This document shows positions 1 to 46,766 of a stretch of 46,766 nucleotides of DNA, piece after piece. How positions within the stretch are numbered: the stretch's first letter is position 1; every line of letters begins with the position of its first letter. Under the pieces are notes generated by a model. It was not told the origin of the DNA. It searched no databases and worked only from the letters and a program-made list of their open reading frames with translations. Both the position numbers and the translations under genes were made by a program. This DNA is from Candidatus Thermoplasmatota archaeon (lineage in GTDB: Archaea; Thermoplasmatota; SW-10-69-26; JACQPN01; JAIVGT01): assembly GCA_035541015.1 (NCBI GenBank), contig DATLFM010000055.1, positions 1 through 46,766 of the forward strand, read 5' to 3'.

Positions 1-2876
1 CGCCGCCGCTTAGCGAGGGAGGCGCCCTGGCGGTGGCCGATTACAACGCCGACGGGTTCGTCGACCACGTGATCGCCGCCGGCCTCGCCAGCCAAGAAGG
101 CAACGTGACGGTGCACCAGATGGACGGCGGCGGCTGCCACGGAAGCTTCCCCCGCGAGCGGATCGTCTCCGTCTCGGCGGGCCGCCTAGGCGTCTACGCA
201 ACGGCAGCCAACGCGCCCGAAGCCGAAAACGGGTTCGTGGTCGCGACCGAGAAGACCCTCGCCGGCTTCACGGCGACGTGCCACAAGCTCTGGGAGGCTT
301 CCTTCAATCTGACGGCGCGCTACCCGGACACGATCGTGCGCGCGGAGATTGTCGACTTGGACGGCGACGGCATCGGCGAGGTCGTCGTGCAGGTGGACGG
401 TCCCGAAGAGACGCGCGACCGCGTCGTCGTGTACGACGGGACGACGCCCCTGGAGATGTTCCACTTCAAGGAGCAGGGCTTCGAGAGCGGCTGGGTGTCC
501 ATCGCCGTTGCCGATTCCATGACGGCCTACGTGGGCACCCGCTCGACGCTGTTGAAGCTCTCCGGCTCCGACTTCTCGGAGGTCACGGAGCTGGGCGTGA
601 ACTGGCTTACCGGCGGCCGCGTGCGCATGGTCCGTGACGTTGAAGTGCTTGACAACGGGCGCGTCGTGGCCGTGGGCCAAAGCTCAAACTGCTCGGCGCA
701 GAGCTGCCCTTCGAGCGGAAGCGATGTCCGCGGAATTGTCGCCATCTACGACCCCGCGACCGGATACTACGGCGAGATGATCGCGCCCGACTCGCGCAAC
801 TACGTGGCCGCGGATTCGCGCGACAACCGGGTCGTGGCCGTGGCCGGCTCCCGTGTTCTTGTCTCCGACGACGGCGGCACGACGTGGCTGAACCGCACGA
901 TCGCCGATCCGCAGGGGTGGTACTCGTATAGCTTCACGGACGTGGCTTACGTGGCCAACGACCGCATCCTGGCCGCCGGTACCCACACGAACGTCCATAC
1001 GCTCTTCTCGAGCACCACCGGAGCCGTGATTGCCGCATCGAGCGACGGGGGTGCCACCTGGCAGAACGTGACGGTCCCGATCAACAACAAGACCGAAACC
1101 ATCCGCGCGCTGGCCGCCACCACGAACGGGCTCGTACTGGGCCTCGTGACAAACGTAACCGGCGCGCGCATCATCCGAAGCACCGACAACGGATTCACCT
1201 GGCAGAACGTGACCACGGGTTGGAAGACAGACACGTACTCGTTGCCGCGCTGGCTCTCGCTGGAGGGCGAGCGGGGTTGGGCCATCGCCTACGGCATCGC
1301 GTACCAAACGACAAACGGGGGACTCACGTGGCTTCCCTACCTCGCCTGCACGGTGAACGTGACCGCCTGCCCCCTGGAGCTGCGTCCGGCGCGCGACGAC
1401 AACTCGTACAAGCTCTTTGGCGTCGCGCAGTGGGGCAATCTGAGCTACATCCTCCAAAGCAACGGCAACGACGGCCAGGCCACGAGCTTTTCCAGGCCGA
1501 CAACGGGCGCCTCGGGGCCGGCCAATCGCGTCCACTTCGTCGGCGGCTTTGCCGCCAACGCCACGGCCGTCGGCGTAGCCGCCGCCGAGGGCTCGTTCAC
1601 CGGCTGGATCCGGGAAGCGTGGCTCAACGTCACCCCGCGCGTCACGGAGGGGTTGGATCCCTGCAACTGCTTGACGTACCACCTCTCCAACGACGGCGGC
1701 AAGACCTGGCGGAAGGTCACGCCCAACTTCAAGACAAACTTCGCGACGGGCCTGCCGTTCCAATCAAAGTGCCCCCAGGGCTGCGCGCTCCTCTGGCGGA
1801 TCGAGTTTGGCCGTAACAGCCAGTGGAACGAGCTCCCGCGCATCGGCGTCCTTCCGTCCGTGAAGGTCGACTACATCACGGACGCGGGCAACGGAAGCGT
1901 GCGCGGCACGTACATGGAGGACTTCAGCACGATGGACGCCATGGCGCCCGGAACGAACGCGGATTGGGGCTCGACGGGCGTTGGGCTTAGCCTTCCCCAG
2001 GCGCCCGCCCCCCGCTGGCAGCGGTGGTACACGAGCGCTCTTGCCTTCGACGCGCGCCTCAACTTCACCGCCGAGCCCAGCCCCGACGTCGTCATCGCTT
2101 ACGAGCGGTCGATCGCCAACGAGATCGCCACGGACCCGAACCCCTGGATCCGCATCAACCCGGGAACCGGGGATTTGATCCACAACCCGTCGCCGCAGGG
2201 GCTTACGCCCCGGTCGCCGTCGTCGCGCGCCGTCCAAACAAAGACGCACGTCGCCTTTGGCCTCAACGGCACGCTTCACAAGGAAATCCCGCTGGGCGCT
2301 TCCATGATACAGGCCACGCCGCGCACCGGCCTTAGCGGCTACGAGGACCGCGCCGTGGTCTACGCGAACCCCCTCTCCTCCAAATTGTCCGCCTACTCTG
2401 CCGCGTCGGCAACGCAGTACTGCTGCTCGCCCCAACCGCTTTCCGATATCCAGTGGGTCACGGCGTTTGCCCTTCGAGATTACGACCCGCTTGTCAACCG
2501 ATCCGTCGACCTTGTGGTGGGCGCGTACGACGGCTCCGTCACGGTGGTCTGGGCCAACAACAGCACGATCCGTTGGCAGTCGCAACTCACCGAGCCGTCG
2601 GGCCGCTACACGCACATGTACGACACGACGCTGCACCCGTTCTACGGCACCTACCTTGCCGAGGCCGTCATCCGGTGGCGGCAGACCACCGACGACAACG
2701 GCGTTCCGCTGCCCACCGAGATCGAGATGGCGGGTCGGCTCATCGAGTACTTCGACGTCGTGAAGCAGGTCCTGACGGAGAACGGGCCGGTAACGTTCAA
2801 GCCCCGGCCGCAGCTCTATCAGCTCGAGCTTCTCGTCTGGTATCCCACGTCGCCGCACCGGTTGGCGCGGACCTAG
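1..2876 (+). CDS. Secreted Asp-box / FG-GAP beta-propeller protein (5' end outside window)
   Basis: The frame is open from the left edge (first full codon at base 3). The first in-frame start is a GTG at 33, but the codons before it already encode repeat sequence (LSEGGALAVADYNADGF), so the N terminus and any signal peptide are missing. It has calcium-loop FG-GAP motifs (DYNADGF near 39-59, DLDGDGIGE near 358-384) and five Asp-box motifs of the form SxDxGxTW at about 861-887, 1038-1062, 1180-1203, 1309-1332 and 1687-1710, the pattern of BNR/sialidase-type propeller blades. N-x-S/T sequons are very frequent, as in heavily glycosylated archaeal surface proteins. I see no sialidase catalytic residues and no C-terminal anchor, so the role is inferred only as extracellular or cell-surface. 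It ends convergently with the HAD gene in a shared CTAG. Confidence 0.75.
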   Translation, partial: PPLSEGGALAVADYNADGFVDHVIAAGLASQEGNVTVHQMDGGGCHGSFPRERIVSVSAGRLGVYATAANAPEAENGFVVATEKTLAGFTATCHKLWEASFNLTARYPDTIVRAEIVDLDGDGIGEVVVQVDGPEETRDRVVVYDGTTPLEMFHFKEQGFESGWVSIAVADSMTAYVGTRSTLLKLSGSDFSEVTELGVNWLTGGRVRMVRDVEVLDNGRVVAVGQSSNCSAQSCPSSGSDVRGIVAIYDPATGYYGEMIAPDSRNYVAADSRDNRVVAVAGSRVLVSDDGGTTWLNRTIADPQGWYSYSFTDVAYVANDRILAAGTHTNVHTLFSSTTGAVIAASSDGGATWQNVTVPINNKTETIRALAATTNGLVLGLVTNVTGARIIRSTDNGFTWQNVTTGWKTDTYSLPRWLSLEGERGWAIAYGIAYQTTNGGLTWLPYLACTVNVTACPLELRPARDDNSYKLFGVAQWGNLSYILQSNGNDGQATSFSRPTTGASGPANRVHFVGGFAANATAVGVAAAEGSFTGWIREAWLNVTPRVTEGLDPCNCLTYHLSNDGGKTWRKVTPNFKTNFATGLPFQSKCPQGCALLWRIEFGRNSQWNELPRIGVLPSVKVDYITDAGNGSVRGTYMEDFSTMDAMAPGTNADWGSTGVGLSLPQAPAPRWQRWYTSALAFDARLNFTAEPSPDVVIAYERSIANEIATDPNPWIRINPGTGDLIHNPSPQGLTPRSPSSRAVQTKTHVAFGLNGTLHKEIPLGASMIQATPRTGLSGYEDRAVVYANPLSSKLSAYSAASATQYCCSPQPLSDIQWVTAFALRDYDPLVNRSVDLVVGAYDGSVTVVWANNSTIRWQSQLTEPSGRYTHMYDTTLHPFYGTYLAEAVIRWRQTTDDNGVPLPTEIEMAGRLIEYFDVVKQVLTENGPVTFKPRPQLYQLELLVWYPTSPHRLART

Positions 2877-3529
2877 CGCTCGGACTGGAGGCCGTCCAGG
2901 CGCGCGAGGGCGCGCGGAAGCTCCCTGAGCGACCGGACGCGCGGAACGTCCGTTCGTCTCGCGCCGTAGCGGTCCACGAGGACGGCGCGAAGGCCGGCGG
3001 CAAGGGCGCCGTCCACGTCTCGCTCCAGGCTGTCGCCCACCATGACGGCGCGCCCGGCCGGCACGCGCGCGCGGGAGAGCGCGAGCCGGAAGATCCGCGG
3101 ATCGGGCTTGAGCGCGCCCGCGTCGGAGGCCGTCGTCACGCTGTCGAAGGCGCCCTCCAGGTCGAGGAAGCGCAGGTGGTAATCCAAGAAGGGCGCGTCC
3201 ACGTCCGTCACGAGCCCCACGTGCACCCCGGCGCCCGCAAGCGCCGCAAGCGCGGGCCGCGCGTCGTCGTGCAGGCGCACGTGCCGACGGTGCGCCTCGT
3301 GGTACTCCTCCTGGAGCCACGCCTCGTCCCGCGCGCCAAGCCGTGCGCCGTGGACCGACAGCACGGCAAGGAGCGCGGCCGTGTACAGCCGGAGGCCCGA
3401 GCCCGCGCCGGGGCCCGGCGTCCCCGCGGCCGTCTCCTGCGCCAGTAGGTCGGCGCACGCCAAATGGTACTGCCCCACGAGCTCGTCGGCGTCCACCTTC
3501 ACGTCGAAGCGCCGCCCGGCAGCCTGCAT
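2873..3529 (-). CDS. HAD-superfamily hydrolase, N-terminal motif lies upstream of the only in-frame start
   Basis: HAD phosphatase fold: motif II threonine in GLVTDVD, motif III lysine in GALKPDPRIF and motif IV in VMVGDSLERDVDGALAAG are all visible, resembling the phosphoglycolate-phosphatase/haloacid-dehalogenase group; the substrate cannot be read. The coordinates start at the first in-frame ATG (3529). However, the same frame upstream (about 3532-3610) encodes DRLAAVFFDFSGTLLDED, which is HAD motif I with the nucleophile Asp in DFSGT, and no ATG, GTG or TTG precedes it in frame. The true product therefore begins near 3610-3650, either by an unusual start codon or after a small frameshift. 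A GTG overlapping the previous gene's stop (GTGA at 3648-3645) is in a different frame. Third gene of a leftward cluster. Confidence 0.75.
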   Translation of the reverse strand: MQAAGRRFDVKVDADELVGQYHLACADLLAQETAAGTPGPGAGSGLRLYTAALLAVLSVHGARLGARDEAWLQEEYHEAHRRHVRLHDDARPALAALAGAGVHVGLVTDVDAPFLDYHLRFLDLEGAFDSVTTASDAGALKPDPRIFRLALSRARVPAGRAVMVGDSLERDVDGALAAGLRAVLVDRYGARRTDVPRVRSLRELPRALARLDGLQSER

Positions 3530-3644
3530 GAGCCGGCGGTGGGCCTCGTGGTCGCTGTCCTCGTCGAGCAGCGTGCCGGAGAAGTCGAAGAAGACGGCGG
3601 CGAGGCGATCGAAGCGTGCCTTCGGCGTTGCACGACCCCCGCGC

Positions 3645-3923
3645 TCACCCGTAGAGGCGGTCCGTCTCGCTTTCGACGCGGGCGGGCTGCGCCTTGGGCG
3701 TGATGGGGTCGAGCACGTCGATCGAGACGATCATGTGGCTTGGCACGATGCGGAGCCGGCCCTTTTCCGGCCCCTCGACAAGCTCGAAGACGAGCCCGTC
3801 GCCGCTTCCGATGGGCGCAAAGCCCTTGAAGAGGCCAAGCGTGGTGACGACGGCGTCGCGGCTGGCAAGGCTCGTGACGCGATAGCGGCCCTCGGGCGTC
3901 ATGTGGAAGTCGTGGCCGGCCAT
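3645..3923 (-). CDS. Conserved-looking small hypothetical protein
   Basis: 92 residues, acidic-basic mixed, no membrane segment or cysteine motif. The pattern of short beta-strand-like stretches (GRYRVTSLASRDAVVTTLGLFKGF, split by glycines, then GRLRIVPSHMIVSIDVLD) suggests a compact beta-barrel-like fold, but I do not recognise a family. Its ATG (3923) comes one base after the stop of the upstream winged-helix gene (TGACATG), so the two are almost certainly co-transcribed and probably translationally coupled. Real-gene status rests on this operon packing and uninterrupted frame. Confidence 0.65.
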   Translation of the reverse strand: MAGHDFHMTPEGRYRVTSLASRDAVVTTLGLFKGFAPIGSGDGLVFELVEGPEKGRLRIVPSHMIVSIDVLDPITPKAQPARVESETDRLYG

Positions 3924-3924
3924 G

Positions 3925-4482
3925 TCAAGCGCCCCGCCGAACGCGAGCCATGGGAACGGGCTCGGCTTCCTCGCGGGGCGCTTCGCCGTTCTCCGGGGGG
4001 GCCGTCGCGGCCGTCTGGCGCGCGATCTCCTTGTTCGCGAGCTCCTGCAGGTGGTCCACCGTCTTGCGGTACCCTTCCATGGCGACCTTCACGTGCGCCT
4101 CGGAGAAGTTCCAGGCCTTGGCCAGATTTCCGTAGCGGATGCGGTACCCCTTCTTCGTGTTCGAGTCCTCCGTGGCCTTGAGGCTCACTTCCTCGAGAAG
4201 GTCGTAGCTCTTGAGTTTGTTGAGGTGCCGGTACACGGTCGGGCGCGAGGTGCGAAGGACGGTCACGAGCTCCTCGATGGACCACGCCTTCTCCGGGCGC
4301 TTGAGGAAGCAATTGAGGAAGAGCTTGTAGGGGACGCTCTGCTTCACGCTCTCGACGTTTGTCTTTGGATCGTATCCCTTGGGCAGGTAGCCCACGTTGT
4401 ACAGGAAGGCGATCGAGACCGTCTCGAGGTCGTTGACGGCCGTCATGGGCGTGTTCGAGACCACGGTCAGTTCGAAGGTCAT
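3925..4482 (-). CDS. Winged-helix transcriptional regulator
   Basis: 185 residues from the ATG at 4482. A winged helix-turn-helix spans about residues 65-100 (WSIEELVTVLRTSRPTVYRH), preceded by a helical N-terminal part and followed by a basic/polar C-terminal tail. The pattern SRPTVYRHLNKL is the recognition-helix signature of the ArsR/MarR-like archaeal regulators. Longer in-frame starts exist at 4548 and 4587, but a TATA-like box at 4520-4527 places the transcript start near 4497, so the 4482 ATG with a short leader fits best. It heads the leftward trio with the small protein and HAD hydrolase. A 26-bp palindrome lies about 95 bp upstream and is a candidate operator. The ligand is unknown. 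Confidence 0.8.
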   Translation of the reverse strand: MTFELTVVSNTPMTAVNDLETVSIAFLYNVGYLPKGYDPKTNVESVKQSVPYKLFLNCFLKRPEKAWSIEELVTVLRTSRPTVYRHLNKLKSYDLLEEVSLKATEDSNTKKGYRIRYGNLAKAWNFSEAHVKVAMEGYRKTVDHLQELANKEIARQTAATAPPENGEAPREEAEPVPMARVRRGA

Positions 4483-4519
4483 GGGTTCCCGCCCTGTCGG
4501 TTGCGATAGTCGCGGTTCT

Positions 4520-4527
4520 CTATTAAG
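4520..4527 (-). promoter_or_regulatory. TATA-like box for winged-helix regulator
   Basis: CTTAATAG on the minus strand, 38 nt before the ATG at 4482; a start about 25 nt downstream gives a very short leader. Confidence 0.5.
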
Positions 4528-4574
4528 CGCTCCGATATTCTTCGTCATGGGTGGAACGATCGAAGGGACGCGAA

Positions 4575-4600
4575 GTTTACTGCGCAATTGCGCAGGAAAC
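4575..4600. repeat. 26-bp near-perfect palindrome, copy 1
   Basis: Half-site GTTTACTGCGCA followed by its inverted copy with one mismatched pair. A second copy differing at three positions lies at 20525-20550. It sits between the divergent winged-helix gene and the first tiny zinc protein, so it may be an operator; hairpin-forming or mobile-repeat roles are also possible. Confidence 0.7.
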
Positions 4601-4618
4601 GACGCGGGACCGGCGGAG

Positions 4619-4627
4619 CTTTAAATC
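4619..4627 (+). promoter_or_regulatory. TATA-like box for first tiny CxxC protein
   Basis: CTTTAAATC, the only strongly AT-rich octamer in this GC-rich gap; predicted transcript start about 25 nt downstream coincides with the GTG at 4648, implying a leaderless mRNA. Confidence 0.55.
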
Positions 4628-4647
4628 CCGCCGGACTTCCGGCCGGC

Positions 4648-4860
4648 GTGGCGTGGCTCCGTTCCCCGGCCCCGGTCGTTCGCCGGTCGTGCTTCGTCTG
4701 CGGGCGCGACTACGGCGTCCGCGTATGGTATTCCGGCATCCGCCGCGTGAAGTCCTTCTTCGCCGCAGCGGAGACCCGCCGCGTCTACGCCTGTCCCCCC
4801 TGCTACTACGATCTCCCGGAAAGCGAGCGTACGGGATGGATCGTGGAGACGAAACCGTGA
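4648..4860 (+). CDS. Tiny CxxC/CxxC zinc-binding protein A
   Basis: 70 residues from GTG 4648, chosen because a TATA-like box at 4619-4627 predicts initiation there; a TTG at 4588 would lie upstream of that box. Two cysteine pairs, RSCFVCG near the N terminus and YACPPCYYDLP about 30 residues later, make a treble-clef or zinc-ribbon-like site. It aligns with the next gene (RSCxxCG, then GVRVW versus GIRDW, then YACxxC, then LPxxxR), so the two are tandem paralogues. A third, shorter relative is at 8997-9140. Function unknown; small zinc-ribbon proteins of this size are often nucleic-acid or protein-binding adaptors. Confidence 0.65.
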   Translation: MAWLRSPAPVVRRSCFVCGRDYGVRVWYSGIRRVKSFFAAAETRRVYACPPCYYDLPESERTGWIVETKP

Positions 4861-4907
4861 GACCCCGGATCGAAGGGTTTTTCTGAAAGCCAGGGCTACG
4901 CGAACCC

Positions 4908-5120
4908 ATGCAGGGAGGAGCGGTTTCGACGGGGGCGCCGCTTGCCCGATCGTGCGCCAAGTGCGGGAAGGCCGAGGGCATCCGCGATTGGTTCGCGGCC
5001 GAGATCATCGCCGGCCTTCAAGGCTTCGAGCGGCGGATCCGCACCTACGCGTGCTTCGACTGCTTTTCCGCCCTCCCCGGTCCCGACCGGAGCGCGTACC
5101 GCTTCCGCGAGACGTTCTAG
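4908..5120 (+). CDS. Tiny CxxC/CxxC zinc-binding protein B
   Basis: 70 residues from the ATG at 4908, 47 nt after protein A stops. Cysteine pairs RSCAKCG (about residues 15-20) and YACFDCF (about 49-54) are spaced like those of protein A, and the tail LPGPDRSAYRF matches LPESERTGWIV of A. It ends 51 nt before leuS, from which it is separated by a TATA-like element near 5142, so it is probably not in the leuS transcript. I do not recognise a named family. Confidence 0.65.
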   Translation: MQGGAVSTGAPLARSCAKCGKAEGIRDWFAAEIIAGLQGFERRIRTYACFDCFSALPGPDRSAYRFRETF

Positions 5121-5171
5121 CGCCGTCCGGGCGGGGCATCCCTTAAGAGGGCCGTCCGTTTTCCGGTGACG

Positions 5172-8090
5172 ATGGCCGAGTTCGACGCGATCGAGGAACG
5201 CTGGCAGCGCGCGTGGCAGGAACGCCGCGCGTACGAGCCTTCCGTCGATCCGGCGCGGCCCAAGTTCTTCGCCACCTACCCGTACTCGTACATGAACGCG
5301 TACGCGCACGTCGGTCACGCCTTCACGATGGCGCGCGTGGACTTCGCCGTGCGCCACCAGCGCATGAAGGGCAAGAACGTGCTCTTCCCGTTCGCCTACC
5401 ACCTCACGGGCACGCCCATCGTGGCGGCGGCCAACCGCGTGCGCGAGGGCGAGCAGACCCAGTGGCGCATGTTGCGCGAGCAGGGGTTCTCCGACGAGGA
5501 GGTCGCGAAGTTCGCGCAGCCGTGGCGCTTTGCGGAGGTGTTCCCGCCCGAGTGGCGGAAGGACGTCTCGCGTCTGGGGCTTGGGATCGACTGGCGCCGC
5601 CAGTTCTTCACGACGGACCGGAATCCCTGGTACGACCGGTTCATCCGGTGGCAGTTCACGAAGCTCGCCGAGGGCGGCTACGTGGGGAAGGGCCGCCACC
5701 CCGTGATCTGGTGCCCCAAGGACCGCCAGCCCATCGCCGACCACGACCGGCGCGAGGGCGAGGGCGAAACGCCCCAGGAGTACGTGCTCGTGAAGCTGCG
5801 CCTGACCGCGCCGGCTGCGGGCCTTCCGGCGGGCACCGTGCTCCCGGCCGCCACGTTGCGGCCCGAGACCATGTTCGCGCAGACGAACGCGTGGGTCGAC
5901 CCCGACATGGACTACGCGGTCCTCGACGTGGCGGGCGAAACGTGGGTCGCAAGCCCCACGTGCGCGCAGAAGCTCCCTCATCAGCTCGATCGCGTGACGG
6001 AGAAGGGCCGCGTCGCGGGCCGCGCGCTCGTCGGCGCGCGCGTCCATGCGCCCGCCCGCGAGGAAGCGGTGCTCGTGCTTCCGGCCTCCTTCCTCAAGCC
6101 CCACAAGGGAACCGGGATCGTCACGAGCGTCCCCTCGGACGCGCCGTTCGACTTCGCGGCGCTTTCCGACCTCCAGCGCGACGAACGCGCGATGGCAGAG
6201 TTCGGCCTCGACGCCGCCTCCGTCCGCGCTCTTTCGCCCATCCCGGTCATCGACTCGGGCGAAGCGGGAACGCTTCCCGCGCCCGCCGAAGTCAAGCGCC
6301 TTGGCGTGCAAGGCCAGCGCGACGTGGAGCTTCTCGAGAAGGCGACGGAGACCGTGTACCAGGCGGGCTTCTACAACGGCCGCATGCTCGAGCGCGCCGG
6401 CGAGTTCGCGGGGCTTCCCGTCGCGCAGGCCAAGGCGAAGGTGGCGCAGTGGCTCCTCTCCCGCGGCGACGCGGAGCGCTACTTCGAGCCCACGGGCCCC
6501 GTCGTGTGCCGCTGCCTTTCGGAGGGCATCGTGAAGATCGTTTCGGACCAGTGGTTCCTCACGTACGGCGATCCGGCGTGGAAGGAGAAGACGCACGAGG
6601 CGCTGGACCGCATGACGATCCACCCCGAGGTCGCGCGAAAGCAGTTCCACTACGTGGTCGACTGGCTGCGCGACTGGGCCTGCGCGCGCGACTCCGGCCT
6701 TGGCACGCGTCTTCCCATGGACGAGTCGCGCGTCGTGGAGTCGCTCTCCGACTCCACGATCTACATGGCCTACTACACGTTCGCGCACCTTCTCGACGCA
6801 AGCGTCGCCGAGCCCGCCTTCGCCGTCGACCCGAAGGATCTCACGGACGCCTTCTTCGGCTTCGTGCTCTTGGGCCGCGGAAACCCCGCGAACGCGGCGC
6901 GCGGCACGGTCACCCGCGAGGTCGCGGAGGCGTGCCGCCGCGAGTTCGCCTACTGGTACCCGTTTGACCTTCGCAACAGCGGCAAGGACCTTCTGCAGAA
7001 CCACCTGACCTTCGCCGTCTTCAACCACGTGGCCATCTGGCCCGACGAGCCCGAGCGCTGGCCCCGCGGCATGGGCGTGAACGGCTGGGTCATGGTGGAC
7101 GGGCAGAAGATGAGCAAGAGCGCCGGCAATTTCGTCACGCTGCGCCAGGCGCTCGACCAGTACGGCGCAAGCGCCGTGCGGATGGCGCTTGCCAACGCCG
7201 GCGAGGGGCTCGACGACGCGAGCTTCGAGCGCGACTTTGCCGCCACGATCGGCCGGCGCCTTGCGGCGTGGCTCGACGTCTACGCGAACCCCCCGCCCGC
7301 CTCCGACCGGGCGCCCACGCGCGCCGACCGCGCCTTCGCCAGCGCCCTTCACCGGATCCTCGCGGACCTCGACGCCGAGATGGAGAAGCTCAACTTCCGC
7401 ACCGCGCTCAAGCTTGCGTTCTTCGATCTTGCGTCGGCTTGGTCGTGGTACGTGCGCCGCAGCGCGCAGGACCCCTCGCGCGCGCTGCGCGACGTGTTCC
7501 TCTCCGCGCAGGCGCGCGCCCTTTCGCCCTTCGTCCCGCACCTTGCCGAGGAGGCGTGGAGCCGCCTGGGCAACGCAGGCAGCGTGATCGAGGCGCCCTG
7601 GCCGGTCGCCGATCCGGCGGCGCGCGACGAGGAGGCCGAGCGCGCGGAGTCGTACCTCCGCGAGGTTCTCGACGACGTTCGCGCCATCCTCAAGGTCACG
7701 GGACTCTCGCCCTCCCGCGTCGTGCTGTACGTGGCCGAGCCGTGGAAGCGATCGGCCCTCTCGCTTGCGGTTCTACATCCCGGAAAGGGCGGCCTCGACG
7801 TGGGTGCGTTCATGAAGGCCGCGCAGCAGGACCCCGAGCTTCGCGCGCGCATGAAGGAGTTGCCCGCGCTTGCCCAAAAGCTCGGAAAGGAGATGGCCTC
7901 CGGCGGCGCAGCCGCGCTTGCCGGACGCGCAAAGCCGCTGCCCGAGCTCGAGATCCTGCGCGAGGCGCTTCCATTCCTGTCCGCCGAGATCCCCGCGACG
8001 TGGGAGGTGCATGCCGCCGGCGAGGGCCCCGACCCGGCGGGCAAGGCCAAGCAGGCCATGCCGGGACGACCGGCGATCTACGTGCAGTAG
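5172..8090 (+). CDS. leuS: Leucyl-tRNA synthetase, archaeal/cytosolic type
   Basis: 972 residues. Charges tRNA-Leu with leucine in the cytoplasm. Class I signatures: HVGH at residues 46-49 (HIGH motif, after FATYPYSYMNAYA) and KMSKS at 646-650 (DGQKMSKSAGN). The large editing domain lies between them, entered after the zinc/CP1 region and including TLRPETMFAQTNAWV, and a class Ia anticodon-binding domain follows. The archaeal/eukaryal architecture (editing domain placement and the long C-terminal extension) separates it from bacterial LeuRS. An in-frame GTG at 5166 exists, but the ATG at 5172 is preferred because CTTAAGA near 5142-5149 predicts a start close to it. It ends three bases before the convergent tRNA-Val gene. 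Confidence 0.95.
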   Translation: MAEFDAIEERWQRAWQERRAYEPSVDPARPKFFATYPYSYMNAYAHVGHAFTMARVDFAVRHQRMKGKNVLFPFAYHLTGTPIVAAANRVREGEQTQWRMLREQGFSDEEVAKFAQPWRFAEVFPPEWRKDVSRLGLGIDWRRQFFTTDRNPWYDRFIRWQFTKLAEGGYVGKGRHPVIWCPKDRQPIADHDRREGEGETPQEYVLVKLRLTAPAAGLPAGTVLPAATLRPETMFAQTNAWVDPDMDYAVLDVAGETWVASPTCAQKLPHQLDRVTEKGRVAGRALVGARVHAPAREEAVLVLPASFLKPHKGTGIVTSVPSDAPFDFAALSDLQRDERAMAEFGLDAASVRALSPIPVIDSGEAGTLPAPAEVKRLGVQGQRDVELLEKATETVYQAGFYNGRMLERAGEFAGLPVAQAKAKVAQWLLSRGDAERYFEPTGPVVCRCLSEGIVKIVSDQWFLTYGDPAWKEKTHEALDRMTIHPEVARKQFHYVVDWLRDWACARDSGLGTRLPMDESRVVESLSDSTIYMAYYTFAHLLDASVAEPAFAVDPKDLTDAFFGFVLLGRGNPANAARGTVTREVAEACRREFAYWYPFDLRNSGKDLLQNHLTFAVFNHVAIWPDEPERWPRGMGVNGWVMVDGQKMSKSAGNFVTLRQALDQYGASAVRMALANAGEGLDDASFERDFAATIGRRLAAWLDVYANPPPASDRAPTRADRAFASALHRILADLDAEMEKLNFRTALKLAFFDLASAWSWYVRRSAQDPSRALRDVFLSAQARALSPFVPHLAEEAWSRLGNAGSVIEAPWPVADPAARDEEAERAESYLREVLDDVRAILKVTGLSPSRVVLYVAEPWKRSALSLAVLHPGKGGLDVGAFMKAAQQDPELRARMKELPALAQKLGKEMASGGAAALAGRAKPLPELEILREALPFLSAEIPATWEVHAAGEGPDPAGKAKQAMPGRPAIYVQ

Positions 8091-8093
8091 CCA

Positions 8094-8166
8094 TGGGCCC
8101 GGCCGGATTCGAACCAGCGACCTTCGCTTTGTAAGAGCGACGTCATGACCACTAGACCACGGGCCC
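8094..8166 (-). tRNA. tRNA-Val (UAC)
   Basis: Seven-pair acceptor GGGCCCG/CGGGCCC, anticodon stem TCGCT/AGCGA with loop CTTACAA giving anticodon UAC, T-loop TTCGAAT, discriminator A. No intron and no encoded CCA. Convergent with leuS. Confidence 0.95.
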
Positions 8167-8248
8167 GCGCCGGCGCACCGCCGGCCATGGGACCAAAACC
8201 GCGTAGGCCAAGAAACTACCGAACGCGACACGACCTTCCCGAGGGGTC

Positions 8249-8734
8249 ATGAACGGGAACGCCTTTCCCCTGCGCATGGCCACGACCCTCAACGTGGTGC
8301 TCAACGTGACAAACGTTGGCCGAAGCGAGCGCTTCTACCGGAAGCTGGGTTTCGAGACGGCCCGACGCACGGAGGGCGGCGTCGAGTACGTCGAGGCGAG
8401 CCTGGGCGGCGCGGTCGTGAGCCTCTTCCCCAAGGACAGCCCGTGGGCCGACGAGGAGGTGCGCGACTGGCTGTCGGGCCCCTTGGGCGCCGGCGTCGTC
8501 CTCTACTTCGAGACGCCCGAAGTGGAGCGCGTCTGGCGCGCGGCGAAGAAAGCCCGCGCCCGCATCGAGCTTGCGCTCGACACCGAGCAGGGCGAGCGCG
8601 CCTTCATGATGGACGATCCGGACGGCTACGTTCTCTTCTTCGGGGAGCCGGAGGCAAAAGCGCGCACGAAGGCCCCGCGGAAACGCCGGGCAGGGGCGCC
8701 GGCGCGACGCGCCGCCGCCTCCGCCCGCCGCTAG
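8249..8734 (+). CDS. VOC-superfamily (glyoxalase/bleomycin-resistance-like) protein
   Basis: 161 residues. One VOC module made of two beta-alpha-beta-beta-beta units: TTLNVVLNVTNVGRSERFYRKLGF near the start and AFMMDDPDGYVLFFGEP near residues 120-135, the usual end strand with a metal-site glutamate-like position. Basic tail KAPRKRRAGAPARRAAA after the domain. GAGG five bases before ATG 8249 supports this start; an ATG at 8276 immediately before TTLNV is the alternative. Substrate cannot be assigned. Its stop overlaps the convergent neighbour's stop in CTAG. Confidence 0.8.
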   Translation: MNGNAFPLRMATTLNVVLNVTNVGRSERFYRKLGFETARRTEGGVEYVEASLGGAVVSLFPKDSPWADEEVRDWLSGPLGAGVVLYFETPEVERVWRAAKKARARIELALDTEQGERAFMMDDPDGYVLFFGEPEAKARTKAPRKRRAGAPARRAAASARR

Positions 8735-8985
8735 GCGAGATCGACCCGGCCCTGCAGGGCCCGGACGAGCCCCGCCAAGGCCACCGAAGCCCAAACGACC
8801 TCCAGGACGACGAAGATGGGCGCGTTAAGATACCAAGAGTACACGCCAAGGATGGCGCTTCCGCCCAAGTTCATGCCCGTGTAGGCGACGCCGTCGCGAG
8901 CCATGCGGCCCAAGGCGTTTGCGGAGAAGGCCGAGACCAGAAGCACGAGGCCGACGGCGCCAAAGGTGTCCCAAAGGAGGCTCAT
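8731..8985 (-). CDS. Small three-helix membrane protein (CBU_0592-like)
   Basis: 84 residues with hydrophobic segments at about 8-25, 36-52 and 56-76 and the pattern YTGMNLGGSAILGVYSWYLNAP followed by VVLEVVWASVAL. This resembles the small bacterial/archaeal CBU_0592-type membrane family (recalled, not searched), whose members share a glycine-rich second helix and an ExxW in the third. Function unknown. It lies 11 nt downstream of the tiny CxxC protein C and probably shares its transcript; its stop overlaps the VOC gene stop. Confidence 0.6.
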   Translation of the reverse strand: MSLLWDTFGAVGLVLLVSAFSANALGRMARDGVAYTGMNLGGSAILGVYSWYLNAPIFVVLEVVWASVALAGLVRALQGRVDLA

Positions 8986-8996
8986 GGCAGCGCCCG

Positions 8997-9140
8997 CTAC
9001 GCAGGCAGGGGCTTAATCTCTTCGGCCGCCACGAAGCAGCCTTCGCAAGCGAAGGACGGGGCGCGCGGATCCAGAAGGTACCAGACGCCGTGGACGGGCT
9101 TCTCGCGGCGGCAAACGACGCACCAACGGACCTTCGCCAT
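8997..9140 (-). CDS. Tiny CxxC/CxxC zinc-binding protein C
   Basis: 47 residues from ATG 9140: KVRWCVVCRREK near the start and SFACEGCFVAAEE near the end, giving CxxC-x(25)-CxxC. It keeps the aromatic VWYLLD strand between the pairs seen in proteins A and B (VRVWYSG, IRDWFAA). CTTTAT near 9170-9176 is a plausible TATA element for this start; a longer in-frame start at 9218 would precede it. Too short for most gene callers. Function unknown. Confidence 0.55.
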   Translation of the reverse strand: MAKVRWCVVCRREKPVHGVWYLLDPRAPSFACEGCFVAAEEIKPLPA

Positions 9141-9238
9141 GCGCTCCTCGCATGGGAGGGCCCCGCGGCCATAAAGGCGTTTGCTCGCTCGAAACCAAGC
9201 GACACCCGAGCGCCGCAAGGGCTTTATCGCGCAAGCCG

Positions 9239-9889
9239 ATGGCCGGAAACGTGACGAACCGCGCGAAGCCCCGCTTCGACCTGAGGCTTGGCGTGCTCGC
9301 CGTGCAGGGCGACGTCTCCGAGCACGAGCGCGCGCTCTCCTCCGCCCTCCTGGCCGAGGGCCTCCGCGGGTCCGTCGCTCCGGTCCGGACGCCCGCCGAT
9401 CTCGACCTCGTGGACGGCCTGGCCATGCCCGGCGGCGAGAGCACGGCCATCTCGCGCCTGCTTGTCGCCTCCGGGCTCCACGACCGCCTCGTCGCCCGCG
9501 CCCGCGACGAGGGCCTCCCCCTCCTTGCCACGTGCGCGGGGCTCATCCTCGCCGCCAAGGAAGGCGACCGCCAGGTCTCCGACACGCGAACGCGCCTCCT
9601 TGGCCTTCTGGACCTCGCCGTCGACCGCAACGCCTTCGGGCGGCAGCGGGAGAGCTTCGAGGCGAGCGTGGACCTCGCCGGATTGGGTTCGGTTCCGGCG
9701 GCGTTCATTCGGGCGCCGGCCATCGTCCGCACGTGGGGCGCCTGCGAGCCGTGGGGCCTGCTGGGCAAGACGATCGTGGCCGCGCGGCAGGGAAACGTCC
9801 TTGGCTTGTGCTTCCACCCCGAGCTCACGGGCGACCTTCGCGTGCACCGGCACTTCGTCCAGACGTGCGCCCGGTGGAAGCGCGCCTGA
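9239..9889 (+). CDS. pdxT: Pyridoxal 5'-phosphate synthase glutaminase subunit PdxT
   Basis: 216 residues. Hydrolyses glutamine and channels ammonia to PdxS for de novo PLP synthesis. Signatures: LGVLAVQGDVSEH at the N terminus, GLAMPGGESTAIS (GGES oxyanion-side loop), nucleophile Cys99 in LATCAGLI, and HPEL near the C terminus for the His-Glu of the triad. Full-length for the family. A TATA-like TTTATC at 9223-9228 lies close to the ATG 9239, so translation could instead start at GTG 9251; an ATG at 9152 is too far upstream. pdxS is not in the window. Convergent with the cysteine-rich gene; a triple repeat fills the gap. Confidence 0.92.
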   Translation: MAGNVTNRAKPRFDLRLGVLAVQGDVSEHERALSSALLAEGLRGSVAPVRTPADLDLVDGLAMPGGESTAISRLLVASGLHDRLVARARDEGLPLLATCAGLILAAKEGDRQVSDTRTRLLGLLDLAVDRNAFGRQRESFEASVDLAGLGSVPAAFIRAPAIVRTWGACEPWGLLGKTIVAARQGNVLGLCFHPELTGDLRVHRHFVQTCARWKRA

Positions 9890-9890
9890 T

Positions 9891-9920
9891 GTATACATTC
9901 GTATACATCTGTATACATCC
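9891..9920. repeat. Three tandem 10-bp repeats GTATACAT
   Basis: The palindrome-containing octamer GTATACAT occurs at 9891-9898, 9901-9908 and 9911-9918, exactly 10 bp apart (about one helical turn), and fills the 31-bp gap between the convergent pdxT and cysteine-rich gene. Confidence 0.8.
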
Positions 9921-10385
9921 TCACTTTGCCGTGCCGTGCCCTTCCTCGACGCACATGCCGCACACGTCGTCGCCGCACTTCTTGCACGGCGAGAGGCACT
10001 GGCGGCACGCGGGGTAGCCGCAGTCGGAGCAGTACTCGGCGTGCTCCTTGCACATGGCGCGCGCGTGGCAGCTCTCGCAGTGCTCCCAATCGTCGGCGCA
10101 GCCGACCTTGCCGCAGGTCGTGCATTCGAGGATGCACGCCGGGCAGGCGGCCTCCTTGCACTCGGAGCACTCGGCCACGCAGGTGACGCAGAAGCGCTCG
10201 TGGCAGACGCCGCAGCGGCGAAGGTCCCCGTAGCGGCCCTCCTGCCCGCAGTGGTGGCAGTTGGCGGAGAGCTCGTCGATGTGCAGACGCGCGGGCGCAG
10301 CGCTTGCGCCGGGCACGGGCGCGGCGCACTGCGGGCAGAAGCGGTGGCCCGCGGCGAGCGACTCTCCGCACTGCGCGCAATGCAT
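9921..10385 (-). CDS. Cysteine-rich multi-zinc-finger protein
   Basis: 154 residues. Starts with a zinc-ribbon (MHCAQCGESLAAGHRFCPQC, residues 1-20), a short Ala/Pro linker, then a B-box/RING-like array of CxxC and CxxH pairs from about residue 42 to 148 (for example CHHCG, CGVCHERFC, CSECKEAACPAC, CTTCGKVGC, CKKCGDDVCGMC). No membrane segment. Repeated CxxC-x(n)-CxxC spacing suggests several tandem cross-braced zinc modules that probably bind protein or nucleic acid. A TATA-like GTTAAAATAG at 10408-10417 is 23 nt from the ATG, implying a leaderless mRNA. Confidence 0.75.
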   Translation of the reverse strand: MHCAQCGESLAAGHRFCPQCAAPVPGASAAPARLHIDELSANCHHCGQEGRYGDLRRCGVCHERFCVTCVAECSECKEAACPACILECTTCGKVGCADDWEHCESCHARAMCKEHAEYCSDCGYPACRQCLSPCKKCGDDVCGMCVEEGHGTAK

Positions 10386-10407
10386 GGGGGGGCCGATCGG
10401 GATGGTT

Positions 10408-10417
10408 CTATTTTAAC
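10408..10417 (-). promoter_or_regulatory. TATA-like box for cysteine-rich protein
   Basis: GTTAAAATAG on the minus strand about 23 nt before ATG 10385; the predicted transcript start coincides with the start codon. Confidence 0.55.
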
Positions 10418-11009
10418 GTGCTGCCGGGGCCGAGCCGGAGATCACGACGGCCGGCGGCACGTTTGCCAGGACGTACGTGACGACGCGCGCGTTGGGGAAC
10501 ACTTGCCGGATGAGCTTCAAGCTCGTGGTCGAGTACTGGAAGGCGACGAAGTTGGGCGCCACGCGCCGGAATTCGCGGAGGATCTCCAGGACCTTCTCCT
10601 TGGGCAAGAGCGCAAGCGGAAGCCCGCACACGATGACGTCCGCCGAGCGGACGGGAAGCCGGGAGGCGTCGCCTTGGAAGAGCGAGCCGCGCACAGGATT
10701 CTTCGAAAGGAGGGCCGCGTTGATGTCGACGGCAAGGAATCGGATGCCCTCGCGCGCGGCGCCTTTGGCAAGCGTCTTCGTGATGGCGCCGTCGCCGCAG
10801 CCGACCTCGAGGATCGTGGCCGGCTTGTGGCGCAGCGCCTCGGCCGTGAGGCGCTTGGCCAAGAACGGGCCGGAGCGGAAGAGCGTTCCCACGGCCACGG
10901 GGTTGCGCAGGAACTGCCGCGCGAAGGAGCTCTCGAGGCGCCGGCGCGGCCCCTCGACGAGGGATCGGGGTAGCCTCGCCGCGTTGGGCTTGCGGGACCG
11001 CAGGGCCAT
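10413..11009 (-). CDS. SAM-dependent methyltransferase (PmtA/rRNA dimethylase-like)
   Basis: 198 residues from ATG 11009; a longer in-frame start (11069) adds a low-complexity basic leader. Rossmann motif I is LEVGCGDGAITKTLA (about residues 68-82), motif II acidic loop FLAVDIN, motif III GDASRLPV, and post-III SADVIVCGLPLALLP. The N-terminal block SSFARQFLRNPVAVGTLFRSGPFLAKRL is the membrane- or substrate-docking segment typical of phospholipid N-methyltransferases of the PmtA type. The lipid substrate is inferred; small-molecule or RNA methylation cannot be excluded. Its 3' end overlaps the promoter element of the next leftward gene. Confidence 0.75.
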   Translation of the reverse strand: MALRSRKPNAARLPRSLVEGPRRRLESSFARQFLRNPVAVGTLFRSGPFLAKRLTAEALRHKPATILEVGCGDGAITKTLAKGAAREGIRFLAVDINAALLSKNPVRGSLFQGDASRLPVRSADVIVCGLPLALLPKEKVLEILREFRRVAPNFVAFQYSTTSLKLIRQVFPNARVVTYVLANVPPAVVISGSAPAAR

Positions 11010-11168
11010 GCACGCGCGAAGGCGCAAGGACGATTTCAATCTTGCCCCTTGCGCGGGCCCTCGGAGCAAAACGCGGGAGCGTCGCCGGCGGACGGACTTG
11101 CGCGGCCGATCGGTGTGCCGGAACGGCTATCCTCCTTCCCCAACCCCGGGTCGCGTGGAGGTTGGAGC

Positions 11169-11972
11169 ATGCGACCACGAATCGCAACGAGAGCCTGGGC
11201 CGCGGGGATCGTCCTCGCGGTGGCGCTTGCAGCCGTGCCGGCTGCGGCGCACGAGAACCCGAACCACGGAACGATCAAGGTGCACGACGACGAGGTCGTC
11301 TCGCCCCCGCAGCGAAACGATCCGCGCGTCGACTGCGACTTTTGGATCGAGGGCTTCAAGATGACGAACGACGAGGGCTGGCTCGTGTTCTACGAGTGGC
11401 CGCCCACGGGGGACAAGTCCGAGGTCCTGCGCGCCGACTGGGAGGCCGACGCGGAGGACACGCCCATGGGCTTCCACTTCAAGGCGGGACCCTTCTCGCT
11501 GCCCTCGGGCCACTACCGCGTGGAAGCGTACGTGGACGAGGGCCACTTCGCGAAGGCGAAGATGTTCTGGACCGACTGCGAGGAGGACGATGGCAACGGT
11601 GGAAACGGAGGTCCGCCCCCGCCGCCCGAGTGTCCGCCGACCGAGCTTGAAGCCGTCGCCAACGCCGACGGAACGATCTCCGTCACCGTGATGAACGAGG
11701 GCGCGGTCTTCGTGCTCTACCGCTCCGTGGACGGGGGCGACTGGGAGCATGTGACCGAGATGCTGGACGGGTCGACCGTGGTCGACGGGCCCTACCCCGT
11801 AGGTACGGTCGTGGACTACGGCGTTCGCCACTTCGACGGGCGGCGCGTGACCGCGGAGTTCTGCGCCACCGCGTCGGCGACGGCGATCCCGTTCTTCACG
11901 AGCCCGCTTGCGGCCGCGGGAGCCGCGCTGGGCGGCTTGGGCGCCTACGCGTTCCTCCGCCGGCGGCCGTAG
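11169..11972 (+). CDS. Sortase substrate 1: secreted protein with FN3-like stalk and IPFFTSP C-terminal sorting tail
   Basis: 267 residues. Signal peptide at 1-27 (basic start, hydrophobic run, VPAAAHEN). An acidic head of unknown fold follows (about 28-135), rich in Trp and acidic residues, then a GNGGNGGPPPPPE linker and an FN3-like stalk that opens with CPPT and closes with a Cys about nine residues before the tail. The last 31 residues are the sorting signal: ATAIPFFTSP (237-246), an Ala/Gly-rich hydrophobic helix, and LRRRP. The same stalk-plus-tail recurs in the next two genes, and the apparent sorting enzyme is at 13576. The 27 nt encoding TAIPFFTSP are identical in substrates 1 and 2 (11880-11906 and 12804-12830). 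The start follows GGAG; a strong hairpin terminator follows the gene. Head function unknown. Confidence 0.8.
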   Translation: MRPRIATRAWAAGIVLAVALAAVPAAAHENPNHGTIKVHDDEVVSPPQRNDPRVDCDFWIEGFKMTNDEGWLVFYEWPPTGDKSEVLRADWEADAEDTPMGFHFKAGPFSLPSGHYRVEAYVDEGHFAKAKMFWTDCEEDDGNGGNGGPPPPPECPPTELEAVANADGTISVTVMNEGAVFVLYRSVDGGDWEHVTEMLDGSTVVDGPYPVGTVVDYGVRHFDGRRVTAEFCATASATAIPFFTSPLAAAGAALGGLGAYAFLRRRP

Positions 11973-11984
11973 AGCGTTTCCCGT

Positions 11985-12022
11985 ACGGGCGCCCGCGTCC
12001 GCGGGCGCCCGTTCTTTTTTTT
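11985..12022 (+). terminator. Hairpin plus T-tract after sortase substrate 1
   Basis: A perfect 12-bp stem (ACGGGCGCCCGC at 11985-11996 with its complement at 12001-12012) with a 4-nt loop, followed by TTCTTTTTTTT. It resembles an intrinsic terminator and suggests substrate 1 is transcribed alone. Confidence 0.7.
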
Positions 12023-12134
12023 CGTCGAACGTTTCGCGTTGCCAGGATCCTCTTTTTCCCCTCGCCGCCCCGCCGTCCGAGGCGCGTGCCGGAAACCCTA
12101 TCCTGCCCCGTGGCGGAGAAGCGGCGGCGATCCC

Positions 12135-12896
12135 ATGAACGCACGCATCGTACGAACAGGAATGGCAGTTGGATTGGGCTTGGCCATGGCGCTTCTGGCG
12201 CTTCCGGCCTCCGCGCAGACCGTGACGCCGGGGAACCCCCGCTGTGCCGACCTCGATTCGGACTTCGTGGAGTTCAAGATCGAACCCATGGCCAATGGGG
12301 TGTTCACCGACGGCACGATCGTGGTTACGATCGCGAACTTCAACGGGACGCACTTCGATTTTGTGGCAAGCGAAGGCGTTCACGCGGTCATCGTGAAGGG
12401 CGGCCCGAACGCCAACGTGTACACGTACGACCCGCCCACGAACGCCGACACGGGTCTTCGAGCGCCGATCAACCCGAACAACAACCGTCCCTTTAGCATC
12501 AGCCAGGCCTCCTTCTGCTACATCGTGACGACAAACGGCAACGGGCCGGGGCCGGAGTGCCCGACGAACCTCGAGGCGCAGGCGCGCTCCGATACGACGA
12601 TCCTTCTGACGTGGGACGCCGCGACGGACGCCGACTCGTACAACGTGTACCGCGCCGTCGGGGCCGGACCCTTCGTCCTGCTCGGAAACACGACGGGCAC
12701 GTCGTTCGTGGATTCGGACACGGTCGTCGGCGTGACGTACCGGTACACGGTGACGACCGTGATCGGCGACGAGGAGTCGGAGGACTGCGACGAGGTGGAA
12801 GCCACGGCGATCCCGTTCTTCACGAGCCCGTGGGCCGCCGCGATTGCGACGGTGGGCGCAACGGGCGCCTGGGTGGCCTTGCGCCGCCGCAGCTAG
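12135..12896 (+). CDS. Sortase substrate 2: secreted protein with FN3-like stalk and IPFFTSP tail
   Basis: 253 residues from ATG 12135. Signal peptide 1-25 (LALPASAQT). The head, about residues 26-135, has beta-rich sequence (DGTIVVTIANFNGTHFDFV, then GVHAVIVKGGPNANVYTYDP) and two cysteines, a possible beta-sandwich. The FN3-like stalk runs from CPTNLEAQARS to ESEDCDEVE, with VTYRYTVTTV as the classic FN3 F/G strand pattern. The tail (223-253) is ATAIPFFTSP, a hydrophobic helix starting WAAAIATVGA, and LRRRS. It differs from substrate 1 only in the helix and last residue, so both should be processed by the same enzyme. Followed by its own hairpin terminator. Confidence 0.8.
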   Translation: MNARIVRTGMAVGLGLAMALLALPASAQTVTPGNPRCADLDSDFVEFKIEPMANGVFTDGTIVVTIANFNGTHFDFVASEGVHAVIVKGGPNANVYTYDPPTNADTGLRAPINPNNNRPFSISQASFCYIVTTNGNGPGPECPTNLEAQARSDTTILLTWDAATDADSYNVYRAVGAGPFVLLGNTTGTSFVDSDTVVGVTYRYTVTTVIGDEESEDCDEVEATAIPFFTSPWAAAIATVGATGAWVALRRRS

Positions 12897-12906
12897 GTTC
12901 TTCGAG

Positions 12907-12937
12907 GGGGGCCTCCGGGCCCCCGTTTCTCTTTCTT
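12907..12937 (+). terminator. Hairpin plus T-rich tract after sortase substrate 2
   Basis: A 7-bp GC stem (12907-12913 with 12918-12924), 4-nt loop, then TTTCTCTTTCTT. Weaker than the terminator after substrate 1 but placed identically. Confidence 0.5.
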
Positions 12938-12999
12938 AATGTGGCGGCCGATCGGCGTCCCAGCACCGCTTTGAGCGTCACCGACGAACCCCTCCTCGT

Positions 13000-13566
13000 A
13001 TGCCTCCGCGTTCTCCCCTCGTCCTGCCGAGCCTTGCGTCCCTGTTCTTGTTCCTTGCCGGCGCCGCGACGGTCTCCGCGCAATTCGAACCCCACTGCTC
13101 CGACGGGTTCGACAACGACGAGGACGGCCTCGTCGATTACCCGGACGACCCCGGCTGCGAGTCTCCCGACGACGAGGACGAATCGAACCGCCCGCCGGCG
13201 ACGGCGCCGCCGCCGTGTCCCACGAGCGTGAACGCCGAAGCGCACGAGGACGCGAGCATCATGGTCACGTGGTCGAGCCACTTCACGGCCGAGGTGGACC
13301 GGCTCTACCGCGCCGAGGGCGACGGCCCCTTCGAGCTGTTTGCCCAAAGCACGCCCGAGCATCCGCACATCCTCGACGCGAGCACGACGCCAGGCACGAC
13401 GTACCGCTACCGCGTGACGTCCTCGAACGAGCTTGGCGAGTCGGAGGGGTGCGGTTTCGTCGAAGCGACGGCCGTACCGTTCCTCCCCGACCCGGCCCTT
13501 GGCGTGGCCCTGGCGCTTGCGTGCACGGGGGCCCTCGCGTGGGGCGCTCGCCGGCCGGAGGGTTGA
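13000..13566 (+). CDS. Sortase substrate 3: secreted Ca-loop/FN3-like protein with divergent sorting tail
   Basis: 188 residues. Signal peptide 1-27 (hydrophobic run ending ATVSAQF). The short head contains CSDGFDNDEDGLVDYPDDPG, an EF-hand-like acidic loop flanked by cysteines that is common in secreted bacterial and archaeal proteins and is probably a calcium-stabilised module. The stalk starts CPTSVNAEAHEDASIMVTW and ends ESEGCGFVE. The tail is ATAVPFLPDP, a hydrophobic helix, then ARRPEG, so the PF core and basic end are kept but FTSP is changed to LPDP. It lies nine bases before the sortase gene, and the two are probably one transcript. Confidence 0.78.
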   Translation: MPPRSPLVLPSLASLFLFLAGAATVSAQFEPHCSDGFDNDEDGLVDYPDDPGCESPDDEDESNRPPATAPPPCPTSVNAEAHEDASIMVTWSSHFTAEVDRLYRAEGDGPFELFAQSTPEHPHILDASTTPGTTYRYRVTSSNELGESEGCGFVEATAVPFLPDPALGVALALACTGALAWGARRPEG

Positions 13567-13575
13567 GCCAACCCC

Positions 13576-14496
13576 ATGGCGCCGGCGGCCGAGCGTGCGC
13601 GTCTTGTGGCGGGCCTGCTTGCGGCAGGCTACGGCCTTCTCTCCTTGACGGGCGTCCTCGACCACGAGACGCCCGCGCCCCTGGCGCTTGTCCTCGTGGC
13701 CGTCGGCTTGGGTCTGGCCGCTGCGCCGCTTGCGCGCGCGGCGCGCGCCCCGAGCCCGTCGAAGCCGCTTCGGCGGAACCTCGTCCTTGCGCTGGGCTTC
13801 TTTTGCTTCGGCAGCGTGCTCGCGTACAACCTCGCTTCGGGCTCGGCCTTCTCGGCCCCCGAGCTTGCGCTTCTTGCCTACGGCTTTGCGCTCGTTGCGC
13901 TCGCGCCGTTCCTCGAACGCCGCGCGGGACCGCTCAAGGTCGACACGCTTGTGGCGTACAGCCTTCCTCTGCTCCTTGCGCCCCTTGCCGCGTGGGCGCT
14001 CCAGGCCCTGCTCGAGTCGGGCGCGGGCGACTCGCCGCTTCGGTGGTACCTTCGCCACGCGCTCGTGGATCCCATGGCGGGCACCCTTTCGCTGCTTGGC
14101 ATCCCCGCGTCCGTGCGCGGCGAGACGGTCGCGCTTGCAACCGACCGAGGCACGCTCTTCCTCACCGTGGGCGTCGTGTGCGCCGGCTTCTATCCGGCGG
14201 CCCTCTTCCTGGGCCTCCTGGGCCTCTTCGCGTGGGAGCGCAACCTTCCGCCCCGACGCCTTGCGCTCTACGCGCTGCTTGGGCTTGCGGGCGTCTGGTT
14301 GGCCAACGTCGCGCGGCTCGTGCTGCTGGCCGTGGTCGGCCGCGAATGGGGCGGACGCGCGTTGCAGGAGGCCCATCAGCACGCAGGCTGGGCGCTCTTT
14401 CTTGCCTTCACGCTTGCCTTCTGGTTCTTGGTCCTTCGGCGCTTTGAGCAACCCGCTGCCGCCGGCGGCGGCCTGAGCCAAACCGCAAAGAACTAG
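13576..14496 (+). CDS. Archaeosortase/exosortase-family transpeptidase
   Basis: 306 residues, about eight hydrophobic segments. The exosortase catalytic triad is visible: Cys202 in VVCAGFYPAALFLGLLGLF, Arg247 in NVARLVLL (N-x-x-R), and His269 in EAHQHAGWALFLAF. The 22-residue Arg-to-His gap and the H-x-G-W pattern match bacterial exosortases better than haloarchaeal ArtA, where the third residue is Arg (recalled from the family literature). Such enzymes cleave tripartite C-terminal signals at the membrane and pass the protein to an anchor. Three proteins with a shared tail lie directly upstream, and substrate 3 ends nine bases before this ATG, so they are the probable substrates. The cleavage site and the anchor are not known. 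Confidence 0.82.
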   Translation: MAPAAERARLVAGLLAAGYGLLSLTGVLDHETPAPLALVLVAVGLGLAAAPLARAARAPSPSKPLRRNLVLALGFFCFGSVLAYNLASGSAFSAPELALLAYGFALVALAPFLERRAGPLKVDTLVAYSLPLLLAPLAAWALQALLESGAGDSPLRWYLRHALVDPMAGTLSLLGIPASVRGETVALATDRGTLFLTVGVVCAGFYPAALFLGLLGLFAWERNLPPRRLALYALLGLAGVWLANVARLVLLAVVGREWGGRALQEAHQHAGWALFLAFTLAFWFLVLRRFEQPAAAGGGLSQTAKN

Positions 14497-14521
14497 GCCG
14501 GCCGGAAGGGTTTCCGTCGCC

Positions 14522-16390
14522 ATGCGGGCGTCCCCCGTGACGGCGTGCGCGGTCCTGGCGTTGAGCACGGGGGCGGTCGCGTGGCTTCTCCAACGCCCGG
14601 GCGATGTCCCTGGGCCTCTTCCTGCGCTCCTGGCCGTCGCGGGCTCCGTCGCCGGCGCGGCAGCGCTTCTCTCGACCCGTCGCCACGCGGGCACGATGCT
14701 GCTTCTGGCCTCGGCCGCCCTTGCGCTTGGAACGGCCTCCACCGACGCGCTCTGGCCCGACGCGCTGCCGCTTGCCGCGGGCGCCGCCGCATGGCTTGCG
14801 GCCGCTCCCCTTGCCCTTGGCGCGGCGGCCGCCGCGCATGCGATCGACGCCAACGCTCGGCGGGGGGCGCCCGACGCGCCGGCGCTCGCCCGATTGGCTC
14901 CGGAGGCGGTGCGCGTGCTGCGGGACGGGACCGAGCGATTCGTTTCCGCCGCCGAGCTTGCAGTCGACGATCGGATGATCGTGGCGGAAGGCGAGCGTCT
15001 GGCGGCCGACGGCGTGGTCGCGCGGGGAACCGGCAGCGTCGAGACTGCGCACCTCACGGGCGAGCCCTTGCCCGCCGACGTCGGGGAAGGAGACGCCGTG
15101 CCCGCCGGCGGTCTTGTGGTCCAGGGCCGTCTCGTGGTGCGCGCGACGCGGACGGGCGCCGAAACGTCGCTGGGTCGGATCCTCGCCTCGCTCGAAGAAT
15201 CCGCCGCGCCCCCGTTTGCCGGAAGCGGCGAGGCGACGGCCGCGCGCATGGTCCCCCTCGTGCTGGCGGCCGCAGCCGGCGCGGCGGTCGTGTCGCATCT
15301 CACGCTTGCTCCGCTTGCCGCGCCGCTTCCGCTGCTCCTTGCCGTGCTCTTGGCCGGCGCGCCCGCTTCGCTGCCGCTGGCCGTCCGGCCGGCCCTTCAC
15401 GGCGCGCGGCTTGCGGCCCGCGTCCGCGGGGCGCTCGTGAAGGACGCCCAAGCCCTCGAACGCCTCGCGCGCGTCCAAACGATCGTCTTCGACAAGACCG
15501 GGACGCTCACGCAAGGCCGGCTGGCGCTGGCGCACGTGGAAGGCCTTGCCAAAAACCAGGAGGAGATCCTCGCGCTTGCCGCCGCCGCGGAGGCACACAA
15601 TGGGCATCTGCTCGCGCGAGCCGTCGTCGCGGCCGCCGCGGACCGCCGCATCGAACCGGCGCGCGTGACCGACGCGAGAACGCTTGCGAGCGTGGGCGTC
15701 GAGGCGACCTTCGAAGGCCGGGAGCTTCTCGTGGGAAGCGCAAAGCTGCTTCGATCCCGCCGCGTGGACATCGAGCGGGCTCTTGCCCGCTGGGACGAGC
15801 TTCAATCCAAGGGATTCACGACCGTAGGGGTAAGCGTGGGAGGAACGCTTGTCGGCCTTCTCGCCTTCTCGGATCCCCTGCGCCCGGAAAGCGGGGAAGC
15901 CGCGGCGCGCCTGCGCGAGCTTGGCGTCGAGTGCGCGATCGTGACCGGCGACCACGTTCGGACGGCCGAGGCGGCCGCGCGCGAGCTCGGGCTTCGCCGC
16001 GTGTTCGCCGAGATCACGCCCCAGGGAAAGGCGGGCGCCGTGCGCGGCTTGCAGGAAGGAGGCCGCGTGGTGGCCGTCGTTGGCGACGGCGTCAACGACG
16101 CTCCCGCGCTTGCCGCCGCCGACGTCGGGATCGCCATGGGCTCGGGCGCGCAGGTGGCCGTCGAGGAGGCCGGCGTGGTCCTGCTGCGGCCAGACGTGCG
16201 CCTCGTCCCCGAGCTTGTGTCCTTGGCGCGTTTGCGGATGGAGCGCGCTCGGTCCAGCCTGCGCCTGGCGATCGCCTTCTTGGCCGTCGCCATGGCGCTT
16301 GCGGCCGCCGGCCTCCTGCCGCTTGTGCTCGCCGGACCGGTGGCCGCGCTCGCCGCCGCGCCGGCGCTTCTTTTCTCCCGAACCGGCTAG
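14522..16390 (+). CDS. P1B-like P-type ATPase lacking the CPC metal-site motif
   Basis: 622 residues. Core P-type features: actuator loop TAHLTGEPLPAD, phosphorylated Asp324 in DKTGTLTQG, TGDH, and hinge GDGVNDAPALAAADVGIAMG. Segment arrangement (four N-terminal hydrophobic stretches, two before the P-domain, two at the end) matches P1B heavy-metal pumps. Three expected features are absent: an N-terminal metal-binding domain, the CPC of helix 6 (here A280-P281-A282 in LLAGAPASLPLAV), and the SEHPLA motif of the N-domain (here AHNGHLLARAV). It should still hydrolyse ATP, but the transported ion cannot be predicted. It starts 25 nt after the sortase gene in the same direction. Convergent overlap with the symporter in CTAG. 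Confidence 0.85.
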   Translation: MRASPVTACAVLALSTGAVAWLLQRPGDVPGPLPALLAVAGSVAGAAALLSTRRHAGTMLLLASAALALGTASTDALWPDALPLAAGAAAWLAAAPLALGAAAAAHAIDANARRGAPDAPALARLAPEAVRVLRDGTERFVSAAELAVDDRMIVAEGERLAADGVVARGTGSVETAHLTGEPLPADVGEGDAVPAGGLVVQGRLVVRATRTGAETSLGRILASLEESAAPPFAGSGEATAARMVPLVLAAAAGAAVVSHLTLAPLAAPLPLLLAVLLAGAPASLPLAVRPALHGARLAARVRGALVKDAQALERLARVQTIVFDKTGTLTQGRLALAHVEGLAKNQEEILALAAAAEAHNGHLLARAVVAAAADRRIEPARVTDARTLASVGVEATFEGRELLVGSAKLLRSRRVDIERALARWDELQSKGFTTVGVSVGGTLVGLLAFSDPLRPESGEAAARLRELGVECAIVTGDHVRTAEAAARELGLRRVFAEITPQGKAGAVRGLQEGGRVVAVVGDGVNDAPALAAADVGIAMGSGAQVAVEEAGVVLLRPDVRLVPELVSLARLRMERARSSLRLAIAFLAVAMALAAAGLLPLVLAGPVAALAAAPALLFSRTG

Positions 16391-17700
16391 CGCGCCGGCG
16401 GCGCGACAGCCGACGCGGCTTGAAACGATCCGGCCGCCGCCTCGCCGGGCTTTGCAAAATGCGCGGGATACCAGTGCTCGAACAGAAGGCAAAGCAGGCC
16501 GTTGTCCGTCGCGTTCACGCCCGTGCGGAACTGGTCCGAGAGCCCGAAGGCGTAGGCGACGAAGATCGCAAAGAACGCTGCGTGGAGGGCCACCGGGATG
16601 GGCAGGATGGCAAGCACGATGCCCGGCGCGATGAGCGCCATGCCGCCGGGAATCCCCGGCGCGCCGATGCTCACGATCGCAAGCGGAAGGATGAGCACGA
16701 GGATGTCAAGCGCCGTCGGCGTGTAGCCGACAAGCAGGCTCGTGGTGACCGTGAGCACGAAGGCGCCGATCATCGTTCCGTCCAGGTTCACCGTCGCCCC
16801 GAGCACCACGATGAACTCGCGGATCTCCTGGCGCACCCCGAGCGCTTTCGTGCGGTCGAGGTTGATGGGCACGGTCGCGTAGCTCGAAGCGGTCGCCCAG
16901 GCGAACGGATAGACGTACACGAGGTACTCGCGCACGAACGCCCGGACGGAGAATCCCGTGATCCTGCACACGGCAAGGACGCCCATGGCAAGGAAGATCG
17001 CAAGCGCCACGGCGAGGACGCCAACGGAGAGGAAGTACCACAGCACGGGATCGCGTCCCGCAAGGCTTCCCACCTCGCCCACCCGCGAGAGCGCATCGGC
17101 AAGCTTCGTGGGAATGTAGATGCCGACGAGGAACAGAAGTCCAGGCAGCACCGCGCGGACGCCGTGGCCGATCCGCTCGATGCCCCCGATGCCGATGCGG
17201 TGCAGCGTGCCGGCCGTGGGACGGCAGAACCAGGCAAGACGCGGGCTGCGGCCCCCGTAGTGCAGGAAGAGGGCCACGAGCGCGCCGTACCAGATCGCGA
17301 TGAAGGCGGGCGCGCCCGTGGCGGCCGCAAGCGTCTGCTGCCCCACGTGCGCGAGCACGGCTCCCAGATCGCCCGAGGACGGCGTGAGCGGCAGCCCGAA
17401 GACGAGCACGAGGAAGATCGCGGCAAAGACGCCGGCCAGAAACGTCGTCAGCACGAAGGCCACGGAGACCCAGAACGCGAACTTCCCCGCGCTGCCCGTG
17501 GACAGCAAGCCCACGATGGCCGGCGTGAGCACGAGGAAGATGATGAACGGAACCGCGCGGCCCAGAAGCCAGAACGCGCCGTCGACCCCCGCCCCCACCC
17601 AAGCCAAGTACGAGGGGAACGCCGAACCAAGCGCGATGCCCGCAAGAAGGGCGAAGAGGCCCACAAGCGGCCCCAGCTTGCGGACCGTCGCCAAGAGCAT
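16387..17700 (-). CDS. Dicarboxylate/amino acid:cation symporter (DAACS family)
   Basis: 437 residues, about eight transmembrane helices plus two re-entrant hairpins. Recognisable blocks: ATASSYATVPINLD (HP1, a variant of the ASSSATLP hairpin tip), GATVNLDGTMIG (NMDGT-like Na+ site), SIGAPGIPGG (HP2) and RTGVNATDNGLL (the helix 8 substrate-binding Asp/Asn pattern). These residues coordinate Na+ and the substrate carboxylate in GltPh-type transporters. An Arg in the substrate-binding segment favours a dicarboxylate or acidic amino acid, but specificity is inferred. A minus-strand CTTTAGA near 17726-17732 lies about 28 nt before the ATG. Confidence 0.88.
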   Translation of the reverse strand: MLLATVRKLGPLVGLFALLAGIALGSAFPSYLAWVGAGVDGAFWLLGRAVPFIIFLVLTPAIVGLLSTGSAGKFAFWVSVAFVLTTFLAGVFAAIFLVLVFGLPLTPSSGDLGAVLAHVGQQTLAAATGAPAFIAIWYGALVALFLHYGGRSPRLAWFCRPTAGTLHRIGIGGIERIGHGVRAVLPGLLFLVGIYIPTKLADALSRVGEVGSLAGRDPVLWYFLSVGVLAVALAIFLAMGVLAVCRITGFSVRAFVREYLVYVYPFAWATASSYATVPINLDRTKALGVRQEIREFIVVLGATVNLDGTMIGAFVLTVTTSLLVGYTPTALDILVLILPLAIVSIGAPGIPGGMALIAPGIVLAILPIPVALHAAFFAIFVAYAFGLSDQFRTGVNATDNGLLCLLFEHWYPAHFAKPGEAAAGSFQAASAVAPPAR

Positions 17701-17808
17701 GCAGGCGCGCAGGCGGCTCCCGGTCTAAAGACGTGACGGTGGACGCCCCGTTCTTGCCAGGCGGACGGCCCGAGCCCCACCAGTTTCGGGCACCCCCGCC
17801 CGCCGCTT

Positions 17809-18906
17809 ATGGCCGGCGCAATCGTCTGCCAGGCCGTGAAACCCGTCTGGATCAACGACAAGCTGCACTCCCAGCTTGGACGCAGCACGCGGCCCGCCCA
17901 GCGCCGGATCGACGCGACGGACGAGGAACCGGCGCGCGAGGCCTACGGCCAGTGCCGCGTCCTGGAGGTGGACGCCAAAAGCGCGCTCACGGATTTCACC
18001 ATGGGCGGCCACGCCACCGGAATCGCGTGGTCGCTCAATCCCTACGTCGGCTGCATGCACCGATGCGCGTATTGCTACGTCCCCGACACGATGAAGGTGG
18101 ATCGACGCCGGTGGGGGAACTACGTCGTCGCCAAGCAAAACCTGCCGCGCCTGGTCGAACGCGAGATGCGAACGCGCAAGCCGTTGACCGTGTACATCTC
18201 CACCGCGACCGACCCGTACCAGGCCGCCGAGCGCGACCTCGAGATCGTTCGACGTTGCCTGGAGATCATTCTCCGGAAGGACTGGCCCGTCGAGATCCTC
18301 ACGCGAAGCCCGCTCGTGCTGCGCGACCTGGACTTCCTCCGCCGCTTCTCGCAGCTTCGCGTGGGCTTGAGCGTTCCCACGCTCGACGACGAGGCGCGCA
18401 AGATCGTCGAACCGGCCGCGCCGCCCATCTCGGCGCGCCTGCACACCCTTCGCCAGCTGGCCGACGAGGGCCTCACGGTCTTTGCCAACTACTCGCCGGC
18501 CTACCCGACGACAAGCGGCACGACCATGCGGGACGTTGCGCGCGCCTTTCGCGACGCGGGCGTGAGCTGGGTCAACACCTCCTACTGGCGCCGCCAGCCG
18601 AGCTTCCTTCCCGCGCTGTGGGAACGGCTGCAAGGCACGCAATGGGAAGACCTCGCGCGCTTCATCGCAAGCGAGGAGCGCCAGCGCGCAGCCCGCGCCG
18701 AGCTTGCCGCCGCGCTTGCCGAGGAAAACGTTCCGCTTCGCACGGGCTTCTTCAATCCACCCTTCGACCCGGCGCCCGCGCGCACGCGCGACACGAGCCT
18801 CGACAGCGTGGACAGCACGGCGCCTCGGGCGCGGCACGGGCTCCTCGAGCCCGCATGGATGTCGCCGACCGCGGAGGCGGCGTACCCGGAGTACGAGGGC
18901 GCCTGA
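17809..18906 (+). CDS. Radical SAM protein, SplB/Rv2578c-like
   Basis: 365 residues. The 4Fe-4S site is CMHRCAYC (Cys82, Cys86, Cys89) in NPYVGCMHRCAYCYVPD, the cluster motif of the spore-photoproduct-lyase-like group. Downstream are TVYISTATDPYQAAER, ILTRSPLVLRDLDFL and RVGLSVPTLDDEARKIVEP, characteristic of the Rv2578c/SplB-related family often annotated only as radical SAM protein. It lacks DNA-lesion-specific features I could confirm, so a photolyase role is not claimed. Neighbours give no pathway clue. Confidence 0.85.
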   Translation: MAGAIVCQAVKPVWINDKLHSQLGRSTRPAQRRIDATDEEPAREAYGQCRVLEVDAKSALTDFTMGGHATGIAWSLNPYVGCMHRCAYCYVPDTMKVDRRRWGNYVVAKQNLPRLVEREMRTRKPLTVYISTATDPYQAAERDLEIVRRCLEIILRKDWPVEILTRSPLVLRDLDFLRRFSQLRVGLSVPTLDDEARKIVEPAAPPISARLHTLRQLADEGLTVFANYSPAYPTTSGTTMRDVARAFRDAGVSWVNTSYWRRQPSFLPALWERLQGTQWEDLARFIASEERQRAARAELAAALAEENVPLRTGFFNPPFDPAPARTRDTSLDSVDSTAPRARHGLLEPAWMSPTAEAAYPEYEGA

Positions 18907-19034
18907 CCTGCAACTCGTCGCCACCCCGGACCGCTGGCGGCCACTTCATATGTGCGATCGTCCAGACCCCCCCGGTAAAGACGAACGCCAAAATCTTCTT
19001 CCGGCTCCCGGGTCCTTTTGGAGCGGCGAGGCGC

Positions 19035-19940
19035 ATGAGGGTTCGTGGAGCGGTTCCGGCGATGGTTCTGACGATTGCCCTTCTGGCAGGCTGCATGGGG
19101 ACGCCCGAGACTCCGGTGTCCTCGACCATGTCCGACGGCATGCCGAAGGCCGCGCGGCCCGCGTTCGAGCAGGCGCGGGACGTGCTTCTGGAAGGGACCT
19201 TCGTCCTAAGCCCCGCTGGCGATCGGACGCCCACGTCGACGGCAAGCTTCCGCGTCGAGAAAGAGTACAAGATGCTGCAAGTGGAGCTTGGCGGCGCCGT
19301 CGCCGGCGGCTTTGCCGCCGCCTCCCCGTCGATCAAGGTGCTCGATCCGCAAGGCGACGTCGTGGCCGAATGGAGCGCGGGAACGAAACTCGTGCCGCCT
19401 TCGACGGCGCCGAACAAGCCGCTCCGCATCGCGTCCATCTACGGCGTGGTGCCAGGCGAGTACCGCATCGTCATGACGGGCGCCTCGACACCGTTTGCCC
19501 TGAGCGTCCTTGGCCTAAGCGGCGGAGCGCCCGACTTTGGCCTCACCGACCTTCTGGGCAAGGGCGACGTGCGCCTGAGCGAGTTCCTTGGAAGAGTCGT
19601 CCTCGTCGACCTCTTCATGGCCAACTGCGCGCCGTGCAAGCATGCGATGGAGGAGTTCGCGCCGGTCTACGACGAGTATCCGCGCGAGGTGTTCGAAATC
19701 CTGAGCGTCGAGGTCACGGGCGCCTCCGAGGACAACGCGCGCGCGTTCTTCGAACGGAACGGGTGGACGTGGTACGCGGGCCTGGACGACGGCACGGTCG
19801 GCCGCAACTACGGCACCGGCATCATGCCGCCCGAAGTCACCGTGGTGGATGCCAACGGCGCCATCATCTTCCAGCGAAGCGGCGGCATCGGGGCCGACGA
19901 GCTTCGGCGCCTCATCGAACACGCTTTGCGCGATGGCTGA
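19035..19940 (+). CDS. Thioredoxin-fold lipoprotein (TlpA/ResA-like)
   Basis: 301 residues from ATG 19035. Signal peptide with lipobox LLAGC and lipidated Cys20, so anchored outside the membrane. Residues about 45-165 form a beta-rich domain (SFRVEKEYKMLQVELGG, SPSIKVLDPQGDVVAEW, PGEYRIVMTG) resembling an accessory sandwich domain. A thioredoxin domain follows: APDFGLTDLLGK, redox pair Cys198-Ala-Pro-Cys201 in ANCAPCK, and the cis-proline loop in GIMPPEVTVVD. CAPC is typical of TlpA/ResA reductases that act on extracytoplasmic disulfides or cytochrome c maturation. It stops five bases before the convergent tRNA-Met. Confidence 0.85.
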   Translation: MRVRGAVPAMVLTIALLAGCMGTPETPVSSTMSDGMPKAARPAFEQARDVLLEGTFVLSPAGDRTPTSTASFRVEKEYKMLQVELGGAVAGGFAAASPSIKVLDPQGDVVAEWSAGTKLVPPSTAPNKPLRIASIYGVVPGEYRIVMTGASTPFALSVLGLSGGAPDFGLTDLLGKGDVRLSEFLGRVVLVDLFMANCAPCKHAMEEFAPVYDEYPREVFEILSVEVTGASEDNARAFFERNGWTWYAGLDDGTVGRNYGTGIMPPEVTVVDANGAIIFQRSGGIGADELRRLIEHALRDG

Positions 19941-19945
19941 TCAAG

Positions 19946-20020
19946 TAGCGGGGAATGGATTTGAACCATTGGTCTACGGGTTATGAGCCCGTCGGGATAT
20001 CCTGGCTACCCCACCCCGCT
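19946..20020 (-). tRNA. Initiator tRNA-Met (CAU)
   Basis: Acceptor AGCGGGG/CCCCGCT with the initiator A1-U72 pair, anticodon stem ACGGG/CCCGT with the three G-C pairs of initiator tRNAs, loop CTCATAA, T-loop TTCAAAT, discriminator A. No intron, no encoded CCA. Confidence 0.95.
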
Positions 20021-20064
20021 AGAAGGAGTGGCTCGTAACGAGCACCTCCCCAATTCGCGACTTC

Positions 20065-20074
20065 GCTTTAAACG
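20065..20074 (-). promoter_or_regulatory. TATA-like box upstream of initiator tRNA-Met
   Basis: The palindromic TTTAAA core at 20067-20072, 47 nt before the tRNA 5' end. Because it is symmetric it could also serve the rightward gene at 20137. Confidence 0.5.
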
Positions 20075-20136
20075 TTCCGGTCGACCGCAAGCGTCTTCCG
20101 CCGCGCGCACGGTTGCCGCGCGTGAGCGCTCCATCC

Positions 20137-20523
20137 ATGCTTCGCCGACGCGGCGAGAAGCCCACCGCGCGCCTCCTCTCGCGCGCGCTCTCGCAAGCCG
20201 ACGCCGGCGCGCTCGCGAGGCTGCGCGCGGGGTTGCGCGCGCTGGGGCTTCGCGAAGCGTGGAGCTTCGCCGGGCCCGCGGTGGGGTGGCAGCTTGCGTT
20301 CCTGCGGCGCGACGGCGACGTCGCGTGCCGGCTGCTGCCCGCGCGGTCGCCGGCCGCGGGCGTCGCGCGCGTGCCCGCCGAGGCCGTGGCGCGCTTGCCG
20401 CCGGCGCTTGCCGAGCGCGTGCGCGCGTTTCCTGCGCGCGCCGGAACGCATCGCGTCGAGCTTGCGATGCGCACGCGACGGGACGAGGCGCACTTCCTCG
20501 CGATCGCGCGCGAGCTGCGGTGA
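20137..20523 (+). CDS. Hypothetical protein, possibly DUF3788-like
   Basis: 128 residues from ATG 20137 (GTG 20122 and TTG 20113 are alternatives). Arg/Ala-rich but with a plausible fold: a helical N-terminal half (LLSRALSQADAGALARLRAGL), then GWQLAFLRRDGDVACRLLPAR, and RVELAMRTRRDEAHFLAIARELR at the end. The LREAW...GW.L.F...G pattern vaguely resembles DUF3788-type proteins; this is a weak impression. The region is GC- and repeat-rich and long antisense frames exist, so gene status is uncertain. Its stop is immediately followed by palindrome copy 2. Confidence 0.45.
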   Translation: MLRRRGEKPTARLLSRALSQADAGALARLRAGLRALGLREAWSFAGPAVGWQLAFLRRDGDVACRLLPARSPAAGVARVPAEAVARLPPALAERVRAFPARAGTHRVELAMRTRRDEAHFLAIARELR

Positions 20524-20524
20524 C

Positions 20525-20550
20525 GTTTACTGCGCAGTTGCGCAGTAAAA
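20525..20550. repeat. 26-bp near-perfect palindrome, copy 2
   Basis: Same GTTTACTGCGCA half-site as at 4575-4600 (23 of 26 positions identical), beginning one base after the stop of the preceding gene, so here it could act in termination rather than as an operator. Confidence 0.7.
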
Positions 20551-20567
20551 ATCCGGGGTGTCTGCGG

Positions 20568-20606
20568 GCGCGGAGTCGCTCGTCCTCTTGCCGCATTCGG
20601 CGCGCT
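20568..20606. repeat. 39-bp direct repeat, copy 1
   Basis: Identical over 39 bases to 20691-20729. Begins GCGCGGAGTCGC and ends TTCGGCGCGCT. The 84 bp between the copies hold no gene I can support. Confidence 0.8.
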
Positions 20607-20690
20607 GCTCGCGTTGGCGCCCGGCGCGCGGCCCAAGGCCGCGCGCCTACCAACGCTCGGGCTTCGAGGACTTCGCTCTCCGCGCCTTCG

Positions 20691-20729
20691 GCGCGGAGTC
20701 GCTCGTCCTCTTGCCGCATTCGGCGCGCT
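20691..20729. repeat. 39-bp direct repeat, copy 2
   Basis: Exact copy of 20568-20606; its right part forms one arm of a 16-bp hairpin running into the tRNA-Leu gene. Its left end also belongs to a small inverted repeat (CTCCGCGCC, TTC, GGCGCGGAG). Confidence 0.8.
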
Positions 20730-20747
20730 ATGCGCGCCGAATGCGGC
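20713..20747. repeat. Perfect 16-bp hairpin overlapping the tRNA-Leu 3' end
   Basis: Arms GCCGCATTCGGCGCGC (20713-20728) and its exact complement (20732-20747) with a 3-nt loop TAT. The right arm covers the discriminator and five acceptor bases of tRNA-Leu, so the primary transcript could fold alternatively; it could also act as the tRNA terminator. Confidence 0.8.
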
Positions 20748-20825
20748 CGGAAGGATTCGAACCTTCGAAGGACTAACCACAGGATCCTAAGTCCTGCCCC
20801 TTAGACCAAGCTCGGGTACGGCCGC
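20742..20825 (-). tRNA. tRNA-Leu (UAG)
   Basis: Acceptor GCGGCCG/CGGCCGC, anticodon stem CAGGA/TCCTG with loop CTTAGGA giving UAG, long class II variable arm (TGGTTAGTCCTTCG region), T-arm GAAGG/CCTTC, discriminator A. No intron or encoded CCA. Confidence 0.93.
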
Positions 20826-20830
20826 CGAAG

Positions 20831-21346
20831 TTACGCCGCCTTGACCTGCCGGACCTCCGATCCGCACACGTCGCATTCGGGCGCGGCGGTCTCGTACTGC
20901 TTGCCGCACCCGCGGCAGCGGTACGCCCATCGGAGGACCTCCTTGATGCCTTCCTGGAGGAGCGGCTGGAAGGGGATCTTGATCGAGGCGGCGACGTTCT
21001 GCATGCGATAGTCGTCCGTGAGCACGCACGCGGATAGCTCCTTGGCAAGCGCGAGGACCGCCACGTCGGCGGTGGAGAGCTTGGAGCCGTCGCCGGTTTG
21101 CGAGGCGGCCTCCTCGATCTCGACGACGGAGGCGGGCTTGGGATCGATCACGCGCAGGCCGGCCTCGAGCAGGTACTCGAGGTGGCGGCGGGAGCGTCCC
21201 CCCGGCTGGAACTCGTCGACGACGGAGGTGGGGGCGTAGAGGATCTCGTTTGCGGGAGGCGTTTTGCCCGAGAGAATGGCGGACGTGTCGAGGACCAGAG
21301 GCGGCCTCCGTGCCTTGGCTTTCCCGATGCCGTTTGTCGCTGCCAC
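20831..21346 (-). CDS. nob1: Nob1-type PIN endonuclease with zinc ribbon
   Basis: 171 residues from GTG 21346. PIN domain with acidic catalytic residues Asp20 (LVLDTSAILSG), Glu45 (VVDEFQPG), Asp94 (LSTADVAVLALA) and Asp111/112 (CVLTDDYRMQN). A zinc ribbon follows with Cys144/Cys147 and Cys158/Cys161 (CRGCGK, CDVCG). PIN plus C-terminal rubredoxin-like ribbon is the Nob1 layout; Nob1 matures the 3' end of 16S rRNA in archaeal small-subunit assembly. The GTG was chosen because GCTTAAATACT at 21383-21393 predicts a transcript start near 21362. Divergent from gyrB. Confidence 0.9.
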   Translation of the reverse strand: MAATNGIGKAKARRPPLVLDTSAILSGKTPPANEILYAPTSVVDEFQPGGRSRRHLEYLLEAGLRVIDPKPASVVEIEEAASQTGDGSKLSTADVAVLALAKELSACVLTDDYRMQNVAASIKIPFQPLLQEGIKEVLRWAYRCRGCGKQYETAAPECDVCGSEVRQVKAA

Positions 21347-21382
21347 GGAGAGTCCCTGGCTGGGTACAAGTATTCCTCTGTG

Positions 21383-21393
21383 AGTATTTAAGC
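21383..21393 (-). promoter_or_regulatory. TATA-like box for nob1
   Basis: GCTTAAATACT on the minus strand, 37-47 nt before the GTG start. Confidence 0.5.
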
Positions 21394-21419
21394 AATGGGC
21401 TCGTCGCCTCGCCAAAATA

Positions 21420-21452
21420 CTTATAAACGAAATGCCTTTCTTTGTTTATAAG
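21420..21452 (+). promoter_or_regulatory. gyrBA promoter: two TATA-like boxes in inverted repeat
   Basis: CTTATAAAC at 21420-21428 and its exact inverse GTTTATAAG at 21444-21452, separated by 15 bp in an unusually AT-rich tract. The second box fits a start about 28-30 nt before the gyrB ATG. The symmetry could reflect two start sites or an operator. Confidence 0.6.
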
Positions 21453-21479
21453 GACAATCGCCCGCTCAGAGAGCGATAG

Positions 21480-23522
<2,043 letters not shown>

Positions 23523-23526
23523 GACC

Positions 23527-26085
23527 ATGGCCGAGGAAGGCAACGCGGGCGTCACGCAGGTCGTCGTGCCCAAGCCCATCGAGCACGAGATGCGCAGCTC
23601 CTACATCGATTACGCCATGTCCGTCATCGTCGGGCGCGCGCTGCCCGACGCGCGCGACGGGCTCAAGCCCGTGCACCGGCGCATCCTCTACGCCATGTCC
23701 GAGCTGGGCCTGGCAAGCAACAAGGCCACGAAGAAGAGCGCCCGCGTGGTGGGCGAGGTCCTGGGCAAGTACCATCCGCACGGCGACCTTGCCGTCTACG
23801 ACGCGCTCGTTCGCATGGCGCAAACCTTCTCGCTGCGGTACCCCCTGATCGAGGGCCAGGGCAACTTTGGCTCCGTCGACGGCGACTCGGCCGCCGCCAT
23901 GCGCTACACGGAGTGCCGCCTCACGCGGGTGGCCGAGGAGCTCCTCGAGGATCTCGACAAGGACACGGTCGACTTCGGCGACAACTTCGACGCGACCCTC
24001 AAGGAGCCGCTCGTGCTCCCGGGCAAGTTCCCGAACCTTCTTTGCAACGGGTCCTCCGGCATCGCCGTGGGCATGGCCACGAACGTCCCGCCACACAACC
24101 TGCGCGAGGTTTGCGACGGCCTCGTGGCGCTCATCGACAATCCGCAGATCACGATCCAGGACCTCGCCGGCATCGTCCGCGGACCGGACTTCCCCACAGG
24201 CGGCATTCTCCAAGGCCGCCAGGGCGTCCTGGAGGCCTACGCGACGGGCCGGGGCATCGTCCGCGTGCGCGCCAAGACCCATCTCGAGGACATCGACAAG
24301 AAGGGCGGCAAGCAGCGCATCATCGTCGACGAGCTTCCCTACCAGGTCAACAAGGCAAACCTCCTCAAGGACATCGCGGAGCTTGTCAAGGAGAAGAAGA
24401 TCGACGACATCGCCGACCTTCGGGACGAGAGCGACCGCGAAGGCATGCGGGTCGTCGTGGAGCTCAAGAAGGGCGCGAACCCCGACATCGTGCTCAACCA
24501 GCTGTTCGCGCAGACCCAGCTTGAGTCGAGCTTTGGCATCCTCAACCTCGCGCTCGTGGACAACCAGCCGCGCGAGCTCAACCTCAAGCAGCTGCTCGAG
24601 ATCTACGTTTCCCACCGGGAGATCGTCGTCGTCCGGCGCACGAAGTTCCTGCTCGCCAAGGCCACCGCTCGCGCGCACGTCCTCGAGGGCCTCGTGATCG
24701 CCCTCTCGAACATCGACGCCGTGATCGCGACGATCCGGGCCGCGCGCGACCCGGAGGCCGCCCGTGAGGCCCTCATGGCGCAGTTCTCGCTCTCCGCGGA
24801 GCAGGCGAAGGCCATCCTCGAGATGCGCCTGTCGAAGCTCACCTCGCTCGAGATCCAAGGCGTGAAGGACGAGCTTTCCCAAGTCCGCCGCGACATCGCC
24901 CGCTACGAGCAGATCCTGGGGAGCCGGGCGGAGGTCCTCGCGATCATCAAGCAGGAGCTCGGGGAGCTTCGCGAGAAGTACGGCGACGACCGGCGGACGG
25001 CCATCGCCGAGTCGGGCCAGGAGATCTTCGTCGAGGACCTCATCCCCGACGAGACGGTCGTCGTCATGACGACCAACCGCGGCTACATCAAGCGCATCGC
25101 CCCGGAGGAATACCGCCTGCAGAACCGCGGCGGCAAGGGCCTCATCGGCATGGAGACGGGCGAGGAGGACTTCGTCGTGGACGTCTTCCTCGCGACGAAC
25201 CACCAGTACATCCTGTTCTTCACGAACAAGGGGAAGCTCTATTGGCTCAAGGCCTACAAGGTTCCCGAAGGCAGCCGCTACAGCAAGGGGAAGGCGATCC
25301 CGAACCTGCTCGAGGGCCTCGAAGAAGGCGAAGAGGTCCAGACCGCGATCCCGGTGCGCGCGTTCTCGCCCGACCAATACGTGTTCTTCGCGACGCGCAA
25401 GGGCGTCGTCAAGAAGACGGGTCTCGACCAGTTCGCCAACGTGCGCGTGACCGGCATCCGCGCGCTCAACCTGGAGGAGGACGACGCCATCGTCGGCGTC
25501 GGAATCACGGACGGGCGCACCGACGTGGTCCTTGCCAAGGATTCGGGCCTCTCGGTCCGGTTCTCCGAGGCGGACGTCCGGCCCATGGGCCGCGCCGCCT
25601 ACGGCGTCAAGGGCACGACGTTTGAGCCGGGGGAGAACGTCGTGGCCATGGCCCTCATCCGCGACCGGGAGAAGGGCCGCCTGCTCACGATCACGGAGAA
25701 CGGATACGGCAAGCGCACGCCCGTGCCGGAGTACTCGGTCCACCACCGCGGCGGCAAGGGCATCATCACCATCCAGACGACCGAGCGCAACGGAAAGGTC
25801 GTCTCCGTGCTCGAAGTGGCCGACGGAGACGAGGTGATCGTCACGTCAAAGAGCGGGATGGTGATCCGCGTGCCCGTCGAGACGATCAGCGAGCAGGGTC
25901 GCAACACGCAGGGCGTGCGGATCATGCAGCTGGAGGAGAGCGACCGCATCATTGCCGTCGCGCGCCTGGCCCCCGCGGACCTTCCGGCCCTGCCACCGCA
26001 GGCACCCCATGCGGGCGGCGACGGCAAGCCGCCGGTGTTTCCCCGCGAAGACGCCGAGCCGGCTCCACCCGACGACGAAACGTGA
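23527..26085 (+). CDS. gyrA: DNA gyrase subunit A
   Basis: 852 residues. Breakage-reunion subunit: Tyr127 in [10 protein letters not shown] is the DNA-linking tyrosine; [34 protein letters not shown] and KYHPHGD belong to the winged-helix/tower region. The C-terminal domain from about residue 520 has repeated beta-pinwheel blades ([62 protein letters not shown]). A GyrA-box-like [11 protein letters not shown] supports gyrase rather than ParC-type activity. The C-terminal tail is Pro/Asp-rich. Second gene of the gyrBA operon; stops 14 bases before the convergent PAS gene. Confidence 0.96.
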
Positions 26086-26099
26086 GACGCGCGCGAGCG

Positions 26100-26504
26100 T
26101 CAGGGATCGCGGATCTCGCGGTACTGCCACAGGTTGTGGATGCCGGCGCCAAAGGGCATGGGAAGGTAATCGCGCTCAAGCATGCGCCCGTCGCGCAGGC
26201 GCAGCCGCTCGCCACGCACGATCTGCTTGGCCTCAAGGGCCCGCTCGATGCCCCGCAGGAAGCCCGCCGGGTCCTCGAAGAGGTCCTTGGCCTCCTCCGC
26301 CGCGCGGCGGCAATCGTAGCCGTAGAGGCGGTCCGGATGCACGGGAATCCCAAACAGGCGGCAGAACTCGTCGTTCACGACGAGGATGCGCCGGTTCGCG
26401 TCCTCCGCCAAGATTCCGACCTTCGTCGGGACGGGGGCGGGCGTTGGTTCGGCGGGTGTCCGGGCAAGCGACGGCTGGGCCAACGGAATCGACCGACGGC
26501 GCAT
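26100..26504 (-). CDS. Single PAS-domain protein
   Basis: 134 residues from ATG 26504. A short Pro-rich leader is followed by one PAS fold from about residue 27: VGILAEDANRRILVVNDEFCRLFGI, the helical stretch with DLFEDPAGFLRGIERALEAKQ, LRLRDGRMLERDYLPMPFG and IHNLWQYREIRDP. No kinase, HTH or other output domain is present, so it probably senses a small ligand or light/redox cue and signals by protein contact. Ligand unknown. It lies 20 nt downstream of gltX in the same direction and may be read from that transcript. Confidence 0.8.
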   Translation of the reverse strand: MRRRSIPLAQPSLARTPAEPTPAPVPTKVGILAEDANRRILVVNDEFCRLFGIPVHPDRLYGYDCRRAAEEAKDLFEDPAGFLRGIERALEAKQIVRGERLRLRDGRMLERDYLPMPFGAGIHNLWQYREIRDP

Positions 26505-26524
26505 GGGCGCCGAGGTATGAATTC

Positions 26525-28243
26525 CTACCGGTGGGCGAAGTAGGCCTCGAGTTGCTTGCCGTCGCTGCGCCGGATGCGGGCAAAGCCCATGCGCTCGAAC
26601 TGCACGACCTTGCCGGCCTCGGTGGCGGCCAAGCGCTCCACCATGCCCTCGGCGCGAGCGCCGTCGGGATAGACGACCACGCCGGGAATCGCGTACGGGG
26701 GGCACCAGTGGACGATGCGGACCCCTTCCTTGAGCACCGAAAGGTCGTTCCCGACGTATTGGTAGCCGGTCTTCGTGCACTCGACGTTCCCCAGATCCTT
26801 GAGGCGCACCCTGTCGCCCGGCCGCAACGCCAGGAAGTCGGCCCGCGGCACGTACACCTTCACGGGCGCCGGGAGGATGTGATGCCGCACGCCCCGCTCC
26901 GGATGGTCCGGGTGCAGGGGTGCGCTTGCCTGAAGGCCCGACGACGGCGTTCCGTCGATGGCGATCGACATGGGATCGGCCACGAAGAAGTAGCGATTGG
27001 CGCGCGCCTCGAGAAGCCGGCGGTTCTCCGCGTAGAGGTTTTCGGCCGGGACCTCGATGTCCTGCATCGAGAGCCCAAACGAGAGCACGAAGCGACGCAC
27101 GGCCTCCGGCTCGATCCCGCGGGAGGACAGCGACTGGAGGCTCCAGGTGCGCGGATCGTCCCAGCCCGTGTACTGGCCGCTTCGGACCTCGGCCATGCTC
27201 TTGCTCTTGCTGATCTTCGCGTCGGCAACGCGGAGCATCCCGAAGTGGCCAAACGCCGGGCCGGAGACGCCAAGCTTCTGCCAAATGGCCGCCTCCATGC
27301 GATCCTCGATCACGAGGTCCTTGCCCCGCAGCACGTGGGTGATCCCGAGAAGGTGATCGTCCACGGCCCACGAGAACTCCAGCATGGGCCACACGCGGTA
27401 GCGCGTGCCCGCGCGCGGATGCGGCCGCTCGCTGATGCGAAGGAGCACGCGGTCGCGAAACGCGGGATCGGGCGCCCGCATGTCGGTCCGCAGGCGAACG
27501 ATCGCCTCGCCCTCGCGGAAACCGCCCGCGAGCATCTTCGCGAAGAGGTCGAGGTTCTCCTCGACGGTGCGGCCGCGGTGCGCGCATTCGAGTCCGCGCT
27601 CGCGGTTCTCGCGAAGCTCGGCCGCGCCGCACTCGCACACGTACGCCCCATGCGTCTTGAGCAGGCGCACGGCCCACGTGTAGAAGATCTCCATGCGCTC
27701 GCTCTTGTAGGCCACGCCGTCGATGCGGACGCCCAGCCATTCGAGCCCCTGCCGGATGAGGTCGTAGGCTTCGAGCACGGGTAGCTTCTCCTCGCTTCCG
27801 ATCGTGTCGTCGTAGACGAGGAGCAGACGGCCCTTGTACCGCTTCACGTACTCGTCGTTCAGCACGGCCATGCGTGCGTTGCCCACGTGGAGCGGCCCCG
27901 AGGGATAGGGAGCCAGGCGCATGACCACCTTGCCCTCCTGTGCGCCGAGCAGATCGGGCAGCGAGAGGTCGCGCTCCTTGCGCTCCCGGACAAGAAGCTC
28001 GGGAGCCTCCTTCTCAAGCGTCGCCCGCGCGTCGGCCTGCGAGAGCGGCGCAAGCCCGGCGACGACCTCGCGCACGAGGGCGGAAACCTCCTTTGCGCGG
28101 GGCCGAAGCTCGGGAAACTCGGCCATGATCTTGCCCATGACGGCACCCGGGTCGGGCTGGCCGTGGGCCGCCGCGTTCTGCAATGCAAAACGCCGCGCGG
28201 CCTCCCGGACGACCGGCGGGAACGAAGAGGCGGGCTCGGCCAT
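26525..28243 (-). CDS. gltX: Glutamyl-tRNA synthetase, archaeal type
   Basis: 572 residues. Attaches glutamate to tRNA-Glu, and in archaea usually also to tRNA-Gln for amidation by GatDE. The class I motif is HVGN (residues 119-122, in APYPSGPLHVGNARM) and the KMSKS equivalent is KISKSKS near residue 343. An N-terminal helical extension of about 100 residues and the C-terminal beta-barrel anticodon domain (FLALRPGDRVRLKDLGNVECT, WCPPYAIPGVVVYPDG) are typical of the GlnRS-like archaeal form. The start at 28243 is four bases after the upstream GGPP synthase stop. Confidence 0.94.
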   Translation of the reverse strand: MAEPASSFPPVVREAARRFALQNAAAHGQPDPGAVMGKIMAEFPELRPRAKEVSALVREVVAGLAPLSQADARATLEKEAPELLVRERKERDLSLPDLLGAQEGKVVMRLAPYPSGPLHVGNARMAVLNDEYVKRYKGRLLLVYDDTIGSEEKLPVLEAYDLIRQGLEWLGVRIDGVAYKSERMEIFYTWAVRLLKTHGAYVCECGAAELRENRERGLECAHRGRTVEENLDLFAKMLAGGFREGEAIVRLRTDMRAPDPAFRDRVLLRISERPHPRAGTRYRVWPMLEFSWAVDDHLLGITHVLRGKDLVIEDRMEAAIWQKLGVSGPAFGHFGMLRVADAKISKSKSMAEVRSGQYTGWDDPRTWSLQSLSSRGIEPEAVRRFVLSFGLSMQDIEVPAENLYAENRRLLEARANRYFFVADPMSIAIDGTPSSGLQASAPLHPDHPERGVRHHILPAPVKVYVPRADFLALRPGDRVRLKDLGNVECTKTGYQYVGNDLSVLKEGVRIVHWCPPYAIPGVVVYPDGARAEGMVERLAATEAGKVVQFERMGFARIRRSDGKQLEAYFAHR

Positions 28244-28247
28244 GTCC

Positions 28248-29228
28248 CTACGCCTCGCGGCGCCCCGCGTGCTCGGCGAGCCGGACGAGGAACTCGCGCG
28301 CGGGGTTGGCGGGCAGAGGTTCCAGGGCCTCCACGGCCTCTTGGTGATAGCGCTCGGTGAGCTTGACCGCGTCGTCGACGGCTCCCGTCTCGAGGAAGAT
28401 CTCGTGCACGCGCGCGACGCGGGCAGGCGTCGCGTTGGCGTTGCCGACGGTGGACTCCAGGAGGGCGCGCTGCTCGTCGTCGGCGTTCTGGAGTGCCGTG
28501 AGCAGGATGAGCGTGCGTTTGCCGTTGCGGATGTCCGATTCCTTGGGCTTGCCCGTCTTCTTCTCGGTCGAAACCACGCCCAAGAGGTCGTCGCGCACCT
28601 GGAAGGCCATGCCAAAGGCGCGCCCGTACGCGGAGAGGGCCTCCACGGCGGCGTGGGATCCGCCCCCGCACAGGGCACCGTTGCGCGCGGCCGTCTCGTA
28701 CAGCGCGGCCGTCTTGCGGTAGATCATCTCGAGGTACTCCTCGCGGCCCACCTCCCGCCCGGCGAACTCCATGTCCATCTGCTGGCCCTCGCAGAGCACG
28801 CGCGTGGCGCGGGCGAAGTCGGCGAGGATGTCCACGCGGACGGCCGGCGGGCACCGCAGCCGCGCGATCTCCTCGAAGGCGACCGCAAAGAGAGTGTCGC
28901 CTGCCAGAATGGCCGCCGGCTCGCCGAACTTGACGTGCACGGCCGGAAGCCCCCGGCGGACCGGGTCCCGGTCCATGATGTCGTCGTGGACGAGGCTGAA
29001 GTTGTGGACCATCTCGACCGCGCAGGCCAGAGGAAGCGCGGCGTCGGCGGTCCCGCCGACGGCCTCGCAGGCGGCCATCGCAAGCGCGGGCCGAAACCGC
29101 TTGCCGCCGGCCAGGGGGTAGTGCCGCACCGCCTCGCCAAGCGAGGCCGGCTCGACGTCCGAAAGGACCTTGCCCAGGCGTTCCTCGACGAGCTTTGCGT
29201 ACTGCGCAGAGCGGGCCAACGGATCCAT
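28248..29228 (-). CDS. Geranylgeranyl diphosphate synthase (trans-isoprenyl diphosphate synthase)
   Basis: 326 residues. Condenses IPP with allylic diphosphates to make the C20 precursor of archaeal ether lipids. The first Asp-rich motif is DDIMD (82-86, in LVHDDIMDRDPVRRG) and the second is DDLLG (213-217, in FQVRDDLLGVVS). Phe77, five residues before DDIMD, matches the chain-length position known from Sulfolobus GGPP synthase (recalled), supporting a C20 product; C15 cannot be excluded. ATG 29228 is preferred; a GTG at 29234 would overlap the aRNase J stop. Middle gene of a tight leftward operon. Confidence 0.92.
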   Translation of the reverse strand: MDPLARSAQYAKLVEERLGKVLSDVEPASLGEAVRHYPLAGGKRFRPALAMAACEAVGGTADAALPLACAVEMVHNFSLVHDDIMDRDPVRRGLPAVHVKFGEPAAILAGDTLFAVAFEEIARLRCPPAVRVDILADFARATRVLCEGQQMDMEFAGREVGREEYLEMIYRKTAALYETAARNGALCGGGSHAAVEALSAYGRAFGMAFQVRDDLLGVVSTEKKTGKPKESDIRNGKRTLILLTALQNADDEQRALLESTVGNANATPARVARVHEIFLETGAVDDAVKLTERYHQEAVEALEPLPANPAREFLVRLAEHAGRREA

Positions 29229-29230
29229 GG

Positions 29231-30574
29231 TCACACCTTGAGCACGCGCGAGGCGCCGTTGCGGGAGAGGAAGACGCTGTCGTTGAGCTTCCAGCCGTGG
29301 TTCTCGGCGAGCTCGGCGAAGTTCGATTGCATGTCGAGGTTGCCGTGGGCGGGGAAGATGTTCTCGGGCTCAAGCATGGCCAGAAGCTCGCGGTGGTCCT
29401 CGCGCGAGGCGTGGCCGGACACGTGCGCGCCCTTGATGAGGCGCGCGCCTTGGCCCTTGAGCTTGGTCTCGAGCACGTAACGGTTGGCGCGATTGGTCGG
29501 ATTGGGGATGACGTCCGCGCTGAAGATGACGTGGTCGTTCTTCTCGACGCGGTAGGCCGTCTTGCCATCGGCGATCTTGGACAGTAGCGAGCCGGGCTCG
29601 CCCTGGTGGCCGGTCGCCACGACGAGGAACTCCTCCTTGCCCTCCTTGGTCACGTGCTTCATGGCGTTTTCGGCCTCGCGCCCGCCCCCCACGAGCTCCA
29701 CGCCCTTGGGCAGCTTGAGCAGACCGTGCTCCTGGGCGATCGCCGTGTACTTCTCCACGCTGCGCCCCACGAGCATGACGCGCCGGCCCATCTGCTGGCC
29801 GAACTCGACGATGCTCTTGATGCGCGCGGTGTGGCTCGAGAACGTGCTGACGATCAGGCCGTGCCGGTCGTTGCCAAGGCCAAAGAGGTAGTCCTTGAGC
29901 ATGTCGCGCGCGATGGCCTCGCTGGGGGTCTTCGTCTCCTCGTCGGCCCGGATGCTCTCGACGATGAGCGCCTTCACGCCCTCGTCGCCCAGCGACCGGA
30001 TGCGGTCGTAGTCTGGCTTGTTGCCGATGACCGGCGTGTTGTCGAACTTGTAATCGAGCGCGTAGACGACTGCGCCCTTGGGGGTGTGAAGCACGCCAAG
30101 GCACGCCTGCGCGATCGAGTGCGTCACGTGCACAAGCTCGATCGTGAGATCCTTCGAGAGGTTCCGCTCCTGGCCCGGCCGAAGCGGGATCACCTTGTTG
30201 GGGATGCGGGCTCCGTGGCGCTTGTCCTCGAGGCCCTGCTCGAGGATGGCGCAGGTGTAGGGCGAGCCGAAGATGGGCGCCTTGTACTTGCTCGCGAGCT
30301 TCACGACGGCCCCGATGTGGTCGAGGTGGCCGTGCCCGAGGACGATGGCCTTCACCTGAAGGCCCTTGTGCTTGAGCACGTCGTCGTCGGGGATCGCGTG
30401 CATCTTGATGAGGTCGTCGGGCGAGAGCTCTTCGAACACCGCGTCCTCGTGGATCTGCAGGCGGTCGAGGTGGATGCCCATGTCGAAAATGACGGCCTCG
30501 CGGCCGTAGCGTACGCACGTCATGTTGCGGCCGACCTCGTTGTAGCCGCCAACGGCGAAGATCTCCAATTCCAT
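29231..30574 (-). CDS. rnj: Archaeal RNase J (beta-CASP metallo-beta-lactamase ribonuclease)
   Basis: 447 residues. 5'-3' exoribonuclease involved in mRNA decay and maturation. Metallo-beta-lactamase motif HGHLDH (His81, His83, Asp85, His86), then HVTHSI, ALDYKFDN and the beta-CASP insertion with IVSTFSSHTARIK, plus GHASREDHRELLAML near the end, where the KAHVSGHA motif lies. No S1 or KH domain, as expected for the RNase J orthologues of Euryarchaeota. The ATG at 30574 is chosen over a start at 30607, because a TATA-like box at 30618-30629 predicts initiation between the two. First gene of the aRNase J-GGPP synthase-gltX operon. Confidence 0.93.
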   Translation of the reverse strand: MELEIFAVGGYNEVGRNMTCVRYGREAVIFDMGIHLDRLQIHEDAVFEELSPDDLIKMHAIPDDDVLKHKGLQVKAIVLGHGHLDHIGAVVKLASKYKAPIFGSPYTCAILEQGLEDKRHGARIPNKVIPLRPGQERNLSKDLTIELVHVTHSIAQACLGVLHTPKGAVVYALDYKFDNTPVIGNKPDYDRIRSLGDEGVKALIVESIRADEETKTPSEAIARDMLKDYLFGLGNDRHGLIVSTFSSHTARIKSIVEFGQQMGRRVMLVGRSVEKYTAIAQEHGLLKLPKGVELVGGGREAENAMKHVTKEGKEEFLVVATGHQGEPGSLLSKIADGKTAYRVEKNDHVIFSADVIPNPTNRANRYVLETKLKGQGARLIKGAHVSGHASREDHRELLAMLEPENIFPAHGNLDMQSNFAELAENHGWKLNDSVFLSRNGASRVLKV

Positions 30575-30617
30575 GAAACGAAAAACTCCTACGGGTTCGC
30601 GGGGCAAGAAGGAGGCG

Positions 30618-30629
30618 GATATAAAAAGG
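30618..30629 (-). promoter_or_regulatory. TATA-like box for the aRNase J operon
   Basis: CCTTTTTATATC on the minus strand, 44-55 nt before the ATG at 30574; expected to drive aRNase J, GGPP synthase and gltX. Confidence 0.6.
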
Positions 30630-30676
30630 TTGGCTCGCTCGGCCCGACGTCGCGCGGGGTTTGCGGCTCCGCTGCG

Positions 30677-32092
30677 TCACGTCCGCGCGAAGGCGCCGCG
30701 GTAGCCCCAAATGTCCAGATCGTTCGACGAATCCCCGCTGCTGCGACCTTCCTGGTTGGGCTTCGTGAGCATCCAGAAGAACGCGTCGCCGTGCACGGAA
30801 GACCCTTCGTAGTCTCCGTGCTCCAGCCAGCCGTCGTCGTCCGTGTCCGCGTCGTACGCCGGCCCCAACGCGCGTTCGGCACGCACCGAAAGCGCGGCGG
30901 GTTCCAGCCACACGAGCGTGGGTGTCGCCACGTCGCCCGAAAGCGCGAGGTGGAAGACGGCCACGCCCCCGTCCGGCGCGGCAGACAGGCTCGGCTGCGC
31001 CGCGGAGGCAAGATACGTCGCGCGCGGCCACGTTGCACCGCCGTCGTCGCTTGCCGCCACGCACACGCCGACGGGCCGGCCTCGGTCGTGGACGGCCGCG
31101 CCCACGTATCGCGTCGAGCTCGCCGCGGCTCCGTTTGCATAGCCGAATCCCCCGCCCGCCGGCGCACCTGGGCAATCTTCGTAGCGGAACTCCGACCGTC
31201 GCCAGGGTCCGCCAGGCTGTCCGGAGAACTGCCAAAGGCAGCGGCCCGACACGAACGGTCGCGCGCCAGGCGGGGTAGCGTCGCAGCCGTACGCCGACAC
31301 CACGAAGTCCCCGGACGAGTCCCACATCGCGTGAACGAGGTAGTTGGCCGCACCGGCGGCCAGCAGGCCTGCGTCGAGATCCTCCGGCAACGTCCACGTG
31401 CGGCCGCCGTCCTCGGAGAACACGGCGACGAGCGAGAGGCGCTGCGCGGCGCCCGTGTAGGCGGTCCAAGCGGCGCCCAGCCGGTGGTTTTGCGGATCGT
31501 AGGCCGTCCATTGGCGATCGTGGAACGTTCCCGCGATCCCGCCGGCGCCCAGCGCCATGACGTTTGGCTCGCCGGGGCCCCGCTCGTCCACGATCGCATG
31601 GAGAAGGCCGTTTGTCGTCCCGTACCCCGGGCCTCCGCAACCGATGAACATCGAGGTGGCGTGCACCCGCCCGTCCCGGTCGATCACGGCCGTGGGATCG
31701 AAGGTCCAGCACGCCATGGCCCACCTCGAGCCCGGCGGTGCGTTGTCGGCCGTGGGAAGGACGATCCGCGTCCAGGTCTCGCCGCCGTCCCGCGAGAGGG
31801 CGACCACGTTTCGCAGAAGCCCCGGAAGGATCGGTTCGGTGGCCGTGCCCGTTTGCGTCACGGGCATGCGCGTCCGCTCGTTGAAGGCGACGGCGATGAC
31901 GTTGGGATCCTTCGGGGAAATCGCCGAAGCGCCCTCGCGCTCACGCAAGTCTCCTGCCGACACGGGGCGGGGCGCGAGAACCGAGAGAAGCTCGGGCGGT
32001 TCGTGAGAAGTCGAATCGTCGCCCGCCGGATGTTCGATCGGCCCCACGCATCCGGCCAAGAGAACAAGAACGATCCCCGCGGTTGCGCGCAT
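30677..32092 (-). CDS. Asp-box (BNR) repeat lipoprotein
   Basis: 471 residues from ATG 32092. Lipobox VLLAGC with Cys15, so anchored outside the membrane. At least three Asp-boxes are clear: ALSRDGGETWTR, FSEDGGRTWTLP and ASDDGGATWPR, giving a predicted six-bladed sialidase-like propeller. A calcium-like loop DADTDDDGWLEHGDY lies near the C terminus. No catalytic Arg triad or Tyr/Glu pair of sialidases could be identified, so a binding or structural role is more likely. It shares the blade type with the large protein at the left end, but the two are not alignable overall by eye. Confidence 0.82.
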   Translation of the reverse strand: MRATAGIVLVLLAGCVGPIEHPAGDDSTSHEPPELLSVLAPRPVSAGDLREREGASAISPKDPNVIAVAFNERTRMPVTQTGTATEPILPGLLRNVVALSRDGGETWTRIVLPTADNAPPGSRWAMACWTFDPTAVIDRDGRVHATSMFIGCGGPGYGTTNGLLHAIVDERGPGEPNVMALGAGGIAGTFHDRQWTAYDPQNHRLGAAWTAYTGAAQRLSLVAVFSEDGGRTWTLPEDLDAGLLAAGAANYLVHAMWDSSGDFVVSAYGCDATPPGARPFVSGRCLWQFSGQPGGPWRRSEFRYEDCPGAPAGGGFGYANGAAASSTRYVGAAVHDRGRPVGVCVAASDDGGATWPRATYLASAAQPSLSAAPDGGVAVFHLALSGDVATPTLVWLEPAALSVRAERALGPAYDADTDDDGWLEHGDYEGSSVHGDAFFWMLTKPNQEGRSSGDSSNDLDIWGYRGAFART

Positions 32093-32206
32093 GCCGGCCG
32101 AACGAGACGCGCCTGCCTTAACCGTTCGCGTCGTGTTCTTCGATTCCACGACACGTCCGGCAAGCTTCGCTTGCCGTCCGCGACCTGGGCCAAGACGGAC
32201 GTCGAG

Positions 32207-32288
32207 CGCCCAGGGGGAGATTCGAACTCCCGAGTCCTTTCAGACACAAGCTTTCCAGGCTTGCGCCATACCGCTAGGCGACCTGGGC
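32207..32288 (-). tRNA. tRNA-Ser (GGA)
   Basis: Acceptor GCCCAGG/CCTGGGC, anticodon stem CAAGC/GCTTG with loop CTGGAAA giving GGA, class II variable arm, T-loop TTCGAAT, discriminator G as required for serine tRNAs. No intron or encoded CCA. Confidence 0.94.
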
Positions 32289-32349
32289 AGGGGCACAGGC
32301 GACGACGGGGCGCGCCTTCAAAATGGTTTCGCTTGCGCGGCGCGGGCGC

Positions 32350-32970
32350 TCACGCCAAGTGGGCGCCCAAGTCGCGCCGCACCCCGTACGCCCGCAGGGC
32401 GGTTGCGGCCAGCGCAAGGGCAAGCACGATCTTGCCGCCCGCGACGCTTGCGAGCGTGAGGACGGGCCACGGGATCGAGAAATTGTGACGGCCTTCCGCC
32501 AGACCCTCGTTGAAGCCGGACGCGGGACCGGCGACGGCCGCGTTGAGATGGAGCACGGCGGGCAGGAGGAGCGCCAAGACCGCCGCGGCGACGGCGAGCG
32601 CGCGTCCGGCCGGACCGGCGCGATCCCAAAGGGCGACGGCCCAGCCGACGCACAGGGCAAGGAATCCAAGTCCCGTCAGGAGGAGCGACCACCAGGCGAT
32701 CGCGGGGGCCTTGGCGGAGGCGGACGTGAACGGGGCCGTGAGACCGACGAGCATGGACGCCAAGGGCTCGGGGAAGGAGAAAACGAGGAATCCGAGCAAG
32801 ACGATGGGCACGGCTCCCATGACCAGAAGCTCGTGGTCCTCGCCGTGCTCCCGGCGCCCAAGGCCAAGCGCCACGAGGGCGGCCAGGATCAGCAGCGCCC
32901 CGAGCGCGCCGCTTGCAAGCGACAGGACGAAGCCGGCGGCGGCAAGTCCGAAGGCCGTTCGCGTGAGCAT
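32350..32970 (-). CDS. Membrane protein at the end of the respiratory operon
   Basis: 206 residues, about five to six hydrophobic helices (roughly 5-38, 48-65, 92-112, 122-142, 172-196) with a polar loop FNEGLAEGRHNFSIPW before the last. AGGAGG four bases before the ATG at 32970 is a clear Shine-Dalgarno site, unlike the leaderless genes nearby. It is 22 nt after the cytochrome b C-terminal gene and so probably co-transcribed. No heme or metal motif beyond scattered histidines; family not recognised. A role as accessory subunit is inferred from position only. Confidence 0.65.
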   Translation of the reverse strand: MLTRTAFGLAAAGFVLSLASGALGALLILAALVALGLGRREHGEDHELLVMGAVPIVLLGFLVFSFPEPLASMLVGLTAPFTSASAKAPAIAWWSLLLTGLGFLALCVGWAVALWDRAGPAGRALAVAAAVLALLLPAVLHLNAAVAGPASGFNEGLAEGRHNFSIPWPVLTLASVAGGKIVLALALAATALRAYGVRRDLGAHLA

Positions 32971-32992
32971 GGTCCTCCTTCACCGGACCCCC

Positions 32993-34732
32993 TCACCGGA
33001 CCCTGTAGTAGGTCCGGTTGAGGAAGAATTCGTACGTCTCGCGGCGCTCGCTCCACAGCTTCCAGTAGGCCAACGCAAAGAACGTGATCTCAAAGGACGC
33101 GATCGTCAGCCACCACGTCATCCACGCCAAGAGCGTGTTGTCCAGCCGTTGCATGGCCAGGAGCAGGCCGTTGATGGGATCGAAGGCGGGGTTGGCGGTG
33201 ACAAGCGGCGCGGCGCCGATGCACAACGGGAACGTCCAGATGGGCTGCTGGCACCCGTGGAACAGGTAGAACGGCAGGAACGGCGTCCAGTCGCCGATGT
33301 TGTACATGAGAAGCCCGATGAGCAGAAGGAAGAGGACCGCGCCGATGGCCGCCGCGCGAAGGGCCGTGTAACCGAGCACGCGCCAGCGCAGGACCGCGAA
33401 CACGAGGGGAAGCGGAAGCGTCCAGAAGAGAATGGCCGGAATGCCCGCAAGGGTGCTTCGGACGCCAGCGAAGTGGAGCGCACCGTCGCCGTCGCGAACC
33501 ACGCGCGAGGGCTCGCTGAAGGCGGCGCCGGGAACGCCCATCGTCGGGGGGCGGAGGTCGTTGCCGTCGAAGCCCCAGCGCACGACGTCGCCCGAAAGGA
33601 CGCCCAGCGACGTAAGGTTCTCCATCTCGGAGGTCGCAAGCGCGCGGTCGACGACGCGGACGTCGTCGATCGTGCCGGCGAAGTAGGCCTTCACCTGGCC
33701 GGCCGCCGCCGGTCCGTTGCCCAGAAGCAGCGGCGCGCCAGTGCGCGTCACGGACCCGGCGACCTCGAGGCGTTCCAGGGGTTCGCCGTCGAACCAGCCC
33801 GTGAACGTCGTCCCGTTGTACGTGAAGGCGAACGTGTGCACGCCCGAATCGCGCAGGTTGCCGGCGGCGATCGTGTGGAGCGTGGAGACCACGCGCCCGT
33901 TGCGCGTCTCGTCGAGCCCAAGGCCAAACTCGATCGCGTTGGACGACAGGACGCGTATGTAGTATGACGCGGCGCCAGCCTCCAGCGCATCCGCTTTGGA
34001 GAGGATCCACTTCGTGTTGCCAAGCTCCTCCACGGAGACGGTGGCGGACACGGTGATCTCCCGCATGCCCGAGAGCGCCGGGTCGTCGGGCAGATAGGCC
34101 CCGTGCGCGGGACGCGGCGTGAGGTCGTACAGCGGCGCGCCCCATACGGGGTACTCGTTGTAGACGACGTTGTTCACGGAGAACACGCTCACCATGAACA
34201 GGAAGACGATGAGGGCGACGCCAAGGCCCGCCTGGAGGGGCGCCTCCTGGGGGCGGCGTGGGTTGCCGCGGTCGATGAAGGGAAGCAGGACGAGCGGCAC
34301 GACCAGGATGCCGTTCAGGATGAGGCCGATCGTCTTCGCGTCGAGCACCACCGTCGTGCCCGGATTGACGAAGCCGTGGACCTCGGAGAGGCCGGGCACC
34401 TCCCAGGGCGTCGCCTCGCCGATGGGATTGGCCACGCCGGGCTTGAGAAGCCCGTAGGACCAAAGCAAGTACCAGTCGGGCAGGATGACCTCGGGCTGGC
34501 CGGCCGGGTTGGCGGGGGCTTCGAGGAAGTAGGGCATGGCCGCGGAGATGTACAGCGTGCCCGCGACGAAGAACAGGATGAGGGCCGTGTCGCGCATGGC
34601 CTCGTGCGGCCAGAACGGCTGGGCCTCCACCGTGCGGAGACGCTTCTTGGCGCGGCGCTCGCCTTCGATCCTGCGGGCCTCCTTGAGGTACTCCTCGGTG
34701 AGTTCCCCCATCGAAACGCGCGCGCTTGCCAT
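32993..34732 (-). CDS. Cytochrome b C-terminal subunit (subunit IV-like) with inserted LamG-like domain
   Basis: 579 residues, far longer than subunit IV (about 160) or any cytochrome b C-terminal half. N-terminal part: helices at about 47-69, 132-155 and 165-190, with PDWY at residues 85-88 in VILPDWYLLWSYGLLKPG, a variant of the PEWY quinol-site motif. Residues about 205-425 form an extramembrane insertion whose core (about 222-390) looks like a concanavalin/LamG sandwich: SGVHTFAFTYNGTTFTGWFD, GAPLLLGNG, FAGTIDDVRVVDRALATSEM, then VVRWGFDGND. Four or so helices follow, ending in WWLTIASFEITFFALAYWKLW. Its start overlaps the cytochrome b N-terminal gene end within three bases. Confidence 0.8.
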   Translation of the reverse strand: MASARVSMGELTEEYLKEARRIEGERRAKKRLRTVEAQPFWPHEAMRDTALILFFVAGTLYISAAMPYFLEAPANPAGQPEVILPDWYLLWSYGLLKPGVANPIGEATPWEVPGLSEVHGFVNPGTTVVLDAKTIGLILNGILVVPLVLLPFIDRGNPRRPQEAPLQAGLGVALIVFLFMVSVFSVNNVVYNEYPVWGAPLYDLTPRPAHGAYLPDDPALSGMREITVSATVSVEELGNTKWILSKADALEAGAASYYIRVLSSNAIEFGLGLDETRNGRVVSTLHTIAAGNLRDSGVHTFAFTYNGTTFTGWFDGEPLERLEVAGSVTRTGAPLLLGNGPAAAGQVKAYFAGTIDDVRVVDRALATSEMENLTSLGVLSGDVVRWGFDGNDLRPPTMGVPGAAFSEPSRVVRDGDGALHFAGVRSTLAGIPAILFWTLPLPLVFAVLRWRVLGYTALRAAAIGAVLFLLLIGLLMYNIGDWTPFLPFYLFHGCQQPIWTFPLCIGAAPLVTANPAFDPINGLLLAMQRLDNTLLAWMTWWLTIASFEITFFALAYWKLWSERRETYEFFLNRTYYRVR

Positions 34733-34733
34733 G

Positions 34734-35576
34734 CTAGTGGGGCTCCGCGATTCCCTGCAGCCAGACGATCACGAGGTGCACGACGATGAGGCCAAAGGCG
34801 GCCGCGGGGAGAAGGAAGATGTGCAGCACGTACATGCGGGTGAGCGGGACGTTGAGCGCCGGATTGAAGGCCGTGCCCCCGAACAGGATCGCTTGCAAGT
34901 ACTTTCCGATGATCGGCGAGGCGGCGCTCATCTCAAGCCCGATCGTTCCCGCCCACAGCGAGAGCTGGCTCCACGGCAGCAGGTATCCCGTGTACCCGAG
35001 CAAGATGGTGACGCCAAACAGGCCCAGACCGACGAGCCAGTTGAGCTCGCGCGGCTTCTTGTAGGCCTGCGTGAAGTACACGCGCATCATGTGGAGGAAC
35101 ACCGCCGCCACCATGATCATGGCGCTCCAGAAGTGGATGGAGCGCAGCATGTAGCCGAAGGGAACCTCGGTCATGATGTAGATCACGCTTGCCCACGCGA
35201 CGGAAACGTTCGGATCGTCCCAGCCGGGCGCGGGGGCTTGGCTTGGCACGTAGTAGAGGGCCAGCAGCACGCCGGACACGACGGCGACGAGGAAGGCGAG
35301 CAGCGAGACGGATCCGAGGCTGTAGAGCGGGTACCAGTACCAGATGCTGCGCAGCTTGTACTTCTCCGTGTGGCTGCGCGGGAGCGCGAGGTTCATCTCG
35401 TAGTAGAAGTCCTTCATCACGTCCGTGTAGTCGCGCAGCCGGAAGCGTTCGTCGAGCCAAGCGAACGCGGCGAGCATCATCTTCTGACTCGGCGTCACGC
35501 GCCGAACGGGCCGCTTGCGGCCGATGCGGGGAGCGTCGACCGTCACGTTTCCCGCTTGGGGGGATTCAGTGGCCAC
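34734..35576 (-). CDS. Cytochrome b N-terminal half, b6-type
   Basis: 280 residues from GTG 35576. Binds two b hemes in the quinol-oxidising complex. Axial histidines are His148 and His162 in IHFWSAMIMVAAVFLHMMRVY, and His252 and His267 in VLHIFLLPAAAFGLIVVHL. The second pair is separated by 14 residues rather than 13, the spacing of cytochrome b6 rather than bc1 (established family rule). The conserved GYTGYLLPWSQLSLWAGTIG precedes it. The longer N-terminal region (1-75) is basic and cytoplasmic. GTG was chosen because upstream sequence is low-complexity and overlaps the Rieske gene; the overlap with the Rieske stop is 11 nt. Confidence 0.9.
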   Translation of the reverse strand: MATESPQAGNVTVDAPRIGRKRPVRRVTPSQKMMLAAFAWLDERFRLRDYTDVMKDFYYEMNLALPRSHTEKYKLRSIWYWYPLYSLGSVSLLAFLVAVVSGVLLALYYVPSQAPAPGWDDPNVSVAWASVIYIMTEVPFGYMLRSIHFWSAMIMVAAVFLHMMRVYFTQAYKKPRELNWLVGLGLFGVTILLGYTGYLLPWSQLSLWAGTIGLEMSAASPIIGKYLQAILFGGTAFNPALNVPLTRMYVLHIFLLPAAAFGLIVVHLVIVWLQGIAEPH

Positions 35577-36441
35577 CGGCGTCCCCTCCTCCAGGCGCGG
35601 CGCTCTCGCCGATGAAGTAGTCGCCCTTGACGAGAACGGGATCGTACACGCTGAAGTGGCAGGTGCAGAACACCTTGCTCCAGAAGCCTTGCGTGCGCGC
35701 AAGCGGCGACTCCTGCCAGCCGGGAACGCAGCAGAAATGCTTGCAGAAGCTGATGCAGGCCATGAGGACCGTGCCGTCGCCAAGGTCGACGTACATTCCC
35801 TCGGCGGCGCGCTCGAAATGCTCGGGTCCAAGCGGCCAGGGGCCCGGCGTGTACGCAAGGGCACGCCGGCGCATGCGCATGACGATGCCGGTGATGATGT
35901 TCTTGCCCGTCTGGCCCTCGCTTCGCCAGCGGAACCCCGCGCCGTAGCCGACGTCGCGGAAGTCGTCCACCCGAATGTCCTCGCCGATGCGGTCGCGGTA
36001 CCAAAGCTCGATCCCGGCCGACTGCGTGGAGGCGATCTTTTCGGGCAGCAGGAAGTACTTCAGGTGGTTGTCCGAGCGGAAGGTGGAGGAGAGGCCCGGC
36101 GTATCCTCGTGCCCGCAGAACTTGTACCAGTCGAGTACGCTGCCGATGCGAGCGCTCCATTCCGGATCGTCGGAGCCAAAGTCGGGATCGCCAAGGACGA
36201 CGCCGTCCTCGACCTTGAGGGGGATGAGGGGCAGCCCCTGCGGGGCCGGACCCGAGACAAGCGTGTTGCCGATGTAATGGAGCCGCCGCACGGGCGCGTC
36301 GCGCGTGATGAACGAGGAGTTGACGAGCGCGCCCACGCTGCCTGCCGCGGCCACGCCGGCGGCCGCAAGGAGGCTTCCCTTCACGAAGGAGCGGCGGCTG
36401 ACGCCCTGCTCCGGTTCCGGGATCTCGTCGATGTCGACCAT
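35566..36441 (-). CDS. Rieske iron-sulfur protein with Tat signal
   Basis: 291 residues. Twin-arginine signal SRRSFVKGS (15-23) followed by a hydrophobic helix, which also anchors it. The Rieske 2Fe-2S boxes are near the C terminus: Cys233-Lys-His235 in CISFCKHFCCVPGW and Cys259-Thr-Cys261-His262 in FCTCHFSVYD. Ligands are Cys233, His235, Cys259 and His262, with Cys238/Cys261 as the expected disulfide. The region between anchor and boxes (about 50-210) is larger than in typical Rieske proteins and contains WYRDRIGEDIRVDDFRDVGYG, suggesting an extra domain. It transfers electrons from quinol to a downstream acceptor. Confidence 0.92.
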   Translation of the reverse strand: MVDIDEIPEPEQGVSRRSFVKGSLLAAAGVAAAGSVGALVNSSFITRDAPVRRLHYIGNTLVSGPAPQGLPLIPLKVEDGVVLGDPDFGSDDPEWSARIGSVLDWYKFCGHEDTPGLSSTFRSDNHLKYFLLPEKIASTQSAGIELWYRDRIGEDIRVDDFRDVGYGAGFRWRSEGQTGKNIITGIVMRMRRRALAYTPGPWPLGPEHFERAAEGMYVDLGDGTVLMACISFCKHFCCVPGWQESPLARTQGFWSKVFCTCHFSVYDPVLVKGDYFIGESAAPGGGDAGGH

Positions 36442-36448
36442 GGTTCCT

Positions 36449-36736
36449 CTAGAAGTCCTCGAACTTCTTTCGCCGCTTCTTCACGATCAAGAGGTCCGGC
36501 AGGAAGAACCGCCGGTACAGAACAAGGATGACAGCCGTGATGGCAAACACGTTGGCAAGCCAGAACGCCAGCACCTGCTGATCCACCGGCGTGTTCCACT
36601 TGGCCACGAAGCTTCCCCACAGGAAGAGGAGCACGAAGATCGCGTCGAGCGCCGCCAGGACGACGATGGCCGCGGCCACCGAGAGCGGCTCGGGAGCGGG
36701 TTCGTAGCGGACGATCTCGCCGGCTTCCTTGGCCAT
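36449..36736 (-). CDS. Small two-helix membrane protein of the respiratory operon
   Basis: 95 residues with two hydrophobic helices (about 18-44 and 56-76) and a strongly basic C terminus, VKKRRKKFEDF, that places it in the cytoplasm. Seven bases from the Rieske start and six from the anchored protein end, so in the same operon. No cofactor motif. A role as a small accessory subunit is inferred only from its position, comparable to other single- or two-helix subunits of quinol oxidases. Confidence 0.65.
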   Translation of the reverse strand: MAKEAGEIVRYEPAPEPLSVAAAIVVLAALDAIFVLLFLWGSFVAKWNTPVDQQVLAFWLANVFAITAVILVLYRRFFLPDLLIVKKRRKKFEDF

Positions 36737-36742
36737 GGGTCG

Positions 36743-37780
36743 TCATCCCTCGCGCTCGCGCTCGGTCTCCGAGGCGGAGGGTCGGATGCGCGTAACGGCG
36801 TAGTAGACGCCAAGGATCATCGTTCCTGCGAGCGTGGCGACTCCCACGAACAGCAGGAACGTGAAGCCTTCCAGGCTGCCGGCCGCCACGACGTCCCGGC
36901 CCCACAGCTGCCAGGCCGCGTAGCCGGCAAACGCGAGGACCATCGCGCCGACGGTCCAGCTCGTCCAGTCGCGGGAGGCTTCCTTGCGAGCGGGAGCCTT
37001 GTCCTTGGCGGCCCGGTCCTTCCACGCGGCCCAGTGCGCGCTCTCTCCGTACCGCAGCACGAAGAAGGTGATCGCAAGCACGACGAAGAGCACGATGAAG
37101 CTCACGACGCCGACCCAGTAGGCGAAGAAGTTGACGCCAAGCTGCGTGAAGGCGTGGATCGGATCGTGCGCCTCGACGGCTCCCAAGCGTTGCGCGCCCA
37201 TGGAGAGGAAGCTCAAGCGGTTCCAAAGGTCGTCGGGATCGTTGCCGTTGATGCCGTTCACCGTGTTCACGGTGAGCGTGAACTGGACGTCGGGTCCCGG
37301 CTGCGCCGGACTTTCCCATTGGAGCCGGAAGACCCGGTCGGCTTCGCGGTCGCCGCGCGCGGTGTGCGTGGCCTCGTGCCCGCCTTCGACGACTTGGACG
37401 AAGGATGCCTGCGCGGAATCCCCCGGCGGAAGCAGCGTTCCGCCGGTCACGTGGAGGTGGAAGCCGCCCGTGTTGGCGCCCTCGCGGGGTTCGGGACCCC
37501 CCTGCATGCGGATCGTGATCTCGTAGCGGCGCTGCTCGTAGGCGCCACCTGGCCCGACGGGTACGTAGAAGGGGGGAACTCCCTCGAGGACGGCCGCCAC
37601 CTCGGGGCTGGGAGAGGGGTTGTGGCACGAGCAGCCGCCGGCCATAAGCGAGGCGGTGCCGGGATCCAGGTTGCCTTCGTGAACGCCGGAGGATCGGCTT
37701 TGAACGTCGGCGAAAACGCCAAGGAGCAAGCCCCCAAAAAGGACCAGCGAGAACGCGATTTTGAAGCGCGAACCGACCAT
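36743..37780 (-). CDS. Membrane-anchored protein with GCSCH motif (choice-of-anchor V/Reeler-like)
   Basis: 345 residues from ATG 37780 (GTG 37789 in frame is an alternative). Signal anchor at 5-25, then an exported beta-rich domain starting with GGCSCHNPSPSPE (Cys50, Cys52, His53), YEITIRMQGG and GGFHLHVTGGTLLPPGD. GC(S/T)CH plus a Reeler-like beta-sandwich is what I recall for choice-of-anchor V domains. It is not a canonical CxxCH heme c site. Three membrane helices follow at about 215-245, 275-297 and 308-335. It heads the respiratory operon with a TATA-like box at 37812-37822. It may stand in for cytochrome c1 as the outer partner, which is inference. Confidence 0.75.
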   Translation of the reverse strand: MVGSRFKIAFSLVLFGGLLLGVFADVQSRSSGVHEGNLDPGTASLMAGGCSCHNPSPSPEVAAVLEGVPPFYVPVGPGGAYEQRRYEITIRMQGGPEPREGANTGGFHLHVTGGTLLPPGDSAQASFVQVVEGGHEATHTARGDREADRVFRLQWESPAQPGPDVQFTLTVNTVNGINGNDPDDLWNRLSFLSMGAQRLGAVEAHDPIHAFTQLGVNFFAYWVGVVSFIVLFVVLAITFFVLRYGESAHWAAWKDRAAKDKAPARKEASRDWTSWTVGAMVLAFAGYAAWQLWGRDVVAAGSLEGFTFLLFVGVATLAGTMILGVYYAVTRIRPSASETEREREG

Positions 37781-37811
37781 GACGGCCACGTCGACCGCGC
37801 ATGCGGGTGGC

Positions 37812-37822
37812 CTTATTTAAGA
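37812..37822 (-). promoter_or_regulatory. TATA-like box for the respiratory operon
   Basis: TCTTAAATAAG on the minus strand, 32-42 nt before ATG 37780; next to it is the palindrome CTCTATAGAG (37826-37835). Confidence 0.55.
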
Positions 37823-37900
37823 GTTCTCTATAGAGCGGAACGAGCGCGCAAAGGCCGTCGCGACGCGCTCGTTTCGATGAACGTTTTGCGATGAAAATGC

Positions 37901-38326
37901 ATGGTCGGACGCATGCTTCCGCCCGCGCGCGGGCTGGCCTACGCCTCGGGCGCCCTGCTCCTTCTCTCGGGGGTCTCGGGAAGCCTCGGGGGGCTTGGCG
38001 GGGTCCTCGATGCCGCCTCGCTGCACCCGTCGATGGGCGAGTTTGCCGGCGCGGCGCGGCATGCCCTTGGCGTCGTGGCTGCATTGGGCGGGGTCTCGGT
38101 CCTGGCGGGCGGATTCTTGGCGGGGCGGACGCCGCGCGCGGTTCCCGCCGTGCTGATCGGGCTTGGTTCGGGGGCCGGCCTATTGGAATTCCTGGCGCGT
38201 CTGGCCTTGGCGTGGGCGGTGGCGCCGCGCGGCCCGCTGCCCCCGGAGCTTGGCGTAAGCGCCACGCTGGCCGGCGTCGGGACGCTTCTTGCGCTGGCGG
38301 CGCAGGCTCGTCTCTGGTGGCGCTAG
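37901..38326 (+). CDS. Hypothetical membrane protein
   Basis: 141 residues with four hydrophobic segments (about 12-35, 48-72, 80-105, 116-137) and Gly/Ala-rich composition. Starts at ATG 37901; ATG 37913 is equally possible. Divergent from the respiratory operon and convergent with the coiled-coil protein, with stops overlapping in CTAG. No family recognised. Confidence 0.6.
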   Translation: MVGRMLPPARGLAYASGALLLLSGVSGSLGGLGGVLDAASLHPSMGEFAGAARHALGVVAALGGVSVLAGGFLAGRTPRAVPAVLIGLGSGAGLLEFLARLALAWAVAPRGPLPPELGVSATLAGVGTLLALAAQARLWWR

Positions 38327-39366
38327 ACCGTGCCGGGAGGCGCGCGGGTCGCAGCCCCGCGTTGAGGCAACGTGGGCGCCACCGGCCGGTCCGCGGCGTA
38401 CCGCCGGCGGAGCCGGCGCGCCATGGAGGCGACCAAGCGCAGGTCTTCCGTGGCCCCCCAGATTCGGGCCGCCAAGTACAGGAGGAGGACGGCAAGGCCG
38501 AGGAACAGCACGCCAAGGAGGTAGGGAAGGACGGCGAGGAACGTGTCCGGGGCAAGGAGCGCAAAGAGGCCCAGCGCAAGGAGCACGATGCCCGTGCCGA
38601 CAAGCGTCGCGACCGTCGCGTTGAGATAGGACGGAAGCGTGTCGCCAACGGCCCGCAGCGCGACCGTCATGGTGGAGTCCACGGTCCGGTCGACCGTACC
38701 CTCCAGCGTTTCGGCCGTCGCCTGCGCGCGCACGCTTGCCTCCTCGGCCGCCACGGAAGCTTCCTTCGCCAACGCTCCGACCGAGGCGCCCGCCTCGGCG
38801 ACCGAGGATCTCGTTGCGCGCGCGGCGTCCTCGCCTGCCGCAGCCGCGTCGCGTGCCGCCTGCGAAGCCTCCCGCACGAGAGGGCGCGCGCGGGCGGCGA
38901 CGCGATCGATCGCGCGCGTGAGGTCGCGCGAGGCCGACAGCGTGCGGGCGGCCGCGTCGAGGAGCCGCTCCACGGTCTCGGCCGCGTCCCGAACGACCTC
39001 CTTTCCGGCTTCGGCCGCGCGGAGGATGGGCTCGCTCGGGCGCGCGGAGACGTTCGAGGCCGTCTCGAGCGTTGGCGGCGTTTCCGGCTTGGCCGGAACG
39101 ACGGGAGCGGCAGGCGAGGGCATGGTCGCGCTCTCGACAAGCGCGACGGAAAGCTCGACGCGCCGGATCCCAAGCGCGCGAGCCAGCTCGTCGATCCGTT
39201 CCTCGGCGTCCCCGTCGATCACGAAATGGTAATACTCCTCGGGCGTTCCGCCGACCTCGTCGAAGGCCCGTCGCACCCGCTCGGCCGGCAGGCCCAACGC
39301 CGCGGCGACGTCCTCAAAGCGCGGGGCTCCGCTCGTCCGCCGGTCGAACGGGGAAGTGCTGGCCAT
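38323..39366 (-). CDS. Helical/coiled-coil membrane protein
   Basis: 347 residues from ATG 39366, preceded by AGGAGG. An N-terminal globular part (1-78) holds two short helical units with RVRRAFDEVGGTPEEYYHFV. A Pro-rich linker follows, then a long Ala/Arg/Glu-rich amphipathic helix region (about 100-240, apolipoprotein- or methyl-accepting-like repeats such as ASQAARDAAAAGEDAARATR). Two hydrophobic helices follow at about 248-275 and 283-305, and a basic tail. No signalling (HAMP or MA) motif found. Function unknown; probably a structural or membrane-associated protein. Confidence 0.65.
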   Translation of the reverse strand: MASTSPFDRRTSGAPRFEDVAAALGLPAERVRRAFDEVGGTPEEYYHFVIDGDAEERIDELARALGIRRVELSVALVESATMPSPAAPVVPAKPETPPTLETASNVSARPSEPILRAAEAGKEVVRDAAETVERLLDAAARTLSASRDLTRAIDRVAARARPLVREASQAARDAAAAGEDAARATRSSVAEAGASVGALAKEASVAAEEASVRAQATAETLEGTVDRTVDSTMTVALRAVGDTLPSYLNATVATLVGTGIVLLALGLFALLAPDTFLAVLPYLLGVLFLGLAVLLLYLAARIWGATEDLRLVASMARRLRRRYAADRPVAPTLPQRGAATRAPPGTV

Positions 39367-39545
39367 GATCCTCCTCGCCAAGGCTCGCGCGGTTCCTCCC
39401 AAGGACGTTTGTGGGACAAGCGCGCCCGCGGTGGAAACCGTGAAGCAGGGGGCGACCCTTGGAGGCTCGGCCCTATGACGAGAAGAGGGTCACCCAAGGA
39501 GCCGCGTTCCGGCTTCCGATGACGACCCATTGCCTCCCGAGGGCT

Positions 39546-40310
39546 TCATTCCCAGACGACGGCCGGCGGCTTCGCGGCGTTTGCCTGCGAAGCGCCCGCC
39601 TCCGCCCGCGCCGGTCGGCGGCCGGAGAGCAGAAGCAGGGCGAGCAGGCCTCCCGCAGCGACCACGGGCACGAGGAGGACCCCCGTCGTGAGCCTCGATC
39701 CTTGCGCGAGCGCCCCCGTGGCGATCGGCAGCGCCAAGGCCAGGAAGGCCGTGCCGGAGAGCGCGGCTGCCAGCACGCCGGCGGCCGGCCGCAGCACGCC
39801 CCGGATGGCGGCGACCTCCTCGGCCGGCACGCCCTTGGCGCGATAGTGCGCGACCGCCTGCCGCGGAAGGATGGCAAGCGAGACCGCAAGCGCAAGGGCG
39901 ACGGGAAGAGCGCCGACGAGCACGATCTCGGGCGCGGGAAAGCCGCCGTGGGCAAGCGCCAAGTCCGCGTGCAGCGCGCGCGACCAGTCGAGGTTCGACC
40001 AGCCGTACGCATGCAAGAGCAGGACCGGCGCGCACGCGCCAAGCCATCCGGCGACGCCAAAGTTCCGCGTCCAAGCGGTTGCAAGGCATTGGGCAAGCAC
40101 GAGAAGCGAGGCGGTCGTCTCCCAGAAGCCGAGCGGGCTTGCGTCGAACAACGCCGCGAGGAAGAAGCCAGCGCCCGGGATCTCGGCCAGCACGACCGTC
40201 GGCACGTCGGGCACCGACGCGACGACGGGGCTCCATGCGAGGAGGACGCTCAGCACGATCCACAGGGCGATCGCCCCGCCGAACCGGAGCGCGCGCTCGC
40301 CGGGCTCCAT
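39546..40310 (-). CDS. Polytopic membrane protein (DUF58/MoxR operon)
   Basis: 254 residues, about five to six helices (roughly 10-30, 48-80, 87-105, 125-148, 170-195, 210-232). A cytoplasmic loop AILPRQAVAHYRAKGVPAEEVAAIRGVL separates the third and fourth pairs, somewhat like Yip1-type membrane proteins, which is only an impression. The ATG at 40310 overlaps the DUF58 stop (TGATG), so it is translationally coupled and the last gene of the operon. Function unknown. Confidence 0.65.
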   Translation of the reverse strand: MEPGERALRFGGAIALWIVLSVLLAWSPVVASVPDVPTVVLAEIPGAGFFLAALFDASPLGFWETTASLLVLAQCLATAWTRNFGVAGWLGACAPVLLLHAYGWSNLDWSRALHADLALAHGGFPAPEIVLVGALPVALALAVSLAILPRQAVAHYRAKGVPAEEVAAIRGVLRPAAGVLAAALSGTAFLALALPIATGALAQGSRLTTGVLLVPVVAAGGLLALLLLSGRRPARAEAGASQANAAKPPAVVWE

Positions 40311-41635
40311 CACCGGGCCCCCCGCAAGAACGCGCTCTCGAAACCGTGCCGACGCGGGTCCCATTCGACGACCGCGGCGCCCAACCGTCGGACGCGCGAG
40401 AGCGCCGGCCGGTCCAACCGGGAGAGAAGCGTCACGACGTCCTCGCCGTATTCCTCGCGCGCGGGCAGGAGGGCGTAGGGCGACGGCGTGACGACGACCA
40501 CCGGCAGCAAGCGGCGGCGCCTCCCGGTGATCGCGCGCAGGCGACGCAATCCGTCCGCAAGCCCGTCGGTATCCTCCGTCGCGCGCGTGACCACGACAAC
40601 GAGAGGACGCCCGTTCACGAGGTAGCCGCGACAGCGCTCGACGGCCGCCCGCAAGCCCTGCCGCGGCGGCGAGGGCGCCAGGCGAAGCAGCACCTGGCCC
40701 AGCCGCAGGAACTGACGCCGCCCCGTGTCCGGGTGGAGGAGCTGGTCCTGCGCGTTGTACACGTAGGCGCCCAGGCGGTAGCCGCGGTCGAGGTAGAAGC
40801 GCGCGACGCTGCCGGCCGCCTCGAGTCCCCGCTCGAAGGCGTTCTCCACGCTTGTGCCCACCTCCATGTAGGCGGCGGCGTCGACGAACAGGAAGACCGT
40901 CTTCTTGCCCTCGCGCTCGTACTCGTTCACGAGCGGGAGCGCGGGCATGGCGCCGCCGCCGGGCAGCGGCGCCGCGCCCGCCTGCCGCCGCGCGGTCGCC
41001 TTCCAATTGATGGCGCTCGGCGGATCGCCGAACGCGTAGTCGCGGATCTCGCGGAAGTCCGTGGTCTGCACGCCGATGCGAGCCTCGTCGTTCTCCGGGA
41101 AGATGCGGCGCGCAAAGCCGGGCGCCGCCCGCGTGCGCCGAAGCCCCGCCAGTCGAGGCTTCACCTCGAGCACGGCGTCGTCGCCCTGCACCCAGGCGAC
41201 CGGGTCGCGCAGCCCCAGCGCGTGCACGGCCTCCAGGCGCGTGGCGGGAAGCGACCACGTGCCGCGCTTGGTCGCACGGAACGTGAACGCGAAGCTCGCC
41301 TCGAGCGGCCCTGCGTCCTTGCGCAGGAGGTGAAGGTTGCTGCCCTCGACAAGCTCGAAGGGCTCGGGCAAGGGGACGTGCACTTCGAGAAGGCCGCGAC
41401 CGCCCGCGCAGGCGACACGGACTTCGACCGTCACCCGGTCGCCGGCGCGCACGTTCGTGCGGGACACGTTACGTTCCACGCGCACGTCGCGCGGCTCGTC
41501 GAGGCCGATGGCCGCCAGCACGATGAACAAAGGGAAGCTTCCCACGAGCAGATACGCGTAGTTGCCGAAGGTGAGGCCGGCGGCAAGGAGCGCCAGGCTC
41601 GTTGCCAAGAGCGCATGCCCGGACTTCGTGAGCAT
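40310..41635 (-). CDS. DUF58-family protein (vWA-like)
   Basis: 441 residues. Two N-terminal hydrophobic helices (about 7-45), a beta-sandwich segment, then the DUF58 signature REIRDYAFGDPPSAINWKATAR (about 190-212), followed by a vWA-like domain with VFLFVDAAAYMEVG and VVVVTRATED. The metal-site serines of a true MIDAS are not obvious. DUF58 proteins form gene pairs with MoxR ATPases and are thought to act with them as a chaperone module. It is seven bases after the moxR stop. Confidence 0.87.
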   Translation of the reverse strand: MLTKSGHALLATSLALLAAGLTFGNYAYLLVGSFPLFIVLAAIGLDEPRDVRVERNVSRTNVRAGDRVTVEVRVACAGGRGLLEVHVPLPEPFELVEGSNLHLLRKDAGPLEASFAFTFRATKRGTWSLPATRLEAVHALGLRDPVAWVQGDDAVLEVKPRLAGLRRTRAAPGFARRIFPENDEARIGVQTTDFREIRDYAFGDPPSAINWKATARRQAGAAPLPGGGAMPALPLVNEYEREGKKTVFLFVDAAAYMEVGTSVENAFERGLEAAGSVARFYLDRGYRLGAYVYNAQDQLLHPDTGRRQFLRLGQVLLRLAPSPPRQGLRAAVERCRGYLVNGRPLVVVVTRATEDTDGLADGLRRLRAITGRRRRLLPVVVVTPSPYALLPAREEYGEDVVTLLSRLDRPALSRVRRLGAAVVEWDPRRHGFESAFLRGAR

Positions 41636-41641
41636 TCGGGC

Positions 41642-42832
41642 CTACCGTCCCCAGAATCCTTTCCGAGGCTTCTTGGCGGCCTCCGACGGAACGGGCGGCG
41701 GCGCAGGCGGCACGACGCGCTGCAGCGTGGGCTTCAAGGGCGAGGGCGGTCGCGCGACCGCGGTGCCCGGCGGTGAAGCGGGTGCTTGCGGCACGGCGCG
41801 CGGGGCCCCCGGGAGGGCGGGATCCGGCTCCCAGGCGACCGACTCGGTGGACGCGGGCGCGGCGGTCTCGCCCGGGCGGAAGCGCGTGGGGACGGGAACC
41901 TGGGCAACCACCTCGGTCACAATTTCCTCCGGCTTTACGCCCTCAAGCGTCTGCTCCATGTCGAGGATCGTACGGTGCGCGAGGGCGTCCACGACAAAGA
42001 GTTTCACGTCGTCGGGCGTGACGAAGTCGCGTCCGTGCAGGTAGGCCATGGAGCGCGAAACGCGGAGCAGCGCCAGGGCACCCCGGGGACTCGGGCCCAC
42101 CTCCACCTTGGCGTGGTCGCGCAGGTTGCGGACAATCGTGCCGATGTAGCGAAGAAGGTCGTCGTGGATGAAGACGCGCTCGACCTCCTGCTGCATCGCG
42201 CGGAACTCGTCGGCCGTGCAGGCGGGAACGAGGTCCCGCGTGGGGTCGTCCTTGCGCCAGGCGATGCGACGCCGAAGCACCTCGGTCTCGGCCTGGAGGT
42301 CGCGAGGGTAGCCCGTCGACATGCGAAGAAGGAAACGGTCCATTTGGGCCTCGGGCAGAGGATACGTGCCCTCCTGCTCGATGGGGTTCTGCGTGGCGAG
42401 CACGAAGAACGGCGAGGCGAGCACGAGGGTCTCGCCTTCGATCGTCACCTGCCGCTCCTCCATGGCCTCGAGCAGCGCGGCCTGCGTCTTGGGCGGCGAG
42501 CGGTTGATTTCGTCGGCCAGGAGCACGTTTGTGAAGACCGGGCCCTTGCTCAGCCGAAACTCGCCGGTCTTGTGATCCCAAACCTTCGTGCCCACGATGT
42601 CGGCGGGCAGGATGTCGGGCGTAAACTGCACGCGCGTGGACTGGCATCCGATGGAGGCGGCAAACGCCTTCACGAGAAGCGTCTTGCCAAGGCCCGGATA
42701 GTCTTCGAACAGGACGTGCCCGTTGGCCAAGGCCCCTGCCAGGAGCTTTCGCAGAAGGAGCCGATTGCCCACGAAGGCGGCTCCCACGCTTTCCACGATC
42801 GCATCGCATTGTCGTTTGCCCTCGTCACCCAT
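41642..42832 (-). CDS. moxR: MoxR-family AAA+ ATPase
   Basis: 396 residues. Walker A EDYPGLGKT (43-51), Walker B VLLADEINRSPP with sensor region LATQNPIEQEGTYPLPEAQMDRFLLR, and the C-terminal lid with PSPRGALALLRVSRSMAYLHGRDFVTPDDV: all diagnostic MoxR blocks. The last about 80 residues are a Pro/Ala-rich tail unusual for MoxR, ending in KKPRKGFWGR. MoxR proteins remodel or insert partner proteins, often DUF58/vWA and transglutaminase membrane proteins, which is exactly its context here. Confidence 0.93.
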   Translation of the reverse strand: MGDEGKRQCDAIVESVGAAFVGNRLLLRKLLAGALANGHVLFEDYPGLGKTLLVKAFAASIGCQSTRVQFTPDILPADIVGTKVWDHKTGEFRLSKGPVFTNVLLADEINRSPPKTQAALLEAMEERQVTIEGETLVLASPFFVLATQNPIEQEGTYPLPEAQMDRFLLRMSTGYPRDLQAETEVLRRRIAWRKDDPTRDLVPACTADEFRAMQQEVERVFIHDDLLRYIGTIVRNLRDHAKVEVGPSPRGALALLRVSRSMAYLHGRDFVTPDDVKLFVVDALAHRTILDMEQTLEGVKPEEIVTEVVAQVPVPTRFRPGETAAPASTESVAWEPDPALPGAPRAVPQAPASPPGTAVARPPSPLKPTLQRVVPPAPPPVPSEAAKKPRKGFWGR

Positions 42833-43844
42833 CCACGCCACCTCCGACCGTCGAGAGGATCTCGCGGTGGAGCGTAAGGCGCCGGGCGCGGTTGCGCGAG
42901 GCGAGCGCGCGCAGGCGGCGCCGCGTGCGGAGGAAGCGCGGAGGCGGAAGGTCCTCGTAGGACTCGATCCGCTCGCGGACGCGCATGGACGCCGACGCCG
43001 GCGCCCGCCCGGCGGAAAGGGCGGCAAGCACGAGGTCCCGGTAGCGCTCGCGCGCCTCGCCGCGCTCGACGAAGGCGCCCACGGTCGCGTCCACGTCAAG
43101 CCACCGACGGTCGGGGATCGGCCGGGATTGGCCGACGTGGCGGACGGCGACGCTTGCCCACGGTTTCTCGGGTGCCTTCGAGCCTGCAAACGCCCGGTAG
43201 CGCGCCAGAAGGAAGCTTGCGATCGCAAGCCCGACGCCGTACTCCCAGAGATCCATGTGCTCGACGGTGCCGGCCAGGCGAGGGCGAAGCGCAAGGTAGC
43301 TCGCGACGACCACGATGAGGTACACGAAACGGCTGGCGCTTCCAGAAAGGAAGGCGGCGAGTCCGTCCCGACGGTTGCGGGCGGCGGCCCGCAGGACGAC
43401 CAGGAGCGCTGCCGCGCCGGAGGCCGCGGCCAGCACGACGCCCGCCTCCTCGGGAAACGGCAGGACGTCGCCAAGGGCCCGGTACAGGAGCGCCGCGCCG
43501 GCGCCAAGCAACGCCGCTGCGGCGACCCCGAGCGCGACCGTGCCGCCGGCAACGGCGCGCCCGGTCTCCTGGCGAGCCCACGCCAGGGCGCCGGCCAACA
43601 GGAGCGCAAGCGCAAGGGGCACGGACGGATCGCGCGGAAGGACGCCGGGCGCCGCGCGGGAGAACTCGGCAAGGCCAAAGAGGGCGACGAGGAAGGCGCC
43701 TCCGCAGAGGAGGGCCGTGGCAAAGAACGCAGCCCGATTGGGGCGCGCGGGCCCCGGACTGGATTCCCACGTGACGACCGGCGCGGGCGGAGCGGCCTGC
43801 GGGGGAAAACCTTGCGTCTCAGGCGGAGGCGGCGTCCTTCTCAC
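42825..43844 (-). CDS. Polytopic membrane protein (MoxR operon)
   Basis: About 339 residues from GTG 43844; the ATG at 43895 would overlap the upstream gene by 77 nt, so the GTG is preferred but not certain. Pro-rich N terminus, then six or more hydrophobic helices (from AAFFATALLCGGAFLVALFG to LWEYGVGLAIASFLLARY). A cytoplasmic C-terminal domain of about 130 residues contains PDRRWLDVDATVGAFVERGE and a basic end (LRTRRRLRALASRNRARR). It overlaps moxR by eight bases. No family recognised. Confidence 0.65.
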   Translation of the reverse strand: MRRTPPPPETQGFPPQAAPPAPVVTWESSPGPARPNRAAFFATALLCGGAFLVALFGLAEFSRAAPGVLPRDPSVPLALALLLAGALAWARQETGRAVAGGTVALGVAAAALLGAGAALLYRALGDVLPFPEEAGVVLAAASGAAALLVVLRAAARNRRDGLAAFLSGSASRFVYLIVVVASYLALRPRLAGTVEHMDLWEYGVGLAIASFLLARYRAFAGSKAPEKPWASVAVRHVGQSRPIPDRRWLDVDATVGAFVERGEARERYRDLVLAALSAGRAPASASMRVRERIESYEDLPPPRFLRTRRRLRALASRNRARRLTLHREILSTVGGGVDG

Positions 43845-46766
43845 CTCCCGTCGCGGGATCCGGCGGCGGCGCAAGCTTGCCGCGCGCATGCGCAAGCGCG
43901 CGCGCCCGGGCCCGCTCGAAGGCCACCCATTGCGAGCGGCCGAACGGACGCTGGCTGTAGTTGGCGATTTCGAACGACGTCACGGCCGACTCGAGAGACT
44001 CGTCGTCGGCCTGGAGATCCGCAAGCCGCCGCTGGATGTCGCGCGGCGTGGCGTCGGGTGCGATCGCAAGACCGGCGTCCGCAAGCTCGGCGCGAAGCGC
44101 CTCCCACGACCGACCGGCCTCCTTTCGGTACTCGCTCACGCGCAGCGGGGCGACCGCGCGCACGACCCCGGCGCGGCCTTCGCCCACGCGCGCGGCGATC
44201 GGGTGCTCACCCTCGTCGGCGAAGACGTGCTCGATCGTCGCGCGGCCGTCGGCCTCGGTGGTGAGCGTGAGGCGCCGGTCGGCGACGACGAGCAGAACGC
44301 GCTCGCCCGGAAGCGGCGCGCCGTCGGGTCCGCGGACCCGGACGCCGATCCGCAGCGGAACGCGTGGCTCCCAGACCGGCGGTACGTCGGCCTCGAGATC
44401 GGGAAGCTCGATGGAGAGCGACCGGCCCGGCGCGTGGGCCTGGAAGAGCACGGATCCGCGCGCGCGGCGACCTCGCACGGCAAGCGCGGCGCCAAGCGCG
44501 GCAAGCGGGACGCCGACGGCGACGGCCGCCGAGAGGGTCTCGTCAGGTGGCGCCGGGATTCCATGGACGACGAGGCGCCCGGAGGACTCCGAGGGCAGGT
44601 AGAATCCGTCGGGTCGCGAGCGGGCGGAGAGAGAAAGCGTTCCGACGAGACCCGAGACGTTGACGGAAACGTTCGAGGCGCCGTCGTCGCCTGTGATGAG
44701 GGGAAACGTGCGCACGACGGCGCCGCCGGAGAGGACATCGAGCGTCACGCTTGCGTTGCCAAGCGGCCGTCCGCGATCGTCGCGAACGACCACGCGCACG
44801 AGGGCCTCGGCGTCCTCCCGCACCTCCGAGGGGGCGTCGAGGGTGACGTTCGTGCGCGCACGGATCGTCACCGTGACCGATTTCTCGAGAAGGGGCTCGA
44901 GCAGGAGAACCGTGACGCTGGCGTTGCCAAGCGTCGCGTTGGCGCCGACGACCTGGCGGGAGCTGAAGTTGCCCGCCGGCTGCGTCGTGACCGTCGTGGT
45001 ACGGCCCGCGGCGTCGGCGGTCTCAAAGCCGTGCACGACTCGCACGGCCCTCGGAGACGAAGGCGGGCCGTCGCCGACGCGCACGGTACCTCGGATCTCC
45101 ACCGGCTCGCCGCGCACGGCCTCCACCGTCTCCCCCACATCGAGCGCGGCGTTCACGATACGAAGCGTCGTGCTCGCGTTCGAGGCGAAGTAGAAGTCGT
45201 CGCCGGGAAACTCGACGATCACGTGGTACGTGCCGGCGCTGGAGAACGCGTGTCGGGCTTCGAACCGTCCGGCGGCGTCCGTGAAGGCGCGCAGCGGAGG
45301 TGCGCCGCCGGTCGCGCGGAGGAGGACCTCCGCCTCGGTCACCGGATCGCCGAACTCGTCCAACAGGCGCCCGGCGAGGGAAACGGAGACGCCCACGCCG
45401 TCGACGGCGGGAATCGAAAGCTCAAGGCGCGTCTCTGCCACGACGGAGAGGGGGGGGTCGCTCCACGACTCGCCGTATTGGTGCGTCTCGTTGATCGTTC
45501 GCGGCCTTGCGCCGGCCACGAGCTGGTAGCTGCGCGCGGGCAGCGATTGGACGGAGGTCGTGATGGCGTAGAGACCTCGGGCGTCGGTCGTTCCTTGCCC
45601 GATCTTGTCGCCGGGCGTTTCCTTCGTCCGGTTGAGGAAGAGGTCGACGACGGCGCCTGCCACCGGCGCTCCCGTGGCCTCGACCACGACGAAGCCCTCG
45701 ACCGTGAAGGGCTCCCCCTTGCGAACGGATTCGGGCGCCTGCGTGATGTCGGTGAAGGTCGGGATCGTGATCCGCTCGCGCCGGGGCGGCGGAGGGGGCA
45801 GGTCGTCCGGGGGCGGCTCGCGACCGTCGGGAATCCTCGGGTCCGAGACGTTCCGCTCGTTGAACAGCGGCCGGTTCTGGAGGGGGTTGTTCGTGCGGTA
45901 CGTGCCGCAGCCTCCGAGGTTCACCTGGACCCAGCCCACCGTGGGGGCGTACACTTCGACGAAGGCGTGCGCCTCGTTGGCGACAAAGCGGGTGGGCACG
46001 CCAAGGTACTGCGCCGTGACGACAAAGGCGAACGCGCGGTGTCGGCAGCACCCGTTCTGCGAAAGCGCGATCGCAAGGTACGGGTCGGGTTCTTGCGCGG
46101 CGGTGGGGATCGGCCCCTCGCCAAACGCGGAGAAGTACGCTTCGAGCCGGTCCACGATCGTGGCGACGCTCCGCTCGCCCGCAAGACCCACGTGCGCGGC
46201 CACGCGCGAGGCCGGAGCTGCCAGTTGCGGCGGCAGGGAGGGCGCAAGCGAGGCGGGCACGTCCGCCACGGTTGCGCCCGGCGGGAGCGTGCCGTCGAAG
46301 TACGCGCGAGGCGCCCACATGACGACGGTGAGCTCGACGGTGCCCTCGTAGTTGCCCTTCACGTAGTAGGCGTCGGCGCCGTCCTTCCAGAAGGTGAGCG
46401 ACACGCGCGGCAAGGTCTCGTAGGAGCCGATCTGCGCCTCGGGGGAGACCGAGAAGATGGGGGTGGGCTTGCCGGGCGCCAGACGGATGGGGAACTGGCC
46501 TTCGAAGCGCAGCATGGAGGCGCTTCCGGAGAAGCCCGTCGGGACGGGCCGCAGCGCCGGGTCCTTCACGTGCAGGCGGTAGTCGGGCTTCACGGCGTCG
46601 AGCGCGACGAGGCGCTTCATGCAGCCAAGCGCCGGGTTGAAGACGAAATCGCACACGACGTCGCCGGCTTCCGAGTCGCGATCGGGCGTCCAGTCGGCGG
46701 CGGGGTCCGAAGGGCGCGAGACGTAGTTTCCGCGACCTTGCCCGCGCAGCCCGCCGAGGTTGGGAT
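43819..46766 (-). CDS. Transglutaminase-like / DUF4129 membrane protein (5' end outside window)
   Basis: The frame is open to the right edge; a GTG at 46656 is the first in-window start but sequence before it (such as GRGNYVSRPSDPAADWTPD) reads as normal protein, so the N terminus is missing. A transglutaminase core lies at about 45915-46060: Cys in NGCCRHRAFAFVV, His in NEAHAFVEVYAP and, where Asp is usual, Asn in GWVQVNLGGCG. A Pro-rich linker and several Ig/carboxypeptidase-regulatory-like domains follow, then one membrane helix (about 44490-44535). The cytoplasmic end holds a DUF4129-like motif (AVTSFEIANYSQRPFG). Large TgpA-like proteins of this type sit beside moxR and DUF58 genes, as here. 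Confidence 0.87.
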   Translation of the reverse strand, partial: PNLGGLRGQGRGNYVSRPSDPAADWTPDRDSEAGDVVCDFVFNPALGCMKRLVALDAVKPDYRLHVKDPALRPVPTGFSGSASMLRFEGQFPIRLAPGKPTPIFSVSPEAQIGSYETLPRVSLTFWKDGADAYYVKGNYEGTVELTVVMWAPRAYFDGTLPPGATVADVPASLAPSLPPQLAAPASRVAAHVGLAGERSVATIVDRLEAYFSAFGEGPIPTAAQEPDPYLAIALSQNGCCRHRAFAFVVTAQYLGVPTRFVANEAHAFVEVYAPTVGWVQVNLGGCGTYRTNNPLQNRPLFNERNVSDPRIPDGREPPPDDLPPPPPRRERITIPTFTDITQAPESVRKGEPFTVEGFVVVEATGAPVAGAVVDLFLNRTKETPGDKIGQGTTDARGLYAITTSVQSLPARSYQLVAGARPRTINETHQYGESWSDPPLSVVAETRLELSIPAVDGVGVSVSLAGRLLDEFGDPVTEAEVLLRATGGAPPLRAFTDAAGRFEARHAFSSAGTYHVIVEFPGDDFYFASNASTTLRIVNAALDVGETVEAVRGEPVEIRGTVRVGDGPPSSPRAVRVVHGFETADAAGRTTTVTTQPAGNFSSRQVVGANATLGNASVTVLLLEPLLEKSVTVTIRARTNVTLDAPSEVREDAEALVRVVVRDDRGRPLGNASVTLDVLSGGAVVRTFPLITGDDGASNVSVNVSGLVGTLSLSARSRPDGFYLPSESSGRLVVHGIPAPPDETLSAAVAVGVPLAALGAALAVRGRRARGSVLFQAHAPGRSLSIELPDLEADVPPVWEPRVPLRIGVRVRGPDGAPLPGERVLLVVADRRLTLTTEADGRATIEHVFADEGEHPIAARVGEGRAGVVRAVAPLRVSEYRKEAGRSWEALRAELADAGLAIAPDATPRDIQRRLADLQADDESLESAVTSFEIANYSQRPFGRSQWVAFERARARALAHARGKLAPPPDPATGGEKDAASA

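Follow-up and report, generated by a model that had tools for sequence, protein, structure and literature searches.

Between positions 11169 and 14496 of the window, by which we mean the whole stretch of 46,766 nucleotides analysed here, four genes follow one another on the forward strand: three encode secreted proteins with a common C-terminal tail, and the fourth encodes an enzyme of the exosortase type. This arrangement, proposed in a preliminary description of the DNA, is borne out by the open reading frames, by the enzyme's match to TIGR04178 (52.9 bits, cut-off 23) and by a tail profile. Substrate 1 (11169-11972, 267 aa) consists of a signal peptide, a new Ig-like domain, a fn3-like region and a tail, in which ATAIPFFTSP is followed by a hydrophobic helix and RRRP (11856-11969; C-terminal end ATAIPFFTSPLAAAGAALGGLGAYAFLRRRP). 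Substrate 2 (12135-12896, 253 aa) has a signal peptide, a fn3-like domain that reaches 19.3 bits against fn3, under the cut-off of 25, and a tail made of the same ATAIPFFTSP, a hydrophobic helix and RRRS (12780-12893; ATAIPFFTSPWAAAIATVGATGAWVALRRRS). Most likely these two proteins start at the ATGs at 11169 and 12135. Substrate 3 (13000-13566, 188 aa) carries a signal peptide, an acidic D-rich stretch with a sub-threshold match to NF033662 (acidic double-disulfide repeat), a fn3-like region and a tail of ATAVPFLPDP, hydrophobic helix and ARRPEG (13444-13557; ATAVPFLPDPALGVALALACTGALAWGARRPEG). All three N-termini are signal-peptide-like, and the three tails share the pattern T-A-[IV]-P-F-[FL]-x-x-P, then a hydrophobic helix, then Arg. 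The IPFFTSP core first described for the tails thus holds for two of them, while the third reads VPFLPDP and has a weaker basic end.

A relaxed tail motif occurs at the C-terminus of exactly three of the 276 open reading frames that reach 90 aa or more in the six frames of the window, namely those of substrates 1-3, as compared with 0.025 per window expected by chance from shuffled C-termini. Searched with the tail profile, the genome itself yields the same three proteins only (E = 2.7e-21, 4e-24 and 2.5e-21 for substrates 1, 2 and 3), the next best match being at 0.25. Since the G+C content of the window is 69%, the third-codon-position G+C of 0.83-0.89 found in the three substrates and the enzyme alike fits real genes.

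The enzyme gene (13576-14496, 306 aa) starts 9 bp past the end of substrate 3. Judged from its sequence, its product is a member of the exosortase/archaeosortase superfamily with the family's conserved residues: besides TIGR04178 it matches Exosortase_EpsH (PF09721; 36.3 bits, cut-off 25.7), and C202-A-G, N244-x-x-R247 and H267-x-x-x-G271 correspond to the Cys-x-Gly, Asn-x-x-Arg and His-x-x-x-Gly motifs of the EpsH exosortase (PMC1569441). That bacterial enzyme is tied to exopolysaccharide and works with PEP-CTERM, whose tail motif is PEP, unlike the system described here. The triad had earlier been given as Cys202, Arg247 and His269 with N-x-x-R; we can keep the Cys and the Asn-Arg pair, but the putative catalytic His is H267 and not H269, because H267 is invariant in five orthologues, as are C202, G204, N244, R247 and G271, and because its spacing to G271 fits the EpsH motif. 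The argument from an exosortase-like Arg-to-His spacing, also put forward there, can be dispensed with. Several hydrophobic segments mark the enzyme as a multi-pass membrane protein, and its structure model, of moderate confidence (pLDDT 68), is a multi-helix fold with long helices; no convincing match was found in the PDB by sequence, nor by the fold of this model. A P-type ATPase gene downstream was considered as a part of the system and rejected, since it was not found beside the enzyme in the loci of relatives.

Do tail and enzyme belong together? Following the check suggested at the outset, we ran a tail profile built from the window's own genome (G000) alone over 193 other genomes. Enzyme orthologues (E = 1.2e-36 or better) are present in four of these and tails (E < 1e-3) in six, and all four enzyme genomes are among the six (Fisher p = 2.7e-7, a value that overstates the independence of the genomes, as there are six enzyme-positive genomes in all and these are partly related). 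A search of 390 genomes of the phylum found the enzyme clade (E < 1e-70) in six genomes, and tails (E < 1e-6) in the same six plus one more, G001. The sixth enzyme genome, G213, contributed to neither profile, and there some 50 bp separate the end of a tail gene from the enzyme match downstream; a tail gene lies directly upstream of the enzyme in five of the six genomes. Tails were gathered iteratively, and the own-genome profile and G213 are the only unbiased tests. The pattern held beforehand to speak against a pairing, tails in a genome without any sortase orthologue, is approached by G001 only, which has a clear tail (2.2e-15); its assembly, in 400 contigs and with a completeness of 76%, did not yield the enzyme. 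The word island, used of the locus in the preliminary description, is apt for the window, but in relatives most substrates are dispersed through the genome. Weak tail matches with E of about 0.001-0.01 (in G008, G021, G173 and G183, among others) were inspected and put down to chance or to other tail types, and a match in G285 (3e-5) was rejected, as it reads NIPTLAIYA, lacking Phe or Leu at the fourth motif place. No relative was found in the plasmid records and viral contigs searched.

The 26 tails collected have the consensus T-x-[IV]-P-[FVTL]-[FL]-[PGST], then a hydrophobic helix, then Arg or Lys. The proteins that carry them are otherwise unrelated, with Ig-like, fn3 or ice-binding plus fn3 bodies, or bodies that match no Pfam model, and most of those that are complete begin with a stretch resembling a signal peptide. 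As a set, these proteins show what characterises a CTERM sorting signal, namely motif, helix, basic end, signal peptide, unrelated bodies and a paired enzyme. A fn3-like domain precedes many of the tails, and similarity upstream of the motif may partly reflect shared descent of that domain.

Because enzyme and tail co-occur across related genomes, they look like a dedicated and so far unnamed surface-fixing system, which we provisionally call IPxF-CTERM with a dedicated archaeosortase. That the 13576 gene encodes the dedicated processing enzyme for proteins ending in this tail is, in our view, very probable; the proposal of a dedicated sorting pair was there from the start and is now backed by co-occurrence, adjacency and the held-out case of G213. 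By analogy with the rest of the enzyme family, a tail protein would be exported via its signal peptide and retained by the tail helix. Cys202 would then attack the tail near the IPxF motif, releasing the C-terminal peptide, and a nucleophile, probably an archaeal phospholipid through its amine, would take up the newly made end, so that the protein stays on the outside of the cell with a lipid anchor.

Could this simply be a system already described, at the limits of what its models recognise? The nearest named enzyme overall, and the nearest tail, are those of ArtC (TIGR03762) and PEF-CTERM (TIGR03024); ArtC is reported to recognise PEF-CTERM (PMC5244752). The IPxF tails could then in effect be PEF-CTERM signals, and the enzyme a divergent archaeosortase C, a reading that we consider unlikely and yet worth weighing. 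Both tails have an [IV]P-x-F pattern, a helix and a basic end, and the IPxF profile is nearer to PEF tails (hhalign probability 95%) than to PGF tails (83%). When 295 genomes of another archaeal phylum were searched, the sole tail match below 1e-4 was of PEF type (IPEFPT), and a PEF-like tail also adjoins an Archaeoglobaceae ArtC. Among the named subfamilies, ArtC moreover ranks first with five of the six orthologues; with the enzyme of the window it comes second, behind XrtX. However, the six enzymes score 38.7, 45.3, 50.8, 52.5, 62.2 and 75.3 bits against TIGR03762, all under the cut-off of 100. None of the 26 IPxF tails has the hallmark Glu of PEF-CTERM at the third motif position, where F, V, T or L stands instead. 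TIGR03024 matched no IPxF tail at E <= 1, though Methanosarcina controls scored 40-43 bits. A tree places all six enzymes in a single group (91/86), separate from an ArtC clade (98/97) that includes another Thermoplasmatota sequence, L102.

Nor do the other named systems account for the pair. Against the NCBIfam models 19 tails gave weak matches only, as the preliminary description had anticipated in calling the tail none of the named CTERM classes. The best of these (E = 4e-4) was to VPXXXP-CTERM, the partner of archaeosortase B (TIGR04144/TIGR04143), which two tails resemble weakly; one protein with a weak match of this kind scores 16.4 bits (cut-off 30), and the window's enzyme scores 14.1 bits against the archaeosortase B model (cut-off 150). 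With the enzyme and its orthologues below the cut-off of every named NCBIfam subfamily, the scans made support the conclusion that no named enzyme subfamily or sorting-tail model fits.

A different possibility is that the tails are processed by ArtA (TIGR04125), the archaeal case studied by experiment, with lipid anchoring (PMC7157517), and that the neighbouring enzyme does something else. ArtA with PGF-CTERM (TIGR04126) shares superfamily and overall layout with the enzyme and tails at the locus, and ArtA matches are present in nine of nine genomes tested, over the cut-off in eight; the window's own genome has a separate ArtA elsewhere (123 bits, cut-off 75), along with PGF-type tails just under the cut-off of the PGF model. 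Nevertheless we find this reading highly improbable. G002 (98% complete) and G006 have ArtA and neither a 13576-type enzyme nor an IPxF tail, so the tail follows the second enzyme and not ArtA. The IPxF tails lack the PGF motif, and the PGF model matches one of 19 (E = 0.33); the genome's ArtA falls in a tree clade distant from the 13576 enzyme, and a TIGR04125 search of the genome did not have that enzyme among its matches. A further reading, in which the tails do no sorting and simply anchor the proteins in the membrane by the C-terminus, having come down together with fn3-type surface proteins, would agree with the fn3-like domain just ahead of most of them, but we give it very little credence, since the tail is found as well at the end of proteins that lack a fn3 match (in G213 and two of G004), its Pro is invariant in all 26, its motif-to-end distance is held to 26-31 residues, and tail and enzyme co-occur, often side by side.

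We thus return to a dedicated archaeosortase for IPxF tails. Such a cell would sort proteins by two routes in parallel, one through ArtA and PGF-CTERM, the other through the 13576 enzyme and IPxF tails, and it is likely, if less so than the pairing itself, that the latter form a separate specificity class in some Thermoplasmatota, insulated from ArtA/PGF-CTERM in the same cell by motif recognition and having an Ig-like substrate domain of its own, found only on such proteins. Archaeosortase experiments centre on ArtA of Haloferax. The present pair, outside NCBIfam 20.0 in the scans made, comes from Thermoplasmatota known here from draft assemblies only, and would offer a natural two-enzyme cell for studying how each archaeosortase picks out its own substrates (PGF, PEF or P[FVT]F), while annotators could recognise a set of surface proteins otherwise nameless.

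The Ig-like domain itself, of about 112 aa in substrate 1 (11250-11585, HDD...CDFWIEGF...GPxxLPxGHY), has no significant match in Pfam. Ten matches were found in the 390 genomes, all confined to enzyme-positive ones; nine share an open reading frame with an IPxF tail and the tenth adjoins one. Substrate 1 is predicted to adopt an all-beta fold (pLDDT 84), and the domain gives weak Ig-like matches in the PDB.

Our analysis of the locus indicates that three consecutive genes on the forward strand, at 11169-11972, 12135-12896 and 13000-13566 (substrates 1-3), encode secreted proteins whose final 38-40 residues are alike: A-T-A-[IV]-P-F-[FL], a short proline-bearing spacer, a hydrophobic helix and a basic C-terminus, which together we call the IPxF tail. 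The membrane protein of 306 residues encoded 9 bp past substrate 3 (13576-14496, same strand) belongs, judged by its sequence, to the exosortase/archaeosortase family, scoring 52.9 bits against TIGR04178 (cut-off 23) and 36.3 bits against Pfam Exosortase_EpsH (cut-off 25.7). Since G+C at the third codon position is 0.83-0.89 in all four genes, we take them to be genuine. The tail motif stands at the C-terminus of 3 of the 276 six-frame ORFs of the window, those of substrates 1-3 only (shuffled C-termini: 0.025 expected). A tail profile searched against the whole of this genome (2.2 Mb, 96% complete) returned the same three, with E values from 4e-24 to 2.7e-21, and no further IPxF tail, the next best E being no better than 0.25. 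A heavy-metal P-type ATPase (14522-16390, forward; 405 bits to TIGR01525) begins 25 bp past the enzyme; in the loci examined from relatives, it was not seen adjoining the enzyme. Two further forward frames were read by eye: one of 947 residues (33-2876) that resembles a secreted, repeat-containing surface protein and, since it starts close to the edge of the contig, may be incomplete, and one of 974 residues resembling leucyl-tRNA synthetase (5166-8090).

The preliminary description placed the catalytic triad at Cys202, Arg247 and His269. In an alignment of five orthologues C202, G204, N244, R247, H267 and G271 are invariant, and, as in EpsH, they fit all three published motifs, Cys-x-Gly, Asn-x-x-Arg and His-x-x-x-Gly (PMC1569441). 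The cysteine and arginine are thus borne out, while the invariant histidine lies two residues away, at 267; one orthologue (G004) has Asn at the equivalent of position 269. An AlphaFold model built from five sequences is of moderate confidence (mean pLDDT 68, with block means of ~75-90 across residues 161-290), and predicts long helices and, immediately N-terminal to C202, a small beta element. Foldseek found no solved structure like this moderate-confidence model at E<=0.001, and a profile search of PDB sequences gave no credible match to the enzyme.

Do enzyme and tail travel together, as expected of the dedicated, perhaps new, sorting pair that the same description proposed? Among 193 other genomes, strong enzyme orthologues were found in four (G003, 5.6e-59; G004, 1.2e-36; G005, 1.5e-69; G076, 2.2e-64), and all four also carry tails at E<1e-3, by a profile built solely from the three tails of the window's own genome. 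Tail matches at this threshold occurred in G001 and G008 as well; the G008 match was read and rejected, though it is counted in the Fisher p of 2.7e-7, a value that ignores relatedness among genomes and is to be read as strong, not literal. Across 390 genomes of the phylum, the own genome (G000), G003, G004, G005, G076 and G213 matched both a 19-tail profile at E<1e-6 and an enzyme profile at E<1e-70. The sequences of G213 were part of neither profile, so that the pairing holds in a held-out genome, whose tail gene ends ~50 bp upstream of the enzyme match. In G000, G003, G004, G005 and G213, but not in G076, the gene immediately preceding the enzyme encodes a tail protein; G005 has about ten tail proteins, dispersed across its contigs. 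The sole exception to the pairing, a tail without an enzyme of the kind thought to speak against it, is G001, which matched the 19-tail profile at E<1e-6 and has a tail at 2.2e-15 and no enzyme found in an assembly 76% complete and in 400 contigs. The organisms carrying the pair are Thermoplasmatota. A record titled Proteobacteria (JAJPHT01, L058) has an enzyme and tails belonging to this archaeal set and is probably misfiled.

Could the tail instead follow ArtA? ArtA matched in all nine genomes tested, in eight above the cut-off, the G213 match being in two pieces and under it. Because neither the second enzyme nor an IPxF tail was found in two genomes with ArtA, G002 (same order, 98% complete) and G006 (same class, 75% complete), the tail tracks the second enzyme, which by distribution is independent of ArtA. 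The own genome's ArtA lies on another contig, C102 (123.2 bits, cut-off 75), beside a frame that reads by eye as a phosphatidylserine-decarboxylase-like protein, and PGF-type tails occur elsewhere in this genome, all just below the PGF-CTERM cut-off (best 24.4 against 24.5 bits; one ends ...TPGFAPLAVLGAAGAVALLARRRQA). In Haloferax, substrates of ArtA are believed to undergo cleavage and attachment to a lipid whose synthesis involves PssA and PssD (PMC7157517). On sequence grounds, then, the genome holds two sorting systems, ArtA with PGF-type tails and the second enzyme with IPxF tails. In the latter, the tail proteins would be exported, Cys202 would cleave near IPxF, and the product may be passed on to an amine, that of a lipid or another.

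Among named enzymes the six come closest overall to ArtC, yet all of them score under its cut-off of 100 (38.7-75.3 bits). A tree of 41 sequences places them in a single group (91/86), separate from the clade (98/97) that unites two true ArtC sequences with another Thermoplasmatota sequence, L102, and distant from ArtA. The IPxF tail profile is nearer to PEF than to PGF tails; no IPxF tail matches the PEF-CTERM model at E<=1 (Methanosarcina controls, 40-43 bits), and the remaining CTERM models give weak matches at most. The pair therefore sits next to ArtC/PEF-CTERM as a new variant, not a member. No such pair is described in the titles and abstract openings of the papers retrieved on archaeosortases in Thermoplasmata. 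In 295 genomes of Methanosarcina's phylum there was one tail match below 1e-4 (1.6e-7), in a protein which ends in IPEFPT, a helix and Arg/Lys, a PEF-type tail. Within the ArtC clade, the Thermoplasmatota sequence L102 (G263) groups with Methanosarcina ArtC (100/99), so ArtC is also present in this phylum. Sixteen other Thermoplasmatota rows (L096-L113) form an archaeosortase clade of their own (90/92); their genomes are without convincing IPxF tails, and a C-x-x-C pattern resembling a zinc ribbon is seen at the end of some members.

The consensus of 26 IPxF tails is [TAI]-x-[IV]-P-[FVTL]-[FL]-[PGST], in which the Pro never varies, the second residue past it is Phe or Leu, and the stretch from Pro to C-terminus measures 26-31 residues. 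Judged by a simple hydropathy score, most complete tail proteins open with a signal-peptide-like segment; the apparently signal-less entries (L158, L047 and the first of L003) are truncated where the contig, frame or locus stops. The bodies vary, mostly an fn3-like domain and in one case an ice-binding domain with fn3; those of G213's tail protein and two from G004 have no Pfam match. A 112-residue domain of substrate 1 (11250-11585, forward) likewise has no significant Pfam match. It is predicted to be all-beta (pLDDT 84), the model giving weak Ig-like PDB matches (TM-scores about 0.3-0.5). Searched without the tail in 390 genomes, it gave ten matches, in G000, G004, G005 and G076 only, nine sharing an ORF with an IPxF tail and the tenth adjoining one in another frame. 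The copy in G076, a genome of a different family, is 64% identical (L179, contig C67) and does not adjoin that genome's enzyme, the enzymes being about 45% identical; it possibly reflects a separate transfer.

Follow-up and report, generated by a model that had tools for sequence, protein, structure and literature searches.

Core cytochrome b subunits are usually regarded as compact and architecturally conserved, and the known topology of cytochrome b puts both the PDWY loop and the G-H junction outside the cytoplasm, on one side of the membrane. The haloarchaeal petABD/petABC complexes are reported to be b6f-like and to have halocyanin as the probable electron carrier (PMC8305020). The window, i.e. 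the whole 46,766-nucleotide stretch of Thermoplasmatota DNA that was analysed, encodes a b6f-like complex in which a LamG-type domain lies inside the cytochrome b C-terminal subunit, PetD. The LamG insertion in this respiratory core subunit is what is new, so far from one genome; a literature search for LamG with cytochrome b or bc1 in archaea found no report.

Operon and type of the complex

The genes of the operon are given below in their order of reading.

36743-37789, minus strand: protein with a choice_anch_V domain, transmembrane helices and a GCxCHN motif; candidate electron acceptor subunit (domain match, operon slot)
36449-36736, minus strand: DUF7318 small membrane subunit (Pfam)
35566-36441, minus strand: TAT-exported Rieske-like iron-sulfur protein, CKHFCC ... 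CTCHFS (NCBIfam, motifs)
34734-35600, minus strand: cytochrome b N-terminal half, PetB type, start codon not fixed (Pfam, His spacing)
32993-34732, minus strand: PetD-type cytochrome b C-terminal subunit with an inserted LamG domain, 579 aa (open frame; Pfam Cytochrom_B_C and Laminin_G_3)

The PetD frame lies 1 base behind the cytochrome b N-terminal half, downstream of the choice_anch_V, DUF7318, Rieske and cytochrome b genes, and the same gene order was found in most of the relatives examined. The histidines of the cytochrome b haem helices are spaced by 14 and 15 residues. H348 and H363 of helix D are the pair with a distance of 15, a spacing that marks the b6f type. The frame at 32993-34732 is the PetD of a b6f-like Rieske/cytochrome b complex. 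In common with b6f, including its PetD/subunit IV, and with haloarchaeal petABD, the complex has a split cytochrome b, the PDWY/PEWY loop, helices E, F and G, a Rieske partner, the b6f-type histidine spacing and no c1, and residues 8-205 of the subunit align with a Halospeciosus PetD at 36% identity. The Thermoplasmatota protein differs by two additions between helices G and H, a transmembrane hairpin and the 220-aa LamG insert. A search confined to the operon found no cytochrome f or c1 gene; therefore, the complex is filed as b6f-like, haloarchaeal-type, and not as b6f or bc1 proper.

The acceptor slot, held here by the choice_anch_V protein, is taken by a plastocyanin-like cupredoxin in two sister lineages (L024:9917-11437 and L026:9178-9981). 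The host genome has three cupredoxin hits, with cupredoxins on contigs C51 and C19, and a haem-copper oxidase. The GCxCHN motif of the choice_anch_V protein is invariant in four homologues (36743-37789 and those of L023, L031 and L032). The motif differs from the canonical CxxCH and may mark a metal or haem site that has so far escaped recognition. A BNR/Asp-box repeat protein with a lipoprotein-like N-terminus is encoded at 30677-32149 on the minus strand.

Fold and form of the inserted domain

The PetD frame is divided into the following parts, all on the minus strand.

34154-34609, minus strand: helices E, F and G with the ef loop of the cytochrome b C-terminal half, residues 42-193 (Pfam, hydropathy, AF2 helices, alignment to six relatives)
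34469-34480, minus strand: PDWY motif, residues 85-88, equivalent of the PEWY of the quinol-oxidation site (sequence; alignment; PEWY of b6f subunit IV)
33452-34114, minus strand: inserted domain, residues about 207-427 (alignment with L022, the same-family relative without the insert)
33626-34096, minus strand: LamG core, Laminin_G_3, residues 213-369 (Pfam; AF2 beta-sandwich; Foldseek to CBM40 and pentraxins)
33464-33586, minus strand: putative displaced N-terminal LamG strands, VVRWGFDG ... DGALHFAG, residues 383-423 (tandem-array alignment; profile against shuffles; low AF2 confidence)
33293-33451, minus strand: extra transmembrane hairpin, residues 428-480, within the class only here and in the same-family relative (alignment, hydropathy, AF2)
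32996-33178, minus strand: last helix (H) and the conserved C-terminal YExxLNxxYYxVR, residues 519-579 (alignment, AF2, motif search)

The 579 residues are encoded by a single open frame, which passes the Pfam cut-offs for both families. Cytochrom_B_C (PF00032) matches residues 73-186 with 38.4 bits (E 1.5e-9, cut-off 20.7 bits), and Laminin_G_3 (PF13385) matches residues 213-369, after helix G and ahead of the last helices, with 52.6 bits (E 7.2e-14, cut-off 27.6 bits). The PDWY motif is part of the ef loop, which joins helices E and F; it is conserved across the aligned relatives and is the counterpart of PEWY in b6f subunit IV. The initial annotation, made from the letters alone, had described an insert of the LamG/concanavalin type, about 220 residues long, between the PDWY-containing part and the remaining helices, and had proposed a domain search and a structure prediction. 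The domain search agrees with this description, as does the alignment with the same-family relative, which places the insert between about residue 206 and residues 428-436.

The AlphaFold2 model of residues 195-432, calculated from a 20-row alignment, is a beta-sandwich with a pTM of 0.72 and with core blocks that mostly have a pLDDT of 72-95. Foldseek comparison of the insert model with the PDB returned CBM40 and pentraxin matches with E values of about 1e-7. The likeness to these proteins is that of the concanavalin A-like beta-sandwich, although the identity of the insert to them is only 11-20%. The insert is thus confidently predicted to be a ConA-like beta-sandwich of the LamG type. The full-length model, run on a trimmed alignment set, has helices at residues 42-70, 132-156 and 164-193, the sandwich at 226-361 and further helices at 430-450, 454-478 and 519-578. 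The pTM of this model is only 0.38, which makes the placement of the domain against the membrane part unreliable, and the model therefore holds no reliable information on how the LamG domain is seated there. From the known cytochrome b topology, the ef loop with PDWY would be outside, helix F would run in and helix G out, and the insert that follows would be extracytoplasmic, in agreement with the outer face proposed initially. The sole two cysteines of the subunit, residues 494 and 504 (33221-33253, minus strand), are in the outer loop before helix H; they are absent in the same-family relative and could possibly form a disulfide.

The insert shares the Pfam family, the fold and the motif GTIDDVRVxDRAL with the Laminin_G_3 domains of large secreted archaeal proteins, and the units of tandem LamG arrays align across the whole of it. 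However, the PetD insert is a single domain within a membrane respiratory subunit and is possibly circularly permuted. WxFD and ALxFDG strands are common in full-length LamG units, outside the core of the Pfam model, and many tandem-array units open with WxFD ... ALxFDG ahead of the core. No strands of this type were found before residue 213 of the PetD, and the insert begins past the usual first strands. The segment VVRWGFDG ... DGALHFAG (residues 383-423) comes after the last strand, and in the alignment with tandem arrays it falls on the opening of the following unit. A profile made from 15 natural N-terminal segments gave this segment 3.8 bits, more than 1980 of 2000 shuffles and more than all other windows of the protein tested; the segment had been spotted by eye before testing, and the 1% from the shuffles is therefore optimistic. 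Rotating the insert gave no gain in score against Pfam or against a home-made whole-domain LamG profile, and a pairwise alignment test of the permutation gave a z of about 1.7. Thus, the case for a permutation comes only from the tandem-array alignment and the N-terminal-strand profile, and we lean towards it slightly.

An ordinary, unpermuted LamG domain, its N-terminus lost or degenerated and its C-terminal side extended by a long linker, has close to an even chance. Such a domain would agree with the low AF2 confidence at residues 378-411 (pLDDT below 50), with the unchanged whole-domain score and with the weak pairwise result, and some natural LamG units likewise have no WxFD part. However, WGFD and GALHF follow the last strand in the canonical N-terminal order and spacing, and they align with the tandem-array units. 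The permuted and the unpermuted domain are alternatives of form only, and the latter would be compatible with a docking or shielding role.

Occurrence of the insert and the interval between helices G and H

PetD was found in all seven of the examined genomes of the class, and its LamG domain only in this one. The sole same-family genome examined, L022, has a PetD that corresponds to residues 92-206 and 436-579 and joins these two parts by a short linker where LamG would be; the N-terminus of this protein is cut by a contig end. The homology stops at about residue 206 and restarts at about 428-436, leaving an insert of about 220 aa. The extra transmembrane hairpin is common to the two proteins and was not seen in the other members of the class. 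No second LamG-bearing PetD was found in 390 genomes of the phylum; the LamG domains that the insert retrieved there were all distant and mostly belonged to long open frames. When a PetD fragment was used to scan the GTDB r220 contigs, 28 loci were obtained, and no LamG match was present in their PetD frames. A contig scan with the full-length protein found no relative, and tblastn of the insert against phages gave no match.

The initial annotation had set an assembly chimera, absent in relatives, against a genuine insert. The absence from relatives was indeed found, but a chimera is not indicated by frame, codon usage or composition. The GC content of the insert is 0.698 (flanks 0.677 and 0.636), its GC3 is 0.891 (flanks 0.930 and 0.903) and its codon-adaptation-like index is 0.79 (flanks 0.84 and 0.76); the GC and the codon usage of the insert resemble those of the flanks and the host. 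No repeats were found at the insert junctions, and the PetD insert is the only LamG domain found in the host genome. A chimeric or mis-binned sequence would be in keeping with the draft state of the assembly (114 contigs, contamination estimate 1.85%) and with the presence of the insert in no second genome. However, both junctions are in frame between flanks of matching composition and codon use, the junctions have no repeats, the genome has no other LamG that might have been joined wrongly, and in the same-family relative the two flanks are present and separated by no more than a short linker. An assembly error appears unlikely from these sequence features, and we give a chimeric or mis-binned origin very little weight.

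A mechanical motif search, with two loci left out, was used to measure how far the C-terminal YExxLN lies from the end of helix G. This interval is 40-66 aa in most of the PetDs measured, 155 aa in the same-family relative, 183 aa in L105, 376-386 aa in the f17-type proteins and 379 aa here. The PetDs of families f17 and f25, whose hosts are presumably marine Poseidoniales, are fused to HdrD-like FeS domains and resemble the present subunit in that a large ectodomain occupies the p-side interval between helix G and the C-terminus. However, their ectodomain is not related to LamG, and their proteins end in the FeS domains. Homology between the insert and the f17 ectodomain was rejected, with an hhalign probability of 0.1% and no relation; therefore, the similar interval lengths are a coincidence of independent insertions. 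By these sequence comparisons, other PetDs have independently enlarged the G to H interval, most notably with an unrelated ectodomain. Together, the LamG case and the unrelated Thermoplasmatota ectodomain indicate that the archaeal PetD G-H junction takes whole domains on its outer face, and the junction is a concrete place to study acceptor recognition or surface attachment in archaeal Rieske/cytochrome b complexes that have no c1.

Other unusual frames were seen among the loci. At L031:5878-8691 and the other f17/f25 loci, PetD is fused to HdrD/GlpC-like FeS and CCG domains, and the ectodomain is roughly 230 aa long, probably extracytoplasmic and without a Pfam match. The PetD-like protein of L105:625-2139 has additional hydrophobic stretches in the segment that separates helix G from the C-terminal YEFKLN, after which comes a 4Fe-4S-like cysteine motif. 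The cytochrome b frames L029:1423-4692 and L030:413-3610 are about 1070-1090 aa long with a match confined to the last quarter, the remainder being a long N-terminal extension or an unannotated frame.

Possible roles of the LamG domain

The best explanation, which we regard as probable, is a b6f-like PetD that gained first the hairpin and then LamG for lineage-specific docking or shielding. In this lineage, the transmembrane hairpin would have entered the p-side G-H junction first, and a single LamG-type beta-sandwich would have followed; the latter may have been excised out of phase from a tandem LamG array, which would have left it circularly permuted. The domain would fold outside the cell membrane beside the Rieske/quinol-oxidation face and would presumably not be a redox module. 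It may offer this lineage a docking or shielding surface, either towards cell-wall glycans or towards a partner anchored in the membrane, for instance a halocyanin or the choice_anch_V subunit. Because of the LamG family and its place in the subunit, docking or shielding is the most likely role of this insert, which is carried by a single genome. A doubtful version of this role is a permuted LamG domain, recruited to the G-H junction, on which a cupredoxin or a surface polymer docks and is kept at the quinol-oxidation face.

The domain could also be a non-adaptive passenger without a specific partner, brought by recombination into an outer loop that tolerates it. The single occurrence and the varied insertions accepted by the G to H interval would fit a passenger; however, the retained frame and the host-like codon usage suggest an old, maintained insert, and the core has kept the LamG consensus well (E 7e-14). 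We consider a passenger rather unlikely.

The initial annotation had also raised the replacement of a missing cytochrome c1, which was not upheld. With no gene for cytochrome c1 or f, the operon itself would be consistent with a LamG domain that substitutes for either as an electron carrier. However, no cysteine was found in residues 207-427, and hence no CxxCH or other cysteine-based haem site; the insert therefore has no c-type haem, Fe-S or type-1/CuA (blue-copper) site, and Foldseek gave no match to a redox fold. A separate operon subunit is a cupredoxin in the sister families, cupredoxins are encoded elsewhere in the genome, and haloarchaeal petABC is reported to pass its electrons probably to halocyanin (PMC8305020). 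Given these other acceptor candidates and the haloarchaeal precedent, no replacement of c1 is needed, and a LamG electron carrier is highly improbable. With LamG as a docking or shielding surface, electrons would flow by the usual route, from quinol to the Rieske protein and on to the acceptor.
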